From Vreelandella piezotolerans (GTDB taxonomy: Bacteria > Pseudomonadota > Gammaproteobacteria > Pseudomonadales > Halomonadaceae), in NCBI RefSeq assembly GCF_012427705.1, contig NZ_CP048602.1, forward strand, positions 2,604,001 to 2,668,000: a DNA stretch of 64,000 bases, given 5' to 3'. Positions 1 through 64,000 of this stretch are shown here, one piece after another (the first letter of the stretch is position 1; the number at the start of each line of letters is the position of its first letter). A program made the position numbers and the translations under genes. A model generated the notes under the pieces. The model made no database searches. It had not been told where the DNA came from and was given only the letters and a program-made list of their open reading frames with translations.

Positions 1-1102
1 TATCGTTGTAGGCGATTTGTGTCGTCTGACGGACATTGGTACACGCCACTTCACGCTGATTGACGGCCTGCTCGATGCGCGTCGTGGCAGCTTCGAACGC
101 GGCACTATCAGAACCACCGCGATAGAGGTTCATGCTTGCCACGAGCTGAATGCTGTGCTCATCGCTACGCCCAGCGATCGAGTCGTCTTGGTTATTGGTA
201 CCGGTACGGCCTTGAATATCCAGGCGTGGCATGAAGGCGGCACGAGCGGCATTTTGCTCAGCACGCTGAACGGCGATGTTCTCAATGGCCGCATGGAAAT
301 CGGGATTGCCCTCAAAGGCCATTCGCACTGCTTCACTGACATCGCTGGGTAGCTCGTCGGCCAGCGAGGGTGCAGGCGACATATTTTGCGGTGGTAGCTC
401 ACCGACGATCCGCTGGTAACGAGCCGTCACATCATGCAGGTTCGAAGCTTCGGTCATCAAATTGGATTCGGCCAGCGCCAAACGACCGCTGATTTGCTCC
501 AGATCCACACCACGTCCAGCGCCGGACAGTGCACGCTCTTCGATCTGCGAGAAAACACGCTGGTGTTCACGATAGTTATCTTGCGCCAAGCGGACCATTT
601 CTCGGAATCGCAAGACATCTAAATAGGTTTCAAACGCTTCTAGCGCTACCGTTTCGCTGGCCCCCAGCAACTCGAAGTAAGCAATGAGGCGCGCACGATC
701 CAAGCGCTCTACTTCGCTGCGTGTCGCAAAGCCATCGAATACCATTTGCGTCAGAGTGAGCTCGGCAAAGTCACTGCTGTAACTGCCACGTCCATCGTTT
801 TGCTGGTCTTGGCGCCCCACCCCGGCCGTCACGTCGATCGACGGCAGGTAGTTACCCTGAGCCACGCGCACATCACTTCCCGCCGCGCTAAAATTGTTCC
901 ATGCTGCATTGACCTGCGGGTTACTCACGATCGTTTGCTGAATCGTGGTATTGAGATCGGTCATACCAGGCGCGTACAGCGTAGCAGGCAGCTGCTGGGC
1001 AAGCGCCGTCAGCGGTAAACAGGCAAGCGTGGTCAGTGTCCAGGGTCGGACAGCGCGCTGAAGTGAGAGAGGTGTGCGTTTCGTTGTAACGTTGTCTTTC
1101 AT
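1..1102 (-). CDS. TolC-family outer membrane efflux/secretion protein, 3' end outside the window
   Basis: TolC-type proteins form the trimeric outer-membrane channel of type I secretion and tripartite efflux systems. The reading frame is open from the ATG at 1102 to the window edge (about 367 codons seen), so the C-terminus is missing. The first ~35 residues form a basic-hydrophobic signal peptide ending in ALAQQ. The next part shows the repeated long-helix pattern of the OEP fold (SNPQVNAAWNNF, TLTQMVFDGF, NPDFHAAIENI, SMNLYRGG), with the two internal halves typical of TolC. The large-adhesin secretion proteins (LapE/AggA type) are close relatives and cannot be separated here. No partner membrane-fusion gene is visible. 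The 270-base gap on its promoter side is AT-rich and holds no gene; I cannot define a promoter in it with confidence. Confidence 0.85.
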   Translation of the reverse strand, partial: MKDNVTTKRTPLSLQRAVRPWTLTTLACLPLTALAQQLPATLYAPGMTDLNTTIQQTIVSNPQVNAAWNNFSAAGSDVRVAQGNYLPSIDVTAGVGRQDQQNDGRGSYSSDFAELTLTQMVFDGFATRSEVERLDRARLIAYFELLGASETVALEAFETYLDVLRFREMVRLAQDNYREHQRVFSQIEERALSGAGRGVDLEQISGRLALAESNLMTEASNLHDVTARYQRIVGELPPQNMSPAPSLADELPSDVSEAVRMAFEGNPDFHAAIENIAVQRAEQNAARAAFMPRLDIQGRTGTNNQDDSIAGRSDEHSIQLVASMNLYRGGSDSAAFEAATTRIEQAVNQREVACTNVRQTTQIAYND

Positions 1103-1372
1103 GGCCAGAGATCCCTAATGAACGTTTTCGCTACCGATGAGCAAGTCGCCTTTCCTTCGTAACAACGCACGACGCATTGTCACCCCCTGGGCTGCTTACC
1201 CCAACTGAACACTGCCAGGCCAACATGAAGCTGGCTATCGTCGCTGGTGATATGGGCTTAGATAAATCACCCTAACTGGATGATATTAGCTTCAATTAAT
1301 CGTATTAGCGGCAGTGACAAGCTATAAAAACAAAAGTCACAAAAATTTACAATAAGCGGCCAAAAAAACACA

Positions 1373-2260
1373 CTACAGCGCTGGCTCACGCCGTGCTTGA
1401 GGAATCTGTTGAATCGCCAACCCGCACAGAATCAGTATTAAACCCACTAGGGTAGACAGCCGCATTGGCTCACCGACGACCAAGAACAGCAGCAAAAGGG
1501 AGACAGGCGGCGACAAGAAGATCAGATTAGAGACCTTGGCAGTTCGTGAAACGCTCTGCACGGCCATTTGCCAAAGCACGAACGCAACACCCATTTCGAA
1601 GAGGCCGACATACGCACCAGCCCCAAGCGCAGACCACCCGTGCCACTGCAGACCAGGGCCAAAAAGTAACAATAGTGTTAAAACAGGTAACCCAACACTG
1701 AAATTCTGCCACTGCCCTACCAACGGCTGCCGCGCGTCTTTCGCATTGAGCAGCCAGTAAAGCGCCCATACCAGTGTCGATGCCAACGCGAAAACGACCC
1801 CCAAAGGATCTTCGAACGCAACGTTGAAAACCTCTCCTCGGGTAGCAATGACCCAAACGCCGCTGTAAGCCACCAAACCAGCCCCTACATCCGAGCGGGT
1901 GAGACGATGTCCCAGCAGCGGCACTGCCAAAAAAGCCATCGCCAGTGCCCATGTATAGTTGAGCGCCATGGCCTCTTGGCCAGGTAGCCGGTCATAGGCA
2001 GCAAATAGCAACAAGTAGTAAGCCACGGGGTTCATTAACCCAGCCCAAAGCGCCGTCCCCCACCCCCGGCGTAGCGCAACGCGCATATGCCCTTGCTTGA
2101 CGACGATGGCGCCCATTAGCATCCAGGACACCAGAGCGGCCAACCACATGAGTTCAAGCGGGCTCATCCAGGCCAGGGCGACTTTGAATGCCGTCGCCAC
2201 GGTCGACCAAAGCGCGACGGCGCCCAAGCCATACAGTACTGCCTGCTGATCTTGCGTCAT
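1373..2260 (-). CDS. EamA-domain DMT-family transporter
   Basis: A 295-residue inner-membrane protein with about ten hydrophobic segments and the duplicated EamA layout (two halves of five helices) of drug/metabolite exporters. Members export amino acids, metabolites or drugs; the substrate cannot be read from the sequence. The start ATG overlaps the stop of the upstream SelW-like gene by four bases (ATGA), so the two are translationally coupled and probably form one transcript. Length is normal for the family and no key feature is missing. A second unrelated EamA gene lies at 43854-44771. Confidence 0.85.
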   Translation of the reverse strand: MTQDQQAVLYGLGAVALWSTVATAFKVALAWMSPLELMWLAALVSWMLMGAIVVKQGHMRVALRRGWGTALWAGLMNPVAYYLLLFAAYDRLPGQEAMALNYTWALAMAFLAVPLLGHRLTRSDVGAGLVAYSGVWVIATRGEVFNVAFEDPLGVVFALASTLVWALYWLLNAKDARQPLVGQWQNFSVGLPVLTLLLLFGPGLQWHGWSALGAGAYVGLFEMGVAFVLWQMAVQSVSRTAKVSNLIFLSPPVSLLLLFLVVGEPMRLSTLVGLILILCGLAIQQIPQARREPAL

Positions 2261-2526
2261 CGGTCGATATGCCCCAGGTCTTGGGCAGGATCGATCTGGT
2301 CGCGCACCTGCTGTTTGAGCGTTTTAATGTCGGGAAACCCACCATCTCGCTTACGCTCCCAGAGAAGCGAGTCATCACACCAGATCTCGAAAGTACCGCC
2401 GTGAGAGGGTGAGAGCGCGACTTCTGTCAACTGCTCACCAAACGTAGAGAGAAGCTCTTGCGCATACCAAGCGCTGCGTAGCAGCCACTGACACTGGGTG
2501 CAGTAGCGAATATGAATGCGGGCCAT
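2257..2526 (-). CDS. SelT/SelW/SelH-like (Rdx) family protein, cysteine form
   Basis: An 89-residue protein with a C-x-x-C pair at residues 9 and 12 (YCTQCQW), the position of the Cys-x-x-Sec redox motif in selenoprotein W. The following GG-TFEIW and LLWERKRDGGFPD stretches fit the thioredoxin-like SelW fold. Here both positions are cysteine, so no selenocysteine decoding is needed. The role in bacteria is not settled; a thiol-redox function is the usual inference. AAGGA lies nine bases before the ATG. The gene is the first of a two-gene unit with the EamA transporter. Confidence 0.8.
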   Translation of the reverse strand: MARIHIRYCTQCQWLLRSAWYAQELLSTFGEQLTEVALSPSHGGTFEIWCDDSLLWERKRDGGFPDIKTLKQQVRDQIDPAQDLGHIDR

Positions 2527-2651
2527 TGTGCAAATCCTTATCGATCGGTTCCTTTTACTGCGCAGCGGCGCTGACTAACCCCTTTTGCCAGCATTATGTG
2601 GCATCCTGAGGGTATTCTGTCATCTTGTATGAGTAAACCGCCAAGGAACCG

Positions 2652-3968
2652 ATGATGGCCCAACCGGATGTTTCACAAACGCAGCTTTATGAGTGGCTTA
2701 CTGGCGATGACGACAGCCGGATGTGCGACGACATCCCTGACGGCGCTTGTCAGGAACAGCCGCGCAACTTTTTTCTTCACCTATCGGCATCGCTGGGCAA
2801 TAAACTCGCCGACGAACTCTCGAGCGCTCGTCTGGTCCTGCCCTGGCTGCTGGGCATCATCGGCGCACCGGTCTGGATGGTGGGGTTACTCGTTCCCATC
2901 CGCGAGGCAGGCGCCCTGCTCCCCCAACTGTTCGTCGCCGGCTTCATTCGTTTGAAGCCCCAGCGTAAATGGGTGTGGGTCGCGGGGGCCACACTCCAGG
3001 CCTTGGCCGCCGCCCTGTTAGCACTGCTTGCCTTGATCGGCCACGGAGCACTTGGCGGCGGGCTGGTGCTGGCCGTACTCGTCATGCTGTCATTAGCGCG
3101 CGGACTCTCGTCAATTGCTACGAAAGACGTGCTCGGCAAAACCATTGCCAAACGCCGCCGCGGTACGCTGATGGGTTGGAGTGGCAGCATCGCCGGTGCC
3201 GCCACGCTCATAGCCGGGGGTGTCTTAGTCCTCTTTGGCGACCGTCCCGGGAATATTGCCTTAGCAATTCTGCTAAGCGTGGCCGCAGCGGGGTGGCTGC
3301 TCAACGCGCTGTGCGCTGCGCGCATCAAAGAGGTGCCAGGCGCCGTGGAAGGCGGTGAAAACGCCTGGGATAGCATCAAACTCGGCATATCTCTGATGCG
3401 CGAAGACACTACGTTTCTTCACTTCAACGTGGCGCGTGCGCTGCTGCTCTCTAGCGCGCTCGCCCTGCCCTACCTGGCCCTGCTGGGTCAGCAGCAAAGT
3501 GGCACCGAGCTAGGCGGGCTGGGCATTTTGGTAGTGGTGTCGGGACTGGCCGCGATGGTAGCAAGCCCTATATGGGGAAAAAGAGCGGACCGCTCCAGCC
3601 GTCGGGTCATGCGCGACGCGGCCATCGGCACGGCTATGTGTTGCCTGCTGGCAGCTCTGATTGCCTGGTTGCCAGGCAGTTGGACGCAGAGCGTGCTGCC
3701 TTATGCGGGTGTATACGCTCTATTGGTGGTGGTTCACCACGGCGTGCGCTTGGGGCGCAAAACGTATTTGGTCGACATCGCTAACCAAGACAATAGAGCG
3801 CTATACGTTGCGCTTTCCAATACCTTTACTGGTGTGCTAATGCTCATCGTTGGTGGCATGATTGGCGCATTGGCACAGTGGTTAGGCAGCGCTATGCTGC
3901 TGGTGATTTTGGCGTTGATAGCCCTCGGCGCCATGCTTAGCGCGCACCGACTCCCCGAAGCGGAGTGA
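2652..3968 (+). CDS. MFS transporter
   Basis: A 438-residue membrane protein. After a ~45-residue polar N-terminus come about twelve hydrophobic segments, including the cytoplasmic loop KTIAKRRRGTLMGW and a second half beginning SIKLGISLMREDTTFLHF. This is the architecture of major facilitator permeases. The substrate is unknown. Two ATGs in tandem open the gene, with AAGGAACCG just upstream; the first is annotated. It is transcribed away from the SelW-like gene, and the 125 bases between them must carry both promoters. The polar N-terminal extension is longer than in many MFS proteins but has no motif I recognise. Confidence 0.85.
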   Translation: MMAQPDVSQTQLYEWLTGDDDSRMCDDIPDGACQEQPRNFFLHLSASLGNKLADELSSARLVLPWLLGIIGAPVWMVGLLVPIREAGALLPQLFVAGFIRLKPQRKWVWVAGATLQALAAALLALLALIGHGALGGGLVLAVLVMLSLARGLSSIATKDVLGKTIAKRRRGTLMGWSGSIAGAATLIAGGVLVLFGDRPGNIALAILLSVAAAGWLLNALCAARIKEVPGAVEGGENAWDSIKLGISLMREDTTFLHFNVARALLLSSALALPYLALLGQQQSGTELGGLGILVVVSGLAAMVASPIWGKRADRSSRRVMRDAAIGTAMCCLLAALIAWLPGSWTQSVLPYAGVYALLVVVHHGVRLGRKTYLVDIANQDNRALYVALSNTFTGVLMLIVGGMIGALAQWLGSAMLLVILALIALGAMLSAHRLPEAE

Positions 3969-4155
3969 TATTGCCGATTGCAAAGCCGATCGACGCTCGC
4001 CATGATGGTCAGCAAATCACGGTGGCTAGCTGTTTTTTTGCTATCCTATTTTTGTTTGATGGTGTTAAAGACGGCATCGTCCTGCACTAAAGAGCGCCCC
4101 GCGCTGACGCACAGCGCCATGGCGGAGAAAGACGAGAAGCAACAGGAACCCATTG

Positions 4156-4593
4156 ATGAAACGATCTCCCTTGATAAGCCCGGAGTTACTCGAACGCATT
4201 GTTGACGCTTCTGAAGATGGCATTGTCGTTGCAGAGCAGGAAGGTGACGAAAACATTCTGATTTACGTGAACAAAGGCTTCGAGCGTTTGACGGGCTACA
4301 GTGCAGACGAAATCCTCTATCGCGACTGCCGCTTTCTACAAAACGAAGATCGCGATCAGGATGCGCTCATGTCGATACGTGAGGCGCTGCAGGACGGTCG
4401 CCCCTCCCGCGAAGTGCTACGTAACTACCGTAAAGATGGCACGATGTTTTGGAACGAACTCTCCATCACCCCGGTATACGATGAAGCCGATAAGCTGATG
4501 TACTACATCGGGGTGCAAAAGGACGTAACGGAGCGTGTCGAAGCGCAGCTAGCCCTGGCAGAATTGAAAAAGCAGCAGGAGCACGCAGAGTAA
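4156..4593 (+). CDS. Short LOV-domain blue-light photoreceptor (PpSB1-LOV type)
   Basis: A 145-residue protein that is one PAS/LOV domain with short flanking helices and no effector domain. The flavin-adduct motif is present as RDCRFLQNEDRDQ, with the photoactive cysteine at residue 58. Other LOV landmarks are VVAEQEGDENILIYVN, FERLTGYS, LRNYRKDGTMFWNELSITPV and YYIGVQKDVTER. The Asp before the Cys matches, from memory, the Pseudomonas putida SB1-LOV protein, which this resembles along its full length. Such proteins bind FMN, form a cysteinyl adduct in blue light and signal through partner proteins, reportedly a class II LitR regulator in P. putida. AGGA is eight bases before the chosen ATG; an in-frame TTG lies one codon upstream. 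The partner is not in the window. Confidence 0.92.
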   Translation: MKRSPLISPELLERIVDASEDGIVVAEQEGDENILIYVNKGFERLTGYSADEILYRDCRFLQNEDRDQDALMSIREALQDGRPSREVLRNYRKDGTMFWNELSITPVYDEADKLMYYIGVQKDVTERVEAQLALAELKKQQEHAE

Positions 4594-4715
4594 CGTCTCA
4601 CCGTCATCGCACCGACAAGAATAAGTAATACTCAGACGATTAGAGACCACTCCCACGCCACAATCATGACACATGCGTCAAAAACGCTTGAACTTCCAAC
4701 CCAGTGGCGCTATAT

Positions 4716-4751
4716 AGCGCCTAGGCGCTTAATGAGCGTTAGGCGCTTTTT
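4716..4751 (+). terminator. Rho-independent terminator after the LOV gene
   Basis: An 8-base perfect stem (AGCGCCTA paired with TAGGCGCT) separated by 16 bases and followed by five T residues. The inner sequence repeats part of the stem, so an alternative shorter hairpin is possible. Confidence 0.65.
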
Positions 4752-4819
4752 ACGCATTTTCCTATAGCGTAAGAAGCCGTTGTGATGCCGGTGCGCCGGC
4801 TTGGGTTGGAGGGCATACC

Positions 4820-5032
4820 ATGAGCCGTGACCCCTTAAATCGTGACACCTATACCAACGACGGTCTTGACGCAGACGATTTCGACACTGTGGATGCCGTC
4901 AACGACGATCACTACGGTAAAAGCAAACCCAGTAAAGCGGATACCCTGCGTGCACGTCGCCAAGTAGAAGCGTGGCTGGAAGAGCGTCGCCTGCAGCGGG
5001 CGATCGAAGACGACTGGGACGAAGAAGAGTAA
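4820..5032 (+). CDS. Small acidic PA3496-family-like protein
   Basis: A 70-residue, highly charged protein with no membrane segment. The first half is rich in Asp and Asn. The second half is a predicted helix (ADTLRARRQVEAWLEERRLQ) ending in an acidic tail DDWDEEE. This resembles the small PA3496-like proteins of Pseudomonas and relatives, annotated elsewhere as putative envelope-integrity proteins; I recognise the C-terminal pattern but cannot confirm membership. GGAGGG lies seven bases before the ATG, so the gene is well supported. Function unknown. Confidence 0.7.
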   Translation: MSRDPLNRDTYTNDGLDADDFDTVDAVNDDHYGKSKPSKADTLRARRQVEAWLEERRLQRAIEDDWDEEE

Positions 5033-5183
5033 TGACGACCCGGAGGGCACCTAGACGTGCCCTTCTTTTTGGGCGCCTCTTGCAACGCGGGTTTACTGGC
5101 CTTTAGCCGCGCTGGGCACTATCATCTGTGCACCAAGCCAGCCTCTTGCTGGTCTCGCTTTTACTACAACCTAACGGATTTCC

Positions 5184-6845
5184 ATGGCGCAATACGTATT
5201 CACCATGAACCGGGTCGGCAAAGTCGTGCCGCCCAAAAAGCAAATTCTCAAGGATATTTCGCTCTCGTTCTTCCCCGGCGCCAAAATTGGCGTGCTGGGT
5301 TTGAACGGTGCCGGTAAATCCACGCTGCTGCGCATTATGGCCGGTGTCGATAAAGAGTTTGAAGGTGAAGCTCGTCCGATGCCCGGTATCAATGTGGGCT
5401 ATTTGCCCCAGGAGCCGCAGCTAGATGACGAGAAAAACGTCCGTGATACCGTCGAAGAAGCGCTGGGTGCCATCAAAGAAGCACAGGAAAAGCTCGATGC
5501 GGTATACGCCGCTTACGCTGAACCTGACGCGGACTTCGATGCCCTTGCCAGCGAGCAAGCACGTTTAGAAAACATCATCGAAGCGGCAGACGCGCATAAC
5601 ATCGAGCGCAAACTAGAAGTGGCCGCCGAAGCTCTACGCCTGCCGCCATGGGAGGCAAAAGTCGGCAACCTCTCTGGCGGTGAGCGTCGCCGTGTGGCGC
5701 TCTGTCGTCTGCTGCTCTCCAGCCCTGACATGCTGTTACTCGACGAGCCCACCAACCACCTGGATGCAGAGTCCGTGGCTTGGCTGGAGCGCTTTTTGCA
5801 CGACTACAATGGCACCGTCGTGGCAATCACCCACGACCGCTACTTCTTGGACAACGTTGCGGGCTGGATTCTCGAGCTTGACCGTGGGCAGGGCATTCCG
5901 TTCGAAGGCAACTACTCCCAGTGGCTGGAGCAGAAAGAGCAGCGCCTGACCCAAGAGGCGAAGCAAGAAGCGTCTCGTCAGAAAGCCATCAAGCAAGAGC
6001 TCGAATGGGTGCGCAGCAATGCCAAAGGCCGCCAGGCGAAGAGCAAAGCGCGCCTTAACCGCTTCGAAGAAATGCAGTCTGGCGACTTCCAGAAGCGTAA
6101 CGAGACCAACGAGATCTACATTCCGCCTGGCCCGCGCCTGGGTGACAAGGTGATCGAGTTCCACAACGTCACCAAGCGTTTCGATGACAAGCTGCTCTAC
6201 CAAGACCTCTCCTTCACCATCCCCCCTGGCGCCATCGTCGGGATCGTGGGTGGTAACGGCGCGGGTAAATCGACACTGTTCAAGCTGGTCACCGGTAAAG
6301 AACAGCCGGATGCCGGTGAGGTGGTGATCGGTGAAACCGTCGACATCGCTTACGTCGAGCAGTTGCGCGATGCGCTAGACGATAAACAGACCGTTTGGGA
6401 AGCCGTGTCAGACGGGCAGGACATTCTCAATATCAACGGCTATGAAGTCTCCTCACGCGCCTACGTGGGCCGTTTCAACTTCAAGGGCAACGACCAACAA
6501 AAACGTTTGGATGAGCTGTCCGGCGGTGAGCGGGGTCGCCTGCAGCTAGCGCAGACCCTGAAACAGGGGGCTAACGTACTGTTGCTGGATGAGCCCTCGA
6601 ATGACCTGGACATCGAAACGCTGCGCGCTCTGGAAGAGGCGTTGCTCGCCTTCCCCGGCTGCGCGATGGTGATCTCTCACGACCGTTGGTTCCTGGATCG
6701 TATCGCCACGCACATTTTGGCGTTCGAAGGTGATTCCGAAGTGGTGTTCTTCGACGGTAACTACACCGAGTACGAAGAGGACCACAAAAAACGCGTCGGT
6801 AACGACACGCCGAAGCGCATGAAGTACAAGCGTATCGACGCCTAA
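5184..6845 (+). CDS. ettA: Energy-dependent translational throttle protein EttA (ABC-F)
   Basis: A 553-residue soluble ABC-F ATPase with two nucleotide-binding domains. Walker A motifs are GLNGAGKS (residues 39-46) and GGNGAGKS (about 355-362). Signature motifs are LSGGERRR and LSGGERGR, followed by LLLDEPTNHLD and LLLDEPSNDLD. A charged linker rich in Lys and Arg joins the domains. EttA binds the ribosomal E site and holds back the first elongation step when ADP is high relative to ATP. Length and the N-terminus MAQYVFTMNRVGKVVPPKK match EttA rather than Uup or YheS. It stands alone and ends at a strong terminator. Confidence 0.97.
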   Translation: MAQYVFTMNRVGKVVPPKKQILKDISLSFFPGAKIGVLGLNGAGKSTLLRIMAGVDKEFEGEARPMPGINVGYLPQEPQLDDEKNVRDTVEEALGAIKEAQEKLDAVYAAYAEPDADFDALASEQARLENIIEAADAHNIERKLEVAAEALRLPPWEAKVGNLSGGERRRVALCRLLLSSPDMLLLDEPTNHLDAESVAWLERFLHDYNGTVVAITHDRYFLDNVAGWILELDRGQGIPFEGNYSQWLEQKEQRLTQEAKQEASRQKAIKQELEWVRSNAKGRQAKSKARLNRFEEMQSGDFQKRNETNEIYIPPGPRLGDKVIEFHNVTKRFDDKLLYQDLSFTIPPGAIVGIVGGNGAGKSTLFKLVTGKEQPDAGEVVIGETVDIAYVEQLRDALDDKQTVWEAVSDGQDILNINGYEVSSRAYVGRFNFKGNDQQKRLDELSGGERGRLQLAQTLKQGANVLLLDEPSNDLDIETLRALEEALLAFPGCAMVISHDRWFLDRIATHILAFEGDSEVVFFDGNYTEYEEDHKKRVGNDTPKRMKYKRIDA

Positions 6846-6863
6846 CGTCGTGCTCCTCGGTGC

Positions 6864-6893
6864 AAAAAGCCCTGCTCATGCAGGGCTTTTTTT
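6864..6893 (+). terminator. Strong, probably bidirectional terminator between ettA and the HIT gene
   Basis: AAAAAGCCCTGC-TCAT-GCAGGGCTTTTTTT: a GC-rich stem with a T-run on both strands. It ends ettA on the plus strand and can also end the converging HIT gene. Confidence 0.9.
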
Positions 6894-6923
6894 ATGACGA
6901 TGGGAACGTGTCTGACGAATGTC

Positions 6924-7265
6924 TCATCCCGCGGGCCAAGTAAACTCACGCCCGCCCAGTAGATGCATATGAATATGATAGACGGTCTGCCCACCCATCT
7001 CATTGCAGTTCATCACCACTCGATAGCCGTCTTCCGCGAAGCCTTGTTGTTTGGCGAGCTGTGCCGCGGTGTGCTGTAAGCGACCTACGAGCGCCACGTC
7101 GTCTGCTTCGATATCGTTTAGCGTTGGGATGTGCTTTTTAGGAATGATGAGCTGATGCGTTGGCGCCTGGGGGTTAATATCGTTGAACGCCAGTACGTGC
7201 TCATCCTCGAACACGATGTCTGCCGGAATCTCGCGGTTAATGATTTTACAGAATAGACACTCCAT
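6924..7265 (-). CDS. HIT-family nucleotide-binding protein (HinT-like)
   Basis: A 113-residue histidine-triad protein of the HINT branch, which hydrolyses nucleoside phosphoramidates and aminoacyl adenylates. It begins MECLFCKI, the usual HINT N-terminus, and ends with the triad [11 protein letters not shown] (catalytic His near residue 99). GGAGG is correctly placed before the ATG at 7265. The same frame is open further upstream to 7457, but that extension overlaps the end of the phosphoribulokinase gene and has no family similarity, so I reject it. It follows the phosphoribulokinase gene by 50 bases on the same strand and may be its last operon member. Confidence 0.95.
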
Positions 7266-7315
7266 CGCAGCCTCCTTACGTTTGGCGCGTTTATGGTCGG
7301 TCGAGCAGCGCCACC

Positions 7316-8188
7316 TTAGCGAAAACGGCGCTGCGATAGCAGGTGGCGAACCAGCGGTGCGAGTATCAGCTCCATCGCCAAGGACATACGAGCACCGGGC
7401 ACCACCAGGGTATGCGGACGGGTCATAAAAGAATCTTGGATCATCGCCAGCAGCCATGGAAAATCCACCGTCGACGGGTCACGAAAACGAATCACCACGA
7501 ACGACTCGGCATCGGTGGGAATATCCTGCACTTCGAAGGGGTTGGAGGTATCGACCGTGGGCACCCGCTGGAAATTGATGTGGGTACGCGAAAACTGCGG
7601 CTGAATATAGCGCACGTAATCATCCATACGCCCCAAAATGGTATCAATGACCGCTTCCTGAGAGTAGCCGCGCAGTTTGGTGTCACGGTCGATCTTTTGA
7701 ATCCACTCGAGGTTCATCGTCGGTGCCACGCCGACCAGCAAATCGACGTGACGGGCAATATCGTACTCTTGCGTCACCAAGCCGCCATGCAACCCTTCAT
7801 AAAAGAGCAGATCGGTACCGCAGGGCAGTGACTGCCACTCGGTGAAAGTGCCTACGCGATAACCCGCCTCGATTTTCTGCTTGTCTTCCGCGTGAATGTA
7901 GTGCCGAAACGTGCCGGTACCGTGCTCTCCGTACTCGATGAACAGGCCTTCCAAGCGGTCGAGCAGGTTGGCCTCGACGGCAAAATGAGACAGCTCGTCC
8001 TTACGCTCCGGCTCTTCGCGGAAAATACGTTTGAGATCATCGCGGGTATAGCGGTGGAAAGCGTCGCCATCCACCATGGCCGCATGCACGTCTTCACGGA
8101 GGAACATGCGCTCGAAACTGCGGCGGACGGTCGTGGTCCCCGCCCCTGACGAGCCCGTCACCGCGATGATGGGATATTCTCGCGACAT
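7316..8188 (-). CDS. prkB: Phosphoribulokinase (PrkB-type, of a probable heterotroph)
   Basis: A 290-residue P-loop kinase that would phosphorylate ribulose-5-phosphate to ribulose-1,5-bisphosphate. The P-loop is GSSGAGTTT near the N-terminus. Other family motifs are [54 protein letters not shown] (given here only as landmarks along residues ~165-205) and [14 protein letters not shown]. It is the short bacterial form. E. coli and other non-autotrophs carry a similar gene of unclear role; no RuBisCO gene is in the window. The ATG abuts the TAA of the thioesterase gene with no gap. Confidence 0.93.
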
Positions 8189-8629
8189 TTATCCCCCCCG
8201 GGCATCCGCCAGCGTTTGCTTTAGCGCATCGGGAATCGCCACCGGCCGACCCACCGCCAGGTCCAGTAGCAGCTTGTTGACTCGCGCGGTCGCTACGACA
8301 TCGCCTGTATCTGCCTTGATGACCCGCTGATAGATCGTCAACGCTTTGCCCTCGGGCTCGGGCACCGCCGTTTCGATGACCAGCGCGTCAGGAAAGCGCG
8401 CCTCCTGTTGATACTGCACGGCGAGATCCACGACCACGCTGGGGTAGCCGTGCATATCCCACTCCGGCAGATCCAAGGCCATAAAGGCCTTCGCCCGCGC
8501 TTCATGAAGCAGCGACACCAGGGCATCGTGCCCCAAGTGGCGGCCATAATTCATATCCGTCACCCGCACCGTCAGCGAATGGCGATGAATGACCGCTGCC
8601 AAAGGGAAGTCCAGCGAGACACGCTCCAT
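8189..8629 (-). CDS. Hotdog-fold acyl-CoA thioesterase (YbgC / 4-HBT type)
   Basis: A 146-residue single hotdog domain. The region VTDMNYGRHLGHDALVSLLHEAR is the active-site helix region of the 4-hydroxybenzoyl-CoA thioesterase class, and VVDLAVQYQQEARFPDALVIET is the next strand pair. Such enzymes hydrolyse short acyl-CoA or aromatic-CoA thioesters; the substrate here is unknown. AAGGAG precedes the ATG at 8629. A longer open frame reaches 8896 but runs antisense into purD coding and is rejected. It lies between purD and the phosphoribulokinase gene with little spacing, so co-transcription is likely. Confidence 0.88.
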   Translation of the reverse strand: MERVSLDFPLAAVIHRHSLTVRVTDMNYGRHLGHDALVSLLHEARAKAFMALDLPEWDMHGYPSVVVDLAVQYQQEARFPDALVIETAVPEPEGKALTIYQRVIKADTGDVVATARVNKLLLDLAVGRPVAIPDALKQTLADARGG

Positions 8630-8675
8630 TGCTTTACTCCTTGTCGGGTGACGATATGACCGGGAAAAGTCGCTT

Positions 8676-9962
8676 TTACTGCTCCCGCGCAATGGCGCGG
8701 AAGGCGATATCACGGCGGAATTCGACGCCTTCCCAATGAATCGCGCTAACCCCTCGATACGCCTGCTGCTGAGCCGCCGAGACGCTGTCGCCCAAGGCCG
8801 TGACACACAGCACGCGCCCACCGGCCGTAGTGATCTCACCTTCTGCATTTTGCGCCGTCCCCGCGTGGAAGACCTTGCACTGCGCCCGCTCGGCATCGTC
8901 CAAGCCGTGAATCACGTCGCCTTTACGATAGCTACCGGGATACCCACCCGCGGCCAGCACCACGCCCACGGCGGCACGGGAATCCCACGTACACTGCTTT
9001 CCGGCCAGCTCGCCTTTTGCGCCAGCCAAACAGAGCGCCGCCAAATCGGAGGTAAGACGCATCATGATCGGCTGGGTTTCCGGGTCACCAAATCGGCAGT
9101 TGTACTCGATGACTTTGGGATGGCCTTGCGCATCGATCATCAGCCCCGCATACAGGAAGCCGGTATACGCGTTCCCCTCCCCGGCCATACCGCGCACGGT
9201 GGGGAGAATGACCTGCTCCATGATCCGCGCATCGACGTCGGGCGTGACGACCGGCGCAGGGGAGTAGGCGCCCATGCCGCCCGTGTTGGGGCCCGTGTCG
9301 CCATCGTAGGCGCGCTTGTGATCCTGACTGGTCGCCATCGGAACGACGTTTTCGCCATCTACCATGACGATGAAGCTCGCTTCTTCGCCGTCGAGAAACT
9401 CTTCGATGACGACACGCGCGCCCGCATCACCAAAGGCATTGGCTTCGAGCATATCGCGAATCGCCGCCTCGGCTTCCGCTTCGCTCATGGCCACGATGAC
9501 CCCTTTACCCGCCGCTAAGCCGTCGGCTTTGATCACGATCGGCGCGCCCATCTCAGCCAAATACGCTAGCGCAGGCTCTACGGCCGTAAACGTCTGGTAG
9601 GCCGCGGTGGGAATGTCATGACGGGCCAGAAAGTCCTTGGTGAACGACTTGGAGCCTTCGAGCTGGGCGGCGCGCTGGCTGGGGCCAAAAATCGTCAAAC
9701 CGGCGGCTTGGAAACGGTCGACGACACCTTCGACGAGCGGCGCTTCTGGGCCAACGACGGTCAGGGCAATCTGCTCTTGCTGAGCAAACGCGACCAGTGC
9801 CTCTAGGTCGGTGACACCAATGGCCACATTGGTCAGCTTGGGCTCCGTTGCGGTCCCTGCGTTGCCAGGCGCGACGAAGACTTGCTCGACATCACTGGAC
9901 TGGGCGAGTTTCCACGCCAGGGCATGTTCGCGGCCACCGCCACCGATCATCAAAACTTTCAT
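8676..9962 (-). CDS. purD: Phosphoribosylamine--glycine ligase (GARS)
   Basis: A 428-residue ATP-grasp enzyme of purine biosynthesis, joining phosphoribosylamine and glycine to give GAR. It starts MKVLMIGGGGREHALAWKL, the typical PurD N-terminus. Further marks are VVGPEAPLVEGV, the ATP-grasp region VIKADGLAAGKGVIVA, the DHKRAYDGDTGPNTGGMGAYSP region and YNCRFGDPETQ. Length matches the E. coli enzyme. No purH is seen next to it, which is the usual partner in Gammaproteobacteria; it may lie elsewhere. Confidence 0.97.
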   Translation of the reverse strand: MKVLMIGGGGREHALAWKLAQSSDVEQVFVAPGNAGTATEPKLTNVAIGVTDLEALVAFAQQEQIALTVVGPEAPLVEGVVDRFQAAGLTIFGPSQRAAQLEGSKSFTKDFLARHDIPTAAYQTFTAVEPALAYLAEMGAPIVIKADGLAAGKGVIVAMSEAEAEAAIRDMLEANAFGDAGARVVIEEFLDGEEASFIVMVDGENVVPMATSQDHKRAYDGDTGPNTGGMGAYSPAPVVTPDVDARIMEQVILPTVRGMAGEGNAYTGFLYAGLMIDAQGHPKVIEYNCRFGDPETQPIMMRLTSDLAALCLAGAKGELAGKQCTWDSRAAVGVVLAAGGYPGSYRKGDVIHGLDDAERAQCKVFHAGTAQNAEGEITTAGGRVLCVTALGDSVSAAQQQAYRGVSAIHWEGVEFRRDIAFRAIAREQ

Positions 9963-10029
9963 GGGTATCCTTCTTAAACGGGAGAGCGTCGATGGGCGGC
10001 ATTATGCCACAACGTACCACCCCGTGGCC

Positions 10030-10494
10030 TTAGGAACGCTTGTCCGATGTCTCGTCATCGTCCGTCTGGGTAGGCTGGTTGAGCGCGTTTTGCCAAAACC
10101 GCATGTTCTCTTCGGCCAATTCACGCATGAACTCGATCGGCGAGTGGCGCATGGCCTGCTGCCACTGGGTCTGCATCCGCTTTTGCTGCTCTAGCATTAG
10201 CTGCGTGCCCTGCTCCAAGTAGCGTGCCAGCGGCAGTGGAGAGGACATATCGTACACACGAATCAGCTGCGCCAGCAGGTCATTGGAAAACACTTCGGCT
10301 TCACTATCCGCCTGTTCTTGTTCGATAATGATCGATAGCAGGATGGTGCGCGTTAGATCTTCACCGCTTTTCGCATCTTCGACGCGAAACGGCTCTTCTT
10401 CAATGATCAAACGGCGCAGGTCCTCGAGCGTGACATAACGGCTCTGCTGGGTGTCGTACAACCTGCGGTTGGCATATTTACGAATTACGCGCAC
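10030..10494 (-). CDS. phaR: Polyhydroxyalkanoate synthesis regulator PhaR
   Basis: A 154-residue DNA-binding repressor of PHA granule genes. The N-terminal PHB/PHA accumulation DNA-binding domain is clear (VIRKYANRRLYDTQQSRYVTL), followed by the PHB_acc domain (TRTILLSIIIEQEQ, FSNDLLAQLIRVYD). The C-terminal quarter is Gln-rich and acidic. The start is GTG at 10494, with AAGGAG seven bases upstream. PhaR senses the PHA polymer and releases phasin promoters when granules form. No phasin or PHA synthase gene lies nearby. Its presence implies the organism makes PHA, as Halomonas does. Confidence 0.95.
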   Translation of the reverse strand: MRVIRKYANRRLYDTQQSRYVTLEDLRRLIIEEEPFRVEDAKSGEDLTRTILLSIIIEQEQADSEAEVFSNDLLAQLIRVYDMSSPLPLARYLEQGTQLMLEQQKRMQTQWQQAMRHSPIEFMRELAEENMRFWQNALNQPTQTDDDETSDKRS

Positions 10495-10629
10495 AGCGCA
10501 TCTCCTTAAACGCGATAAAGGCTTTTGTCGCCGTTGCTGCTATTGTGCCTGCAACACGCGCCCATGCAAGCCAGCTTAGCGGATTCGTGGTGTTAAGCAC
10601 GCCTTTCCTTGGACCAATAGACGACGACT

Positions 10630-11340
10630 ATGAATTTGATACTGCTAGACCCAAGCGAGGTCGACGCTCACCACGCGCGCATTACCGATGCGCGGCGCTT
10701 GACCCATTTACACGACGTACACCGTGCCCAACAGGGCGACCGCTTGACGGTGGGCATTCAGGGCGGCGCCATGGGTAAAGCCTCGCTGATAACACTCAGT
10801 CAACACGAAGCGCTCTTTGCGCTGGAGGATCTTTGTGAATCGGCGCCCCCCGCCCTGCCCGTTCACCTCGTGCTGGCCTTGCCGCGCCCCCGTATGTTAG
10901 CGCGAACGCTAGAGCACGTGACGGCGCTGGGCGTCAAAGAGATCACCTTGCTGCATACTAAACGGGTAGAAAAGAGCTATTGGCAATCACCGGAGCTAAG
11001 GGCTGACAAGATTCATCAACATTTAGTGCTGGGCCTCGAGCAAGCACGAGATACCCTGCTGCCCAATGTGACGCTGTGCAAGGGCTTCAAAGCGTTTCTA
11101 GAAGGCCAGCTCCCGCAACTACTGAGCGAACGTCGCGGGCTAGTCGCTCACCCGGGAATGGAAAACGCCTGCCCACGCGACGTGGATGAACCCACTCTGC
11201 TACTGGTCGGTCCTGAAGGTGGTTTCATTCCTTGGGAGGTGGAGCAACTGATTCAGGCAGGCTGCGACGGCATGCACTTGGGACCGCGCATCCTACGCGT
11301 CGAAACAGCCGTCACCGCGCTGCTGTCACGGCTGTTTTGA
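10630..11340 (+). CDS. rsmE: 16S rRNA (uracil(1498)-N3)-methyltransferase
   Basis: A 236-residue SPOUT-class methyltransferase that modifies U1498 of 16S rRNA using S-adenosylmethionine. The N-terminal PUA-like part contains the HHARITDARRLTH region. The C-terminal knotted SAM site shows LLLVGPEGGF and LGPRILRVETAVTALL, the signatures of RsmE. Length is usual. It is divergent from phaR and convergent with the secreted retropepsin-like gene. Its Shine-Dalgarno is weak, but no better start is available. Confidence 0.95.
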   Translation: MNLILLDPSEVDAHHARITDARRLTHLHDVHRAQQGDRLTVGIQGGAMGKASLITLSQHEALFALEDLCESAPPALPVHLVLALPRPRMLARTLEHVTALGVKEITLLHTKRVEKSYWQSPELRADKIHQHLVLGLEQARDTLLPNVTLCKGFKAFLEGQLPQLLSERRGLVAHPGMENACPRDVDEPTLLLVGPEGGFIPWEVEQLIQAGCDGMHLGPRILRVETAVTALLSRLF

Positions 11341-11362
11341 GTGCTACCTGACTAATAAAGGA

Positions 11363-11932
11363 TCAAGACTGGTCGTCTTCTGGGTCGTGGGGAACGTACG
11401 CAGCGTTTTCTCCACACTCGGGTTCCTGTAGAAACGTATTGCGTACGTCCAGCAAGCCCAGGTGGCTGATGGTACGACGCCCCAATAGTAGCGGATAGAT
11501 CATCTCTTCTCGGTCACGCAGGCTAAACTGCTCCTCGTAGATGGTATCCCCCATGCACACGTCCATCAGCACCACCGGGCGCTCGTCACGCCCCCCGGCG
11601 CCGCGCACGGTTTGCTCGCGATAGAGAGGACGCTCGATTTGGTCGCTAAAGGTGTCACCGCTCTCTTGATCTTCCAGCTTCAAACGAAAGCGCACCCACT
11701 CCTCACCCTCTTTCTCGAACATTTCAATGTCTCGGGCATCCAGAGAAGAGGTCAACGCCCCGCTGTCCAGCTTGGCTTTGACCGCGATGCCCCAGGGCTC
11801 GATATAGGCATTTTCGACCCAGCCGAAGACGTTGTCTTGCGTTTGAGCGTCCTCTGCCTGTGCAGTCGCTCCCAACAGTAGCGTGCTGGCCAGCACGCTG
11901 GCACCCCATACTCCTAAGCCAGTTTTTACCAT
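11363..11932 (-). CDS. Secreted retropepsin-like / ATP-dependent zinc protease-family protein
   Basis: A 189-residue protein with a cleavable signal peptide (residues 1-26, cut after ATAQA) followed by a PF05618-type domain. The catalytic-looking motif is AKLDSGALTSSL, the D-S/T-G-A triplet of retropepsin-like aspartic proteases, and the second conserved part is YPLLLGRRTISHLGLLDV. The family is often labelled ATP-dependent zinc protease, although no ATP or zinc site is visible; the RimB type acts with RimK. The signal peptide points to a periplasmic role instead. AAGGA precedes the ATG. Confidence 0.8.
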   Translation of the reverse strand: MVKTGLGVWGASVLASTLLLGATAQAEDAQTQDNVFGWVENAYIEPWGIAVKAKLDSGALTSSLDARDIEMFEKEGEEWVRFRLKLEDQESGDTFSDQIERPLYREQTVRGAGGRDERPVVLMDVCMGDTIYEEQFSLRDREEMIYPLLLGRRTISHLGLLDVRNTFLQEPECGENAAYVPHDPEDDQS

Positions 11933-11969
11933 CTCGACTCATCCTTGGTGAAACATCGACGATTGAACA

Positions 11970-13244
11970 TTAACGTAACCGCTCCAGCAGCGATTGAGTG
12001 GCGAAGCCATCGGGAACGATCCCCTGGTCGCGCTGGAAAGCCCTCAAACCCGCCTGGGTATTCGGCCCCATGATGCCATCCGCGACACCTACCGAGTAAC
12101 CGGCATCGTTCAAGCGCTGCTGGAGCGTTCTGACATCGTCACGCGTCAAAGGTGCCTCATCCCGGGGCCATGACTGCGCGATGCCATCGCGTCCGGCAAT
12201 GGCATCGGCCAGCGTCGCCACGGCTAGTGCATAGCTCGTTGCATTGTTATAGCGCAGAATCGCGCGGAAATTGGGACCAACGATGAACGCAGGGCCACTC
12301 GCCCCAGCCGGGACGATGACCGCAGCGCTATCGAAAGAGGGAAGCTCACCCCGAACGGCACGCACACCTTGTGCAGCCCATTCGGCGCTGCTCTTACGGT
12401 CGGTTTGCGAGTAGTCAAAGTCGTCGGGTAACCTGACCTCAGCACCCCAGGGTTGGCCTGCCTGCCAACCAGCGCGCGCAAGATAGTTCGCCGTCGACGC
12501 CATGACATCGGGAATACTGCCCCAAATATCGCGCCGCCCGTCGTCATCGCCATCCACCGCGTAGGCTTCGAAACTGCTGGGGATAAATTGGGTATGCCCC
12601 ATCGCCCCCGCCCAGGAGCCTTTCATCTGTTCGGCGGCAATGTCCCCTTGGTCGATGATGCGCAGGGCCGCCAGCAGCTCACCCCGGGCGAACTCTCGTC
12701 GGCGGCCATCGTAGGCCAGCGTCGCGAGGGATTCGAGTGTCGAGAAATCGCCAAAATTGCTGCCGTAATTACTCTCCACGCCCCAAATCGCTACGATGAT
12801 CTCGGCGGGGACACCGTAGCGCTGCTGCATCATATGCGCTGTCTCGCGGTGCTGCGCCAGCGTCTCTCGTCCATTGTCGATACGCGTTGGCGACACAGCA
12901 CTATCTAAATATTGCCAAATGGCACGGACGAATTCTGGCTGGTAACGATCTAGCTCGATGACCCGCTCCCGGTAACGAATCCCATCGAACGCCGACGCAA
13001 GCGTGGCCTCACTGATACCTTGGCTGGCGGCATAGCGGCGGAACTCGCCGAGCCACTCATTGAAGTTGCCATAGCGCACCTGCTCTGCGGCGCGGGCGTC
13101 GACTTCCGTCATGAGCTGGGGGCTTGCCGTCACAGCAGGGACGTATAAAGTAACAGCGGCCAACAGTGGCCACAGCAGGTGGCGGCGGGTACGTATCGAA
13201 CCATTACGTTTCAATGACCTGGGGCGTGACGTCATAGTATTCAT
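11970..13244 (-). CDS. mltB: Lytic murein transglycosylase B with peptidoglycan-binding domain
   Basis: A 424-residue periplasmic enzyme that cleaves peptidoglycan glycan strands with formation of a 1,6-anhydro product. After a basic N-terminus and a hydrophobic signal segment (about residues 22-41) comes the SLT domain 2, with catalytic Glu in WGVESNYGSNFG and the GAMGHTQFIPSSF region. A PG_binding_1 domain fills the C-terminus (TLQQRLNDAGYSVGVADGIMGP). No lipobox is present, so it is likely soluble rather than a lipoprotein like E. coli MltB. I chose the ATG at 13244, preceded by AAGGA; the frame stays open upstream into the next gene without support. Confidence 0.9.
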   Translation of the reverse strand: MNTMTSRPRSLKRNGSIRTRRHLLWPLLAAVTLYVPAVTASPQLMTEVDARAAEQVRYGNFNEWLGEFRRYAASQGISEATLASAFDGIRYRERVIELDRYQPEFVRAIWQYLDSAVSPTRIDNGRETLAQHRETAHMMQQRYGVPAEIIVAIWGVESNYGSNFGDFSTLESLATLAYDGRRREFARGELLAALRIIDQGDIAAEQMKGSWAGAMGHTQFIPSSFEAYAVDGDDDGRRDIWGSIPDVMASTANYLARAGWQAGQPWGAEVRLPDDFDYSQTDRKSSAEWAAQGVRAVRGELPSFDSAAVIVPAGASGPAFIVGPNFRAILRYNNATSYALAVATLADAIAGRDGIAQSWPRDEAPLTRDDVRTLQQRLNDAGYSVGVADGIMGPNTQAGLRAFQRDQGIVPDGFATQSLLERLR

Positions 13245-13303
13245 CTCTTGGCAATCCTTAGCGTGAGGCTGATGATGGCTCAGAAATAAACGAGTTACCA
13301 GCC

Positions 13304-13750
13304 TCAGAGAGACAAGCGCCCCAAAACCACAAAATGGAGCATCACCACACTCACCGTTAGCACACAACGCAGGATCAGATACCACTTGGGAAAGCCTTCG
13401 CGCCCTTCCCGGCTAATATCGTAGCCTCCCATCAACAGAAACCCTGCCAACAACACCCAAAGCCCGGTCACCGTGTTGAATAGCAAAGCGGGCCACGCTA
13501 TCAGGCTAGGCACCATGGCCAGTACTAGCCGCCGTACGTTGTTGTCACGGGGCACTTGAAGCGCACTGCCCCAATGAATGCCCCCTAAAAACGACAAAAT
13601 CACGGCGCTGTAGTAAGTAAAGCCATAGATGGCACTGACCTGCCAGACAGGCGGTGCCCACCAAGCGGCGAGGCCGCCACCGATGAACGGCAGCAGACCG
13701 GCCAAGCCTAAGCTCCATGCCAAGCGTTTTTCAGACTCCATTCGCGCCAT
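13304..13750 (-). CDS. DUF3429 integral membrane protein
   Basis: A 148-residue protein with about five hydrophobic segments and the conserved YSAVILSFLGGIHWG stretch of DUF3429 proteins. Function is unknown. The gene starts two bases after the stop of the cryptochrome gene, so it is probably translated from the same message. In several bacteria DUF3429 genes sit near photolyase genes, which would fit here, but I recall that only loosely. Confidence 0.85.
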   Translation of the reverse strand: MARMESEKRLAWSLGLAGLLPFIGGGLAAWWAPPVWQVSAIYGFTYYSAVILSFLGGIHWGSALQVPRDNNVRRLVLAMVPSLIAWPALLFNTVTGLWVLLAGFLLMGGYDISREGREGFPKWYLILRCVLTVSVVMLHFVVLGRLSL

Positions 13751-13752
13751 CG

Positions 13753-15174
13753 TTACTCATCCGTTTCTTCGAATTCGGTAGCAGCAATCAACCAGCGCTG
13801 CCACTCGTCCGGCAACACGCAAGGCTGCTTGAATTGAGAAGGTGCCACACGCCAGGGCTGGTGGCGCTCCAATCCATAAGGCAACGATTCGAGAGCAGGT
13901 AACCAGTAGGCCACGTAAAGCCCTTTCGGGTCGTAGTGGCCTGCCTGCTTCAATACATTGAAGTAGCGATCCTGCCGCGGATCGCGTCCCACTCCGGCAA
14001 TGTAGCGCCAGTTGCCCCAGTTACTGGCCACGTCATAATCGATCAGGCAGTGTTCGAACCACCAAGCCCCTAACCGCCAGTCGACCTGAAGATCTTTGAC
14101 TAAAAAGCTCGCGACGTTTTGTCGAGCCCGATTAGAGATCCAGCCAGTACGCCTGAGTTCGAGCATGGCAGCGTCAATGAAGGGGACACCGGTATCGGCG
14201 TTACGCCACGTATCGAAAGCCGCATTCGCAGCGGGCAGCGAATCACGGCCGAACAGTGACGCACCTTCAAGCTGCGCAGCGCGATGAAAATAGTCGCGCC
14301 ATAAAAGTTCGAAGACGATCCAGTAGCTTGATTCACAGCTACCGAACTCGGCCTCCCACGCTTTTACTTCGTGATTCACTTGGCGGGCTGATAGGCAGCC
14401 ACGGGAAAGCCACGGAGAAAAGCGCGTGGAGAAGTTGGCGCCTAGCAGGCCATTGCGCGTTTTCTTATAAGACTCCGCGCCGTTTTGACGCCATAAGTAG
14501 TGCTGTAAACGATCGTTCGCTGCCGACTCGCCGCCCACGAATACGAACCCCTGACGATTATCGGGTTGCCAAGCGGCGCTGGTTTCACACACCGACCTCA
14601 ACGGTGGGAAACCGCGTGGCGCACCGTCAGGCCAGCCTGGCAGGGTGACCGGCGCGGGTAAGGGAGGCGGTATTTCACACTGTTTTTCTACACTGCGACG
14701 AAACGCGGAAAAACTGGATGGCAACGCGTCCAATTCGAACGGCAGCGCAGCAGCGTCGATCAAATAACCGCTATCTGCACGGTAAAGTCGGCAACTATCG
14801 GGCAAACCGGCAGCCGCGCGAGTGATGTTCTTCGACTCTTCGCATCCTGAGTGTTCAGCCACTCGGACTTCACGCGCATCAAGCGAGGTAGCCAGTTCGA
14901 CGACGACCGCTGCCGGGTCGCCAATGCGCACCAACAGGTCGCTACCTCGGCGCAACAATTCTCCGCGAAGCTCCATCAAGCTTTGCCATAAAAAGCGCAA
15001 ACGCGCTGGTCCTAGCCTAGGCGTCTTTTCACCCGGCACGGCCGCCTGGAGCCAACGCTGGTCGAGCACGTAAAGGCAGAGTAGCTGATGTGGGCAGTGT
15101 TCGAAATGTAATAAGGGGTTGTCGGCGACACGCAGATTATCCTGCAGCCAGACAATGTCAGTCGTGCTGTTCAT
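13753..15174 (-). CDS. DASH-family cryptochrome / deoxyribodipyrimidine photolyase
   Basis: A 473-residue flavoprotein with an N-terminal photolyase alpha/beta domain starting DIVWLQDNLRVADNPLLHF and a C-terminal FAD-binding helical domain. DASH marks are YKKTRNGLLGANFSTRFSPW, ELLWRDYFHRAAQ and ASNWGNWRYIAGVGRDPRQD. DASH enzymes repair cyclobutane pyrimidine dimers mainly in single-stranded DNA and may also sense light. The ATG at 15174 has GAGG upstream and overlaps the end of the DUF2256 gene. A longer open frame to 15390 is only the shadow of that upstream gene. It probably shares a transcript with DUF2256 and DUF3429. Confidence 0.93.
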   Translation of the reverse strand: MNSTTDIVWLQDNLRVADNPLLHFEHCPHQLLCLYVLDQRWLQAAVPGEKTPRLGPARLRFLWQSLMELRGELLRRGSDLLVRIGDPAAVVVELATSLDAREVRVAEHSGCEESKNITRAAAGLPDSCRLYRADSGYLIDAAALPFELDALPSSFSAFRRSVEKQCEIPPPLPAPVTLPGWPDGAPRGFPPLRSVCETSAAWQPDNRQGFVFVGGESAANDRLQHYLWRQNGAESYKKTRNGLLGANFSTRFSPWLSRGCLSARQVNHEVKAWEAEFGSCESSYWIVFELLWRDYFHRAAQLEGASLFGRDSLPAANAAFDTWRNADTGVPFIDAAMLELRRTGWISNRARQNVASFLVKDLQVDWRLGAWWFEHCLIDYDVASNWGNWRYIAGVGRDPRQDRYFNVLKQAGHYDPKGLYVAYWLPALESLPYGLERHQPWRVAPSQFKQPCVLPDEWQRWLIAATEFEETDE

Positions 15175-15335
15175 GCTCTTGCCTCCTCGGCGTGCTGTGC
15201 TGCTTGGCCTCGCGACGGCAACGTTCGCTGCAGAAGCGCACCTCGTCCCAGCAGCGCGCCCATTTTTTTCCGCCAAGTAAATGGGCGCTGGCATTGAACG
15301 CAGTCTTTTTGCGGTAAATCGTGTTTCCGTTTCAT
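15158..15335 (-). pseudogene. DUF2256 gene split by a +1 shift in a poly-A run
   Basis: Reading from the ATG at 15335 gives MKRKHDLPQKDCVQCQRPFT then WRKK, the first half of DUF2256. At a run of seven A (coding strand; T at 15263-15269) the conserved second half WARCWDEVRFCSERCRREAK is found only in the next frame. With six A the whole family pattern of paired cysteines would be continuous and end at 15158 (about 58 residues). As given, the frame continues as an unrelated tail to a TGA at 15171 that overlaps the cryptochrome ATG. DUF2256 is a tiny Cys-rich protein often beside cryptochromes. Causes could be a sequencing error, a true mutation or ribosomal/transcriptional slippage. Confidence 0.8.
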
Positions 15336-15395
15336 CTATCCATCTCGCTGCGTGCTGGCTATGCCACGCTACGCCGTAATACATGGACATAATAA

Positions 15396-15422
15396 CTTAT
15401 ACAGTACAATTATTGTATATAA
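15396..15422. promoter_or_regulatory. Candidate operator/promoter of the DUF2256-cryptochrome unit
   Basis: CTTATAC and GTATATAA flank a 12-base spacer (core TATAC-N12-GTATA at 15398-15419), and a perfect inner repeat TACAA-TTA-TTGTA lies at 15405-15417. On the minus strand the outer arm provides a TATAAG that could be a -10 element, with no good -35, as expected for an activator-dependent promoter. It is about 60 bases upstream of the DUF2256 start and resembles the site before the photolyase at 22767-22796. Confidence 0.5.
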
Positions 15423-15476
15423 ATTGATACCTCGACTTTGCCATAACACGCACCTACCCTCTTTTAAGTCGCGCAT

Positions 15477-15504
15477 AAAAAAAGCCACCCAACCTGGGTG
15501 GCTT
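15477..15504 (-). terminator. Rho-independent terminator of the mrp operon
   Basis: On the minus strand AAGCCACCC and GGGTGGCTT form a 9-base stem with a 5-base loop, followed by seven T. It lies just after the mrpG stop. Confidence 0.88.
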
Positions 15505-15529
15505 CTCTTAATTACGGTGACTCTTAACG

Positions 15530-15934
15530 TTAGTCGGGATCGGTATTGCGAGGGTGGCGCTTCGCGTTTTCTTGCGTCTCCATACCGCTTTTCAGCTCAT
15601 GGGTGAGCGGGTCGTAGTTAGGGCGCAGCTCATCTTTGACCGTGCCGCTCCAAAGCCGAGAACCTACAAAGTAACCGGCTCGGCCAATCACGTGGGCGGC
15701 AATAGGTGCGGTGATCAAAATGAACACGATAATGGCTAACGAACGAGCGACGACCCCTACCTCGGCAAAATGCATGGCCGAGGCCAACATGATCAGAATC
15801 ACACCCAGCGCGGCGGCTTTGGTGGTGGCATGCATGCGTGTCAGTAGATCGGGCAAGCGAAGGAGCCCTACGGCGGCTAGCAGCATAAAACTCGCGCCAA
15901 CCAGCAGCATGGCGCCTTTGATGGCATCAATCAT
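15530..15934 (-). CDS. mrpG: Na+/H+ antiporter subunit G
   Basis: A 134-residue subunit with three transmembrane segments and the PhaG/MnhG/YufB pattern (LLRLPDLLTRMHATTKAAALG). Subunit G is part of the small-subunit cluster (E-F-G) that is needed for assembly of the Mrp complex in the inner membrane. The ATG at 15934 overlaps the mrpF stop by eight bases; the frame is open 13 codons further upstream, but that lies within mrpF. The C-terminal ~35 residues are polar and cytoplasmic, longer than in some homologues. Confidence 0.93.
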   Translation of the reverse strand: MIDAIKGAMLLVGASFMLLAAVGLLRLPDLLTRMHATTKAAALGVILIMLASAMHFAEVGVVARSLAIIVFILITAPIAAHVIGRAGYFVGSRLWSGTVKDELRPNYDPLTHELKSGMETQENAKRHPRNTDPD

Positions 15935-16196
15935 CCCGAGGCCCTCCCCGTTCCAAGAAGCGTGCAAAGCCAATCGCGGCCAAAAACCCCATCAACGCAA
16001 TGACGATGGCCGCATCCAAAAAGCTGGAGACGCCCGATTGAATGGCATACACACCGACCAACCCCACGACCGTCGTCGAGAACAGTTCTAGGGCCACTAC
16101 GCGATCTGGCAGACTAGGTCCACGCACCACGCGAACGAAGGTCAGCACGAGCGCCAAGCCCATGATCACCTGACTAATTAAAATCACGGTTTCCAT
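15927..16196 (-). CDS. mrpF: Na+/H+ antiporter subunit F
   Basis: An 89-residue subunit with three hydrophobic segments and the RVVRGPSLPDRVVALELF motif of MnhF/PhaF proteins. It works within the small-subunit module of the Mrp antiporter. Its ATG overlaps the mrpE stop by one base (TAATG) and its stop overlaps the mrpG start, so translation is coupled along the operon. Confidence 0.94.
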   Translation of the reverse strand: METVILISQVIMGLALVLTFVRVVRGPSLPDRVVALELFSTTVVGLVGVYAIQSGVSSFLDAAIVIALMGFLAAIGFARFLERGGPRDD

Positions 16197-16669
16197 TAAC
16201 GAAATAACTCCAGTGCCCTGTGTTCCATCTCTTTCAAATTGCGCCGAAGCTCCTCTTCGTCGTCCAGGAACATCGCATGGATATACAACACTTTACGGTC
16301 ATCGGACACGTCTAGGCTCAGGGTACCCGGTGTGAGCGAAATCAAATTCGCCACCAGGGTGATCTCCATTTCGGTGCGTGCCGACAGCGGTAAGGCAATG
16401 ACCCCCGGCTGCATGTGCCAAGGCGGCGTCAGGATATCGAATGCCACGCGTAAGTTGGCCTGAACCAACTCTTTGATGAAAAAGCCGAGAAAGCCGATGA
16501 AGCGCGGCACACGAGCAGGATAGCCTTTCAACCCATCGACTTGAGGCTCGATCAGCAGCAACGCGATATAGCCAAAAATCATCCCTACCAACAAATTCAA
16601 CCCGGAGAAGTCGCCGCTCAGCAGCACCCAGGCCAAACCAAGCAAGAGGTTCCAAATGGCGCCTGTCAT
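16196..16669 (-). CDS. mrpE: Na+/H+ antiporter subunit E
   Basis: A 157-residue protein with hydrophobic N-terminal segments and a soluble C-terminal part (LVANLISLTPGTLSLDVSDD, LYIHAMFLDDEEELRRNLKE) typical of MnhE/PhaE. It bridges the large and small subunits of the antiporter. The ATG overlaps the mrpD stop by four bases (ATGA). Confidence 0.94.
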   Translation of the reverse strand: MTGAIWNLLLGLAWVLLSGDFSGLNLLVGMIFGYIALLLIEPQVDGLKGYPARVPRFIGFLGFFIKELVQANLRVAFDILTPPWHMQPGVIALPLSARTEMEITLVANLISLTPGTLSLDVSDDRKVLYIHAMFLDDEEELRRNLKEMEHRALELFR

Positions 16670-18267
16670 GGTGTTTCCTCCAAGCGGTCATCGACACGTT
16701 CGGCCTGTATCTCAAGGGGATCCAGTAGCGCTGCTTCCGCGCTTGCGGAGGCACCGAGTACCGCTTCGATATAGCCTGAAGGCGTCATCAATTGATCGCC
16801 TATTTGGTTCATCACCAGCATGATGGGTTCGGCAAACACGCCAATGAGCAGGGACATCATGGCCAGCACCACGACAGGCAGATACATCATCCACAGGCTG
16901 GGCTTCAGCAACCGGCCGTCATCGCCAGTCGGTGTCGGTGTTTCGGGCACCTGGTTTTCTTCAGGTAGCGCCTTCCAGAACACTTCGTTCCAGATCTTCA
17001 CCATGGAGTAGAGCGTCATCAAACCCACGGCCAGAGCGATGCCGGTCGCCACGTAAGCCTCTGCCTCAAAGCCCGCGCGCACCAGCACGAACTTCGCAAA
17101 AAACCCCGAGAGCGGTGGGATACCCGCCAGAGAAAACGCGCTGATAAAAAACGCGACGGCCAGCCAAGGCCGCTCACGATAGAGCCCACCCATTTTTTTG
17201 AGCTGGTACGTCCCTTGGAGGCGATGCGTAATGCCGCTGATCAAGAACAGGTTCGTCTTGACGATGATATTGTGCATGATCGCGAACACACCGCCGGCAA
17301 TGGCCAGCGGCGTATAGAGCGCCAGTCCCAATATCATGTAACCAATCTGACTGACGATATGAAACGAGAGGATACGACGAAATTCATACTGAGCGGCGGC
17401 GCCTAACACGCCGGTCACCATGGTCAATACTGCTCCCCACAGCATGATGTCTTGGAGGTAGCCCATGGTTTGATCAAAGATCAGCGTAAATACCCGAAAC
17501 AGCGAGTAAACGCCCACCTTGGTGAGCAGTCCCGCAAACAACGCCGATACCGCCACCGGCGGCGTATGATAGGACGCAGGCAGCCAAAAAAATAGCGGAA
17601 ACGCGGCGGCTTTGATACCAAAGGCCACCATGAACATCACCGCCAGCACTTCGACCATACCGCTGTGCTCGGCCTCATCCATGCGCAGCGCAATATCGGC
17701 CATATTGAGCGTTCCCACCGTGCCGTAGAGCAACCCCACCGCGCTGAGAAAAATCACCGAAGCCAGCAGGTTGAGCGTGACGTACTTGATGGCGCCCTCC
17801 ATCTGGGCGCGCTCGCCACCGAGCGTTAGGAGCGCAAACGAGGCCACCAACATCACTTCGAACCAGACATAGAGGTTGAAGATATCGCCCGTTAAAAAGG
17901 CGCCCGCCACCCCCGCCAGTAGCAAATGCATCAGCGGGTAGTAGCCAAATTTTTCGTGGCCGCGGCCAGTCGTCGCCAGGGAGTAAATCCCCATGGCCAA
18001 GCCGATGATGCCGGTGAGCAGTATCATCACAGCGCTGAGCATGTCAGCGACGAGCGTTATCCCAAACGGTGCTGGCCAGCTGCCCATTTGAATGGTGATG
18101 TAGCCATCTTCTAAGACCGCAACGAACAGCCACAGGCTGACGACGAATAGCGCGACGTTGCCCGCCACGGCAATAAAACGCTGCATCGGGCGCGAACGCC
18201 AAAACATCAGCGAAATGGCCCCAGAAAGTAGCGGCAGTAAAACGGGGAGTGCGACTTCAGGCCTCAC
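16666..18267 (-). CDS. mrpD: Na+/H+ antiporter subunit D
   Basis: A 533-residue, about 14-helix subunit related to NuoM/NuoN of complex I, with the proton-channel module (PF00361). Marks include [41 protein letters not shown] and [18 protein letters not shown], which hold the conserved Glu and Lys residues of the ion path. Together with MrpA it is the likely proton and sodium translocating part. The start is GTG, overlapping the mrpC stop (GTGA). Confidence 0.96.
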
Positions 18268-18611
18268 GTGTCGGTATCCTTCATCTTGTCCAAGTCATCG
18301 GCCTTGACGATTTCATAAGCGCGGCGAATCAGCACCACCGCAAACGCCAATACACCAAAGGCAATCACGATAGCCGTCAATACCACTGCTTGCGGCAAGG
18401 GGTCGGCAACGCCACCCAATGGCTGCATCATGCCTTCGGGGATCAGGGGGGGCGCACCCCGCGTCATACCGGCCGTGGTAAAAATTAACAGGTTAGCGGC
18501 GTTAGACAGTAGCAGCAGACCAATCACCAGCTTGACGATAGAGCGACGCAACATCATGAATATGGCGGTCGCGTAGAGCAGGCCTATGACGAGGGCCATT
18601 AACGGTTCCAT
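18264..18611 (-). CDS. mrpC: Na+/H+ antiporter subunit C
   Basis: A 115-residue NuoK-like subunit with three helices ([36 protein letters not shown]). It joins the MrpA and MrpD modules. The gap to mrpB is 33 bases, the largest in the operon. The stop overlaps the mrpD start. Confidence 0.95.
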
Positions 18612-18644
18612 CGGCGACCTCCCGATTCGATGAGTCTAAGGGAC

Positions 18645-19076
18645 TTATGGCTCATCCTTATCCACCTCCATTAATGCCATGACCATACCCATGACGGAGC
18701 CCAGTACCGCCAGATAGACGCCAATATCGAAAATCAGCGGCGTCGAGGCTTTGAAGTCGATCACCGGAATCGTCCACCACTGAGCAGTCAGAAAAGGCTG
18801 CCCCATGAACCAAGCGGGCACTACCGAGATCATCCCAAAAAAGAGTCCTGCGCCGATCAAGTCTCGCGGGTCGACCATGCGCAGTACCTCTTTCGTGGCG
18901 CTTACGCCAAAGGCAAATAAATACAAAGTGAACGCGCCCGCTGCCACGAGCCCAGCAATGAATCCTCCCCCGGGCTCATCATGCCCCCGCAGCAGCAGGA
19001 AGACCGAGAACATGAGCTGCAGCGGCATGAGAAAGCGCGCTGCGGTGTTTAAAATGATCGTGCCTGATTTAACCAT
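18645..19076 (-). CDS. mrpB: Na+/H+ antiporter subunit B
   Basis: A 143-residue membrane subunit with the MnhB signature ([23 protein letters not shown]). In some bacteria this domain is fused to MrpA; here it is a separate gene whose ATG overlaps the mrpA stop by eight bases. It is needed for assembly and activity of the complex. Confidence 0.95.
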
Positions 19077-21417
19077 CGTAGGGCTCCTTCACGCTGGCTT
19101 TTTCGCCACTATTTGTCCTACCCTCCGTTTCGCCGTGGCGAAGCTTGAGCATGGCAATCACGCCAATGGCGGCCAACGCTAGCACGAACATCTCACCCAA
19201 GGTGTCGAGGGCACGGTAATCGACCAGGATGACATTGACGATATTTCGACCATGGGCAAGCGGCGCACTGTTCTCGACCATGTAGGTCGAGATGCTTTCG
19301 AACTGATCGATACTCCACGCCGTCATGATCAATAAGAACATCAGCACGCCCATGGTCGCTGCAACCGACCCATCGCGAATGCGCTCCAGATTCGTGGAGA
19401 GGTTGGAGAAGCGAGGCAGCCGGAAGAGCACCAGGACTAGCAGAATCACCGTCATGGTTTCAACGAGCAGTTGGGTAATGCCTAAGTCCGGCGCGCTGAA
19501 CAGAATGAAGATCAGCGCGATGGAGAAGCCCATGATGCCGACCGAGACAACGGCTCCCAACCGAGAGCGCGAAATCGTGGCGAACAGAGCCCCCATCGCC
19601 ATGGTGCCCACCACGATCACTTCGTGAAAGCGCACGTCTAGCTCGAGCGCTAGCTGGGGGGAATGGCGCAACAAAATGGAGTTGCCGATTAGCGCAATCA
19701 GCACGACCAGCATCACCAATATATAGTTACGCATATAGCCGTTTTGCAGGAGTCGAGTTTGCCACTCGGAAAAGCGCACGATGCCATTCATCAGGCCCTC
19801 GTAGCCTGCTTCGGGCCCATAGCGCATCACGGGGGTCAGTCTGGCCAACTGGCCACGTACACTGTCCCAACGCTTGAAGAGAAAGAAACCGAGCAGTAGG
19901 CTCACCACGGACATGATCAACGCCATGTTGACGCCATACCACAGCGACAGCGAGATCGGCAGCGCCTCCCCCGCCACTGCCGTGGCCGCCGACGTCAATA
20001 ACGCATCGGCTCCCAACATGGCGGGCGCTAAGCCAAGCGCGAGCGATCCAAGGGCCAATAGGCCTGGGCCGATCAGCATGCTTAGCGGTGCTTCATGGGG
20101 CGTTTTAGGAGTTTCATGGCGTGCGCCATAAAAAGGTCGCAGCGCGATGATGGACGCCACCGCAATGGTCAACACGGCCGCCATAAAGGCGAACACCACC
20201 AATATTGACCGGACACGCTCGGCGCCTAGCGCTGCTTCGAGCATTAGCTCTTTACCGATAAAGCCGAGTAACGGTGGCACACCCGCCAAGGAAAGCGCTG
20301 CTATCAGTGCAATGGTCGCCGTCACGGGCATCACGCTGCGCAGTCCCCCCATGGCCGTGACATCCTTGGTACCGGTTTCGTGATCAAGAATCCCCGCCAC
20401 CATGAACAGGGCGCCTTTGTACAGTGAGTGGGCCAGCAAGAACGTCACGAACGCTGTCATGGCATACTCGGAGCCAATGCCTAACAGCATGGTCAGCGTA
20501 CCCAGCGCCATGACCGTCGAGTACGCCAGCAACTTCTTGATGTTGGTGTGATGAATCGCCAGAAAAGCGCCGGTCAGCATGGTGGTCGCTCCGACCACGG
20601 AGAGTATCGTCACCCATAGGGCAGTGCCACCCAGCTCGGGCTGCAGCCGTGCCAATAAGTAAATGCCCGCCTTCACCATGGTGGCGGAGTGCAGATAGGC
20701 GGACACGGGCGTTGGCGCTGCCATGGCGTTGGGCAACCAGAAATGGAAAGGGAACTGCGCCGATTTGGTAAACGCACCCAGCAACAAACAGATCAACATG
20801 GGGGTATAGAGCGCGTGTTGGCGCAGGTCCTCATCGGCGCGCAGAATGTCATGGAGAGACCAGCTACCGCTTGCTACACCCAGCAGCACTAGCCCTGCCA
20901 TCAGTGCCAACCCACCGGCCACCGTCACGAACAAACCTTGACGTGCCGATTTACGCGCCTCGATATCCTGGTGATTGAAGCCAATCAGGAGGTAGGAGGT
21001 GATGCTGGTCAGTTCCCAAAAAATGAATAGCGTAAGCAGGCCATCGGCGAGCACGAGCCCCAGCATGGAGGCCATGAACGCGACCAGAGCCAAATGGAAA
21101 CGGGCCATATCCTGATGACCTTTCAAATAGCCACCTGCATAGACCAAGACGCAGGTGCCGATCCCCGTAATCAGCAAGCCAAACAGCAGCGACAGGCCAT
21201 CGAGCAAAAAGCTTAAGCTGATACCCAATGACGGCACCCACGACCACGCCAATAGCTGAGGGCCCTCATGGAGAACCAACGGCGCTTGGCTTAACAACCA
21301 AGCGGCCAAAAGTGCCGGAAATAGCGCAAGCAGCAGGCTTGCTCGCTCCCCAAACCAGCGGTTGAGCAGCGGTGACAGCGCTGCCAACACGAAGCCCATT
21401 AATACGGCAAATTGCAT
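19069..21417 (-). CDS. mrpA: Na+/H+ antiporter subunit A
   Basis: A 782-residue subunit, first gene of the mrp operon. The NuoL-like part holds the proton-channel module ([51 protein letters not shown]). After it comes the MbhD/DUF4040 and MbhE-like C-terminus ([34 protein letters not shown]). The complex exchanges cytoplasmic Na+ for H+ and supports growth in salt and at high pH, apt for a halophile. GGGAGAAGG precedes the ATG. The gene order A-B-C-D-E-F-G is complete and uninterrupted. Confidence 0.97.
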
Positions 21418-21566
21418 CCGGCGCCTTCTCCCTAATTGCGTGCATTCACCTCAAAACGGCCGCTTGTCGACACGTCAGCAGCCGTTCGAGCGTTGAATAA
21501 GTGTGATTTTATATCCACAAACCTTATACCAACCCTTCCCACTTTTCTAGGAAAGTCGTTCTCAAT

Positions 21567-21601
21567 AAAAAACCGCCTAGCGCAATACGCTAGGCGGTTT
21601 T
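21567..21601 (-). terminator. Rho-independent terminator after hemH
   Basis: A perfect 14-base stem (AAAACCGCCTAGCG paired with CGCTAGGCGGTTTT) with a 5-base loop. On the minus strand the stem ends in a run of six T, so it serves hemH. Confidence 0.92.
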
Positions 21602-21619
21602 ATGCACCGCCATATGACG

Positions 21620-22699
21620 TTACGTTGTTGGTAACCAACCCGATAATTCGTTATTCACTACCGCCAATAGTGCATCGATATGGTCATCGCGATCGTTCAA
21701 GCAAGGGATGTAGCTAAAGGTTTCACCACCCGCTTCCATGAAACTATCGTGGATCTCCTCTTTGATCTCTTCGAGGGTCTCGACACAATCAGAGGAAAAG
21801 GCTGGCGAAAGAATCGCAATGTGCTTGTGCCCTTGTTTCGCCAGTTCGGCAACATGGTCGACCGTTTGCGGACCGACCCACTTTTCAGGACCGAACTGCG
21901 ACTGAAACGCAGTATCGACCTCCTCTTTGCTCAACCCCAGCTTTTCACGCAGTAGGCGCGTCGTTTTCTGACACTGGCAGTGGTAGGGGTCACCCTCCAT
22001 CAGATAACGCTCCGGCACGCCGTGATAGCTCGCCACGAGTTTGGTGGGACGACTATCGAAGCCGTCGTACGCCTCTTGTACCGAGTTAGCCAACGCCTGG
22101 ATATACGTCGGATGCTCGAAATAGGCCGGTACGGTACGGATATAGGGCTGCCACTTCATTTTCATCAGCGTACGAAACGCTTGATCATTGGCAGTAGCGG
22201 TAGTGGGCGAGCCGTACTGCGGATAGAGCGGGAAGAAGACGATGCGCTCACAACCCTTCTCTTTCATGCGTTTGAGCACGCTGTCCGTTGAAGGATTGCC
22301 GTAGCGCATACAGAAATCGACCTCGACATCGTCGCCGTAAAGCGCTTTCAGGCGCTCGGTCATTTTTTCCGTTTGTGCACGGGTGATGGTCAGCAACGGG
22401 CTTTCGTTCTTCTCGTTATTCCAGATGCTTTTGTACGCGTTGCCCGAGGAGAACGGACGCTTGGTCAGGATGATGAGCTGCAAAAGAGGCTGCCATTTCC
22501 ATCCGGCATAATCTACGACTCGTTTATCGGACAAGAACTCGCTGAGATAGCGACGCATGGACCAGTAATCGGTGGCATCGGGCGTTCCCAGATTCGCTAG
22601 AACGACGCCCACCTTGGCGCGGGGAACGGCAGGGTGGCTGCTGGGCGCGTGGGCCAAGCGCCCCTCACCGGGTTGATCCTTCACGATGCTATCGGCCAT
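21620..22699 (-). CDS. hemH: Ferrochelatase
   Basis: A 359-residue enzyme that inserts Fe2+ into protoporphyrin IX, the last step of haem synthesis. Family marks are GVVLANLGTPDATDYWSMRR, the VASYHGVPERYLMEGDPY region with the catalytic His, TRLLREKLGL and FQSQFGPEKWVGP. GAGGAG is nine bases before the ATG at 22699; an 18-codon upstream extension has no support. The N-terminal ~30 residues before the conserved core are unusually polar. It is divergent from the photolyase, sharing a 110-base control region. Loss of ferrochelatase makes bacteria light-sensitive through porphyrin build-up, so a light link is plausible. Confidence 0.95.
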   Translation of the reverse strand: MADSIVKDQPGEGRLAHAPSSHPAVPRAKVGVVLANLGTPDATDYWSMRRYLSEFLSDKRVVDYAGWKWQPLLQLIILTKRPFSSGNAYKSIWNNEKNESPLLTITRAQTEKMTERLKALYGDDVEVDFCMRYGNPSTDSVLKRMKEKGCERIVFFPLYPQYGSPTTATANDQAFRTLMKMKWQPYIRTVPAYFEHPTYIQALANSVQEAYDGFDSRPTKLVASYHGVPERYLMEGDPYHCQCQKTTRLLREKLGLSKEEVDTAFQSQFGPEKWVGPQTVDHVAELAKQGHKHIAILSPAFSSDCVETLEEIKEEIHDSFMEAGGETFSYIPCLNDRDDHIDALLAVVNNELSGWLPTT

Positions 22700-22766
22700 C
22701 TCGCTAACTCCTCGGGTGTACGTAATGGGCAAAATCTTAACACTTTTCAGCAAAGTCGCGGCATAA

Positions 22767-22796
22767 AGTTATACTATCAACATTATTTGTATAACT
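22767..22796. promoter_or_regulatory. Perfect inverted repeat between hemH and the photolyase, candidate light-responsive operator
   Basis: AGTTATAC and GTATAACT form a perfect 8-base inverted repeat with a 14-base AT-rich spacer. The right arm contains TATAAC, a good -10 element for the photolyase, whose ATG is only 12 bases further on, so the leader would be very short. By symmetry the left arm gives TATAAC toward hemH. No good -35 is present on either side. The core matches the site before the cryptochrome unit. Confidence 0.55.
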
Positions 22797-22808
22797 GCAG
22801 GCCAACTC

Positions 22809-24422
22809 ATGTCCAAGCCGTTACTCCTGGTACTGGGTGATCAGCTCACGCTGACGCTGCCAACCCTTCGCGAAGCGCCTTCCAATGCGGTGGTGGCGAT
22901 GTGCGAAGTGGCCGAAGAGGCACGCTACGTGCCTCACCATCTGCATAAGATCGGTCTTTTCATGGCCGCCATGCGCCACTTTGCCGACGCCTTGAGAGAC
23001 AAAGGCTATACGGTGCATTACAGCCGCATCAATGATGGCGATAACACCCAGTCGCTGATAGAAGAAGCCGAGCGGCTCGCCAAGCAGTACGGCTGTGATG
23101 AAATTCGCGTTACCCGCCCCGGCGAGTGGCGGCTGTGGAACGACATGCAGCAGCGCCAACACAACGCCCTCCCCTGGCAGTTGTGGGAAGATGACCGCTT
23201 CTTCACCACACCGGACGACTTTTCACGCTGGGCAGAGGGCCGCAAACAGCTGCGCCTGGAGTATTTCTACCGCGAGCAGCGCAAGCGCACCGGCCTGCTC
23301 ATGGAGGGCGATACGCCCAGCGGCGGCCAGTGGAACTACGACCACGACAACCGCGAGCCCATCGATGCCTCGCTGAGCTTTCCTGCACTGCCCAACCACG
23401 GCCAGGATGACGTGACAAAAGCAGCTCTTAAGGACGCCGCTGACCATTTCGCTGATCACATGGGAACGATGGAGACCTTCAACTTGCCGGTCACCCGGCG
23501 GCAGGCACTGGTCGATTTGAACCACTTCATCGAACACGGGCTAGCAGACTTTGGCCGCTACCAAGATGCCATTAGTGACCGAGAACCCTTTTTGTATCAC
23601 TCACGCCTGTCTGCGGCGATGAACATTGGCCTGCTCTCGCCGATGGAAGTGTGTGACGCCGCCGAGGCGCACTACCATGCGGGCAAAGCGCCTATCAATG
23701 CGGTAGAGGGTTTCATCCGCCAAATACTCGGCTGGCGCGAATACGTGCGCGGGCTCTACTGGACGCACATGCCCGGGTACAAACAGGAGAACCAGCTAGG
23801 CTTCACCCGCGAGCTGCCCGCGTTTTATTGGGACGCCAACACCGACATGCGCTGCCTGCAGCGCGCCATTCAAATGACCATCGACAACAGCTATGCGCAC
23901 CACATCCAGCGACTCATGGTCACCGGCAACTTTGCCCTGCTGTGCGGCGTCAAGCCCGAAGCGCTGTGCGACTGGTACCTCGCCGTCTACGCCGATGCCT
24001 GCGAGTGGGTCGAACTGCCTAATACCCTCGGGATGGTACTGCACGCCGATGGCGGTTTGATGGGCTCCAAGCCTTACTGCGCTTCGGGTAAATACATCGA
24101 TAAGATGTCTGATCACTGTCAGCACTGTCGCTACTCGCCCAAACAGATGACCGGCCCCAAAGCCTGCCCTTTCAACAGTCTTTACTGGCACTTTTTGGAA
24201 ACCAATGCGGAACGGCTCAACCGTAATCCACGAATGAAGCTCATTTATGGCTCGTTAGGACGCATGAAAGAGGAGAAGCGCGAGGCCATTCGCCAGCAGG
24301 CCGAGCAATTCCTTGCCAAACTGCCAACCAGTAAAGGCTACGGCCAACCGGCGCATACGAAGGGCTATGCCTCTGCTGCCCAACACGCTTCCTCTACATC
24401 TAACTCGGAGAACCGCTCATGA
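22809..24422 (+). CDS. Fe-S bacterial cryptochrome/(6-4) photolyase (PhrB/FeS-BCP type)
   Basis: A 537-residue flavoprotein of the class whose type member is Agrobacterium PhrB, which repairs (6-4) photoproducts. It starts LLLVLGDQLTLTLPTL, as in that class. The four [4Fe-4S] ligands are visible: Cys349 (DMRCLQ), Cys437 and Cys440 (HCQHC) and Cys453 (KACPFN), a spacing equal to that of PhrB. The FAD pocket lies around GFIRQILGWREYVRGLYW and HHIQRLMVTGNFALL. The C-terminus carries a ~30-residue polar tail. The gene overlaps the next one by four bases and begins right after the inverted repeat described at 22767-22796. Confidence 0.95.
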   Translation: MSKPLLLVLGDQLTLTLPTLREAPSNAVVAMCEVAEEARYVPHHLHKIGLFMAAMRHFADALRDKGYTVHYSRINDGDNTQSLIEEAERLAKQYGCDEIRVTRPGEWRLWNDMQQRQHNALPWQLWEDDRFFTTPDDFSRWAEGRKQLRLEYFYREQRKRTGLLMEGDTPSGGQWNYDHDNREPIDASLSFPALPNHGQDDVTKAALKDAADHFADHMGTMETFNLPVTRRQALVDLNHFIEHGLADFGRYQDAISDREPFLYHSRLSAAMNIGLLSPMEVCDAAEAHYHAGKAPINAVEGFIRQILGWREYVRGLYWTHMPGYKQENQLGFTRELPAFYWDANTDMRCLQRAIQMTIDNSYAHHIQRLMVTGNFALLCGVKPEALCDWYLAVYADACEWVELPNTLGMVLHADGGLMGSKPYCASGKYIDKMSDHCQHCRYSPKQMTGPKACPFNSLYWHFLETNAERLNRNPRMKLIYGSLGRMKEEKREAIRQQAEQFLAKLPTSKGYGQPAHTKGYASAAQHASSTSNSENRS

Positions 24423-24823
24423 GCCGTTTCGCAGCGCTGGATGCCCAGGCTCCGGTCACGCTCTACCATGACGGGGACTGCCCCTTTTGCCGAGTGGAAG
24501 TCGCTTGGCTCGCCAAACACCGCCATCGGTCTCGCGTTCGGCTGGTCGATATTCAGAGCAGCGAGTTCAAGCCAGACGAGGTCGGTCGCAGTTTCGACGC
24601 CATGATGGGCCAACTGCATTTGCAAGATCAAGAAGGGAGGTGGTTCATCGGGATGGACGCCAGCCGGGCCCTCTATGCGGTGTTGGGCTACCGGCGGCTG
24701 GTAAAGCTATCTTACTTACCGGGCCTGCGCAGCATGATGGATGCAGGCTACCGTTTCTTTGCCCGTCGCCGTATTCGGCTGGGGCGATGGTGGGAAAAAC
24801 GACAGGGTAAAACCGTCAGCTAA
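24419..24823 (+). CDS. DCC1-like thiol-disulfide oxidoreductase family protein (DUF393)
   Basis: A 134-residue protein with the DxxC-PFC motif near the N-terminus (YHDGDCPFCRVEVAWL), the mark of the DCC/DUF393 family with a thioredoxin-like fold. The later GMDASRALYAVLGYRRL stretch also fits. The redox role is inferred from the C-x-x-C. Its ATG overlaps the photolyase stop (ATGA), so it belongs to the photolyase transcript. DUF393 genes beside photolyases recur in Proteobacteria, from memory, suggesting a link to its redox state. Confidence 0.88.
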   Translation: MSRFAALDAQAPVTLYHDGDCPFCRVEVAWLAKHRHRSRVRLVDIQSSEFKPDEVGRSFDAMMGQLHLQDQEGRWFIGMDASRALYAVLGYRRLVKLSYLPGLRSMMDAGYRFFARRRIRLGRWWEKRQGKTVS

Positions 24824-24836
24824 TACAGCGGCTGGA

Positions 24837-25139
24837 TCAAAAGACGAGCGGCATACGCGAGGTCAGCGGCGCACTATAATGAGCGTCGCGGCCAATCACC
24901 TCATCTTGAGGCACGTGCTGCACTAAGTAGGCGCGATGGATACCCGCACGCTTGAGCTCTAGATAAACGTCATCCAGTGAGCGAAACAGCATCGGTTTAC
25001 CGCGCTGCATCAACATGTGGCGCTCACCTTCTACATCTTCAAGCTCGACTTGGTAAAAACGACTACCCGAATGGGTAATCACACGGATTTCAAAATTGTC
25101 GTGATTCACGACGAACTGTTTCAGCGCTTTCAGTTCCAT
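24837..25139 (-). CDS. DUF6482-like small protein
   Basis: A 100-residue soluble protein beginning MELKALKQFVVNHDNFEIRV with a central LFRSLDDVYLELKRAGI helix and the C-terminal YLVQHVPQDEVIG region. This resembles small Pseudomonas and Halomonas proteins classed as DUF6482; function unknown. AGGAGG stands before the ATG, so translation is well supported. It converges on the DCC-family gene with a gap of only 13 bases. Confidence 0.75.
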   Translation of the reverse strand: MELKALKQFVVNHDNFEIRVITHSGSRFYQVELEDVEGERHMLMQRGKPMLFRSLDDVYLELKRAGIHRAYLVQHVPQDEVIGRDAHYSAPLTSRMPLVF

Positions 25140-25278
25140 GGTTCCCTCCTGTTATTGGTCATCGTCATGGAACACAGCATGAAGCGGCTCCATGACAATC
25201 ATATTACCTTGGCACTAACTGCCTAAGACGGCAATAACAGGGAAGAGTTCCTGTCTCAATCGTCAACTAACGGTCGAC

Positions 25279-25572
25279 TTATTGATACTCGGAGGGGTCG
25301 ATTGCTTTGCCCAGCGAGTTACGATCGATCCAGTTCCCACCTTTGGTCTCTTTATAGCGAAACACCACTTTGTCGCCTACAACGACGGGGAGTTCAGCAT
25401 CTTCGGTTTGGTAGCTGTACTTCTCCCCCTCCACCACCAAAAAGTAGCGATAGAGATCGGGCATGCCCAGCCACTCTTTGAAAGGGCCTTCGCGCTCTAG
25501 CGACTGGAGTTCACCACGGCCTTCCAGTTTCGGAAGACGTTTGCGGTTACCGCGCCTAAAACCACCTGCCAT
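25279..25572 (-). CDS. Conserved-looking protein of unknown function, 97 residues
   Basis: Not recognised. The protein has a very basic start (GGFRRGNRKRLPKL), then a beta-rich middle (YRYFLVVEGEKYSYQTEDAE, VVGDKVVFRYKETKGGNW) and the end IDRNSLGKAIDPSEYQ. The strand pattern would suit a small beta-barrel, but no family motif is evident. AGGAG is well placed before the ATG. It lies between DUF6482 and dnaB on the same strand, 82 bases after the dnaB stop in sequence order but upstream-free of it. The basic tail suggests nucleic-acid contact; this is only an inference. Confidence 0.7.
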   Translation of the reverse strand: MAGGFRRGNRKRLPKLEGRGELQSLEREGPFKEWLGMPDLYRYFLVVEGEKYSYQTEDAELPVVVGDKVVFRYKETKGGNWIDRNSLGKAIDPSEYQ

Positions 25573-25654
25573 TTGTTACTCCTGTCTCTCTATCTGCTCG
25601 AGGCGAACTACTCATGAGGGTGCGCATTATACGTTCTCCCCCATGACGCTCAAG

Positions 25655-27043
25655 TTAATCGCCAAACGCCTCGCCATAGCTATCGGGCGCCAAATCCTCG
25701 AAGCGCGTGTATTTACCAATGAAAGCCATGTGAACGGTGCCAATCGGCCCGTTACGCTGCTTACCGATGATGAGCTCCGCAATGCCCTGATTATCTGGGT
25801 TGTCCGGGTTATACACCTCATCCCGGTAAACGAAGGCAATGACGTCCGCATCCTGCTCGATCGCGCCCGACTCCCTCAAATCCGACATCACGGGGCGCTT
25901 GTTGGGGCGCTGTTCGAGCGAGCGGTTAAGCTGCGAAAGCGCCACGACCGGGCAGTTGAACTCCTTTGCCAAACCTTTCAGAGAGCGTGAGATCTCAGAG
26001 ATTTCCCCCGTGCGGTTTTCGGAAAAGCCAGGGATCTGCATCAACTGAAGATAGTCGATCATGATCAGCGCCATGTTGCCGTGCTCACGCACGATACGGC
26101 GCAGTCGCGAGCGCATCTCATTGGGCGAGAGCGCGGCGGTATCATCGATGAACAGCTGTTTGTCTTTGAGAAGGTTGACAGCCGATGTGAGCCTTGGCCA
26201 ATCCTCATCTTCCAGCTGGCCCGAGCGAACGCGCGTCTGGTCGATGCGCCCCAGTGAAGAGAGCATACGCAGCATCAGCGACTCTGCGGGCATCTCCATG
26301 GAGAACACCATGACCGGCTTGTCGCTAGAGATGACCGCATGCTCGACCAAGTTCATGGCGAATGTCGTCTTACCCATCGATGGACGCCCAGCGATGATCA
26401 CCAAGTCGGAGGGCTGCAGACCCGAGGTCATCTCGTCCAGATCGCGGAAACCGGTGGAGAGACCAGTCATCTCGCCTTTGAGGTTGAATAGCTCATCAAT
26501 GCGGTCGACCGCTTTGGTGAGCAGATCGCTCATACCGATAGGTCCACCGGTTTTGGGGCGCTCTTCGGCAATTTGAAACACCAGCCGCTCGGCTTCGTTC
26601 AACAGCTCATCGGCGGGTCGTCCCTGCGGTGAGAACGCCCCTTCGGCGATTTGGTTGGCGGCACGAATCAGCTTGCGCAGCGTGGCGCGTTCGCGAACGA
26701 TATCCGCGTAGGCGCGTATGTTGCTGGCCGAGGGCGTATTGCGGGCAAGCTCCGCCAGAAACCCTAGCCCGCCGACGGTATCCAACTGGTCCCGCGCTTC
26801 CAGCGCTTCGGACAGCGTGACCACATCGAGCGGCTGCCCTGATTCCGCCAAGTGAATCATCACGTTGAACACCAAACGGTGCTCATAGCGATAGAAATCG
26901 TCGGCGACCAAGCGCTCGGACACGTTATCCCAGGCTTGATTGTCTAGCATGAGCCCGCCTAACACCGACTGCTCCGCCTCTAGCGAGTGCGGCGGCAGCT
27001 TTAGCGCCGCCGTTTCCTGATCAGCAGAGGGCTGGTCCTGCAT
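25655..27043 (-). CDS. dnaB: Replicative DNA helicase
   Basis: A 462-residue hexameric 5'-3' helicase of the replication fork. The N-terminal DnaB domain starts LPPHSLEAEQSVLGGLMLD. The RecA-like C-terminal domain has Walker A GRPSMGKT, Walker B MIDYLQLM and the ALSQLNRSLEQRPNKRPVMS region. Length is normal and no intein is present. AAGGAG is seven bases before the ATG. It follows the ribosomal protein gene rplI, an arrangement common in Gammaproteobacteria, after a terminator. Confidence 0.98.
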   Translation of the reverse strand: MQDQPSADQETAALKLPPHSLEAEQSVLGGLMLDNQAWDNVSERLVADDFYRYEHRLVFNVMIHLAESGQPLDVVTLSEALEARDQLDTVGGLGFLAELARNTPSASNIRAYADIVRERATLRKLIRAANQIAEGAFSPQGRPADELLNEAERLVFQIAEERPKTGGPIGMSDLLTKAVDRIDELFNLKGEMTGLSTGFRDLDEMTSGLQPSDLVIIAGRPSMGKTTFAMNLVEHAVISSDKPVMVFSMEMPAESLMLRMLSSLGRIDQTRVRSGQLEDEDWPRLTSAVNLLKDKQLFIDDTAALSPNEMRSRLRRIVREHGNMALIMIDYLQLMQIPGFSENRTGEISEISRSLKGLAKEFNCPVVALSQLNRSLEQRPNKRPVMSDLRESGAIEQDADVIAFVYRDEVYNPDNPDNQGIAELIIGKQRNGPIGTVHMAFIGKYTRFEDLAPDSYGEAFGD

Positions 27044-27147
27044 AGCGAGCTCCTTAAATGTAACGCGTTGCCAACGGCGCTTATCTTAGCCGGGCAGCTT
27101 CCTTCACACCACTGGCCGAATCACACTCGTCAGCGGTTCATAAAAGA

Positions 27148-27177
27148 CAAAGGGCGCGGGAGATCCCGCGCCCTTTG
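27148..27177 (-). terminator. Terminator after rplI
   Basis: A 13-base perfect GC-rich stem (CAAAGGGCGCGGG with CCCGCGCCCTTTG) and a 4-base loop. On the minus strand it is followed by the T-rich TCTTTTA, less regular than a clean T-run. Confidence 0.75.
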
Positions 27178-27201
27178 AGGCGTTAGCGTTGGCGAGCGAG
27201 A

Positions 27202-27648
27202 TTACTCGGCGACAACGACCACGCGTACAACGGCGTCCACTTCTGCATGCAGGTGGAGGTCGATGTCGTATTCGCCCGTTTGGCGAATCGGGCCCTGCGG
27301 CATACGCACTTCGCTCTTGGCAACTTCGATGCCAGCAGAGGAGATGGCGTCGGCCAGGTCACGCGGACCGATAGAGCCGAACAGCTTGCCTTCGTCACCG
27401 GCTTTGGACACCAACGACAGTTCGATGTCGTTGAGCTGCTCAGCGCGTGCTTGGGCTTCGGCTTTACGCTCAGCGGCTTGTGCTTCGAGCTCGGCACGCT
27501 GCGCTTCGAACGCTTCTACGTTCTCTTTGGTGGCCGGTACGGCTAAACCGTAGGGTACCAAGTAGTTACGACCATAACCGGGCTTGACAGTGACTTTGTC
27601 ACCCAGGCCGCCCAGCTTACCAATGTTGTCGAGCAGAATGACTTCCAT
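27202..27648 (-). CDS. rplI: 50S ribosomal protein L9
   Basis: A 148-residue protein starting [21 protein letters not shown], then [20 protein letters not shown], the N-terminal L9 domain, followed by the long connecting helix (residues ~45-75) and the C-terminal domain. It binds 23S rRNA near the L1 stalk. Last gene of the rpsF-rpsR-DUF2232-rplI group. Confidence 0.98.
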
Positions 27649-27663
27649 CTCGTAAACCTCTTG

Positions 27664-28515
27664 TCAATTGCTGCGGGCAAGGCGTGCGCGAACGTTCGCG
27701 AATGTATCGATCAGCCCCAACAGCAGCACAATGAGAATCGTGGGCCAGGTCGTGATCAGCAGCACATAGAATGCTACCAGCCACAGCCCGTTCATCCCCT
27801 TTATTCCAATAAACCCGTGCACTAACGCAATACCGGCGATCAGCAGCGGAATCCAACTCAGCATGGCCAGCGCCTGCGCTCCCAGCACCATGCCTGCCAC
27901 CCCAAGCCCCACTAAGATAGCGAGCTCCTTGGGTGTCAAACGCAAGGCATGAAACTCATCACGAAAGCCACCTGGGTTATAAAGCCCAGCCTGCCAGCTG
28001 CGTGCTAGCGCCAAACATGCGATGGCCGCTAACAGCACAACCAACCCCGTGACGCCGCCAATGACCATGGCGGCCAGAGTCGTCGTATCGATGCCTTGGT
28101 TGGCAAACTCCGTGAGCATGCGGTCGATCTCTTGCGAGCTCTCGCGCAGCTGCTCCAGCATGAGTTCGGTGCCACCCGGGGGGCTGAAGATGCCAAGCTG
28201 AACCATGACCGCGGCCGCTAAGGTGCCAACGATCAAAGCTTCGCTCCAGCGCATCCTTTCGCGCAATATGACCGCCATTAGCGAGACGAGTAGTACGCTC
28301 GCCAGCGGAATCACATCGCCCTGCGCCCACCAGAAACCAGCTGGTAATGCCGCAGCGATAATCACCGGAAGCGCGGGAGCAAAGCCCTTGCGCAAGGTCA
28401 CTAACGCTGCGATGGCCGCACCCAACCAAAACAGCCAGGGCACTAACGCTGCTAGCGCTGCCCCGCCTGCGGCATAGGGCGTGCCACGCATCAGCCATCT
28501 TGCGAGTGCCAGCAT
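27664..28515 (-). CDS. DUF2232-type membrane protein in the rpsF-rplI operon
   Basis: A protein of about 283 residues with eight or nine hydrophobic segments, resembling the YybS/DUF2232 membrane proteins often found in this operon position in Gammaproteobacteria and Firmicutes. Function unknown. A GTG (28518) directly precedes the chosen ATG (28515); neither has a clear Shine-Dalgarno, so it may depend on coupling to rpsR, whose stop is about a dozen bases upstream. One helix pair is separated by a polar loop around residues 115-145 (LEQLRESSQEIDRMLTEF). Confidence 0.78.
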   Translation of the reverse strand: MLALARWLMRGTPYAAGGAALAALVPWLFWLGAAIAALVTLRKGFAPALPVIIAAALPAGFWWAQGDVIPLASVLLVSLMAVILRERMRWSEALIVGTLAAAVMVQLGIFSPPGGTELMLEQLRESSQEIDRMLTEFANQGIDTTTLAAMVIGGVTGLVVLLAAIACLALARSWQAGLYNPGGFRDEFHALRLTPKELAILVGLGVAGMVLGAQALAMLSWIPLLIAGIALVHGFIGIKGMNGLWLVAFYVLLITTWPTILIVLLLGLIDTFANVRARLARSN

Positions 28516-28527
28516 CACGTCAAACGC

Positions 28528-28755
28528 TTACTGGTGGCTATCGGAGTAGGGCAGCAGTGCCAGGTAGCGTGAACGCTTGATAGCGGTCGCCAGCTGACGC
28601 TGATAGCGTGCTTTGGTGCCGGTGATGCGGCTCGGAACGATCTTGCCGGTTTCGGTGATGTAAGCCTTCAGCGTGTCGAGATCTTTGTAGTCGATCTGCT
28701 TGACGCCTTCAGCGGTGAAGCGGCAAAACTTACGGCGACGGAAAAAACGTGCCAT
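28528..28755 (-). CDS. rpsR: 30S ribosomal protein S18
   Basis: A 75-residue basic protein starting [18 protein letters not shown] and carrying the [21 protein letters not shown] and [20 protein letters not shown] regions that define S18. It pairs with S6 on the platform of the 30S subunit and is co-transcribed with rpsF. Confidence 0.98.
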
Positions 28756-28788
28756 GGACTAGCTCCTTAAAACGTGCGGTGGATAAAA

Positions 28789-29166
28789 TCAGGCAGTTTC
28801 TTCAGCTTCAGCGCGCGGTTTTTCTTCGCGACGCGGACGCTTCTCTTCTGCCGGCTTCATCATCGGAGACGCTTCGGTGATCGCTTCTTTGCAGCGAACG
28901 ACCAGGCTGCGGATGATGGCGTCGTTGAAACGGAAGATGTTCTCGATCTCTTCGAGAGTCTCACCGGTGCACTCGACGTTCATCAGCACGTAGTGGGCTT
29001 TGTGGATCTTGTTGATCGGGTAAGCCAGGTGACGACGGCCCCAATCTTCCAGGCGATGCACAGTACCAGCGTTTTCGGTAACGATGCTGGTGTAGCGCTC
29101 GACCATAGCCGGCACTTGCTCGCTCTGATCCGGGTGGACCATAAACACGATTTCGTAATGACGCAT
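28789..29166 (-). CDS. rpsF: 30S ribosomal protein S6
   Basis: A 125-residue protein starting [20 protein letters not shown], with [16 protein letters not shown] and an Arg/Glu/Lys-rich C-terminal tail of the type that is polyglutamylated in E. coli by RimK; here the tail does not end in the Glu-Glu pair used there. AAGGAG precedes the ATG at 29166. An in-frame extension to 29220 is unsupported. Many rpsF leaders bind the S6:S18 pair to repress the operon; I cannot identify that RNA motif with confidence in the ~200 bases upstream. Confidence 0.97.
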
Positions 29167-29330
29167 GGAATCTCCTTGCGGTTTGGCAGCTTCCGATGCG
29201 CGCTGGGGCAGATGCCTCAACGGCGACAGGGAAGCAAGGAGTTAACTGAAATGCCCTTTCTAGGCCGCGAACAGCCGAGATAGCGCATCAAGCAGAACTG
29301 TTAATCGTACGGATGAGTTATCCATACGAA

Positions 29331-29354
29331 CGCCCGCTTATGAATAAACGGGCG
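29331..29354 (-). terminator. Weak hairpin between rlmB and rpsF
   Basis: CGCCCG and CGGGCG pair around a 12-base AT-rich loop, just after the rlmB stop. There is no T-run, so it may be a weak terminator for rlmB or part of the rpsF leader. Confidence 0.35.
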
Positions 29355-29377
29355 CAAGCATTCTAGTGGGCTGGCCG

Positions 29378-30175
29378 CTAACTTGCAAGCTGCCGCTGGC
29401 GAACGGCTTCGAACAGGCAGATACCGGTGGCCACCGAGACGTTCAAGCTCGACACTTGCCCGGCCATGGGCAGCTTGGCGAGATTATCGCAGGCTTCCCG
29501 GGTCAACCGGCGCATGCCCTTGCCTTCGGCGCCCATCACCAGTGCAGTAGGACCCGTCATGTCGATCTCGAACACGCTGGTCTCTGCTTCACCGGCAGTA
29601 CCGGTAATCCAGACACCCGCATCTTTGAGCTTGGCCAACGTGCGCGATAGATTCGTGACCTGATAGACCGGCACGACTTCCGCCGCCCCACAGGCCACCT
29701 TTCTGACCGTGGCGTTGAGCGGTGCGGCTTTATCTTTCGCCACGATCACGCCGTGGGCCCCGGCGGCATCGGCACTGCGTAGGCAGGCACCGAAATTATG
29801 CACATCGGTGACGCCATCGAGCACCAGTAGCAGGGGCGGTGTAGATGCCTGCCAGGCGCGCAATTTCAACCACAGCGACTCTTCCCCTTCGGGCGTCAAA
29901 GGCGCGCAAAACGCCACCACGCCTTGGTGCGCCGCGCCCTGGGTGAGCTGGTCGAGCACATCCCGGGGCTGCTCTTTGATGCGTGCACCACTGGCCTGGG
30001 CGCTTGCCACCAGCTCTTTCAAGCGGTTACCCGCCCCTTGCTGAACCCACAGCTCGCGGGGTGCCTCTCCCCGCTCGAGCAGACTCTCGAGGGCGTGAAC
30101 GCCGTAGACGTGATCCAAGCCATCCGGCGTGCGGATGGCCTTTTGAGGGTGACGTCGAGACGACGACGATTTCAT
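29378..30175 (-). CDS. rlmB: 23S rRNA (guanosine(2251)-2'-O)-methyltransferase
   Basis: A 265-residue SpoU-class enzyme that methylates G2251 in the peptidyl-transferase region. The substrate-binding domain (YGVHALESLLERG) is followed by the knotted methyltransferase domain with LVLDGVTDVHNFGACLRSAD, ALVMGAEGKGM and SLNVSVATGICLFEA. The N-terminal 20 residues are a Ser/Arg-rich extension. AAGGGG lies before the ATG at 30175; a GTG two codons upstream overlaps the rnr stop and is the alternative start. Follows rnr as in E. coli. Confidence 0.95.
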   Translation of the reverse strand: MKSSSSRRHPQKAIRTPDGLDHVYGVHALESLLERGEAPRELWVQQGAGNRLKELVASAQASGARIKEQPRDVLDQLTQGAAHQGVVAFCAPLTPEGEESLWLKLRAWQASTPPLLLVLDGVTDVHNFGACLRSADAAGAHGVIVAKDKAAPLNATVRKVACGAAEVVPVYQVTNLSRTLAKLKDAGVWITGTAGEAETSVFEIDMTGPTALVMGAEGKGMRRLTREACDNLAKLPMAGQVSSLNVSVATGICLFEAVRQRQLAS

Positions 30176-30177
30176 GC

Positions 30178-32562
30178 TCACCCCTTTTTCGCTGATGGTT
30201 TGCGCGAGCCGCTGCGCGTGCGGCGCGGGCCGCGACGCGCTGGCGGTTTATCGGTGGCGGCGGCCGCTTTGGGGCCACCCTCTTCGCCACGACGCTTACG
30301 GGGCTGACGACGCGGGCGCGGCTTGTCGTCGGCCAAACCAAAGTCGATTTTCCGATCGTCCATATCGACACGCGCCACTTGAACGGTCAGACCGTCACCC
30401 AAGCGGTAGGTAGTCCCCGTGCGCTCCCCTTTCAGGCGATGTTTCTCGGCTTCGTAGTGGTAGTAGTCCGAGGGCAGTGACGTTACATGTACCAACCCTT
30501 CGACATAGAAGTCATCGAGGCGCACGAACAGGCCGAACTGAGTCACCGAGGCAATCGTGCCTTCGAACGTCTCCCCAAGCTTATCGGACATGAACTCACA
30601 CTTGAGCCAGCTCTCGACATCGCGAGTCGCTTCATCCGCGCGCCGCTCGGTCATCGAGCAGTGCTCGCCCAGTTCCAGCATTTGCTCGAAGGTATAGGGG
30701 CACCACTTGCTCGGCGGCTCTACCGGTGCCCCTTCTACCCGCACGACCGTATTGGTCTGGCGCGGCCCGCGAATGACCGAGCGAATAGCGCGGTGAACCA
30801 AGAGATCGGGATAGCGGCGAATCGGTGACGTAAAGTGCGCATACGCCTGGTACGCCAAACCGAAGTGTCCTTCGTTCTGAGGCGAATAAACGGCCTGGTT
30901 CATCGAGCGCAGCATGACCGTCTGAATGATATCGGCATCCGGTCGGTCAGCGATGGCTTCGCGTAGCGCTTGATAATCTTGCGGCGTGGGTTCGTCGCCC
31001 CCACCCACGGAAAGCCCCAGCTCACTCAAGAACAGGCGCAGCTTGTCTAAACGCTCGGGCGTGGGCCGCTCGTGAATACGGTAGAGCGCTGGAAGGTCGT
31101 GCTTGTCCAGGAAGCGCGCCGTGGCCACGTTGGCGGCCAGCATGCACTCCTCGATAAGCTTGTGAGCGTCGTTACGCGTTCGCGGCACGATTTTTTCGAT
31201 CTTGCGCTCATCGTTGAAGATGATCGCCGTTTCGGTGGTATCGAAGTCGATCGCGCCCCGCTCTTCACGGGCGGTACGCAGCAGGCCGTAGAGTTCGTGC
31301 AGGTTCTTGAGCGGCTTGACCAATTCCGCATGCTCACGACGCAGCGCCTCACCCTCTTCGCTCTCGCCGTCCAGCATGGCCGCCACCTTGTTATAGGTCA
31401 GGCGTGCATGGGAGTTCATCACGGCTTCATAGAACGAGTAGCGACTAATGGCGCCGGTTTTGGAGATATTCATCTCGCACACCATCACCAGGCGGTCGAC
31501 ATGCGGATTCAGCGAACAGAGGCCATTGGAGAGCAGCTCCGGCAACATCGGGACGACTTGACCGGGGAAGTAAACCGAGTTCCCACGCGTACGCGCTTCA
31601 TCATCCAGCGCAGTGCCGGGTCGAACATAGTGCGACACATCGGCAATCGCTACCAACAGCTTCCAACTACCGGATTTGGTCTTCCAAGCGCAGACCGCAT
31701 CGTCGAAGTCTTTGGCAGATTCGTCATCGATGGTGACAAGCGGAATAGCACGCAGATCGACGCGATGCTTTTTATCCTCCTCCAAGACCTCGGCAGAGAT
31801 TTCGCTGGTTTGATCCAGTACCTCTGGCGGAAACTCGGCAGGGATATCGTAACTGCGAATGGCAATGTCGATCTCCATGCCAGGATCCATACGCTCACCT
31901 AGCACTTCGATGACTTCACCCACCGGCTGCACCCGCGTGGCGGGCTGCTGCACGATCTTGGCCGAAATGACCTGGCCGTCTTTGGCACCCCCACAGGCGG
32001 TATGTGGGATGATCACTTCTTGCGTAATACGCGGGTTTTCAGGAATCAGCACCCCAAACTCCGGCGTGTTACTACGATATACACCGACAATGGTTTGAGT
32101 ATTACGGGCAATCACATCGGCAATGGTCGCTTCATCACGACCGCGACGGTCACGACCACTAATGCGTACCAGCACGTGATCCCCGTGAAACACACGCCGC
32201 ATTTGACGAGGCGGCAGGACGAGATCCGGCTTTTTGCCATCATCTCTGAGCACGAAGCCAAAACCATCGCGATGCCCAAGCACCTTACCTTTAATCAGAT
32301 CGAGCTTATCGATCAGCGCGTAAGCACCTCGTCGATCACGCAGCACTTGCCCGTCGCGCTCCATAGCGGCCATGCGTCGACGCACGGCTTCGAGATGATC
32401 TTCATCCTCGATGCCCAACATGCGGCTCATGTTTTCATGGGTGATGGGCTTGCCGTAGCTCTCTAAGGCAGCCAACAGATATTCGCGGCTGGGCGCAGGG
32501 TTGTCGTACTTTTGCGCCTCGCGCTCGGCGTGCGGATCATCACTTAACGTCCAGTACTTCAT
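30178..32562 (-). CDS. rnr: Ribonuclease R
   Basis: A 794-residue 3'-5' exoribonuclease that degrades structured RNA. The order is an N-terminal winged-helix domain (SREYLLAALESYGKPIT), cold-shock-like domains (GKVLGHRDGFGFVL), the RNB catalytic domain with LVTIDDESAKDFDDAVCAW and its conserved Asp residues, the SPIRRYPDLLVHRAI motif, an S1 domain (GETFEGTIASVTQFGLFVRL) and a basic C-terminal tail rich in Arg, Lys and Pro. AAGGA lies before the ATG at 32562; the extension to 32622 lacks support. Forms a unit with rlmB. Confidence 0.97.
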   Translation of the reverse strand: MKYWTLSDDPHAEREAQKYDNPAPSREYLLAALESYGKPITHENMSRMLGIEDEDHLEAVRRRMAAMERDGQVLRDRRGAYALIDKLDLIKGKVLGHRDGFGFVLRDDGKKPDLVLPPRQMRRVFHGDHVLVRISGRDRRGRDEATIADVIARNTQTIVGVYRSNTPEFGVLIPENPRITQEVIIPHTACGGAKDGQVISAKIVQQPATRVQPVGEVIEVLGERMDPGMEIDIAIRSYDIPAEFPPEVLDQTSEISAEVLEEDKKHRVDLRAIPLVTIDDESAKDFDDAVCAWKTKSGSWKLLVAIADVSHYVRPGTALDDEARTRGNSVYFPGQVVPMLPELLSNGLCSLNPHVDRLVMVCEMNISKTGAISRYSFYEAVMNSHARLTYNKVAAMLDGESEEGEALRREHAELVKPLKNLHELYGLLRTAREERGAIDFDTTETAIIFNDERKIEKIVPRTRNDAHKLIEECMLAANVATARFLDKHDLPALYRIHERPTPERLDKLRLFLSELGLSVGGGDEPTPQDYQALREAIADRPDADIIQTVMLRSMNQAVYSPQNEGHFGLAYQAYAHFTSPIRRYPDLLVHRAIRSVIRGPRQTNTVVRVEGAPVEPPSKWCPYTFEQMLELGEHCSMTERRADEATRDVESWLKCEFMSDKLGETFEGTIASVTQFGLFVRLDDFYVEGLVHVTSLPSDYYHYEAEKHRLKGERTGTTYRLGDGLTVQVARVDMDDRKIDFGLADDKPRPRRQPRKRRGEEGGPKAAAATDKPPARRGPRRTRSGSRKPSAKKG

Positions 32563-32793
32563 GCGATCAACATCCTTGATGGCGTTTGCGGGAGGCGGAC
32601 AGTTGGCGCAGCGCCATGGCACTGCGGGCGGGAATCACTATCGACGCAACTGGCGTCGGCATCAGCGACTAATGAGCTGACGCATGGCATGTTTTGTTTG
32701 GTCATGGGCGCAGTATAGCGCTGCCCGTTCAATCACCCAACCACCTAACGTCCCATTAATGGTATTTCAGCGTTAAAAAATCCGCCTAAGGGC

Positions 32794-32821
32794 TTGCATT
32801 TAGCGGCGACCCGGGTATCAT
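32794..32821 (+). promoter_or_regulatory. Sigma-70-like promoter of the tRNA-Leu cluster
   Basis: TTGCAT and TATCAT separated by 16 bases, ending 11 bases before the first tRNA. The GC-rich segment just after the -10 (ACGCGCC) resembles a stringent-control discriminator, usual for tRNA genes. Confidence 0.6.
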
Positions 32822-32832
32822 ACGCGCCACTT

Positions 32833-32919
32833 GCCCAGATGGCGGAATTGGTAGACGCGCTAGCTTCAGGTGCTAGTGACCGTATGGTCGTGGAGGTTCA
32901 AGTCCTCTTCTGGGCACCA
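32833..32919 (+). tRNA. tRNA-Leu(CAG), copy 1
   Basis: An 87-base class II tRNA. The acceptor arm is GCCCAGA paired with TCTGGGC, then A and an encoded CCA. The D-arm starts TGGCGGAATTGGTAGACGC, the anticodon arm is CTAGC-TTCAGGT-GCTAG with CAG at its centre, there is a long variable arm, and the T-arm contains GGTTCAAGTCC. It differs from copies 2 and 3 in the last acceptor pair (A:T instead of G:C). Confidence 0.97.
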
Positions 32920-33006
32920 CTTGACATCATGTTACCCCCTTTTCATGACGTCACGATGGTGCAGCGGCAAGTCAGTAGCAAAGGCTACGGCAGTGAGTTC
33001 GTGTTC

Positions 33007-33093
33007 GCCCAGGTGGCGGAATTGGTAGACGCGCTAGCTTCAGGTGCTAGTGACCGTATGGTCGTGGAGGTTCAAGTCCTCTCCTGGGCACCA
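33007..33093 (+). tRNA. tRNA-Leu(CAG), copy 2
   Basis: An 87-base class II tRNA identical to copy 1 except for the acceptor pair (GCCCAGG with TCCTGGGC). The anticodon is CAG and CCA is encoded. It sits 87 bases after copy 1. Confidence 0.97.
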
Positions 33094-33139
33094 TGCGAGT
33101 ACGAACGTTGCGCTGTGACCACAAACGAAAAGATGATGC

Positions 33140-33226
33140 GCCCAGGTGGCGGAATTGGTAGACGCGCTAGCTTCAGGTGCTAGTGTCCGTACGGACGTGG
33201 AGGTTCAAGTCCTCTCCTGGGCACCA
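33140..33226 (+). tRNA. tRNA-Leu(CAG), copy 3
   Basis: An 87-base class II tRNA with the same body as copy 2 but a changed variable arm (GTCCGTACGGAC in place of GACCGTATGGTC), where both sides of the stem change together. The anticodon is CAG and CCA is encoded. Confidence 0.97.
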
Positions 33227-33436
33227 TGATGGGTTCCCATCCGCATCACTCTTTCATATCTCTCCTTCTTTTATTCTCTTTGTTCTTACGCTTCTTTTTC
33301 GTCAGTGCGAAACGTTGATGCACTTCTTCTTTTTATTTGACCCATTCCTCTCTGCGAATGTTGATTTGTCGCGCCTAAACCCTACTACGGTGATACACGA
33401 CGACGAGCGAAAATCAAACGACTCTCGCCCGCCGAC

Positions 33437-34309
33437 TTACTGGTAGCGACCCGGCCGACGCGCCACCTCTTCCAGTGCCCAGCCTTGAGTGCGTAACTCG
33501 CCCTCAAGCACCGCCTCCATCGCAGGCGTTAAGTCTGGAAAGAAATTGAGCCCCGTTCGCGCCTCGACCTCATCGATGGTGACGAGATAATCATCCAGCG
33601 GCTCGTTACCTCTTACCTCTTGGGGCATGATGAACGCTAGCGCCAAAGGCGCTTCCTCGTGGGGGGCGACGATGATTTTATAAAACGCTATCGGCACTTC
33701 CACGAAGCCCACGCGATTGAACACGTTATCCATGAAGCGCTCCGGGTAAATAGGCCCAGTGATCACCTGCAAGCGCTCGAAACGAGGCGCAAAGTGGTCC
33801 ATCACCGACTCTTCCAAACGCTGCCACAGCTGACGGTTCAAGTTAGGTCGTTGAGGCGCCATGTTGCTCATCAAGAAGGTATCGATTTGCGCACGGCGGC
33901 CATGCACCGCAGCAATGGCGTAGTTGGGAGCTAGGTGTCCGCGATCATAGCCACTGCCTGAGTAGCTGTCGGTGCCCACGGGCCAAAGCGTTCTCCAGTC
34001 TGCTTGAAAATTGGGTCGGCCACCGATGCGCGTGTCGTCCGGCACGGCAGCGACTTGATAGCTCACCCATAGCGCACCGACACGCACATCCGACCACCCT
34101 GCCAAAAATCCGTCGTTACGCAACACCCGATGAATGGTGGTAGGCCTAAACGTTTCCCAAGTAGGCACGCCTTTCCAGGTGTATGCCTCTTGGTGTTGCC
34201 GTCCTTGGAACTCCCATAGACCGGTGCCCACCATGACAAACAGCACAGCAATGCCCAGACGCCGCCCTTGCCGGCGCCAGCGCACAAATGAATTCCCCAA
34301 CGACGTCAC
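33437..34309 (-). CDS. DNA/RNA non-specific endonuclease, membrane-anchored or secreted
   Basis: A 290-residue protein of the NUC1/Serratia nuclease family with the beta-beta-alpha-Me active site YDRGHLAPNYAI (catalytic His) and MSNMAPQRPNLNRQLW, including the Asn that binds the metal. Residues ~17-32 are hydrophobic after a basic start, so it is exported or anchored facing the periplasm. It would cut DNA and RNA without sequence preference, for nutrient use or defence. No immunity gene is next to it. The 210 bases between it and the tRNAs hold nothing I recognise. Confidence 0.9.
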   Translation of the reverse strand: MTSLGNSFVRWRRQGRRLGIAVLFVMVGTGLWEFQGRQHQEAYTWKGVPTWETFRPTTIHRVLRNDGFLAGWSDVRVGALWVSYQVAAVPDDTRIGGRPNFQADWRTLWPVGTDSYSGSGYDRGHLAPNYAIAAVHGRRAQIDTFLMSNMAPQRPNLNRQLWQRLEESVMDHFAPRFERLQVITGPIYPERFMDNVFNRVGFVEVPIAFYKIIVAPHEEAPLALAFIMPQEVRGNEPLDDYLVTIDEVEARTGLNFFPDLTPAMEAVLEGELRTQGWALEEVARRPGRYQ

Positions 34310-34375
34310 TCCCCTGCACTTTCTTTTGAGCCACTTCTTTTATGTATTTATGAGCTACTGTTTCACTGACCTGTA

Positions 34376-34651
34376 CTACCAGCCAAGCGAAAACATGGTT
34401 TCCAGGTCGTGACGAGAGTGTACTTGCATGGCGTTCAACGTTTCGGTATCGCTGATCCCTTCCACCGCATTGAGCCGCTCGGTCACCAGCTCGGCGAGGC
34501 TCTCGAAGTCGCGGGTTCGAGCAATGGCCACCAAGTCGTAACGACCACAAGTTGAGTAGACTTCACTGATCCCTTCTACATCGGCTAGGCGCTCGGCAAC
34601 GGCTTTTACCTGGCCTTTTTCGGTATTGATCAAGATCACTGCGTTTTGCAT
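34376..34651 (-). CDS. Stand-alone Lrp/AsnC ligand-binding (RAM) domain protein
   Basis: A 91-residue protein that is only the RAM/ACT-like domain of Lrp-family regulators (NAVILINTEKGQVKAVAERL, YSTCGRYDLVAIARTRDF). The helix-turn-helix domain is absent. Such proteins form decamers and bind amino acids; some modulate full-length Lrp proteins. GAGGG precedes the ATG at 34651; an ATG 18 bases further upstream lacks a ribosome site. It is divergent from the HiPIP gene across 252 bases. Confidence 0.88.
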   Translation of the reverse strand: MQNAVILINTEKGQVKAVAERLADVEGISEVYSTCGRYDLVAIARTRDFESLAELVTERLNAVEGISDTETLNAMQVHSRHDLETMFSLGW

Positions 34652-34903
34652 GGCGCCCTCGCTGCTCATGAAGTGTGGTTATCACGCTACGGGGCGAGTA
34701 TAGCAGCCTGTAAGGCTCGGCCAAGCGCTGGTGCTCGGCGTGGCTAATTGTCGCGCTATTTATAAGGTTATTCGCACTAATTTTTAGCATGCGCTAGCAT
34801 GTACCTTAGACCTCCGATTTATAAGAATTGTCGGAGTTTTAAGAGGTGGACCACCACCCGATCACCGTAGTAAAACGTCAGACCGTGACGATAAGGAGAC
34901 ACC

Positions 34904-35218
34904 ATGGCTAATCAGAGCCGTCGTAAGTTCATGCGTAACAGCGTGCTTGGCCTCGCCGCCCTGCCGTTTGGTGCTGGAATCCTGTCTAAGAGTGCTTTTG
35001 CCCAGGAACTCCCGCGCTTGGATCCGTCCTCTCCTACTGCTCAGGCGCTCAACTACGTTGAAGAAGCCAGCGATGCGAGTGACCACCCCGCTTATGAAGA
35101 GGGCGAACTCTGCTCTAACTGCATGTTCTTCAATGCAGACACCGAGGGTTGCCAGCTCTTCCCCGAAAATAGCGTTGCCCCAGAAGGCTGGTGCCAATCC
35201 TGGACCGCAAAAGCGTAA
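34904..35218 (+). CDS. High-potential iron-sulfur protein (HiPIP) with Tat signal
   Basis: A 104-residue periplasmic electron carrier. The Tat signal is SRRKFMRNSVLGLAALPFG, cut near FAQE. The four [4Fe-4S] cysteines follow the HiPIP pattern C-x2-C-...-C-...-C (LCSNCMFF, EGCQLFP, EGWCQSW). HiPIPs shuttle electrons at high potential, in photosynthetic bacteria to the reaction centre and in others to cytochrome oxidases. No photosynthesis genes are in the window, so a respiratory role is likely. A ribosome site AAGGAG lies eight bases before the ATG. It is monocistronic, ending at a terminator. A small hairpin CTCCGA/TCGGAG lies upstream at 34812-34836, possibly in the leader. Confidence 0.95.
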   Translation: MANQSRRKFMRNSVLGLAALPFGAGILSKSAFAQELPRLDPSSPTAQALNYVEEASDASDHPAYEEGELCSNCMFFNADTEGCQLFPENSVAPEGWCQSWTAKA

Positions 35219-35243
35219 GCTGCTTTTTGGCAATGCCAACGAC

Positions 35244-35279
35244 ATTACCCCGCGCACTGCGCGGGGTAATGGTTTTTTT
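35244..35279 (+). terminator. Terminator after the HiPIP gene
   Basis: A 12-base perfect stem (ATTACCCCGCGC with GCGCGGGGTAAT), a 3-base loop and a run of seven T two bases later. Confidence 0.93.
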
Positions 35280-35314
35280 GGGCGAAAAACCCATTACTTG
35301 GCTGAATACCATCA

Positions 35315-36877
35315 TCAACCCGCTTCTTTGCTCTCCTCTTCGACGGGCCAACGGTAACGACGCGTGACTTTTCCCTCTTCCATTGATATCAAGTGGACAG
35401 GAAAGCCCCAGAGTTCCTGTAAATGACGAATCACAGGGTAGACACTTCTGCCCAGAGGACGGCGATTATCCTGAATGTGGTGCAGCGTTAGCGAACGATC
35501 TCCGCGAATGGCGGCTTCCACCACCTGAATATTGGGTTCGCGAACGGACAGCGCATACTGGCTCGCGAGCGCTTCGCGAACGCGCTTATAGCCACGGTCG
35601 TCGTGAATGGCAGCGACTTCCAGGGTCTCCGCATGATCGTCATCGACGATCAAAAAGAGTTTTAGATCGCGAATGACCTTGGGCGATAGAAACTGCTGGA
35701 TGAACGACTCATCCTTGAAATTTCGCATCGCAAACTCTAAGGTCTCCCGCCAAGCGCTGCCCGCCATGTCGGGGAACCACTCCCGATCTTCTGCGGTCGG
35801 CGCATCGCATATCCGTTTGATGTCCATGAAGATGGCAAAGCCCAGTGCGTAAGGGTTCAGCCCGCTGTAATAGGGGCTATCGAACCCCGGCTGATTGATG
35901 ACCGCCGCGTGGGACTGCAAGAACTCCAGCATCAGCCCTTCATCGACCTTACCCTCATCGTAAAGTCGATTCATTAGCGTGTAGTGCCAGAAGCACGCCC
36001 ACCCCTCGTTCATGACCTGGGTTTGCCGCTGTGGGTAAAAGTACTGGGCCAACTTACGCACGATACGCACGATTTCACGCTGCCAAGGGGCCAGCAGCGG
36101 GGCATTCTTTTCGATGAAGTAGAGCAGGTTCTCCTGGGGCTCGGAGGGGTAGCGACCCCCCGTATGCAGCCCTAAGGGGTCATCGTCGCTGTGCAAGCTT
36201 CCCGGGAGCGGCGCGACGCCAGCTGGCGGCTCGGGGATCGTTCGCCACAACATGTTGACCTGGGTTTGCAGGTACGCTTCGCGCTCGTCTTGGCGTTTGG
36301 CCTCCTCCTCCGCCGAGATGGGTGATGGCCGCTTGTAGCGGTCTACCCCGTAGTTTTGTAGCGCATGACAGGCATCCAAAAGTTGCTCGACGGCGTGCAC
36401 GCCGTGGCGCTCTTCACACTGCGCGATGTATTTGCGGGCGAACACGAGGTAATCGACGATGGATTCCGCATCGGTCCACGTGCGGAATAGGTAGTTGCCC
36501 TTGAAGAAGGAGTTATGACCGTAGCAGGCATGAGCAATGACCAGCACCTGCATCATCAAGGTATTCTCCTCCATCAAGTAGGCAATGCAGGGGTTGGAGT
36601 TGATGACCAGCTCGTAAGCCAATCCCATTTGTCCACGTTTGTAGGCCTGCTCGACAGCGAGAAACTGCTTACCGAATGACCAGTGGTGATACCCCACTGG
36701 CATACCGACGCTGGCATAAGCATCCATCATCTGCTCGGTGGTGATGACTTCGATCTGATTGGGGTAGGTATCTAGCCGATACTCATCGGCGAGCCTAGCA
36801 AGCTCCTCATCGAAGCGCTCCAGCACGCTGAAATTCCAGTCCGACCCAGTGGCGATGGGCTTGCGGTTTACACTCAT
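35315..36877 (-). CDS. SpoVR/YcgB family protein
   Basis: A 520-residue soluble protein of the SpoVR family (E. coli YcgB). Marks are PVGYHHWSFGKQFL near the N-terminus, HACYGHNSFFKGNYLFRTW, NEGWACFWHYTLMNRLYDEG and GLNPYALGFAIFMDIKRIC. In Bacillus SpoVR affects the spore cortex; in Gram-negative bacteria the role is unknown but is linked to stress. GAGGAG precedes the ATG at 36877. It is the last gene of the prkA-yeaH-spoVR row, 20 bases after yeaH, and is surely co-transcribed. Confidence 0.96.
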   Translation of the reverse strand: MSVNRKPIATGSDWNFSVLERFDEELARLADEYRLDTYPNQIEVITTEQMMDAYASVGMPVGYHHWSFGKQFLAVEQAYKRGQMGLAYELVINSNPCIAYLMEENTLMMQVLVIAHACYGHNSFFKGNYLFRTWTDAESIVDYLVFARKYIAQCEERHGVHAVEQLLDACHALQNYGVDRYKRPSPISAEEEAKRQDEREAYLQTQVNMLWRTIPEPPAGVAPLPGSLHSDDDPLGLHTGGRYPSEPQENLLYFIEKNAPLLAPWQREIVRIVRKLAQYFYPQRQTQVMNEGWACFWHYTLMNRLYDEGKVDEGLMLEFLQSHAAVINQPGFDSPYYSGLNPYALGFAIFMDIKRICDAPTAEDREWFPDMAGSAWRETLEFAMRNFKDESFIQQFLSPKVIRDLKLFLIVDDDHAETLEVAAIHDDRGYKRVREALASQYALSVREPNIQVVEAAIRGDRSLTLHHIQDNRRPLGRSVYPVIRHLQELWGFPVHLISMEEGKVTRRYRWPVEEESKEAG

Positions 36878-36897
36878 GGCGCACTCCTCGACTCGCA

Positions 36898-38187
36898 CTA
36901 CCGCTCTTGGCTCATGCGGCGCTTGAATAGCTCACGAAAAACGGGGTAGATATCGCCCGCATCGACGATCTGGCGCATGGCGAAACGCTCGGGAAACTGC
37001 GCCGCTACGGCTTCGTACTCGTGCCACAGCGATTGATGATCGTGCGGGGTAATCTCCACGTAGGCGTAGTACTGCAGTTGAGGCATCAACTGCTTCACCA
37101 ACAGATCACGGCAGATATTGGAATCATCGTCCCAGTTGTCACCATCGGAGGCCTGGGCCACGTAGAGATTCCACTGGCCAGAGGGGTAGCGTTTTTCGAT
37201 GATCTTGTTGACCAGGTTCAGCGCGCTGGAGACGATGGTGCCGCCGGTTTCTCGTGAGTAAAAGAACTCCTCTTCATTCACCTCTCTAGCAGCTGTATGG
37301 TGGCGCACGAACACTAGCTCGACTTTCTCGTAATGCTTTTCTAAAAAAAGATAGAGCAGTAAGAAAAACCGTTTGGCGATGTCTTTATGGTTCTGCGTCA
37401 TGGAGCCCGACACGTCCATGACACAAAACATCACCGCTTGGCTCGATGGTTGCGGCTGGGCGGCGAGCTGGTGATAGCGCAAATCGTAGGTATCGATGAA
37501 GGGAATGGCGTCGATACGTTTTTCCAGCCGTTCGATCTCGGCCTTGAGCTCCCCGACGCGAGCAGGATTACGCAGTACCGGATCTTTACGCTCCTCGGCC
37601 GCCAGCGCCTCTTGCGCCTCCTTCAAAGCACGCTTGATGGGTGCACGCATGGCGATGCGCCGTGCATAAGCCTCGCGCATCGATCGGGTAATACTGATGC
37701 GTGACGGCACCCCATCCCGCGCCAGTCCTGCGCGCACCATTTTGATCTCTTCCAACGACTTGAGCGGCTTGCGTTGTAAATGGGGAAGCTCCAAGCCATC
37801 GAAGACGAACTCCAGAAACTCTTCGCGGCTAAGGGTGAACGCAAACTCGTCGTTCCCCTCTCCTTGGTTGGAAGCGCCGCCTTCCCCGGCACCGCCACCA
37901 CCCCCTTGGCCGCTAGGTCGACGGATTTTGTCACCTTCCAAAAACTCCTTATTACCCGGCGAGACGATGTTGCGTGCCCCACCCGGGCCGTGCTGAAACA
38001 CGGGTTCGGAAATGTCCTTGGTGGGAATCGATATTTTCTCGCCGCGCTCCATGTCGGTGATGGAGCGGCGGTTGACCGCCTCCTCCACCGAGCGCTTGAT
38101 GTGCTTGCGGTAACGCTCCAAAAAGCGCTGCCGATTGACCGCGCTCTTATGCTTAGCGTTGGGTCTGCGATCAATAAAGTAGGTCAT
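36898..38187 (-). CDS. yeaH: YeaH/DUF444 family protein
   Basis: A 429-residue soluble protein with a C-terminal von Willebrand A-like domain whose metal-site motif is VMDVSGSM. The N-terminus [20 protein letters not shown] and [16 protein letters not shown] is typical of YeaH. A Gly-rich stretch (residues ~93-110) separates the parts. In enteric bacteria yeaG and yeaH act together under nitrogen starvation and stationary phase. GGAGG stands before the ATG. It lies between prkA and spoVR. Confidence 0.96.
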
Positions 38188-38256
38188 TCGACCTCCTCAA
38201 CACCTCGATCTTGAGCGCCGAATCGTGGCGCTCTTGTATGCGGGCCAAGCAGCCCG

Positions 38257-40179
38257 CTACTGAGACTTACGCACGCGCAGATACCACTCTGAAAGCAGCC
38301 GCACCTGTTTCTCGGTATAGCCACGGTCCACCATGCGCGCCACGAAATCCTCGTGCTTTTTCTGATCCGATTTCGACGCTTTGGCGTTGAAGGAAATCAC
38401 CGGCAAAAGCTCTTCGGTGTTGGCAAACATCTTGTGTTCGATGACGCCTTTCAGCTTCTCGTAAGACTGCCAGCTGGGATTCATACCGTTGTTTTGCGCC
38501 CGCGCCCGCAGTACGAAGTTCACCACTTCATGGCGGAAGTCTTTCGGGTTGGAGATGCCTGCTGGCTTCTCGATCTTCTCGAGCTCTTCGTTCAGCGATT
38601 GGCGGTTGAGCAGCTCGCCTGTCTCGGGATCACGATACTCCTGGTCTTGAATCCAGAAATCGGCGTAGGTGACATAGCGATCGAAGATGTTCTGACCGTA
38701 CTCGCTATAGGACTCGAGATAAGCGGTTTGAATCTCTTTGCCGATGAAGTCCACGTAACGCGGGGCCAAAAACTCCTTGATGAAGCCCAGGTAACGCTCG
38801 AACACTTCGGAGGGCAGCTGTTCGCGCTCCAGCGCCTGCTCCAGCACGTAAAGCAGATGGACCGGGTTAGCCGCGACCTCCATACTGTCGAAGTTGAACA
38901 CTTTCGACAGAATCTTGAAGGCAAAGCGGGTCGAGAGCCCCTGCATGCCCTCGTCTACGCCTGCCGCATCGCGGTACTCCTGAATCGATTTGGCGCGCGG
39001 ATCGGTGTCCTTCAGGTTCTCCCCGTCATACACCCGCATCTTGGAGTAGATGCTGGAGTTCTCCGGCACCTTGAGCCGCGACAGCACTGAGAACTGCGCC
39101 AGCATGCGCAGCGTATCCGGCGCGCAAGGCGCGGCGCTGAGGGAGGAGTCTTCCAACAGCTTTTGATAGATCTTGATCTCTTCCGACACCCGCAGGCAGT
39201 AGGGTACTTTGACGATATAGACACGATCCAGAAACGCCTCGTTATTGCGGTTGTTACGAAACGCCTGCCATTCGGACTCGTTGGAGTGGGCCAGAATCAC
39301 GCCATCGAAAGGAATCGCGCCCATGCCCTCGGTAGGGTTGTAGTTGCCCTCTTGGGTAGCGGTCAGCAGCGGGTGCAGCACCTTTATGGGAGCCTTGAAC
39401 ATCTCCACGAACTCCATCAGCCCCTGGTTGGCACGGCACAGCCCGCCGGAGAAGCTGTAGGCATCCGGATCGTCTTGGGAGTAAAGCTCTAACTGGCGGA
39501 TGTCCACTTTACCGACCAGCGACGAGATATCTTGATTGTTCTCATCCCCCGGCTCGGTTTTGGAGATGGCGATTTGGTTGAGACGCGACGGATAAAGGCG
39601 CACGACTCGGAACTGAGAAATATCGCCGCCGGCCTCTTTCAAGCGCTTAGCGGCCCATGGCGACATGACGCTACGCAGGTAGCGCCCAGGTATGCCGTAC
39701 TCCTGCTCTAGCAGCTCACCATCCTCTTCCGGTGAGAACAGTCCAAGCGGCGATTCATAGACCGGCGATCCTTTGATGGCATAGAAGGGAATGCGCTCCA
39801 TCAATAGCTTCAGGCGCTCGGCCAGCGAGGATTTACCGCCGCCGACCGGGCCCAACAAATAAAGAATCTGTTTGCGCTCTTCGAGCCCCTGGGCCGCGTG
39901 ACGGAAGTAAGCCACGATCTGCTCGATGGCCTCTTCCATACCGTGAAACTCGGCAAAAGCTGGATAGCGGCGAATCACCTTGTTCGAAAAAATGCGTGAT
40001 AGACGCGGGTCTTTCGCCGTGTCGATCACTTCAGGTTCGCCTATCGCTTCCAGCATGCGCTCTGCGGCGCTGGCATACACCTTGGGGTCGCGGCGACAAA
40101 GCGCCAAGTACTCCTCGAGGCTCATGTCCTCTTGCTGAACGCGGGCAAAACGGTCTTGAACGTGATCAAAGATGCTCAT
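38257..40179 (-). CDS. yeaG: PrkA/YeaG family serine protein kinase
   Basis: A 640-residue protein with an AAA-type domain (LYLLGPVGGGKSSLAERL) followed by the PrkA kinase domain in the C-terminal third. It starts MSIFDHVQDRFARVQQEDMS, like E. coli YeaG at 644 residues. YeaG/PrkA shows kinase activity, and in Bacillus the homologue is also reported to be a protease. AGGAGA precedes the ATG. First gene of the stress module; the likely promoter is in the 40180-40389 region, where I see no clear consensus sites. Confidence 0.96.
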   Translation of the reverse strand: MSIFDHVQDRFARVQQEDMSLEEYLALCRRDPKVYASAAERMLEAIGEPEVIDTAKDPRLSRIFSNKVIRRYPAFAEFHGMEEAIEQIVAYFRHAAQGLEERKQILYLLGPVGGGKSSLAERLKLLMERIPFYAIKGSPVYESPLGLFSPEEDGELLEQEYGIPGRYLRSVMSPWAAKRLKEAGGDISQFRVVRLYPSRLNQIAISKTEPGDENNQDISSLVGKVDIRQLELYSQDDPDAYSFSGGLCRANQGLMEFVEMFKAPIKVLHPLLTATQEGNYNPTEGMGAIPFDGVILAHSNESEWQAFRNNRNNEAFLDRVYIVKVPYCLRVSEEIKIYQKLLEDSSLSAAPCAPDTLRMLAQFSVLSRLKVPENSSIYSKMRVYDGENLKDTDPRAKSIQEYRDAAGVDEGMQGLSTRFAFKILSKVFNFDSMEVAANPVHLLYVLEQALEREQLPSEVFERYLGFIKEFLAPRYVDFIGKEIQTAYLESYSEYGQNIFDRYVTYADFWIQDQEYRDPETGELLNRQSLNEELEKIEKPAGISNPKDFRHEVVNFVLRARAQNNGMNPSWQSYEKLKGVIEHKMFANTEELLPVISFNAKASKSDQKKHEDFVARMVDRGYTEKQVRLLSEWYLRVRKSQ

Positions 40180-40389
40180 GGAACTCTCCTGTGGCCCATC
40201 CCCCAGCGCAACCGCCAAGCCAATACCCCAGACGGCGTGCTATTCGAGGTGTCGCTCTATCAGCGTAGTCAGCATTAGCAAAAAGTGATGACACTATCTT
40301 CAACGCAGCTCATGTGACCGCTGAGATACCCTTATGAGCGTATGAGGAGAGGTTTAGTTGCGTTGAATCCAACTCGGCGCTACAACGCA

Positions 40390-40414
40390 ACACGCCACCT
40401 TTTAGGTGGCGTGT
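40390..40414 (-). terminator. Hairpin after the threonine aldolase gene
   Basis: An 11-base perfect stem (ACACGCCACCT with AGGTGGCGTGT) and a 3-base loop, but no T-run on either strand. Probably a weak or Rho-assisted terminator. Confidence 0.45.
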
Positions 40415-40441
40415 AAGCAGTGCTCTAGCCGCTTGGCCAGG

Positions 40442-41485
40442 CTATCCTAGTACCTCTTTCACATCGGCCAATAGCTGATCGAGCAATTCAACGGTGGTGT
40501 TCCAAGCGCAGACGAACCGCGCTCCGCCAGCACCGATGAAGGTATAAAAGGTCCATCCTTTGGCTTTCAACGCTTCGATGGCGTGAGGCGGCAATTCAAC
40601 GAACACGCTGTTCGCCTGGGTGGGGAACATCAGCGAGACACCCGGCAGCGCCTGTAGCCCTTCCGATAGATAACGCGCCATGGCGTTGGCATGTTCGGCG
40701 TTGGTCAGCCAGGCCCCGCTCTCCAGCAAGCCCAACCACGGCGCAGAGACATAGCGCATTTTCGATGCTAGCTGCCCCGCCTGCTTGCATCGGTAGGAGA
40801 AGTCTTCCGCCAATTCGCGATTGAAGAATAGGATCGCCTCACCAAACGCCAAGCCGTTCTTGGTGCCCGAGAAGCACAGTGCATCGACGCCCACTTGCCA
40901 CGTCAGCTCTGCTGGCGATGCATTGAGGCTTGCGCAAGCGTTGGCAAAGCGTGCACCGTCCATGTGCAGCCGAAGGTCATGCTTATCTGCCATGGCGCGA
41001 ATGGCCAGCAGCTCTTCGCGAGAATAGACGGTACCCACTTCGGTGGCCTGGGTGAGCGAAACGACTTTCGGTTTCGGATAGTGAATGTCGCTACGCTTGG
41101 TGACCAGCGCTTCGATCCCCTTGGGCGTCAACTTGCCATTTGCCCCCGGCGAGGTGAGCAACTTCGCACCGTTGGAAAAGAACTCAGGGCCGCCACACTC
41201 GTCGGTCTCGATATGTGCCAGCTCATGACAAATCACGCTGTGGTAGCTGCGCCCCATCGCGGAGAGCGCCAGTGAATTGGCTGCAGTGCCGTTGAACACG
41301 AAAAACACGTCGCAGTCGTAGTCGAACATTTCCCGAAAACGGTCGGCGGCACGGGCGGTCCAGCGGTCATTGCCGTAGGCGAGGTCATCCGCCTGATTGG
41401 CTTCGAGTAAGTACTGCATCGCCTCCGGGCAGATACCGGAGGTGTTGTCACTGGCTAGAAATCGTGGGGTACACTCCGAGGGCAT
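40442..41485 (-). CDS. ltaE: Low-specificity L-threonine aldolase
   Basis: A 347-residue PLP enzyme cleaving L-threonine and allo-threonine to glycine and acetaldehyde. It begins FLASDNTSGICPEAM; the PLP lysine is in CFSGTKNGLAFGEA. Other marks are FVFNGTAANSLAL, LHMDGARFANA and the ending RFVCAWNTT. Size and motifs match the aldolase branch rather than tyrosine phenol-lyases. AAGGA is nine bases before the ATG. A single-gene unit. Confidence 0.93.
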   Translation of the reverse strand: MPSECTPRFLASDNTSGICPEAMQYLLEANQADDLAYGNDRWTARAADRFREMFDYDCDVFFVFNGTAANSLALSAMGRSYHSVICHELAHIETDECGGPEFFSNGAKLLTSPGANGKLTPKGIEALVTKRSDIHYPKPKVVSLTQATEVGTVYSREELLAIRAMADKHDLRLHMDGARFANACASLNASPAELTWQVGVDALCFSGTKNGLAFGEAILFFNRELAEDFSYRCKQAGQLASKMRYVSAPWLGLLESGAWLTNAEHANAMARYLSEGLQALPGVSLMFPTQANSVFVELPPHAIEALKAKGWTFYTFIGAGGARFVCAWNTTVELLDQLLADVKEVLG

Positions 41486-41625
41486 GACGATAATCCTTAT
41501 GTCTGACGGTCGTGCGGCGCAGGCTGGGTGCCACCTGCGCCTTAAATCCCTAACGTGGCTTAGTAGTTAGGGTGATTCATCAGTCTATCGCCATTGTGCC
41601 GTTAACGTCACGCTCTCGATGCGCG

Positions 41626-43647
41626 TTACAGCGCTGCCGCCAACCGCGTGCCTTGATCGATGGCACGTTTGGCATCCAACTCGGCCGCTTCTGCTGCGCC
41701 ACCAATGACATGCACGCGGCCACCTAACTGGGTGAGCGGCGCTATCAAATCGCGCACGGACTCCTGCCCTGCGCACACTACGACGGTGTCCACCTCGATC
41801 ACTTGCTCCTGTCCGTCGCGACGAATATGCAACCCGGCATCATCGATACGCACGTATTCGCAGCCGGTGAGCGTCTGCACACCCCGCTGCTTTAGAGAAG
41901 CACGATGTACCCAGCCCGTGGTTTTGCCTAAGTTTTTGCCTGGCTTGGAGCTTTTACGCTGCAGCATGACGATACTGCGCGGTGAGCGCGGCGGCTGTGG
42001 CGCTTTCAAGCCGCCTCGCTCGCCCACTGCCAAATCCACGCCCCATTCATCGCACCACGCGTCGATATCCGTAGCAGGGTGGCCTTCGTGAGACAGCAGC
42101 TCAGACACATCGAAGCCAATTCCGCCTGCCCCAATGACCGCCACGCGTTGCCCCACCCGCTCGGGCTGCTCGATCGCCTCGGCATAGCTCAACACGCAGG
42201 GATGGCCGGCGCCCAACAGCGCCAGTTCACGGGGCATCACTCCAGTGGCCACCACGATCTCATCGAAATCCGCCAATGCGTCTACGGTGGCCTCGGTATT
42301 CAGACGCACATCCACCGCGTGTTTCTCCAGCATCACACGGAAGTAACGCAGCGTTTCGTTGAACTCTTCCTTTCCAGGAATTTTACGAGCGTAATTGAAC
42401 TGTCCGCCCAGCTCGCTGCGCCGCTCGAACAGCACCACGGCGTGGCCACGGCTGGCCGCCGCCACGGCCGTCGCCAACCCCGCCGGGCCGCCGCCAACGA
42501 CCGCGACCCGCTTAGGCGTTTGCGTCGGTGTCAGGGTAATCTCGGTTTCGTGGCAAGCGCGGGGATTGACCAAGCAGGAGGTCAACTTACCCATGAAGGT
42601 GTGGTCCAGACAGGCTTGGTTACAGGCAATGCAGGTATTGATCTCATCCGCCAAGCCCGCCTGCGCTTTGCGTACCCACTCAGGGTCTGCCAAAAACGGG
42701 CGCGCCATCGACACCATGTCCGCATGGCCTTCTGCCAGCACCCGCTCGGCCACCTCGGGCATATTGATACGGTTGGTGGTGATCAACGGAATCGACAGGG
42801 CCGCACGCATGCGCCGAGACACCTCGGTAAATGCGGCCCGGGGCACGCTGGTCACGATGGTCGGCACCCGCGCCTCGTGCCAGCCAATGCCGGTATTGAT
42901 GACGTTGGCGCCAGCGGCTTCGATGGCTTGGCCCAGCTGCACGACTTCTTCCCAGGAGCTGCCCTCCTCTACCAAATCGATCATCGAGAGCCGGAAGATC
43001 AGCAGGAAGCGCTCGCCCACGGCTTGGCGAATACGCTTGACGATCTCGACGGGGAAACGCATGCGCCGCTCGAAATCTCCCCCCCAGTCGTCATCACGCT
43101 GGTTGGTACGCCGGCAGATGAACTGGTTGATCAAGTAGCCTTCCGATCCCATCACCTCGACGCCATCGTAGCCCGCCTGTTTCGCCAGGATGGCGCAGCG
43201 AACGTAGTCGTCGATTTGCTGCTCGACGTCGTCGCTGGAGAGCGCCCGGGGCGTAAAGGGGTTGATCGGTGCCTGCAGCGCTGAAGGAGCGACCAACTCC
43301 GGAGAGTAGGCGTAGCGCCCCGCATGCAGAATCTGCATACATAAATGGCCGCCTTCGGCGTGAACCGCCTCGACCACCTGGCGGTGCGCCGCTACCTGCG
43401 AGGCGTCCGTCAGCGCATTGGCTCCCTGAAAGACGGCGCCTTCGGCGTTCGGCGCGATGCCTCCCGTCACGATAAGGCTGACCCCCGCCCGCGCCCGCTC
43501 TGCATAGAACGCAGCCAAACGCTCGAAACCGTTCGGCGCCTCTTCCAAATTTGTGTGCATGGACCCCATCAAAACGCGATTGGGCAGCGTCAAATGACCG
43601 ACGGTCAGCGGTCGAAACAGGTGCGGATAAGCTGGCGCTGGGTGCAT
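41626..43647 (-). CDS. fadH: NADPH-dependent 2,4-dienoyl-CoA reductase-like flavoprotein
   Basis: A 673-residue iron-sulfur flavoenzyme. The N-terminal TIM barrel of the old yellow enzyme type (LFRPLTVGHLTLPNRVLMGS) is followed by a [4Fe-4S] site C-x2-C-x3-C-x11-C (CIACNQACLDHTF...SCLVNP) and a C-terminal FAD/NADPH domain (RVAVVGGGPAGLATAVAAAS, VAVIGAGGIGFDVSELL). FadH reduces 2,4-dienoyl-CoA in the oxidation of unsaturated fatty acids. AAGGAG precedes the start; a GTG one codon upstream is the alternative. It stands alone. Confidence 0.93.
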   Translation of the reverse strand: MHPAPAYPHLFRPLTVGHLTLPNRVLMGSMHTNLEEAPNGFERLAAFYAERARAGVSLIVTGGIAPNAEGAVFQGANALTDASQVAAHRQVVEAVHAEGGHLCMQILHAGRYAYSPELVAPSALQAPINPFTPRALSSDDVEQQIDDYVRCAILAKQAGYDGVEVMGSEGYLINQFICRRTNQRDDDWGGDFERRMRFPVEIVKRIRQAVGERFLLIFRLSMIDLVEEGSSWEEVVQLGQAIEAAGANVINTGIGWHEARVPTIVTSVPRAAFTEVSRRMRAALSIPLITTNRINMPEVAERVLAEGHADMVSMARPFLADPEWVRKAQAGLADEINTCIACNQACLDHTFMGKLTSCLVNPRACHETEITLTPTQTPKRVAVVGGGPAGLATAVAAASRGHAVVLFERRSELGGQFNYARKIPGKEEFNETLRYFRVMLEKHAVDVRLNTEATVDALADFDEIVVATGVMPRELALLGAGHPCVLSYAEAIEQPERVGQRVAVIGAGGIGFDVSELLSHEGHPATDIDAWCDEWGVDLAVGERGGLKAPQPPRSPRSIVMLQRKSSKPGKNLGKTTGWVHRASLKQRGVQTLTGCEYVRIDDAGLHIRRDGQEQVIEVDTVVVCAGQESVRDLIAPLTQLGGRVHVIGGAAEAAELDAKRAIDQGTRLAAAL

Positions 43648-43853
43648 CACGGCGCTCCTTTAATGTTATCGATGTGGCTAGCCTCTCATATTCAAACAAG
43701 CGTATGACATGGCGCGTTCGACGTACAGCCTTTTAGGCGGCTCGTTGACCTGCTCTTTGGTCTACCACGAAACGCCGCTGCCCCTTGCTCATCGTAGCAA
43801 AGCGCGTCACATTAACCGGCTAACGATAAGGGACCGAGTTAAGGGAAGCCGCT

Positions 43854-44771
43854 ATGCCGTTGATGTACTTTTTACCCCCGCTGGCCACGGTGTTGATCTG
43901 GTCGGGCAACATGACCATCAACCAGCTGACCGTTGGGGCGATTGCCCCCAGCAGCATCGCCTTTTTGCGCTGGCTGCTCGCGCTGCTGGTCATGACGCCC
44001 TTCGTGCTGCCTGCCGCTCTGCGCCACCGTGAGGAAATAGTGCGTAACTGGCCGAAACTGGCGCTGCTGGGGCTGCTGGGCATGGGGCTGTGGCAAGGGC
44101 TGGCCTACGTGGCTGCAGAGACCACCACCGCGACCAACATGGGCATTTTAGCCGCCATGGTTCCGCTCCTGACGGTGCTACTCAGCGCCTTGATTCTCAA
44201 GGAACCCCCAACGCTGGGCGGTGTCGTAGGCGGCGTGCTCGCCTTTATCGGCGTCACCGTGCTGCTGGGCCGCGGCAACCCACTTTCTCTGCTGCAGTTA
44301 GAGGTGGCGCAGGGCGACGCGTTAATGGTGGTCGCCGCCACTTGCTATGCGCTTTATGGCGTGATGCTCAAACGCTGGGCGATGAATCTGCCTCCTTGGG
44401 TCATGCTCTATGCCCAGGTCTGTTTTGCCGTGTTGTTCTTGCTGCCGCCCTATCTCATGGGCCCCATGACACCGGTGGATGGGCAGAACGTTTGGCTGAT
44501 CCTGTACGCGGGCATTCCCGCCTCGGTCATCACCACGTTTTTATGGATGCGCGCCGTACGCCAGATCGGTGCCAATCAATCGAGTATTTTCATCAACCTC
44601 ATGCCATTATTTAGTGCGCTGATTGCCATGGCGCTATTGGGTGAGCAGGTATCGGGCTTCCACTTCATTGGCGGCCTGCTGATTCTCGCCGGGGTGATCA
44701 TGGCCCAAACGCTGACGCGCCCGCTGGTACGCGCCGCCGCGCCGCATAAAACGCGCAGCGCCCAGCAGTGA
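43854..44771 (+). CDS. EamA-domain DMT-family transporter
   Basis: A 305-residue, ten-helix membrane protein with the duplicated EamA domain (LPPLATVLIWSGNMTINQLT, AVRQIGANQSSIFINLMPLF). Likely an exporter of a small metabolite; the substrate is not evident. AAGGGA precedes the ATG. It lies just before the GNAT/hydrolase gene with a gap of 43 bases, so co-transcription is possible. It is not closely similar to the gene at 1373-2260. Confidence 0.85.
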   Translation: MPLMYFLPPLATVLIWSGNMTINQLTVGAIAPSSIAFLRWLLALLVMTPFVLPAALRHREEIVRNWPKLALLGLLGMGLWQGLAYVAAETTTATNMGILAAMVPLLTVLLSALILKEPPTLGGVVGGVLAFIGVTVLLGRGNPLSLLQLEVAQGDALMVVAATCYALYGVMLKRWAMNLPPWVMLYAQVCFAVLFLLPPYLMGPMTPVDGQNVWLILYAGIPASVITTFLWMRAVRQIGANQSSIFINLMPLFSALIAMALLGEQVSGFHFIGGLLILAGVIMAQTLTRPLVRAAAPHKTRSAQQ

Positions 44772-44814
44772 TACACTAGGCTATCTCCATTCGACGACTG
44801 GGTACCCCTGAACT

Positions 44815-46383
44815 ATGTCCCTAGAAGACCTGCACCTCAATCTGCGTAACCTCGCCAGCGACGACTACGATCAGTTGAAGTCGCTGATGGACGCGGTGTA
44901 TCACGACATTGGTGGCGCTTGGCCCAAGCACACCATCGATAAGCTGATCCAAGAATTTCCTGATGGTCAGATTGCTATCGAGGACGATGGCGTGCTGGTC
45001 GGCGTGGCGCTCACCGTGCAGGTGGATTACGACGAGTTCTCCAACCCGCACAAATACGACGATTTGATCGGCCATCGTGAAATCATCCTGAACGATCCGG
45101 AAGGCGATGCCATGTACGGGCTGGATGTACTGATCCACCCAGACTATCGCGGCTACCGCCTGGGCCGCCGCCTGTACGAAGCGCGTAAAGAGCTGTGCCG
45201 TTCGCTCAACCTGCGGGCTATTTTGGCGGGCGGACGTATTCCCGAGTATCACCAGCACGCCGTCGAGCTAACGCCTGCCCAGTACATCGACAAAGTCTCC
45301 CGCAAAGAGATTTACGATCCGATTCTGTCGTTCCAGCTTGCCAACGACTTCCAGGTCAAACGTCTGTTACGCAAGTACCTGCCGGAAGATGAGCAGTCCC
45401 GAGGCTACGCCACGCTGTTGGAGTGGAACAACATTCTGTTCGAGCCCGCTGAAAACGTGCTGGACACTCGCCCCACTCAGGTACGCGTGGGCGCGGTGCA
45501 GTGGCAAATGCGTGAGTTCGCCTCCGTGGAGGCTGCGCTGCAGCAAATCGAGTATTTCGTCGATGCTTTGTCGGATTATCAGAGCGACTTTGCCGTTTTC
45601 CCGGAGCTGTTCACCACGCCACTCATGGGGCTTCAGGACCGGGCTGCCCAAAAAGACCAAACGGCGGCCATTCGCTTTTTGGCGGGCTTTACCGACCGCT
45701 TCAAGAGCGAGCTTTCCCGCATGGCGGTCTCTTACAACATCAATATCATCGGTGGCTCGATGATCGAGGTGGGCGAAGACGACCGTCTTTATAACGTAGC
45801 GTACCTGTTCCACCGCGATGGCGAGGTCGAGAAGCAGCTCAAGCTACATATCACCCCGCAGGAGCGCCGCGACTGGGTGATCGAAGGGGGCGACAATCTG
45901 CAGGTCTTCGACACCGACGCGGGCCGAGTGGGCATTCTCATCTGCTACGACGTGGAATTCCCGGAGCTGGGCCGCCTGCTGGCCGATCAGGACATGGACA
46001 TTCTCTTCGTGCCGTTCTGGGTCGATACCAAAAACGGCTACCTGCGGGTACGCCACTGCGCCCAGGCCCGCGCCATCGAAAACGAGTGCTACGTGGTGAT
46101 TTGCGGCAGCGTCGGCAACCTGCCGTCCATCGAGAACCTGGATATCCAATACGCGCAGTCGGCGGTGTTCACGCCCTCCGACTTCGCGTTCCCCCACGAT
46201 GCGGTGCTGGCCGAAACCACGCCCAACACGGAGATGATCTTCTTCTCCGACTTGGACCTCACCCGCCTCACCGTGGTGCGCGCCGAAGGCTCGGTCACCA
46301 ACCTCAAAGACCGCCGCAAGGATCTCTTCGACCTACGCTGGCGCGACTGGTCGTGGAAGTCCGGCAGTAAGCAGGAAGACTGA
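44815..46383 (+). CDS. Bifunctional GNAT N-acetyltransferase / carbon-nitrogen hydrolase
   Basis: A 522-residue fusion. The N-terminal ~200 residues form a GNAT fold (GLDVLIHPDYRGYRLGRRLYEARKEL, the acetyl-CoA loop). Residues ~220-510 form a nitrilase-superfamily domain with the Glu-Lys-Cys triad: Glu in FAVFPELFTTPL, Lys in EKQLKLHITP and Cys in GILICYDVEFPELG. The natural reaction is unknown; amide or amine substrates are expected. The fusion is known in many bacteria. Its Shine-Dalgarno is weak. It ends at a clear terminator. Confidence 0.93.
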   Translation: MSLEDLHLNLRNLASDDYDQLKSLMDAVYHDIGGAWPKHTIDKLIQEFPDGQIAIEDDGVLVGVALTVQVDYDEFSNPHKYDDLIGHREIILNDPEGDAMYGLDVLIHPDYRGYRLGRRLYEARKELCRSLNLRAILAGGRIPEYHQHAVELTPAQYIDKVSRKEIYDPILSFQLANDFQVKRLLRKYLPEDEQSRGYATLLEWNNILFEPAENVLDTRPTQVRVGAVQWQMREFASVEAALQQIEYFVDALSDYQSDFAVFPELFTTPLMGLQDRAAQKDQTAAIRFLAGFTDRFKSELSRMAVSYNINIIGGSMIEVGEDDRLYNVAYLFHRDGEVEKQLKLHITPQERRDWVIEGGDNLQVFDTDAGRVGILICYDVEFPELGRLLADQDMDILFVPFWVDTKNGYLRVRHCAQARAIENECYVVICGSVGNLPSIENLDIQYAQSAVFTPSDFAFPHDAVLAETTPNTEMIFFSDLDLTRLTVVRAEGSVTNLKDRRKDLFDLRWRDWSWKSGSKQED

Positions 46384-46410
46384 CGGCCAAGCCGCCAATC
46401 CATCCCGCAT

Positions 46411-46441
46411 AAAAAACGCCGCCCACACCGGGCGGCGTTTT
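46411..46441. terminator. Bidirectional terminator after the GNAT/hydrolase gene
   Basis: AAAACGCCGCCC and GGGCGGCGTTTT form a 12-base stem with a 5-base loop. A/T runs flank both sides, so it can also stop transcription of the converging ATL gene. Confidence 0.9.
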
Positions 46442-46442
46442 G

Positions 46443-46526
46443 CCATTCACAACTAGCTATTCACAACTAGCCATTCACAACTAGCCATTCACAACTAGCT
46501 ATTCACACCTCCCCATTCACCACTTA
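46443..46526. repeat. 14-base tandem repeat, four good and two worn copies
   Basis: The unit C[C/T]ATTCACAACTAG is repeated head to tail at 46443, 46457, 46471 and 46485, then two diverged copies follow at 46499 and 46513. The second base alternates C, T, C, C, T, C. It lies in the gap between two converging genes, after the terminator. Confidence 0.9.
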
Positions 46527-46548
46527 CAAATCACCACTCACCACAAAG

Positions 46549-46851
46549 CTACTCATCCGGCCAAACGAGGTGGCGCGGCACGCGGCCTTTGGCATCGAAC
46601 GCGACGCCCTCGGCACGCAGCTTTTCGTGCTGGCGTGCCGCGCCGCCGTGGTCAGCCAGTTTGAGTGACGCGGCAATGACACGATGCCAGGGTAGCTGAT
46701 GCCCCTCAGGCAAGTGGCGCATGGCCGACCCCACCATGCGCGGCGTGGCCCCTTCGGTCATCTTAGCGATGCGCCCATAGGTCGTGACTCGCCCTGCCGG
46801 AATCTGATCGACGATGGTGTAGATCTGTTCGAGCAGTTCGGGGCGTGGCAT
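46549..46851 (-). CDS. Alkyltransferase-like (ATL) MGMT-family protein
   Basis: A 100-residue protein of the MGMT C-terminal domain only. The helix-turn-helix region is GRVTTYGRIAKMTEGATPRMVGSAM. The active-site PCHR of true methyltransferases is PWHR here, with Trp55 in place of the alkyl-accepting Cys. Such ATL proteins bind O6-alkylguanine, bend the DNA and pass the lesion to nucleotide excision repair without repairing it. GAGG is before the ATG. It lies 27 bases after the azoreductase start-to-stop unit on the same strand. Confidence 0.93.
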   Translation of the reverse strand: MPRPELLEQIYTIVDQIPAGRVTTYGRIAKMTEGATPRMVGSAMRHLPEGHQLPWHRVIAASLKLADHGGAARQHEKLRAEGVAFDAKGRVPRHLVWPDE

Positions 46852-46877
46852 GGCGACCTCGTTAGCAGGTGTCGATT

Positions 46878-47486
46878 TTAGAGTGCTTCGACGAGCTGAT
46901 CGATGGCTTGGAAGGCTTCTTTCAGCGCGGTATCGCGGTGAGCATCGCCCATGTTCAGGCCTTCTGCAAACACCACCTCCACATCGCTGATGCCCATCAG
47001 GCCTAGCATGGTTGTCAGGTGCGGCGTTTGGCTATCGAACTCGGTGCCTGCGTACTGGCCCCCACGCGCGGCCAGAATGATGGCCCGTTTGCCTTCGATC
47101 AGCCCCTGAGGGCCGTTTTCGGTGTAGCGGAACGTTTCACCGGCGCGCAGCACGCGGTCGAACCAGGCTTTCAACTGGGAAGGAATGCCCAGGTTATACA
47201 TCGGTACCGCCAACACCAGCACATCATTAGCGCGCAGCTCTGCCAGCAGCTCATCCGAGTGGGCGGCCAGCGCCTGCTGCTCGGCGGTGCGCTCGTCAGC
47301 AGGCGTTTGCCACGCGCCCAACTCTTCGATGGCCAGGTGCGGCAGCGCGTTGGCAACGACATCGCGATGGGTCACCTTGACGCCCTCGCGTGCCGCGGCC
47401 TGCTGTCGAAAATGGCTCGCTAACGCATTGGACTGGCCGTTATCACCCAAAATCGAAGACGTCACTAATAGGGCATGGGTGGTCAT
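46878..47486 (-). CDS. azoR: FMN-dependent NADH:azoreductase
   Basis: A 202-residue flavodoxin-like enzyme that reduces azo bonds and quinones. Marks are LLVTSSILGDNGQSNALASHF at the FMN phosphate loop, VLAVPMYNLGIPSQLKAWFDRV and TFRYTENGPQGL. AAGGAG is before the ATG. It probably acts as a quinone/thiol-stress reductase. The downstream ATL gene is close enough for co-transcription. Confidence 0.94.
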   Translation of the reverse strand: MTTHALLVTSSILGDNGQSNALASHFRQQAAAREGVKVTHRDVVANALPHLAIEELGAWQTPADERTAEQQALAAHSDELLAELRANDVLVLAVPMYNLGIPSQLKAWFDRVLRAGETFRYTENGPQGLIEGKRAIILAARGGQYAGTEFDSQTPHLTTMLGLMGISDVEVVFAEGLNMGDAHRDTALKEAFQAIDQLVEAL

Positions 47487-47601
47487 GAAAACTCCTTAAA
47501 AATCAGTGGGAAGGTTAAGCGCTATTCTACGTCGCTTTTCGGTAAGCAAAAGCGCAACGTTTTCCGAGTTACATTCGACAAAATCGAACTATCCACCCAT
47601 G

Positions 47602-47647
47602 AAAAAGCCCCACGCGTGGCTGCTTTTATCGCAGCATCGCGTGGGGC
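47602..47647 (-). terminator. Terminator after the AGCS symporter gene
   Basis: On the minus strand GCCCCACGCG and CGCGTGGGGC pair, with an inner GCTGC/GCAGC stem, followed by five T. A strong two-step hairpin. Confidence 0.9.
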
Positions 47648-47675
47648 GGATGACGCCTAGCAGGCTAATGCGTGG

Positions 47676-49127
47676 CTATTTCTTAGTCGGCCAGGCGTTC
47701 GGATCTACTTTGTTCGCCAGTTTCGGAAACTGGTTGGGGTCGAAGACCGGCTCTTTACCCGCTTTGAGCTGGATGTCGTAATCTTTGAACAGCGCAAAAG
47801 CGATGGGCGATAGCAGCAGGATCGCCACGAGGTTGATAATCGCCATCATGCCCATGGAGAGATCGGCAAAATTCCAGATGGCCCCCAGGCTTGCCACCGA
47901 ACCGACCATGATCATGCCCAGCACGGCGACGCGATACACCATCACCGCCAGGGGCGCACGACGGCCTGCCAAGTACTCGATATTGGATTCGCCGTAGGAG
48001 TAGTTGGCAATTACCGAGGTGAAGGCAAATAGTAAAATGGCGATGGCAATGAACATACCGCCCCAGTCACCCACATGGCTAGACAGCGCCATTTGCGTGA
48101 GCTGTATGCCGTTATTCTCTTCACCCGCCAGAAGCTCAGGGCCTGCCATGATGATGATGGCCGCCGTCGCGGTACAGATCACCAGGGTGTCCAGAAAAAC
48201 GCCCAGCATTTGAATGAAGCCCTGAGCCGCCGGGTGATCCGGACGGGTGCTGGCGGTCGCTGCCGCGTTAGGCGCCGAGCCCATGCCCGCTTCATTGGAG
48301 AACAGTCCGCGCTGAATCCCGTTCATGATCGCCTGAGAAATCGCATAGCCAACCGCTCCACCTGCTGCCTGCTCGATACCAAACGCGCTCTGCACGATCG
48401 TCATGATGGCCGCGGGCAGGTCGCTGATATTAAGCGCCACCACGACCAGCGCCAAGATCAGGTACAGCAGCGCCATCAGCGGCACCACCAGCTCGGCGAC
48501 TTTGGCAATCGATTTCAGACCACCGAAGATGATCGGCGCAACGATGGCCATCAAGACGAGCCCCATGGCCCAGGTGGGAATGGCAAACGCCTGCTCCATG
48601 GCCTGCGCGATGGAGTTGGCCTGCACGCTGTTGAACGCCAACCCAAACGCAATGATCAGGCAGATCGAAAACAGCACCGCTAACCAGCGCAGGCCCAAAC
48701 CGCGCTCGATATAGCGCGCCGGGCCACCGCGGAAAGTATTGTCGCCATGGTCGGTCTTGTACGCCTGGGCCAGCGTGGACTCCACGAAGCTGGTCGCCAT
48801 GCCGACCATGGCCGTCATCCACATCCAAAAAATAGCCCCTGGGCCACCAAAATAGATGGCGACCGCCACACCCGCCAAATTGCCCGTACCGACGCGGGCA
48901 GCCAGACTGGTCGAGAGCGCCTGAAACGACGAGATCCCGCCGTTGGCTTGCCGCGAGCCGCGCAGCAGCTTGAACATATGACCGAAATAGCGAATCTGAA
49001 TGGCGCGGGTCATGACCGTAAAATAGAGGCCAGCGCCGATGAGCAGGTAAATCAGTACACTGCCCCATAACAGCCCGTTGCCGCGATCCACCATCGCGGT
49101 CAACAGAGGAGGAAGAGTAACATCCAT
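47676..49127 (-). CDS. Sodium:alanine/glycine symporter (AGCS family)
   Basis: A 483-residue inner-membrane carrier that imports alanine or glycine with Na+. The AGCS signature FSNEAGMGSAPNAAATA is present, as are AARVGTGNLAGVAVAIYFGG and FAFTSVIANYSYGESNIEYL. About eleven helices. I chose the ATG at 49127 (AAGG upstream) because the frame further upstream, to 49277, overlaps the LysR gene and has no family features. It follows the LysR gene by 113 bases on the same strand. Sodium coupling fits a halophile. Confidence 0.93.
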   Translation of the reverse strand: MDVTLPPLLTAMVDRGNGLLWGSVLIYLLIGAGLYFTVMTRAIQIRYFGHMFKLLRGSRQANGGISSFQALSTSLAARVGTGNLAGVAVAIYFGGPGAIFWMWMTAMVGMATSFVESTLAQAYKTDHGDNTFRGGPARYIERGLGLRWLAVLFSICLIIAFGLAFNSVQANSIAQAMEQAFAIPTWAMGLVLMAIVAPIIFGGLKSIAKVAELVVPLMALLYLILALVVVALNISDLPAAIMTIVQSAFGIEQAAGGAVGYAISQAIMNGIQRGLFSNEAGMGSAPNAAATASTRPDHPAAQGFIQMLGVFLDTLVICTATAAIIIMAGPELLAGEENNGIQLTQMALSSHVGDWGGMFIAIAILLFAFTSVIANYSYGESNIEYLAGRRAPLAVMVYRVAVLGMIMVGSVASLGAIWNFADLSMGMMAIINLVAILLLSPIAFALFKDYDIQLKAGKEPVFDPNQFPKLANKVDPNAWPTKK

Positions 49128-49240
49128 ACGAAACACGCCTTTTTGAAACAATGAAGGCGCATCATTCTTCATGGCTGCACCAAAATGGCAAGAAAAAGGG
49201 CAAATTTCTTGTCCAGCAGTCGTAATCACTGCTGGATGAC

Positions 49241-50113
49241 TCAAGGCAACTCGCGAGACGCTGCCAGCCACGCCCACACGTCTGCGGCTTCGTCGCTGAC
49301 TTGGCGCTTGCTGGGCCGCACCAACCAGAAACGCTCATCGCTGGGTACACTCATATCGAAGGGGGCCACCAAATCCTCACGCTGCTCCAACAGTCGGTGA
49401 TGCGTGAGCGCCACCCCACCGCCCTGGCTAGCGAGCGCTAGCGTCATCACCTGATTATCGCAGGTGAGGGAGCGACATTCGGACTCTAGATGGGCTATTC
49501 CCGCCGCTTGCAGCCAACCAGGCCACCCAACGCCAAAGCCCACCGCGTGTAACAACGTATGCCCGGCCAAATCTGCAGGCACGTTGAGCGAGCGCGCCAG
49601 CGCAGGGGCGCACACGGGCAGCAAGTGCTCGTCGCCCAGCGGCAACATCTCGAGCCCACTCCACTCACCCCGACCATAGCGAATCTCGATGTCGGCCCCT
49701 TCAGGCCCAAAGTCGTCGGGCCAAATCGCGCTGACCAAGCGCAGCAAAATCGTTGGTTTCTGTCGATGCAGGGCCACGAGCCTTGGCGCGAGCCAAGATT
49801 GTTGGATCACCGGCGTAGCGCGCAGCGTCACCGGTCGTTCGCTGGTAATACCAAACACTTCCGACGTCCCTTCACTGATGCGTGAAAACGCATCGTGAAT
49901 GCTGGGCAGCCACGCTTGACCTGCCGGGGTCAACGAAAGGCTGCGCGCGTGGCGAACGAACAGCTTTTGCCCCAGGCGATCCTCCAGCAGCCGAATGCGC
50001 TGGCTGATGGCCGCCTGGGTCACGCCCAGCTCATTACCCGCCGCCGTAAAGCTTAGGGTTCGGGCGGCGGACTCAAACGCTTGTAGCCATAACAGCGGAG
50101 GGAGTGAGCTCAT
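49241..50113 (-). CDS. LysR-family regulator, GcvA-like
   Basis: A 290-residue regulator with an N-terminal winged helix (LQAFESAARTLSFTAAGNEL, VTQAAISQRIRLLEDRLGQ) and a C-terminal effector domain with the GcvA-type ADIEIRYGRGEW. It is divergent from the gamma-butyrobetaine dioxygenase, across 125 bases to the ATG, and upstream of the AGCS symporter; either may be its target. The effector is unknown. Confidence 0.9.
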   Translation of the reverse strand: MSSLPPLLWLQAFESAARTLSFTAAGNELGVTQAAISQRIRLLEDRLGQKLFVRHARSLSLTPAGQAWLPSIHDAFSRISEGTSEVFGITSERPVTLRATPVIQQSWLAPRLVALHRQKPTILLRLVSAIWPDDFGPEGADIEIRYGRGEWSGLEMLPLGDEHLLPVCAPALARSLNVPADLAGHTLLHAVGFGVGWPGWLQAAGIAHLESECRSLTCDNQVMTLALASQGGGVALTHHRLLEQREDLVAPFDMSVPSDERFWLVRPSKRQVSDEAADVWAWLAASRELP

Positions 50114-50238
50114 GGGAAAGCAACCTATAAGTTAAACAGGGTCTTTGGGGCCAAATTCATCGTTTGTCACTGCGCAAGGGACTCCGCATCCTAATAAGCA
50201 GATCGTGTGTTACGTCACCCATTCTCAGTGAGGTTTCT

Positions 50239-51423
50239 ATGTCCAGCGCACTAGCCACAACGGAAAAGCGTTCAGCCCCTCAAATGAGCGAACTCATGCC
50301 GTATGACCACGGCCCGGCACTCAAGGACGCCACGCTCACCGACAGCGGCCTTTCGCTAACGTGGCAAGACGGTACGCAAACGACGCTACCTCTGTTGTGG
50401 TTTCGTGATCACTGCGCTTGCCAGGCGTGTCGCCACCCGCAAACCCGCGAGCGCCTCTACCTACCGCTAGACGATATCGAACAAGCGCCCAGCGTTACCT
50501 TGGCCGATGGTCATCTCTATCTTCAGTGGCACGACGGGCATGACAGCGTCTTTCATAGCGGCTGGCTTTACCAGCGCCGCCCCGAGGCGACTCGCGTCTC
50601 ATCCCTGCCGAATCCGACGCCGTGGCGCGATGACTTTTTCCCAGAGCGCGTTCGCCATGCCGATTTCATGACCCCGGCAGGGGAGAAAGCCTGGCTGACC
50701 GCCCTGCTACGCGACGGTTTGGCGTTGATCACTGACGCACCGCTGGTGGAAGAGGAAGTTAGCCGCCTTGCCGAGCGAATTGGCCCGCAACGCACCACCA
50801 ATTTCGGCGGGCGATTCAACGTGCGCTCCAAGCCCAACCCTAACAACGCAGCCTACACCGCCGTAGGCTTGCCGCTGCATATCGACCTACCCAACTGGCA
50901 GCAGCCGCCGGACATTCAACTGCTCTACTGCTTGCAAAACGACGCCAGCGGCGGTGAGTCACTGTTTGCCGACGGCGCCCGGGTCATCGATGCGCTACGC
51001 GAACAGGACCCTGAGGCACTCGCCATTCTGAGTGAGACCCCCATCGACTTCCGGTTTCAAGACAACCATCACGATATCGCCTTCAAAGCTCCGGTGATCA
51101 CCTTGGATAGCCAAGGCGAGCTGATGGAGATACGCCTCAATAATTGGATACGCGATACGCTCCATTTGCCGGCCGAAAAAATGACGGCTTGGTACCGGGC
51201 CTACAAAGTACTGTGGCAACTCTTCCACAGCGAGGCGCATCAGTTGGAGTTCACACTAACACCGGGCCAGATGGTGGCGTTCGATAACCGTCGCGTACTC
51301 CACGGCCGCCGGGAGTTCGATCCTAATAGCGGTGCTCGCCACCTTCAAGGCACCTACCTAGACCGGGACATGCTGGCCTCGCGCCTGCGTGTTCTTGCCC
51401 GTACGACCGCACCATCACAATAA
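50239..51423 (+). CDS. Gamma-butyrobetaine dioxygenase-like Fe(II)/2-oxoglutarate enzyme
   Basis: A 394-residue enzyme that would hydroxylate gamma-butyrobetaine to L-carnitine. The N-terminal zinc-binding DUF971-type domain holds FRDHCACQACRHPQTRERL. The TauD-type catalytic domain has the facial triad in LPLHIDLPNW (His and Asp) and RVLHGRREF (distal His), with GTYLDRDMLASRLR at the end. GAGG is six bases before the ATG at 50239; the frame is open to 50164 without support. It is in an operon with a betaine-type binding protein, which supports a role in carnitine or betaine use. Confidence 0.9.
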   Translation: MSSALATTEKRSAPQMSELMPYDHGPALKDATLTDSGLSLTWQDGTQTTLPLLWFRDHCACQACRHPQTRERLYLPLDDIEQAPSVTLADGHLYLQWHDGHDSVFHSGWLYQRRPEATRVSSLPNPTPWRDDFFPERVRHADFMTPAGEKAWLTALLRDGLALITDAPLVEEEVSRLAERIGPQRTTNFGGRFNVRSKPNPNNAAYTAVGLPLHIDLPNWQQPPDIQLLYCLQNDASGGESLFADGARVIDALREQDPEALAILSETPIDFRFQDNHHDIAFKAPVITLDSQGELMEIRLNNWIRDTLHLPAEKMTAWYRAYKVLWQLFHSEAHQLEFTLTPGQMVAFDNRRVLHGRREFDPNSGARHLQGTYLDRDMLASRLRVLARTTAPSQ

Positions 51424-51446
51424 CCCTAGCAAGGAGACCCTCCTCC

Positions 51447-52385
51447 ATGACACGTTCACTTCGTCCTTTCGTTGCGACCATTACCCTGGGCCTAGCAGGC
51501 GTTACTACCCAAGCCGCCGTCGCCGATGACGCCACGCTAGATTTCGGCGTTCCCGCTTGGCCTGGCATTACCGTGAAAACCGAAATCGCCGAGCAGCTCC
51601 TTAACCCGCTGGGCTACGACACTCAAACCCATGAAATTGGCCTGCAAGTGATCTATCAAGGCCTGGAAAGTGGCGACGTCGACGCCTTTCTAGGCGCTTG
51701 GCTTCCTGCGCAAAAAGAGATGTTCGAGCCTCGCAAAACCTCCGGCGTCATCAGGGACATCGCCAACAACGTCGATGGCGCGCAGATGACCCTGGCCGTT
51801 CCAGCGTATTTACATGAGCGCGGTATTCGCAGCTTTGCCGATCTAGACGCGCACCGTGACGAGTTCAATGGCCAAATTCATGGTTTTGGCGCAGGATCGG
51901 CCGCCAGTGAAATTCTACATAACGCCATCGATAACGATATCTGGGGCCTCGGCGACTGGCGCTTGGTGGATACCAGCGAAGTGGGCATGCTCTCTGCAGC
52001 ACAAGATGCCATTTCCAGAGAAGAAGCCATCGTTTGGGTCGGTTGGACGCCCCACTGGATGAATCTCGAACTCCCCATGCGCTACCTGGAAGACCCGGAA
52101 AACCTGTTTGGTGAGAACAACGGCGAAAGCGACGTACGTACCCTGCTGCGCAGCGACTACGCTGATGCCCACCCGGCGCTGGTCACCTTTTTCGAGCAGT
52201 TCAGCTTTACCGCCGAGGAACAGAGCTGGATGATCCAAGCCTTCGGTCAAGAAGAGCGTGACCTCGCCGAGGTGGCTCAGCAGTGGATCAACGACAACCC
52301 CGAACGCATAGAGGCCATGCTGGCCGATGTCACGACCGCCGAGGGTGATGCCGCTTGGCCCGTCATTGAAGCGCGCCTACAGTAA
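51447..52385 (+). CDS. Quaternary-amine ABC transporter substrate-binding protein (OpuAC/ProX/ChoX type)
   Basis: A 312-residue periplasmic protein with a signal peptide (cut near AAVADD) and an OpuAC domain (LDFGVPAWPGITVKTEIAEQ, VIYQGLESGDVDAFLGAWLP, EAIVWVGWTPHWMNLELPMR). The many Trp and Tyr residues could make the aromatic cage for a trimethylammonium group. Likely ligands are carnitine, gamma-butyrobetaine, choline or betaine. AAGGAG precedes the ATG. Permease and ATPase genes are missing nearby, so it must work with a transporter encoded elsewhere. It follows the dioxygenase by 23 bases. Confidence 0.9.
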   Translation: MTRSLRPFVATITLGLAGVTTQAAVADDATLDFGVPAWPGITVKTEIAEQLLNPLGYDTQTHEIGLQVIYQGLESGDVDAFLGAWLPAQKEMFEPRKTSGVIRDIANNVDGAQMTLAVPAYLHERGIRSFADLDAHRDEFNGQIHGFGAGSAASEILHNAIDNDIWGLGDWRLVDTSEVGMLSAAQDAISREEAIVWVGWTPHWMNLELPMRYLEDPENLFGENNGESDVRTLLRSDYADAHPALVTFFEQFSFTAEEQSWMIQAFGQEERDLAEVAQQWINDNPERIEAMLADVTTAEGDAAWPVIEARLQ

Positions 52386-52456
52386 CGCGCTCGTTCACCC
52401 CACCGCCGCAGTGGCGTATGCTAACGCTCTTTTGCCAGATAGGCGGTGGGGATGGA

Positions 52457-53149
52457 ATGTCACGAACGTTGCTAAAAGGGCTAGGCTTACTGATCACGCT
52501 GGTGATACTGGGCGTGATGTGGCGCTACCTGCAGCAGCAAGGGCTGCTGACTCAGGCGCAGCTCGAAGCACTCACTACCACCATTAGCCAGTGGCAGCGT
52601 GCCCCCTGGATGTTTGCCGCCGTCATGGCCGTCTATACCGGTTCGCTGTTAGTGATGTTTCCGCTAAGCCTGCTGGTCGTGTTGACCGGCATGCTGTTTG
52701 GCCCGGTATGGGGATTGGCTTACGCTACGTTGGGCACGCTGAGTTCGTCGGTGGTGTCTTACTGGGTGGGCCACTGGCTGGGGCGAGATGCCCTCATGCG
52801 CTACGGTGGCCGCCACCTACGCGGCCTTTCCGGCTATCTCTCCCAACGCGGCATTCGTACGATGACGGTGATCAACCTGCTGCCGCTGGCTCCCTTCACG
52901 CTCACCAATATGTTGGCCGGGGCGTTTCATCTCAATTTCCGCGACTACATGATCGGCTCGACGCTGGGCATCGTGCCGGGACTGGCCGCCGTCATCCTGC
53001 TCGGCAGCCAGCTAGGGGCGCTGTTCACCGCTGCCTCACAACAAGAGTTGGTGCTGGCCGTGGCAGGCGTGGTCGTCGGGGTGGGCCTACTCTGGCTACT
53101 CAAGCGCGTGGCCACCGCTCGGACGAGCCGTCCTCGAAACGACGGCTAG
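52457..53149 (+). CDS. TVP38/TMEM64 (VTT/DedA-superfamily) membrane protein
   Basis: A 230-residue protein with five or six hydrophobic segments and the VTT domain (FPLSLLVVLTGMLFGPVWGL, MLAGAFHLNFRDYMIGSTLG, with the conserved Gly-rich re-entrant loops). Relatives act in lipid scrambling or transport. The ATG at 52457 follows a GGTGGGGATGG stretch; an earlier in-frame ATG at 52418 is less well placed. It converges on the glycosyltransferase fusion gene. Confidence 0.88.
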   Translation: MSRTLLKGLGLLITLVILGVMWRYLQQQGLLTQAQLEALTTTISQWQRAPWMFAAVMAVYTGSLLVMFPLSLLVVLTGMLFGPVWGLAYATLGTLSSSVVSYWVGHWLGRDALMRYGGRHLRGLSGYLSQRGIRTMTVINLLPLAPFTLTNMLAGAFHLNFRDYMIGSTLGIVPGLAAVILLGSQLGALFTAASQQELVLAVAGVVVGVGLLWLLKRVATARTSRPRNDG

Positions 53150-53162
53150 CCTCTCGCTTGCA

Positions 53163-55427
53163 TCACTTGGGCTGACGCTCGTGGGTCTGATGCGTCGTGT
53201 GATGTTTCGCTAGCACCTCGGCATAAAAGTGCGCCACCGCGGCGGCAAACTTGCCGATATCGTAGTCAGCGGCGAACGCTTTGGCTTGATCGCCGAGGGT
53301 TTCGCGCAACGCGTCATCCTCGACCAGTTCCACCACTCGCTGCCCCCACTTCTGGCGGTTTTGCGGCGTCTTGAAGCCGTTGTGGCCATCGCGCACCACG
53401 TCATCGATACCGCTCGAGCGTACGGCGACCACCGGAAGCCCAGCGGCCATGGCCTCTAGAATCACCATACCTTGTGTTTCCGAGGTAGAGGCAAACACGA
53501 ACACATCGCCTACGTGATAGTAAAGCGCCATCTCTTCTGGCGGCACGGCCCCCACCAAGGTGACCTGTGCTTCCAAACCCAGCGTGTCGATCTGTGTTTG
53601 GATCGCTTGTCGGTCCGGGCCGTCGCCGACCAACAGCAAGCGTAGGCCGGTCTTTCCCTGGCGCTTCAACTCTGCCAACGCTTCCAGCATGAAGCCGATG
53701 TTCTTCTCTTTACTGATGCGAGAAACGCTTACCAGCACCGTATCGTCGACCGCGATAGCCAACTGCTGGCGAAGCGACGCCACGGCCTCCTCGTCGGCAT
53801 CGGCAAAGCGTGCCGCGTCGATCCCCGTGGGCTGCACCAGCGTCGGCGTCTTGACCCCGATCATGCGCAGGTACTCCTCTGCCGAATAGGTCGGCACGAT
53901 GACCCCCTGGCAACGATTAGAGAAGCGCTTGATCAAATAGTGAGAGATCAGGTTGCGAAACAGTGCCCCCGGCAGCGGTACGAAGTGCGCGTAGTGCTCC
54001 AGGCGCGTGTGATAGGTGTAGATGACCGGCACTTTCAAACGACGCCCCATCCACAGACCCATCGACCCCAGCCAGAACGGGTGATGTACATGGATCACAT
54101 CGGGCTTGAACTCACGCAGGCAGCGGCGAAAGCCCGCGCTGAACGGGTTGGTCAAGCGAAATTCACGCTTCTCGCCAAACGCCATCAGCGTGGGTACCCG
54201 CAGAATGGTGTCATCGTCCTGCCACGACTCCCGGTAGCGCGGTACCAGCAGCTGCACCCGATGTGAGAGATCGCCAAGACCCTGGCGTAGCCGCTCCACC
54301 GATACCGACACGCCGGAAACGAACGGGAAGTAGTTGTTCGACACCATCGCCACTCGTAAACTTTTTTCCAGATAGGGCGTGGGGTCGATATCGAAGTCGG
54401 GATAGTAGTCGCGCTCCTCGAAAATCAGCCTGTAAAGCCGCATGGCCAACAGTGTCAGCAGCCCGACGATCAGCAAGAACCGCGGATAGCTGACGTAGAA
54501 GAAGGCGTAAATCGTCGACCCCACGCTGCTCAGCATGCGCCACCAGCCGGGGCGGTCGACGTTCAATCGCACCGGCGAGATGCCCACGCTGTCACCGGCC
54601 ACCTCGACGACGACGTAATGATGAAAACTCTCATCGGCATCCAGCAGCAGGCCGCCCGCGCCGCCGGTGGTCACGTACGTCACCCCGTTGACGGTGTGCT
54701 GGGCGTATAGCGAGAGATTCGCGGAAAACACCGTATCGACCCCATAGCGCTCGGCCAAACGCATGATGCCTTCAGCAAGCCGGGGATCGTTGAGGTAGTT
54801 ATCTTCTTCGAACAGCGGGGCATCCTGGATGACGTTATGCAGTGGCAGGCCCACGAACACGAACCGATGGGCCGCGTCAGAGGCGGCTAGCTCGCGCTCC
54901 AGCCAATCCAACTGCCAGGAAGTCGACGACTTGCCAGTGCCATCTAGAAAAATGAAGTGGCTGTTGCCCGCTACGAACGCATAGAAATGCGGGCCAAAGT
55001 AGTCGTAAAACAGATAGCTGCCGAAATCGCTGTCTTCATTATCGCCGTAGGTCAAGAGATAAGGCATGTCGAGCAGTTCGAGGCTGTGATAAATCGCCTG
55101 ATAACTCTCCTGCTGGCCGCCACTCACCGCATTGCCCGCCGACACCATGAAATCGATATCGCCCTGGTTGAGCAGCGGAACGATCTCGTCTTGAAAGACA
55201 TTTACCGAGTTATTGATGTTGCCCACCACCGCAAAGCGGTAGGCATCTCGGCCTGCTAGTCGGTCGCGTACCTCGGCGACTTCTACGGTATGCAGCGATT
55301 CGAACTCGGGTTCGGCCACGTAGAGCCACACTTGGTGAACGATCAACCCCGCCACCAGCGCAAGGTTCAAAACGAAAAACAGCCTCAACCAGCGCTGGCG
55401 GGAGAGGCGAAAAAGGCGTCGAGGCAT
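53163..55427 (-). CDS. Membrane-anchored fusion: degenerate metallophosphoesterase domain plus GT4 glycosyltransferase
   Basis: A 754-residue protein. An N-terminal helix (residues ~14-34) anchors it. Residues ~60-280 follow the calcineurin-like phosphoesterase layout, but the metal ligands look lost: VVGNINNS stands where D-x-H is expected, SAGNAVSGG where GD is, YGDNED where GNHE is and FSANLSLYAQ where GHxH is. A second helix (residues ~305-325) leads to a GT4 domain with FPFVSGVSVSVERL, HVHHPFWLG, VSRISKEKNIGFML and the ETQGMVILEAMA acceptor/donor motif. It may add a sugar to a lipid at the inner membrane. This combination is unusual; I do not recognise a characterised homologue. Confidence 0.85.
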   Translation of the reverse strand: MPRRLFRLSRQRWLRLFFVLNLALVAGLIVHQVWLYVAEPEFESLHTVEVAEVRDRLAGRDAYRFAVVGNINNSVNVFQDEIVPLLNQGDIDFMVSAGNAVSGGQQESYQAIYHSLELLDMPYLLTYGDNEDSDFGSYLFYDYFGPHFYAFVAGNSHFIFLDGTGKSSTSWQLDWLERELAASDAAHRFVFVGLPLHNVIQDAPLFEEDNYLNDPRLAEGIMRLAERYGVDTVFSANLSLYAQHTVNGVTYVTTGGAGGLLLDADESFHHYVVVEVAGDSVGISPVRLNVDRPGWWRMLSSVGSTIYAFFYVSYPRFLLIVGLLTLLAMRLYRLIFEERDYYPDFDIDPTPYLEKSLRVAMVSNNYFPFVSGVSVSVERLRQGLGDLSHRVQLLVPRYRESWQDDDTILRVPTLMAFGEKREFRLTNPFSAGFRRCLREFKPDVIHVHHPFWLGSMGLWMGRRLKVPVIYTYHTRLEHYAHFVPLPGALFRNLISHYLIKRFSNRCQGVIVPTYSAEEYLRMIGVKTPTLVQPTGIDAARFADADEEAVASLRQQLAIAVDDTVLVSVSRISKEKNIGFMLEALAELKRQGKTGLRLLLVGDGPDRQAIQTQIDTLGLEAQVTLVGAVPPEEMALYYHVGDVFVFASTSETQGMVILEAMAAGLPVVAVRSSGIDDVVRDGHNGFKTPQNRQKWGQRVVELVEDDALRETLGDQAKAFAADYDIGKFAAAVAHFYAEVLAKHHTTHQTHERQPK

Positions 55428-55467
55428 GTAGAGGCGCTTATCTCAAAGAGTCATTCGGTGGCTGTGA

Positions 55468-55896
55468 CTAAAGCGCGGCACAGCCGTTCAAGGTGGCCAG
55501 CAAGCGGCGCGAACCACCCTGCTCACGATGCTCACCTAACCACACCCCTTGCCACGTGCCAAGGGCCAAGCGGCCATCGCGTACCGCAAGGCTGAGCTGA
55601 GTGCCCAATAGACTAGACGCCACATGGGCGGGCATGTCGTCGGGGCCCTCTAACGTATGCTGAAAGTAGCTCAGTCCTTCTGGCACCAAACGTCGCATGA
55701 AAGCATCCAGATCATGGCGCACGTCCGGGTCGGTGTTCTCGTTGAGCGTCAACGACGCGGAGGTATGCATGAGCTGTAGATGCAAAAGCCCCTGATGGCA
55801 CTCCGCCAAACAGGGCAGTGCTCTGGCGATCTCATCAGTAATCAAATGAAAACCGCGGGACATTTCCGGCAAGTGAATCTCTTGTTGATGCCACAT
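55468..55896 (-). CDS. YjbQ/UPF0047 family protein
   Basis: A 142-residue protein of the YjbQ family, with HLITDEIARAL, LHLQLMHTSASLTLNENTDP, YFQHTLEGPDDMPAHVASSL and LALGTWQGVWLGEHR, which includes the conserved Glu, His and Asp residues. The family is annotated as secondary thiamine-phosphate synthase on weak evidence. AAGGAG precedes the ATG at 55896. An upstream open frame to 56157 runs antisense into the lipocalin gene and is rejected. Confidence 0.92.
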   Translation of the reverse strand: MWHQQEIHLPEMSRGFHLITDEIARALPCLAECHQGLLHLQLMHTSASLTLNENTDPDVRHDLDAFMRRLVPEGLSYFQHTLEGPDDMPAHVASSLLGTQLSLAVRDGRLALGTWQGVWLGEHREQGGSRRLLATLNGCAAL

Positions 55897-56056
55897 AAAC
55901 ACTCCTTTGTTATATGCATTGTCAGAGGATACGTTAACAGACATACCATAGCCTATTTCCACTACCTGCCGAACAGTACCAAGAGGACCGCGTGGCGTGG
56001 TGCCACCTACCCTGATAAATTGAGCGCTGTGATGGTCTGACATTAAAAGGAGCGAG

Positions 56057-56620
56057 ATGATGACATCCGTATGGCGGCCAAGGAGCATGGCCACGCTGGC
56101 AACCCTGGCCGTGACCGGCACATTCTTGATGGGTTGCACCGGCATTCCCGATGGCACGGAACCGGTGACTGACTTCGAGCTCGAGCGCTATCTTGGCGAG
56201 TGGTACGAAATCGCTCGCCTGGATCACTCCTTCGAAGAGGGACTAGACTGCGTCACCGCTACCTACAGTAGGCGCGACGATGGGGGCGTCAAGGTGATCA
56301 ACCGAGGCTACGACCTGGAAGAACGCGCCTGGGACGAAGCCGAAGGTCGCGCCTACTTCATCGATGACGAGAGCGTGGGGCGGCTGAAAGTCAGCTTTTT
56401 CGGCCCGTTTTACGGCGGCTACAACGTTCTCGAACTCGACGATGACTACCAGTGGGCGTTGGTGGCAGGCCCTAACCGAGACTACCTGTGGATTCTGGCA
56501 CGCACCCCCACGATAGCAGGCGACGTGGAGCAGCGCCTTCGTCAGCGCGCCGCCGAGCTGGACTTTCCCACCGACGAGTTGATCGACGTGGTGCAGGATC
56601 AAACCTGCCCAGGCCGCTAA
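56057..56620 (+). CDS. Outer-membrane lipocalin lipoprotein (Blc-like)
   Basis: A 187-residue lipoprotein. The signal peptide ends in the lipobox LMGC (Cys27). The lipocalin domain has the first conserved region YLGEWYEIARLDHSFEEG and the later YNVLELDDDYQWALVAGPNRDYLWILART. Bacterial Blc binds lysophospholipid or fatty acid and is induced in stationary phase or by salt. AGGAG is before the first of two tandem ATGs. Confidence 0.93.
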   Translation: MMTSVWRPRSMATLATLAVTGTFLMGCTGIPDGTEPVTDFELERYLGEWYEIARLDHSFEEGLDCVTATYSRRDDGGVKVINRGYDLEERAWDEAEGRAYFIDDESVGRLKVSFFGPFYGGYNVLELDDDYQWALVAGPNRDYLWILARTPTIAGDVEQRLRQRAAELDFPTDELIDVVQDQTCPGR

Positions 56621-56630
56621 CGGACCCACG

Positions 56631-57560
56631 TTAGCCATTGGGCAAGGCGGGCACCCGGCCCGCCATTTCTCGCTGTAAGAAGTCGATCAACGCGCTGATC
56701 CTTTCCGGCACATGGCGGCGATGCTCGAACACGGCGTAAAAGTCAGCGCGTATGCCCTGCCACTCCGGTAGCAACGTTTGCAACGTCCCACTGGATAGTT
56801 GCTCGTTCACATCCCACCAGGAACGCAGCATCACGCCGTGGCCATCCAGCGCTAAGCGGGTAATGACCTCGCCGTCGTTACTCGCCAATGGCCCCCTGAC
56901 CTTCACGGCCTGGCGCTGCTGGGATTGCCGGTGCTCGAAGCGCCATAGCGGGAAGTCGCTATCGTTTTCACGAATCACCAGGCAACGGTGCTGAGTAAGA
57001 TCGCTCGGAGCCTTCAGCGGCGGCATTTTTTTCATATAGCTAGGCGCAGCGCACAAGACGCGGCGGTTGGGTAGGATACGCTTGGCGACGAGGCGTGAAT
57101 CCGGTGGCTCGCCAATACGGATGCCGACGTCAAAGCCGTGATCGCTCAAATTGAGGGGGAAGTTGGTCAGCTCAAGCCAGCTCTCCACGCCTGGGTGCTC
57201 GGCGCAAAACCGCGATAGCAGCGGCGCGATATGCCGCCTGCCAAAGCCGAAGGTCGCGTTGACCCTCAGCCGACCGCTTAGGCCTTGGTTCGCGGTCTCG
57301 CTGAGTGAGCTTTCGAGCGTTTGTAACTCCTCCAGAATGAGACCACCTTGAGACAGGTAGCGCTCGCCTTCGAGAGTAAGCGTCAACCGGCGCGTCGTAC
57401 GCGCCGCCAGCGTCACCCCCAGCCGAGCCTCTAGCTGCTTCAAACGTTTACTCACGGCTGAGAGAGACAGCCCAAGCTCGCGAGCAGTGGCGGTCAAGCT
57501 TCCCGCTCGCGCTAGCTGCTGAAAAAAGGCGAGGTCATCCAGCATCATGGGATTATTCAC
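56631..57560 (-). CDS. LysR-family regulator, DmlR-like
   Basis: A 309-residue regulator with an N-terminal winged helix (LAFFQQLARAGSLTATAREL, LSAVSKRLKQLEARLGV) and an effector domain with DVGIRIGEPPDSRLVAKRI. It is divergent from the dmlA-type dehydrogenase and probably controls it, as DmlR does for dmlA in E. coli. The start is a GTG at 57560; ATGs five and six codons in have no better ribosome site. It converges with the lipocalin gene. Confidence 0.9.
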   Translation of the reverse strand: MNNPMMLDDLAFFQQLARAGSLTATARELGLSLSAVSKRLKQLEARLGVTLAARTTRRLTLTLEGERYLSQGGLILEELQTLESSLSETANQGLSGRLRVNATFGFGRRHIAPLLSRFCAEHPGVESWLELTNFPLNLSDHGFDVGIRIGEPPDSRLVAKRILPNRRVLCAAPSYMKKMPPLKAPSDLTQHRCLVIRENDSDFPLWRFEHRQSQQRQAVKVRGPLASNDGEVITRLALDGHGVMLRSWWDVNEQLSSGTLQTLLPEWQGIRADFYAVFEHRRHVPERISALIDFLQREMAGRVPALPNG

Positions 57561-57679
57561 TTTTAGGCAACAATAGCTTGCATAATAGCCTGATTATCTC
57601 GTCGCCAACAGGCGCTACACTCCTACTAAGCAATCACACTCCATCCTTTCCGCGACATCCAACCACATAAGGATCTTCC

Positions 57680-58753
57680 ATGGCCCATCGTATTGCAGTC
57701 ATCGCTGGCGACGGTATCGGTACCGAAGTGATGCCCGAAGGTATTCGCGTGCTGGAAGCCGCCGCCAAGCGCTTCAATATCGACCTGGCGTTCACCACCT
57801 TCGAGTTCGGCAGCTGTGACTACTACTTGGAACACGGCAAGATGCTGCCCGACGACTGGTTCGACCAGCTCAAAGGATTCGATGCACTGTTTTACGGAGC
57901 CGTGGGCTGGCCAGACAAAGTGCCCGACCATATTTCGCTATGGGGCTCGCTGCTGCAGTTTCGTCGCCAGTTCGACCAGTACATCAACCTGCGCCCCTGC
58001 CGATTGATGCCCGGCATCAAAAGCCCGCTAGCGGGCCGCAAGCCCGGCGACATCGACTTTTACGTCGTGCGCGAAAACACCGAGGGCGAGTACTCGAGCG
58101 TCGGCGGCAAGATGTATGAAGGCACCGAGCGTGAAATCGTCATTCAGGAAACGGTGATGAGCCGAACCGGTGTCGACCGCGTACTAAAGTATGCCTTCGA
58201 CCTAGCGCAAACCCGCCCACGTAAAAAGCTCACCTCGGCCACGAAGTCCAACGGCATCTCGATCACCATGCCCTACTGGGACGAGCGGGTGGCCGAGATG
58301 GCCAAGCAGTACCCAGAGATCGCGGTGGATAAATTCCATATCGATATTTTGACCGCCAACTTCGTGCTGCATCCGGACTGGTTCGACGTGGTGGTGGGCA
58401 GCAACCTGTTTGGCGATATTCTCTCCGACTTAGGCCCTGCGTGCACCGGCACCATTGGCGTCGCCCCCTCGGCCAACATCAACCCAGAAGGCAAGTTCCC
58501 CAGCCTGTTCGAACCGGTACACGGCAGCGCACCGGACATCGCCGGTCAAGGCATTGCCAACCCTATCGGCCAAATTTGGTCTGGGGCGATGATGCTGGAG
58601 CACCTGGGCTATAAGGAGGCGGGCGACGCGATGGTCGAGGCCATTGAAGCGGTGCTGAGTGAGGGCGATAGCCAAGTGCTCACCCGCGACGTGGGCGGCC
58701 AGGGCACGACCGAAAGCCTCGGTAACGCCATTGCCGAGCGGATTCGCGGTTGA
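57680..58753 (+). CDS. dmlA: D-malate / tartrate dehydrogenase (decarboxylating)
   Basis: A 357-residue NAD-dependent enzyme of the isocitrate/isopropylmalate dehydrogenase family, converting D-malate to pyruvate and CO2; tartrate is a second substrate. Marks are HRIAVIAGDGIGTEVMPEG, FYVVRENTEGEYSSVGG, TSATKSNGI and VVVGSNLFGDILSDLGPA. AAGGA precedes the ATG. The neighbouring LysR gene supports the D-malate assignment. Confidence 0.93.
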   Translation: MAHRIAVIAGDGIGTEVMPEGIRVLEAAAKRFNIDLAFTTFEFGSCDYYLEHGKMLPDDWFDQLKGFDALFYGAVGWPDKVPDHISLWGSLLQFRRQFDQYINLRPCRLMPGIKSPLAGRKPGDIDFYVVRENTEGEYSSVGGKMYEGTEREIVIQETVMSRTGVDRVLKYAFDLAQTRPRKKLTSATKSNGISITMPYWDERVAEMAKQYPEIAVDKFHIDILTANFVLHPDWFDVVVGSNLFGDILSDLGPACTGTIGVAPSANINPEGKFPSLFEPVHGSAPDIAGQGIANPIGQIWSGAMMLEHLGYKEAGDAMVEAIEAVLSEGDSQVLTRDVGGQGTTESLGNAIAERIRG

Positions 58754-58781
58754 TTCTTCTATAAAAGCGTTCGTTAACGAA

Positions 58782-58808
58782 CAACGCCTCGCTGGCAGCG
58801 AGGCGTTG
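58782..58808. terminator. Shared hairpin terminator of dmlA and wrbA
   Basis: CAACGCCTCGCT and AGCGAGGCGTTG form a 12-base perfect stem with a 3-base loop between two converging genes. There is no long T-run. A separate perfect palindrome GTTCGTTAACGAAC lies directly beside it at 58769-58782. Confidence 0.65.
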
Positions 58809-58825
58809 TGCGTTTCAAGCGTCGA

Positions 58826-59425
58826 TTAGTTTGCCAGTTTGGCAGCAATCTCAGCGACATGTTTGCCCTGGAAGCGGGCAATTTTCAGCTCGCGGTCATC
58901 CGGCTGGCGGGAACCATCACCACCGGCCAGCGTCGCAGCGCCATAGGGCGTACCGCCGCTGACTTTCGAAATATCGAACTGCTCTTCGATGCCGTAGCCA
59001 ATGGGCACGATGACCATGCCGTGGTGGGCCAACGTGGTCCAGGTAGAGGTAATGGTCATCTCATCGCCGCCGCCAGTGCCGGTCGACGTGAACACGCTCG
59101 CCACTTTGCCGCGCAGCGCGCCGTTGGCCCACAGGCCGCCGGTTTGATCGAGGAAGGTGCGCATCTGACCCGCCATGTTGCCAAAGCGCGTCGGCGTGCC
59201 GAAGATGATGGCATCGTAATCCGACAACTCCTGAGGTGTGGCTTCCGGCGTGGTGAAGTCCTGCTTGCCGCCAGCGTTTTTGAACGCCTCCTCCGGCATG
59301 GTTTCAGGCACACGTTTTACCGTCACTTCGACACCGTCCACTCCCTTAGCGCCTTCGGCCACCGCGGCAGCCAGTGTATCGATATGGCCATACATGGAGT
59401 AATACAGCACCAGTACCTTCGTCAT
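58826..59425 (-). CDS. wrbA: NAD(P)H:quinone oxidoreductase WrbA
   Basis: A 199-residue flavodoxin-like quinone reductase using FMN. It starts [20 protein letters not shown] with the FMN phosphate loop, and has [20 protein letters not shown] and TFHE-like replaced by [20 protein letters not shown]. It transfers two electrons at once and so avoids semiquinones. AAGGAG is before the ATG. Single gene. Confidence 0.96.
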
Positions 59426-59654
59426 AACGCACTCCTTTGGACTTGCATTCGAGCATTGGACAGGTTGCCCGTCGAGGGCAATGAAAACTCACTAAACCAT
59501 AGCCTAGTCAAACGTAGAGAAAAGCGAATGTTTTCGATGCTCCGCATCGATTTCATCGACGTGCCGACCTTGCGCTTTTGCCACTTCGGCACTAATTTTT
59601 CTTGTATCGTATTTACGGTATGTTTCATTCACGTATAACGCCAAGGAGTCCGGC

Positions 59655-60095
59655 ATGACGATTTTCGAAGCACTTCGCAAAGATCACGACATCCAGCGAG
59701 ACCTGCTGGCCCGCTTGGTAGAGACCCATGGCGATAGTGAAGAGCGCGATACCCTCTATCAACAGGTACGCGCCGAACTGAAATACCACGCCAACGCGGA
59801 AGAGAGAGCGCTTTACATCCCCATGATGGACATCGATCTCACCCAAGAAAAAGCGCGCCACAGCGTGGCGGAGCATCATGAGATCGACGAGCTGATCGAA
59901 CTGCTGGACGACACCGACTATAGCGCCAGCCACTGGCTCACTCACGCTAAGCAGCTTCAACACTTGGTGACGCATCACTTGGACGAAGAGGAGCAGGAAG
60001 TTTTTCAACTGGCAGGCCGCGGCCTCCAAGAGAACCAGAAATCCTCTCTGGCCAAAGAGTATCAGGAAGAAATGCGGCGACAGCGAGCAGACTAA
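59655..60095 (+). CDS. Hemerythrin-domain (HHE) protein
   Basis: A 146-residue protein with two HHE-type helical repeats (LRKDHDIQRDLLARLVETHG, LKYHANAEERALYIPMMD, VAEHHEIDELIELLDDTD, LVTHHLDEEEQEVFQLAGRG). These hold the His and Glu ligands of a diiron centre for binding O2, NO or iron. AAGGAG precedes the ATG. The upstream sequence has TTTACG and TATAAC 16 bases apart, a possible promoter with a very short leader. It ends at a clear terminator. Confidence 0.92.
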   Translation: MTIFEALRKDHDIQRDLLARLVETHGDSEERDTLYQQVRAELKYHANAEERALYIPMMDIDLTQEKARHSVAEHHEIDELIELLDDTDYSASHWLTHAKQLQHLVTHHLDEEEQEVFQLAGRGLQENQKSSLAKEYQEEMRRQRAD

Positions 60096-60135
60096 ACGTC
60101 CTTAGTGTGCGACAGACGCAAGAGCGTCGGTGATC

Positions 60136-60171
60136 AAAGCGCTTGTGGCAAAGGGCCATGAGCGCTTTTTT
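60136..60171 (+). terminator. Terminator after the hemerythrin gene
   Basis: AAAGCGCT and AGCGCTTT form an 8-base stem continued by TGTGGC/GCCATG (with two wobble pairs) and followed by further T residues. Confidence 0.85.
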
Positions 60172-60299
60172 GTACCGGCAACTTTCATCATCCCACCCGC
60201 CATTTTCACGCGAACGACGCCTCCCCTTGTGGACAGCTACGGGCGTGGGTAAAGGTAGGAACGATAAAAAAGCAAATGCCCATGCTCAAGGACACTTTC

Positions 60300-61286
60300 A
60301 TGCTAGGCCAATGGCTCGACTGGACGCTCGACGAGGAACGCCCCTCCCCGCGCATCGGCCGCTTCCCAAGCGGCACTTACCATCTTCACGGGCCAGGTAT
60401 TCTAGAGCTCACCCCTAACATTCTGCGCCCAGAGGCACGCGCCTGTGTATTTTCTGCGGCGATACACGGTAACGAAACCGCCCCGGTGGAACTGCTCGGT
60501 GATTGGCTGAGCGCTTTGGAAGCCAGCACGCTGCAGTTAGGCGCGCCGGTGCTGGTGATCTTGGGTAACATTCCCGCGTTAAAAGCGCACAAACGCTTCA
60601 TTGCCACCAACCTCAACCGGCTGTTCAAACGCGATCTGGACGAGCGGGGGGCCGAACCCGACCGAGCGCGAGCGTTAATGGAAGCAGTAGATACGTTCTT
60701 CGCCCGCCACCATGCGCTGCCGAAACTGCACTACGATCTGCACACGGCGATTCGGGACAGTTTGTATACCCGCTTCGTCGTCGAACCCTACGCCCTCGCC
60801 GCCACCGATGCGCAGCAGTGGCAGTGGCTGGCCGGAGCCGATATGCAGGCCGTGCTCCACCAACATCAGCACAGTTGGACGTTCTCCCACTACAGTAAGC
60901 ACTATCATCACGCCCAAGCGTTTACGTTCGAACTGGGTCGGGTTGCCCCGTTTGGTGACAATGATATGGCTCCCCTGGCGCCAATGCTGACGCTCTTGGG
61001 CTCACTCAGCTCAGGTTATCCGCCGCCGACAAAGCCCGCAGATAACATGGCCTTTTTTAAAGTACAGCACGAGCTGATGCGCCAAGCGGAGGACTTTACG
61101 CTCTGCTTCGACGATGACGTACCCAATTTCAGCCGTTTCGAGCCCGGCACCTGCCTCGCCAAAGATGGGGTAGCGGGTGATTTCATCGTGGAGAAGACAC
61201 CATTACATGTGGTGTTCCCCAATGCCCACGTCGACATAGGCGCTCGTGCGGCACTGTTGGTGGTGCCCAGTCATGCCATTACCTGA
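60300..61286 (+). CDS. astE: Succinylglutamate desuccinylase
   Basis: A zinc carboxypeptidase-like enzyme of 328 residues, last step of the arginine succinyltransferase pathway (N2-succinylglutamate to glutamate and succinate). Zinc-site marks are SAAIHGNETAPVELLGDW and LHYDLHTAIR, with FELGRVAPFG later. AAGGA is seven bases before the ATG at 60300; ATGs at 60276 and 60282 would add up to eight residues. The rest of the ast operon is not here, but a basic amino-acid ABC transporter follows, which supports an arginine link. Confidence 0.92.
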   Translation: MLGQWLDWTLDEERPSPRIGRFPSGTYHLHGPGILELTPNILRPEARACVFSAAIHGNETAPVELLGDWLSALEASTLQLGAPVLVILGNIPALKAHKRFIATNLNRLFKRDLDERGAEPDRARALMEAVDTFFARHHALPKLHYDLHTAIRDSLYTRFVVEPYALAATDAQQWQWLAGADMQAVLHQHQHSWTFSHYSKHYHHAQAFTFELGRVAPFGDNDMAPLAPMLTLLGSLSSGYPPPTKPADNMAFFKVQHELMRQAEDFTLCFDDDVPNFSRFEPGTCLAKDGVAGDFIVEKTPLHVVFPNAHVDIGARAALLVVPSHAIT

Positions 61287-61529
61287 CGGACACTTGCGCT
61301 ACTGCTTGACGATGAAAACGTACTTTTCATAACGACGTCTTTTTTTATAACAACAACGTGAAGGGGCCGTCAGGACACATCGCCACGTACCAAGACCAAT
61401 GTCGTCCTGATAAAGTACGCGCATTTGGCGCAGTCCTGATAGAATCGCCCCTTTTTTCGCGCCAGCCGCACACACGCACGACAAATTCATTTGTTGCTGC
61501 TGCGGCAACCCTGTACTGGAGCCTACGTT

Positions 61530-62300
61530 ATGGCCGCTACGCCTACTCCCCTTGAAGTGCGCAATATTAAAAAGCGCTTTGGCGATACGGAAGTTCTCAA
61601 AGGTCTCTCCCTGGAAGCCCAAAAAGGTGACGTCATCACCCTCATTGGCGCCTCAGGGTCGGGCAAAAGCACCTTCCTGCGCTGCATGAACCTGCTTGAA
61701 CAGCCCGACGATGGAGAGCTCTACGTCCACGGCGAACAAATTCGTTTTAAAACCACCAAACACGGCCGTGAGCCCGCCGACTGGAAACAGGTGGTGCAGA
61801 TGCGTGCCAAGCTCTCGATGGTCTTCCAAAGCTTCAATCTATGGGCACACATGACGCTGCTGGAAAACATCATCGAAGCGCCGATCCACGTGCTCGGCAA
61901 GCCCAAAAAAGAGGCAATCGAGCATGCCCATGCGCTGCTGGATCGCGTAGGGCTGAGCGCTCGCGCCAATGCCTACCCGGCACAAATGTCCGGCGGCCAG
62001 CAGCAGCGCGGTGCCATTGCACGGGCGCTCGCCATGGACCCGGAAGTCATGCTGTTCGACGAGCCCACCTCGGCACTGGACCCGGAGTTGGTCGGCGACG
62101 TGCTGAAAGTCATGCGTGACTTAGCCAATGAAGGACGCACCATGGTCGTGGTCACCCACGAGATGAGCTTTGCCCGCGACGTGTCCAGCAAAGTGATCTA
62201 CCTGCACCAAGGCTTGGTAGAAGAAGCCGGGGCGCCGAACGAGGTGCTGGGTAATCCGCAGTCACCGCGCTTGAAGCAGTTTCTAGCGCCCAAATACTGA
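61530..62300 (+). CDS. Histidine/lysine/arginine/ornithine-type ABC transporter ATP-binding protein
   Basis: A 256-residue polar-amino-acid ATPase, close in length and sequence to HisP/AotP. Walker A is GASGSGKST, the Q-loop lies in SMVFQSFNLWAHMT, the signature is MSGGQQQR and Walker B is VMLFDEPTSALD. GGAG is eight bases before the ATG at 61530. First gene of a row ATPase-permease-permease-binding protein. The 240 bases before it hold an AT-rich stretch but no promoter I can fix. Confidence 0.93.
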   Translation: MAATPTPLEVRNIKKRFGDTEVLKGLSLEAQKGDVITLIGASGSGKSTFLRCMNLLEQPDDGELYVHGEQIRFKTTKHGREPADWKQVVQMRAKLSMVFQSFNLWAHMTLLENIIEAPIHVLGKPKKEAIEHAHALLDRVGLSARANAYPAQMSGGQQQRGAIARALAMDPEVMLFDEPTSALDPELVGDVLKVMRDLANEGRTMVVVTHEMSFARDVSSKVIYLHQGLVEEAGAPNEVLGNPQSPRLKQFLAPKY

Positions 62301-62319
62301 TCCGCGAGGCACGCACACC

Positions 62320-63021
62320 ATGCTCGATTTGCAAGGTTACGGCCCCCGCCTGATCGAAGGGGCGGGCGTCACCGTTCAACTGGCCGTTCTATCGCTGATC
62401 TTGGCCATCCTCCTAGGGCTGCTGACGGCCAGCGCCAAGATGTCGCGTAACTGGCTGTTACGTCGCACCGCCACCGTTTACACCACGGTGATTCGCGGTG
62501 TGCCGGACCTAGTGCTGATGATGCTGCTGTTCTTCGGCGGCCAGATCGGCGTCAACGCCATCAGCGACATGCTGTATTACAACTACGACATCGACATTTA
62601 TATCAATTTCAATGCCTTTGCCGCAGGCGTACTGACCATCGGCTTTATCTTCGGTGCCTACATGGGCGAAACCTTTCGTGGGGCGTTCATGGCAGTGGAT
62701 AACGGCCAGATAGAGGCAGGCAAAGCCTACGGCATGAGCAGTGGTTTGGTGTTTCGTCGCATTCGCTTCCCCCAAATGATGCGCCACGCCCTGCCCGGCC
62801 TTTCCAATAACTGGATGGTACTGCTCAAAACCACCGCGCTGGTCTCGGTAATCGGCCTGACCGACATGGTCCGAGTAGCCGCCGAAGCCTCCCGCGCGAC
62901 CCACGAGCCCTTCGTGTTTTTGATCCCCGTCGCGGTGGCCTACCTGCTCATTGCCAGCGTCTCCGAGTGGATCTTTGCGCGCCTACAAAAACGTTACGAC
63001 ATCGGCTTTGGGGGGCAGTGA
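62320..63021 (+). CDS. Basic amino-acid ABC transporter permease, HisQ/AotQ type
   Basis: A 233-residue inner-membrane subunit with five hydrophobic segments and the EAA loop EAGKAYGMSSGLVFRRIRFP. It starts MLDLQGYGPRLIEGAGVTVQ, typical of HisQ. It pairs with the next permease to form the channel. The gap to the ATPase gene is 19 bases. Confidence 0.93.
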   Translation: MLDLQGYGPRLIEGAGVTVQLAVLSLILAILLGLLTASAKMSRNWLLRRTATVYTTVIRGVPDLVLMMLLFFGGQIGVNAISDMLYYNYDIDIYINFNAFAAGVLTIGFIFGAYMGETFRGAFMAVDNGQIEAGKAYGMSSGLVFRRIRFPQMMRHALPGLSNNWMVLLKTTALVSVIGLTDMVRVAAEASRATHEPFVFLIPVAVAYLLIASVSEWIFARLQKRYDIGFGGQ

Positions 63022-63022
63022 C

Positions 63023-63754
63023 ATGTTAGATATCTCTGCATGGTTCAACGACCTACTAGCGGACAACCTGATTTTCACACCGACGACCCTCGGCTACTAC
63101 TGGGAAGGATTGGTGACCACCACACAATTGGTCTTTCTCTCGCTGGTGGCCGGGCTCATCCTAGCGGTACCGCTGGCCATCATGCGTAGCTCCAGGCACA
63201 AATGGATCAGCCTGCCAGTCTATCTGTATACCTACGTGTTTCGCGGAACGCCGCTGTTGATCCAGCTCTACATCATTTACTACGGCGTCGTATTTATCGA
63301 CGGCATTCAAGAAACCTTTCTGTGGCCGGTGCTGCGCGAAGCGTTTTACCCCGCGCTGATTGCCTTTACGCTGAACACGGCCGCCTATACCACCGAAATT
63401 TTCCGTGGTGCCATCAAGGCAACGTCGAAAGGCGAAATAGAGGCCGCACGGGCCTATGGCATGTCGCAACGTTTGATGATGCGGCGGATCATTCTGCCCA
63501 GCGCCTTTCGACGCGCGCTGCCAGCCTACGGCAACGAAGTCATATTCATGCTGCATGCCAGCGCCATTGCCAGTGTGGTGACGTTGATGGATCTGACCGG
63601 TGCGGCACGCTTCGTGTATGCGCGCTTTTATGCGCCCTTCGATGCGTTCCTATTCGTCGCAGCCATCTATCTCTGTTTGACCTTCGCGATCTTGTATTTT
63701 TTCCGCTTCTTAGAGAAAAAGCTGCTGGCCCACCTGCAGCCACAAACCACCTAA
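63023..63754 (+). CDS. Basic amino-acid ABC transporter permease, HisM/AotM type
   Basis: A 243-residue permease with the EAA loop EAARAYGMSQRLMMRRIILP and the YVFRGTPLLIQLYIIYYGVV stretch. It begins MLDISAWFNDLLADNLIFTP. The ATG is one base after the stop of the previous permease. The frame is open upstream to 62951, but that is inside the other permease and is rejected. Confidence 0.93.
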   Translation: MLDISAWFNDLLADNLIFTPTTLGYYWEGLVTTTQLVFLSLVAGLILAVPLAIMRSSRHKWISLPVYLYTYVFRGTPLLIQLYIIYYGVVFIDGIQETFLWPVLREAFYPALIAFTLNTAAYTTEIFRGAIKATSKGEIEAARAYGMSQRLMMRRIILPSAFRRALPAYGNEVIFMLHASAIASVVTLMDLTGAARFVYARFYAPFDAFLFVAAIYLCLTFAILYFFRFLEKKLLAHLQPQTT

Positions 63755-63889
63755 CCAAAACAAAGACAACACGCGCCAGCGTAAAACAAACGTTGGTTCA
63801 AATGCAGACTCCCCCTTTTCGCCAACCTCAACCTGGGGTACGTTAAGGGGGATCACCTTGGGTGAACCTGCTTCTTTTGGAGTCTAAAA

Positions 63890-64000
63890 ATGAAAAAACT
63901 ACTGACTGTTTCTCTGCTGGGCTTGGCCGTCGCTGCAGCATCTTCTGCTCACGCGCGCGATTACGACAACGTCCGTATCGGCGTCGACGTTCCCTACGAG
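63890..64000 (+). CDS. Basic amino-acid ABC transporter substrate-binding protein, 5' end only
   Basis: Thirty-seven codons are visible before the window ends. They show a Sec signal peptide (MKKLLTVSLLGLAVAAASSA, cut after HA) and the start of the mature protein, with YDNVRIGVDVPYE, typical of HisJ/LAO-type binding proteins. GGAG is placed before the ATG. The 135 bases after the HisM gene contain a small hairpin TCACC-TTG-GGTGA (63853-63865), which might protect the mRNA of this highly expressed component. Confidence 0.9.
   Translation, partial: MKKLLTVSLLGLAVAAASSAHARDYDNVRIGVDVPYE

Follow-up and report, generated by a model that had tools for sequence, protein, structure and literature searches.

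Paired half-sites upstream of a photolyase gene and a cryptochrome unit in Vreelandella piezotolerans: candidate operators of a single LitR-type regulator

The DNA analysed here (the window) is a stretch of 64,000 nucleotides of the V. piezotolerans genome, which carries a Fe-S photolyase gene and, on the opposite strand, a DUF2256-cryptochrome-DUF3429 unit. The original prediction had placed two similar inverted repeats in front of them, and both repeats are indeed present. It had also taken these to be the only two photolyase/cryptochrome units, which is correct for the window as searched but not for the genome, where two more members of the family were found. The features concerned are the following.

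13304..13750, minus strand: DUF3429 gene of the cryptochrome unit (PF11911)
13753..15174, minus strand: DASH-type cryptochrome gene (TIGR02765, 454.7 bits, cut-off 317; PF03441 and PF00875)
15201..15335 (end approximate), minus strand: DUF2256 reading frame (named in the original prediction and by eye), with an apparent frameshift inside a poly-A run of this genome
15396..15401, minus strand: TATAAG, likely -10 of the unit (from sequence and comparison)
15396..15422, no strand: palindrome CTTATAC (15396-15402)-N12-GTATATAA (15415-15422), with TATAC-N12-GTATA at 15398..15419
15404..15419, minus strand: conserved predicted operator core TATACAATAATTGTAC (TRTACA-N5-TRTAY, half-sites 11 bp apart; from locus comparison)
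21620..22699, minus strand: hemH, ferrochelatase, divergent neighbour of the photolyase repeat (profile matches)
22767..22796, no strand: inverted repeat AGTTATAC (22767-22774)-N14-GTATAACT (22789-22796), upstream of the photolyase gene
22770..22793, no strand: predicted operator core TATACT-N12-TGTATA inside this repeat (from sequence and conservation)
22770..22775, plus strand: TATACT in the left arm, likely -10 of the photolyase promoter (from sequence)
22809..24422, plus strand: Fe-S photolyase/cryptochrome gene (PF04244, DPRP)
G000:C1:174430-175356, outside the window: litR, LitR/CarH-type MerR gene directly before phrB (profile and neighbourhood)
G000:C1:173 kb, outside the window: phrB-type photolyase
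3,456 kb, outside the window: further photolyase-family member

The repeat upstream of the Fe-S photolyase, which we take to be of the CryB/PhrB type, has the form TRTAC-N14-GTAYA in all 37 orthologous loci of the Halomonadaceae. The left TRTAC and the N12 spacing are kept in 37/37 loci and the right TGTAYA in 35/37, the core starts at -39 or -40 from the ATG, and mean information is 1.55 bits per position in the arms, compared with 0.49 for positions -110 to -50 of the flank. At this position, outside the orthologous group, such a site is missing from 3/3 relatives from other families and from the remaining 61 of 72 named loci (80 loci less 8 that were short or whose match began elsewhere than at position 2501). 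These 61 include one Halomonadaceae homologue, that of Vreelandella jeotgali (only 54% identity), which counts against the LitR reading. The likely -10 was put in the left arm, since the leader would all but vanish with a -10 on the right.

Class II LitR proteins of Pseudomonas have a footprinted consensus, T(G/A)TACA-N12-TGTA(C/T)A (PMC9758184; statements drawn from this report, and from PMC8156234 and PMC5241685 below, refer to the excerpts available of them). The photolyase site departs from it by one mismatch. The commonest change in its right half, T to C (5/37 loci), speaks for LitR, since the same position is degenerate in the Pseudomonas consensus, and in Halomonas alimentaria both halves are altered jointly to TGTACT...TGTACA. 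Two observations count against this assignment: in 36/37 loci the left half is TATACT or TATACG, which deviates from the consensus, and CGTATA is the right half in two of the 37.

At the cryptochrome unit, the conserved element is not the palindrome itself. The literal palindrome was rejected as such, being kept in 2/30 loci, our own included, whereas TRTACA-N5-TRTAY occurs in 28/30 (reversed control 0/30). Its 11-bp spacing is like that of the CarH/LitR class I operators, in which direct repeats of 11 bp overlap the promoter (PMC8156234); by eye, the full tandem consensus of CarH, nAnnTnnACAn, is matched only in part. Outside the family, TGTACA-N5-TGTAT was also seen on two Pseudomonas contigs, some 390 bases ahead of the cryB match. 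Thus, the idea of one and the same element at both loci survives as a similar half-site, and the outcome set beforehand as refuting it, loss of both repeats in relatives, was not seen: the photolyase repeat is kept there, and so is the cryptochrome site in modified form. The differing spacer, read at first as a wobble between 12 and 14, instead reflects two layouts of this half-site, inverted N12/N14 and TRTACA-N5-TRTAY. The lack of a good -35 agrees with a promoter search: no sigma-70-like match overlaps the photolyase site, and the cryptochrome site is overlapped by one weak 9-of-12 match (15384-15413) on the plus strand, the wrong one for the unit. Taken together, the comparison shows both sites to be under selection across the Halomonadaceae.

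The search for a LitR/CarH-type gene returned one, beside phrB. The genome has 10 MerR_1 matches and, judged by open-frame length and a B12-binding match, the LitR architecture occurs in only one of them. Its N-terminal part is a MerR-type HTH (PF13411, 63.5 bits, cut-off 21.6). Residues 7-254 align to CarH (5c8d) with an E value of 2.7e-20, which relates the C-terminal part to the B12-binding domains of CarH/LitR, with PF02310 at 19.7 bits, under its cut-off of 32.1. The gene is encoded with phrB and with SDR, FAD oxidoreductase and CFA-like genes, and its own promoter carries TGTACC-N14-TGTACA in 30/30 loci fetched (reversed control 0/30). One LitR-type gene is present in 36/37 genus genomes, our own included. 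The exception, G003 (230 contigs), has both sites and no LitR match, which counts against the assignment; this draft may lack the litR-phrB block. In CarH, the histidine of the GERHEIG segment ligates cobalt. This histidine is absent from the aligned segment in our LitR and in 30/30 genus loci, so that AdoB12 sensing would not be expected; a looser D-x-H-x-x-G in the LitR of two loci (L143 and L144) lies near the C-terminus, away from the GERHEIG place. As to other photoreceptors, a DNA-pattern search of the genome with the single LOV motif NCRFLQ gave two places, both in long frames resembling, by eye, LOV-GGDEF-EAL proteins, and found no short LOV protein.

TATAC-N12..14-GTATA occurs exactly twice in the window and in none of 100 dinucleotide shuffles. 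Genome-wide, TATAC-N10..16-GTATA has 4 places versus 5 for the reversed-pattern control, so that there is no enrichment and the count is unusable as evidence. The scan suggested for the whole genome nevertheless pointed the expected way by position, as three of the four places precede the photolyase, the cryptochrome unit or a TIGR03643/DUF2805 gene; the fourth lies between LysE-like and YebC/TACO1-like genes (recognised by eye). The pattern TRTAC-N14-GTAYA has 7 genome places (control 3), the photolyase, folE and TIGR03643 genes among them, and TRTACA-N5-TRTAC also has 7 (control 1), including the cryptochrome unit, folE and a DUF4149 gene. Counting against a light-specific motif, 8 of the 13 distinct places matching these two patterns have no recognised light gene (495509, 1008317, 2574264, 2799661; 248664, 762798, 890233, 2169684).

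Related sites thus stand upstream of folE, a TIGR03643 gene and a DUF4149 gene. The product of folE leads to the pterin of the antenna cofactor. Its promoter joins both layouts, TGTACA-N5-TATACC-N12-TGTACA, and paired half-sites are found there in 22/30 loci (absent in 8/30, control 0/30) by a looser pattern picked after the sequences were seen; the strict TRTACA-N12-KGTAYA is kept in only 4/30, which counts against. The TIGR03643 site has 0 mismatches to the Pseudomonas consensus, but this 12/12 match is limited to our genome and G028 (2/30 loci), the best in the other 28 being 10/12 or less.

We consider it probable, at roughly 80%, that both repeats are operators of a single class II-like LitR repressor that light would release, so that the photolyase, the cryptochrome unit, litR-phrB and folE would be co-expressed. 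One shared LitR/CarH-type regulator, as first proposed, therefore stands as the best reading of the sequence, in view of the conservation of the sites, the LitR-type gene, the further likely light genes and the consensus-like half-sites. What the DNA shows directly is that the sites exist, how they are conserved and arranged, and that a regulator gene is present with a site in its own promoter. In the dark, the genome's only LitR/CarH-type MerR regulator would be bound to paired TRTAC/GTAYA half-sites and would block RNA polymerase, the half-sites overlapping the predicted -10 and start region at the photolyase and lying just upstream of the predicted -10 at the cryptochrome unit and litR-phrB. 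LitR would then be freed from the DNA by blue light, acting either on LitR itself or via a partner, with joint production of the photolyase, the proteins of the cryptochrome unit, LitR and PhrB, and FolE. Binding, repression and light release, like the operon structure and the -10 assignments, are predictions of this model. One LitR would have to read several layouts (N12, N14, N5 and mixed), which counts against it.

This diversity of layouts could instead reflect two regulators, a dimeric repressor on the inverted N12 photolyase site and LitR on the 11-bp-spaced cryptochrome site. The layouts differ with no interconversion within either locus, and the predominant left half of the photolyase site is unlike the TGTACA common at litR and the cryptochrome unit. 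However, both layouts are united in the folE promoter, the photolyase site of locus L152 reads TGTACT-N12-TGTACA, and the LitR architecture is confined to a single MerR_1 match; we regard two regulators as unlikely.

hemH is divergent from the photolyase gene in 37/37 orthologous loci, and the repeat could in principle consist of two facing -10 elements, TATACT rightward and TATACA leftward, of overlapping divergent promoters, with no regulator site at all. This is very improbable, since five loci (L032, L047, L050, L056 and L152) have as their right half TGTACA, which would serve poorly as a -10 but matches the LitR half-site perfectly, the spacing is invariant, and the cryptochrome, litR, folE and TIGR03643 sites would be left unexplained. 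Moreover, a plausible -10 for hemH itself can be seen, by eye, between the repeat and hemH, nearer to the start of that gene. As a third target through the shared site, hemH is an unproven candidate, on which the locus comparison is silent because repeat and hemH stand together in all 37 loci.

We rejected, as hardly credible, a role of the repeat as an RNA hairpin in the 5' leader of the photolyase transcript. The RNA would fold into 8 pairs with a 14-base loop, 7 or 8 of these pairs are kept in 33/37 loci, and the joint change of both arms in L152 would fit as well; yet the stability is no better than that of shuffles (z -0.87; 36/200 at least as good), L047, L050 and L056 retain 4 or 5 of 8 pairs while keeping TGTAYA, and the likely -10 sits in the left arm, which the RNA would then not include. 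Chance AT-rich palindromes without function, although compatible with the genome-wide count of the loose motif, are disfavoured to the point of being scarcely credible, as the sites are kept in 37/37 and 28/30 loci while the flank diverges and the window shuffles produced none.

The single-LitR reading has its closest counterpart in Pseudomonas, and our best reading is that this kind of regulon is already known, in another family. The class II LitR proteins, PplR1-3 of P. putida KT2440 and PmlR2 of P. mendocina, share the MerR HTH and the B12-domain-like C-terminus, and there likewise litR lies beside phrB, with SDR, FAD oxidoreductase and CFA/UfaM-like genes near (PMC9758184). The PplR-dependent light-inducible genes of P. 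putida include pplR1, phrB, cryB and folE, and phrB, cryB and folE are in common with the targets predicted here. Resemblance to the class II consensus extends to the half-sites and, at the photolyase, to the N12 spacing; litR, with N14, and the cryptochrome unit, with N5, are spaced differently. Our genome has one litR copy versus two or three in the class II systems, differs from them in that the single-motif search gave no short LOV protein, and adds as candidates the TIGR03643 and DUF4149 genes and the DUF2256-DASH cryptochrome-DUF3429 unit. The class I proteins of Thermus, Bacillus and Myxococcus, which are AdoB12 photosensor repressors, are sequence relatives of this LitR; they have the AdoB12-ligating histidine that it lacks and control carotenoid genes, while this LitR would likely control photolyases. 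In Vibrio cholerae, the MerR-like VCA0056 lies in a predicted operon with the phr gene VCA0057 and belongs to a blue-light response, thus resembling our litR in standing alongside a photolyase gene, and the authors report having found no LOV photoreceptor in that system (PMC5241685); unlike the case here, those excerpts describe no operator for it. For LitR in Halomonas, no paper appeared among those listed from the open-licence PubMed Central literature, where the co-mentions listed look, by their titles, like 'litre'.

More tentatively, and in our view doubtfully, the system may be a compact light regulon of the Halomonadaceae. A single LitR without B12 or a short LOV partner would read one half-site as inverted N12, inverted N14 or 11-bp tandem, would receive the light signal through, for example, a LOV-GGDEF-EAL protein, photo-oxidative stress or one of the photolyases/cryptochromes that it controls, and would have TIGR03643 and DUF4149 as light-repair accessories.

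The resemblance of two repeats thereby leads to a testable light regulon in a halophile family used in biotechnology, with predicted operators precise enough for mutation. It would bring in folE, the TIGR03643 and DUF4149 genes and the DUF2256-cryptochrome-DUF3429 unit as new candidate light genes, and it raises the question of which component senses light when LitR lacks the B12-ligand histidine and no short LOV partner is obvious.

The two inverted repeats that had been noted in front of the photolyase and cryptochrome units match the sequence exactly at the coordinates claimed:

22767-22796, inverted repeat before the Fe-S photolyase gene (22809-24422, plus strand), with hemH divergent (21620-22699, minus strand)
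15396-15422, inverted repeat before the DUF2256-cryptochrome-DUF3429 unit (minus strand), containing the palindrome TATAC-N12-GTATA at 15398-15419

TATAC-N12..14-GTATA occurs twice in the window and never in 100 dinucleotide shuffles. A search of all 3.95 Mb of the genome for the looser TATAC-N10..16-GTATA, however, gave four places versus five for the reversed pattern, so that the count alone is no proof. Despite this lack of excess, three of the four places precede the photolyase, the cryptochrome unit and a TIGR03643/DUF2805 gene (63 bases upstream); the fourth lies between genes recognised by eye as LysE-like and YebC/TACO1-like.

An Fe-S photolyase match was present in 37 of 58 genomes, including our own. 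Among 30 photolyase loci fetched, 26 were from the same genus and aligned from residue 1 (own included), and in all of these the site core starts 39 bases before the ATG; one locus (L055) lacks the start, and the site is absent from three loci of other families (L052-L054). The site also stands at -39 or -40 in 11 of 12 named Halomonadaceae loci (Vreelandella, Halomonas, Franzmannia, Onishia and Salinicola; 65-84% identity), the twelfth, the 54% identity homologue of Vreelandella jeotgali (L215), being without it. Across the resulting 37 orthologous loci, where the same species may occur twice, relatives do keep the repeat: the left half-site TRTAC and the N12 spacing are found in all and the right half-site TGTAYA in 35, the other two having CGTATA. 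The arms average 1.55 bits of information per position and the whole site 1.44, against an average of 0.49 for the flanking stretch between -110 and -50. In H. alimentaria (L152), the variable position is G/C in both half-sites.

A less favoured explanation is that this repeat forms an RNA hairpin. Seven or eight of the eight arm pairs are kept in 33 of the 37 loci, which an RNA stem would explain too, but only four or five pairs are left in L047, L050 and L056 while TGTAYA is still kept (the right half being TGTACA there and in L032), and the predicted RNA fold is not better than that of shuffles. Taken together, these sequence comparisons favour a protein-binding site. As hemH is the divergent neighbour of the photolyase in 37/37 loci, comparison cannot separate it, and its proposed role as a third target is unproven; TGTTAAGAT, seen by eye on the minus strand between the repeat and hemH, is likely the hemH -10.

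At the cryptochrome unit, the repeat had to be redrawn. Among 30 DASH cryptochrome loci, all from the genus, the literal palindrome is kept in two only (our genome and its nearest relative) and TRTACA-N10-TGTATA in 19, whereas TRTACA-N5-TRTAY is kept in 28 (reversed control 0/30), the two exceptions (L090, L112) having near forms by eye. This indicates that the element consists of a pair of half-sites at 11-bp spacing, with the outer GTATAAG of the palindrome more likely a -10. The worry about differing spacers (12 versus 14) thereby falls away, the two loci representing two layouts rather than one variable-length palindrome. The DUF2256 frame (15201-15335, minus strand; poly-A run at 15263-15269) is frameshifted in our genome, which may be a sequencing error; it is intact in 23 of the 30 loci, shifted also in L114, and was not found by pattern in L093, L094, L096, L104 and L113.

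The LitR/CarH-type gene that the original prediction called for was found at 175 kb. Among ten MerR_1 profile matches in the genome, this one has a long C-terminal region, and a weak B12-binding match falls at the same locus; the protein, of 309 residues, is a CarH relative (5c8d, E 2.7e-20), and no histidine occurs in the segment aligned to CarH GERHEIG, likewise in 30/30 genus loci. A single DNA pattern for the LOV motif matched only two long LOV-GGDEF-EAL-like proteins. The litR gene lies directly upstream of phrB, followed by genes for an SDR, an FAD oxidoreductase, DUF1365, a cyclopropane-synthase-like protein and DUF2878, a neighbourhood much like the Pseudomonas pmlR1 region described in PMC9758184. 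Its promoter carries TGTACC-N14-TGTACA in 30/30 loci fetched (reversed control 0/30). Of the 37 genus genomes, our own among them, 36 gave a LitR match at E 1.4e-138 or lower; the exception is G003 (230 contigs), which has two photolyase-family matches where 25 of the 37 have three. Two more photolyase/cryptochrome family genes lie outside the window, at genome positions G000:C1:3456491 and 173068.

TRTAC-N14-GTAYA occurs at seven genome places versus three in the control (photolyase, TIGR03643, folE and four others), and TRTACA-N5-TRTAC at seven versus one (cryptochrome unit, folE, a DUF4149 gene and four others). These make 13 distinct places, folE being in both lists; light genes, known or proposed, account for five, and the other eight lie elsewhere. 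Two of them are:

G000:C1:2030859-2030893 (L230, L021), folE promoter, triple half-site TGTACA-N5-TATACC-N12-TGTACA combining both layouts
G000:C1:3537823-3537838 (L233), upstream of the DUF4149 gene, TGTACATTAATTATAC, then closely AAGATAAT

At folE (TIGR00063, 249.6 bits), the strict TRTACA-N12-KGTAYA is found in 4/30 loci in relatives and a looser half-site pair, picked after viewing the sequences, in 22/30 (reversed control 0/30). The DUF4149 element closely resembles the promoter of the cryptochrome unit in relatives; among the few homologues that exist, the 11-bp-spaced half-sites are kept in G011 and G018 and not in G016 (in two pieces) or G034 (a fragment). The TIGR03643 site scores 12/12 only in our genome and G028; G015 has a 10/12 match at the corresponding position, and none of the remaining 27 of 30 loci scores above 10/12. 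TATACAAATAGTGTAC (G000:C1:248664-248679, L227) stands directly upstream of a small open frame (MFGLFNRDPQKK...).

These sites resemble known operators in their half-site. According to PMC9758184, footprinting placed P. mendocina PmlR2 on TGTACA-N12-TGTACA, the P. putida PplR1 consensus is T(G/A)TACA-N12-TGTA(C/T)A, and PplR-dependent light genes include pplR1, phrB, cryB and folE. The N12 spacing of that consensus, as given there, recurs at the photolyase site (one mismatch) and the TIGR03643 site (none). TGTACA-N5-TGTAT lies 391-392 bases upstream of the cryB match in two Pseudomonas contigs and 1.8 kb upstream in two more, with eight pattern matches in 80 loci and one in the reversed control. 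In the first two of these contigs (L168, L169), TGTACAAAAATTGTAT is located upstream of a small gene preceding cryB; a gene at 24837-25139 (minus strand) of the window, close to the photolyase, looks similar by eye.

CarH operators are tandem 11-bp repeats overlapping the promoter, as described in PMC8156234. By analogy with the plasticity of CarH, it is plausible that one protein reads several half-site layouts. The main line of the shared light regulator proposal was right, with the cryptochrome element redrawn and hemH an unproven target. One LitR would bind these sites, repress from them and respond to light, and the repeats probably belong to a light regulon of an already known kind.
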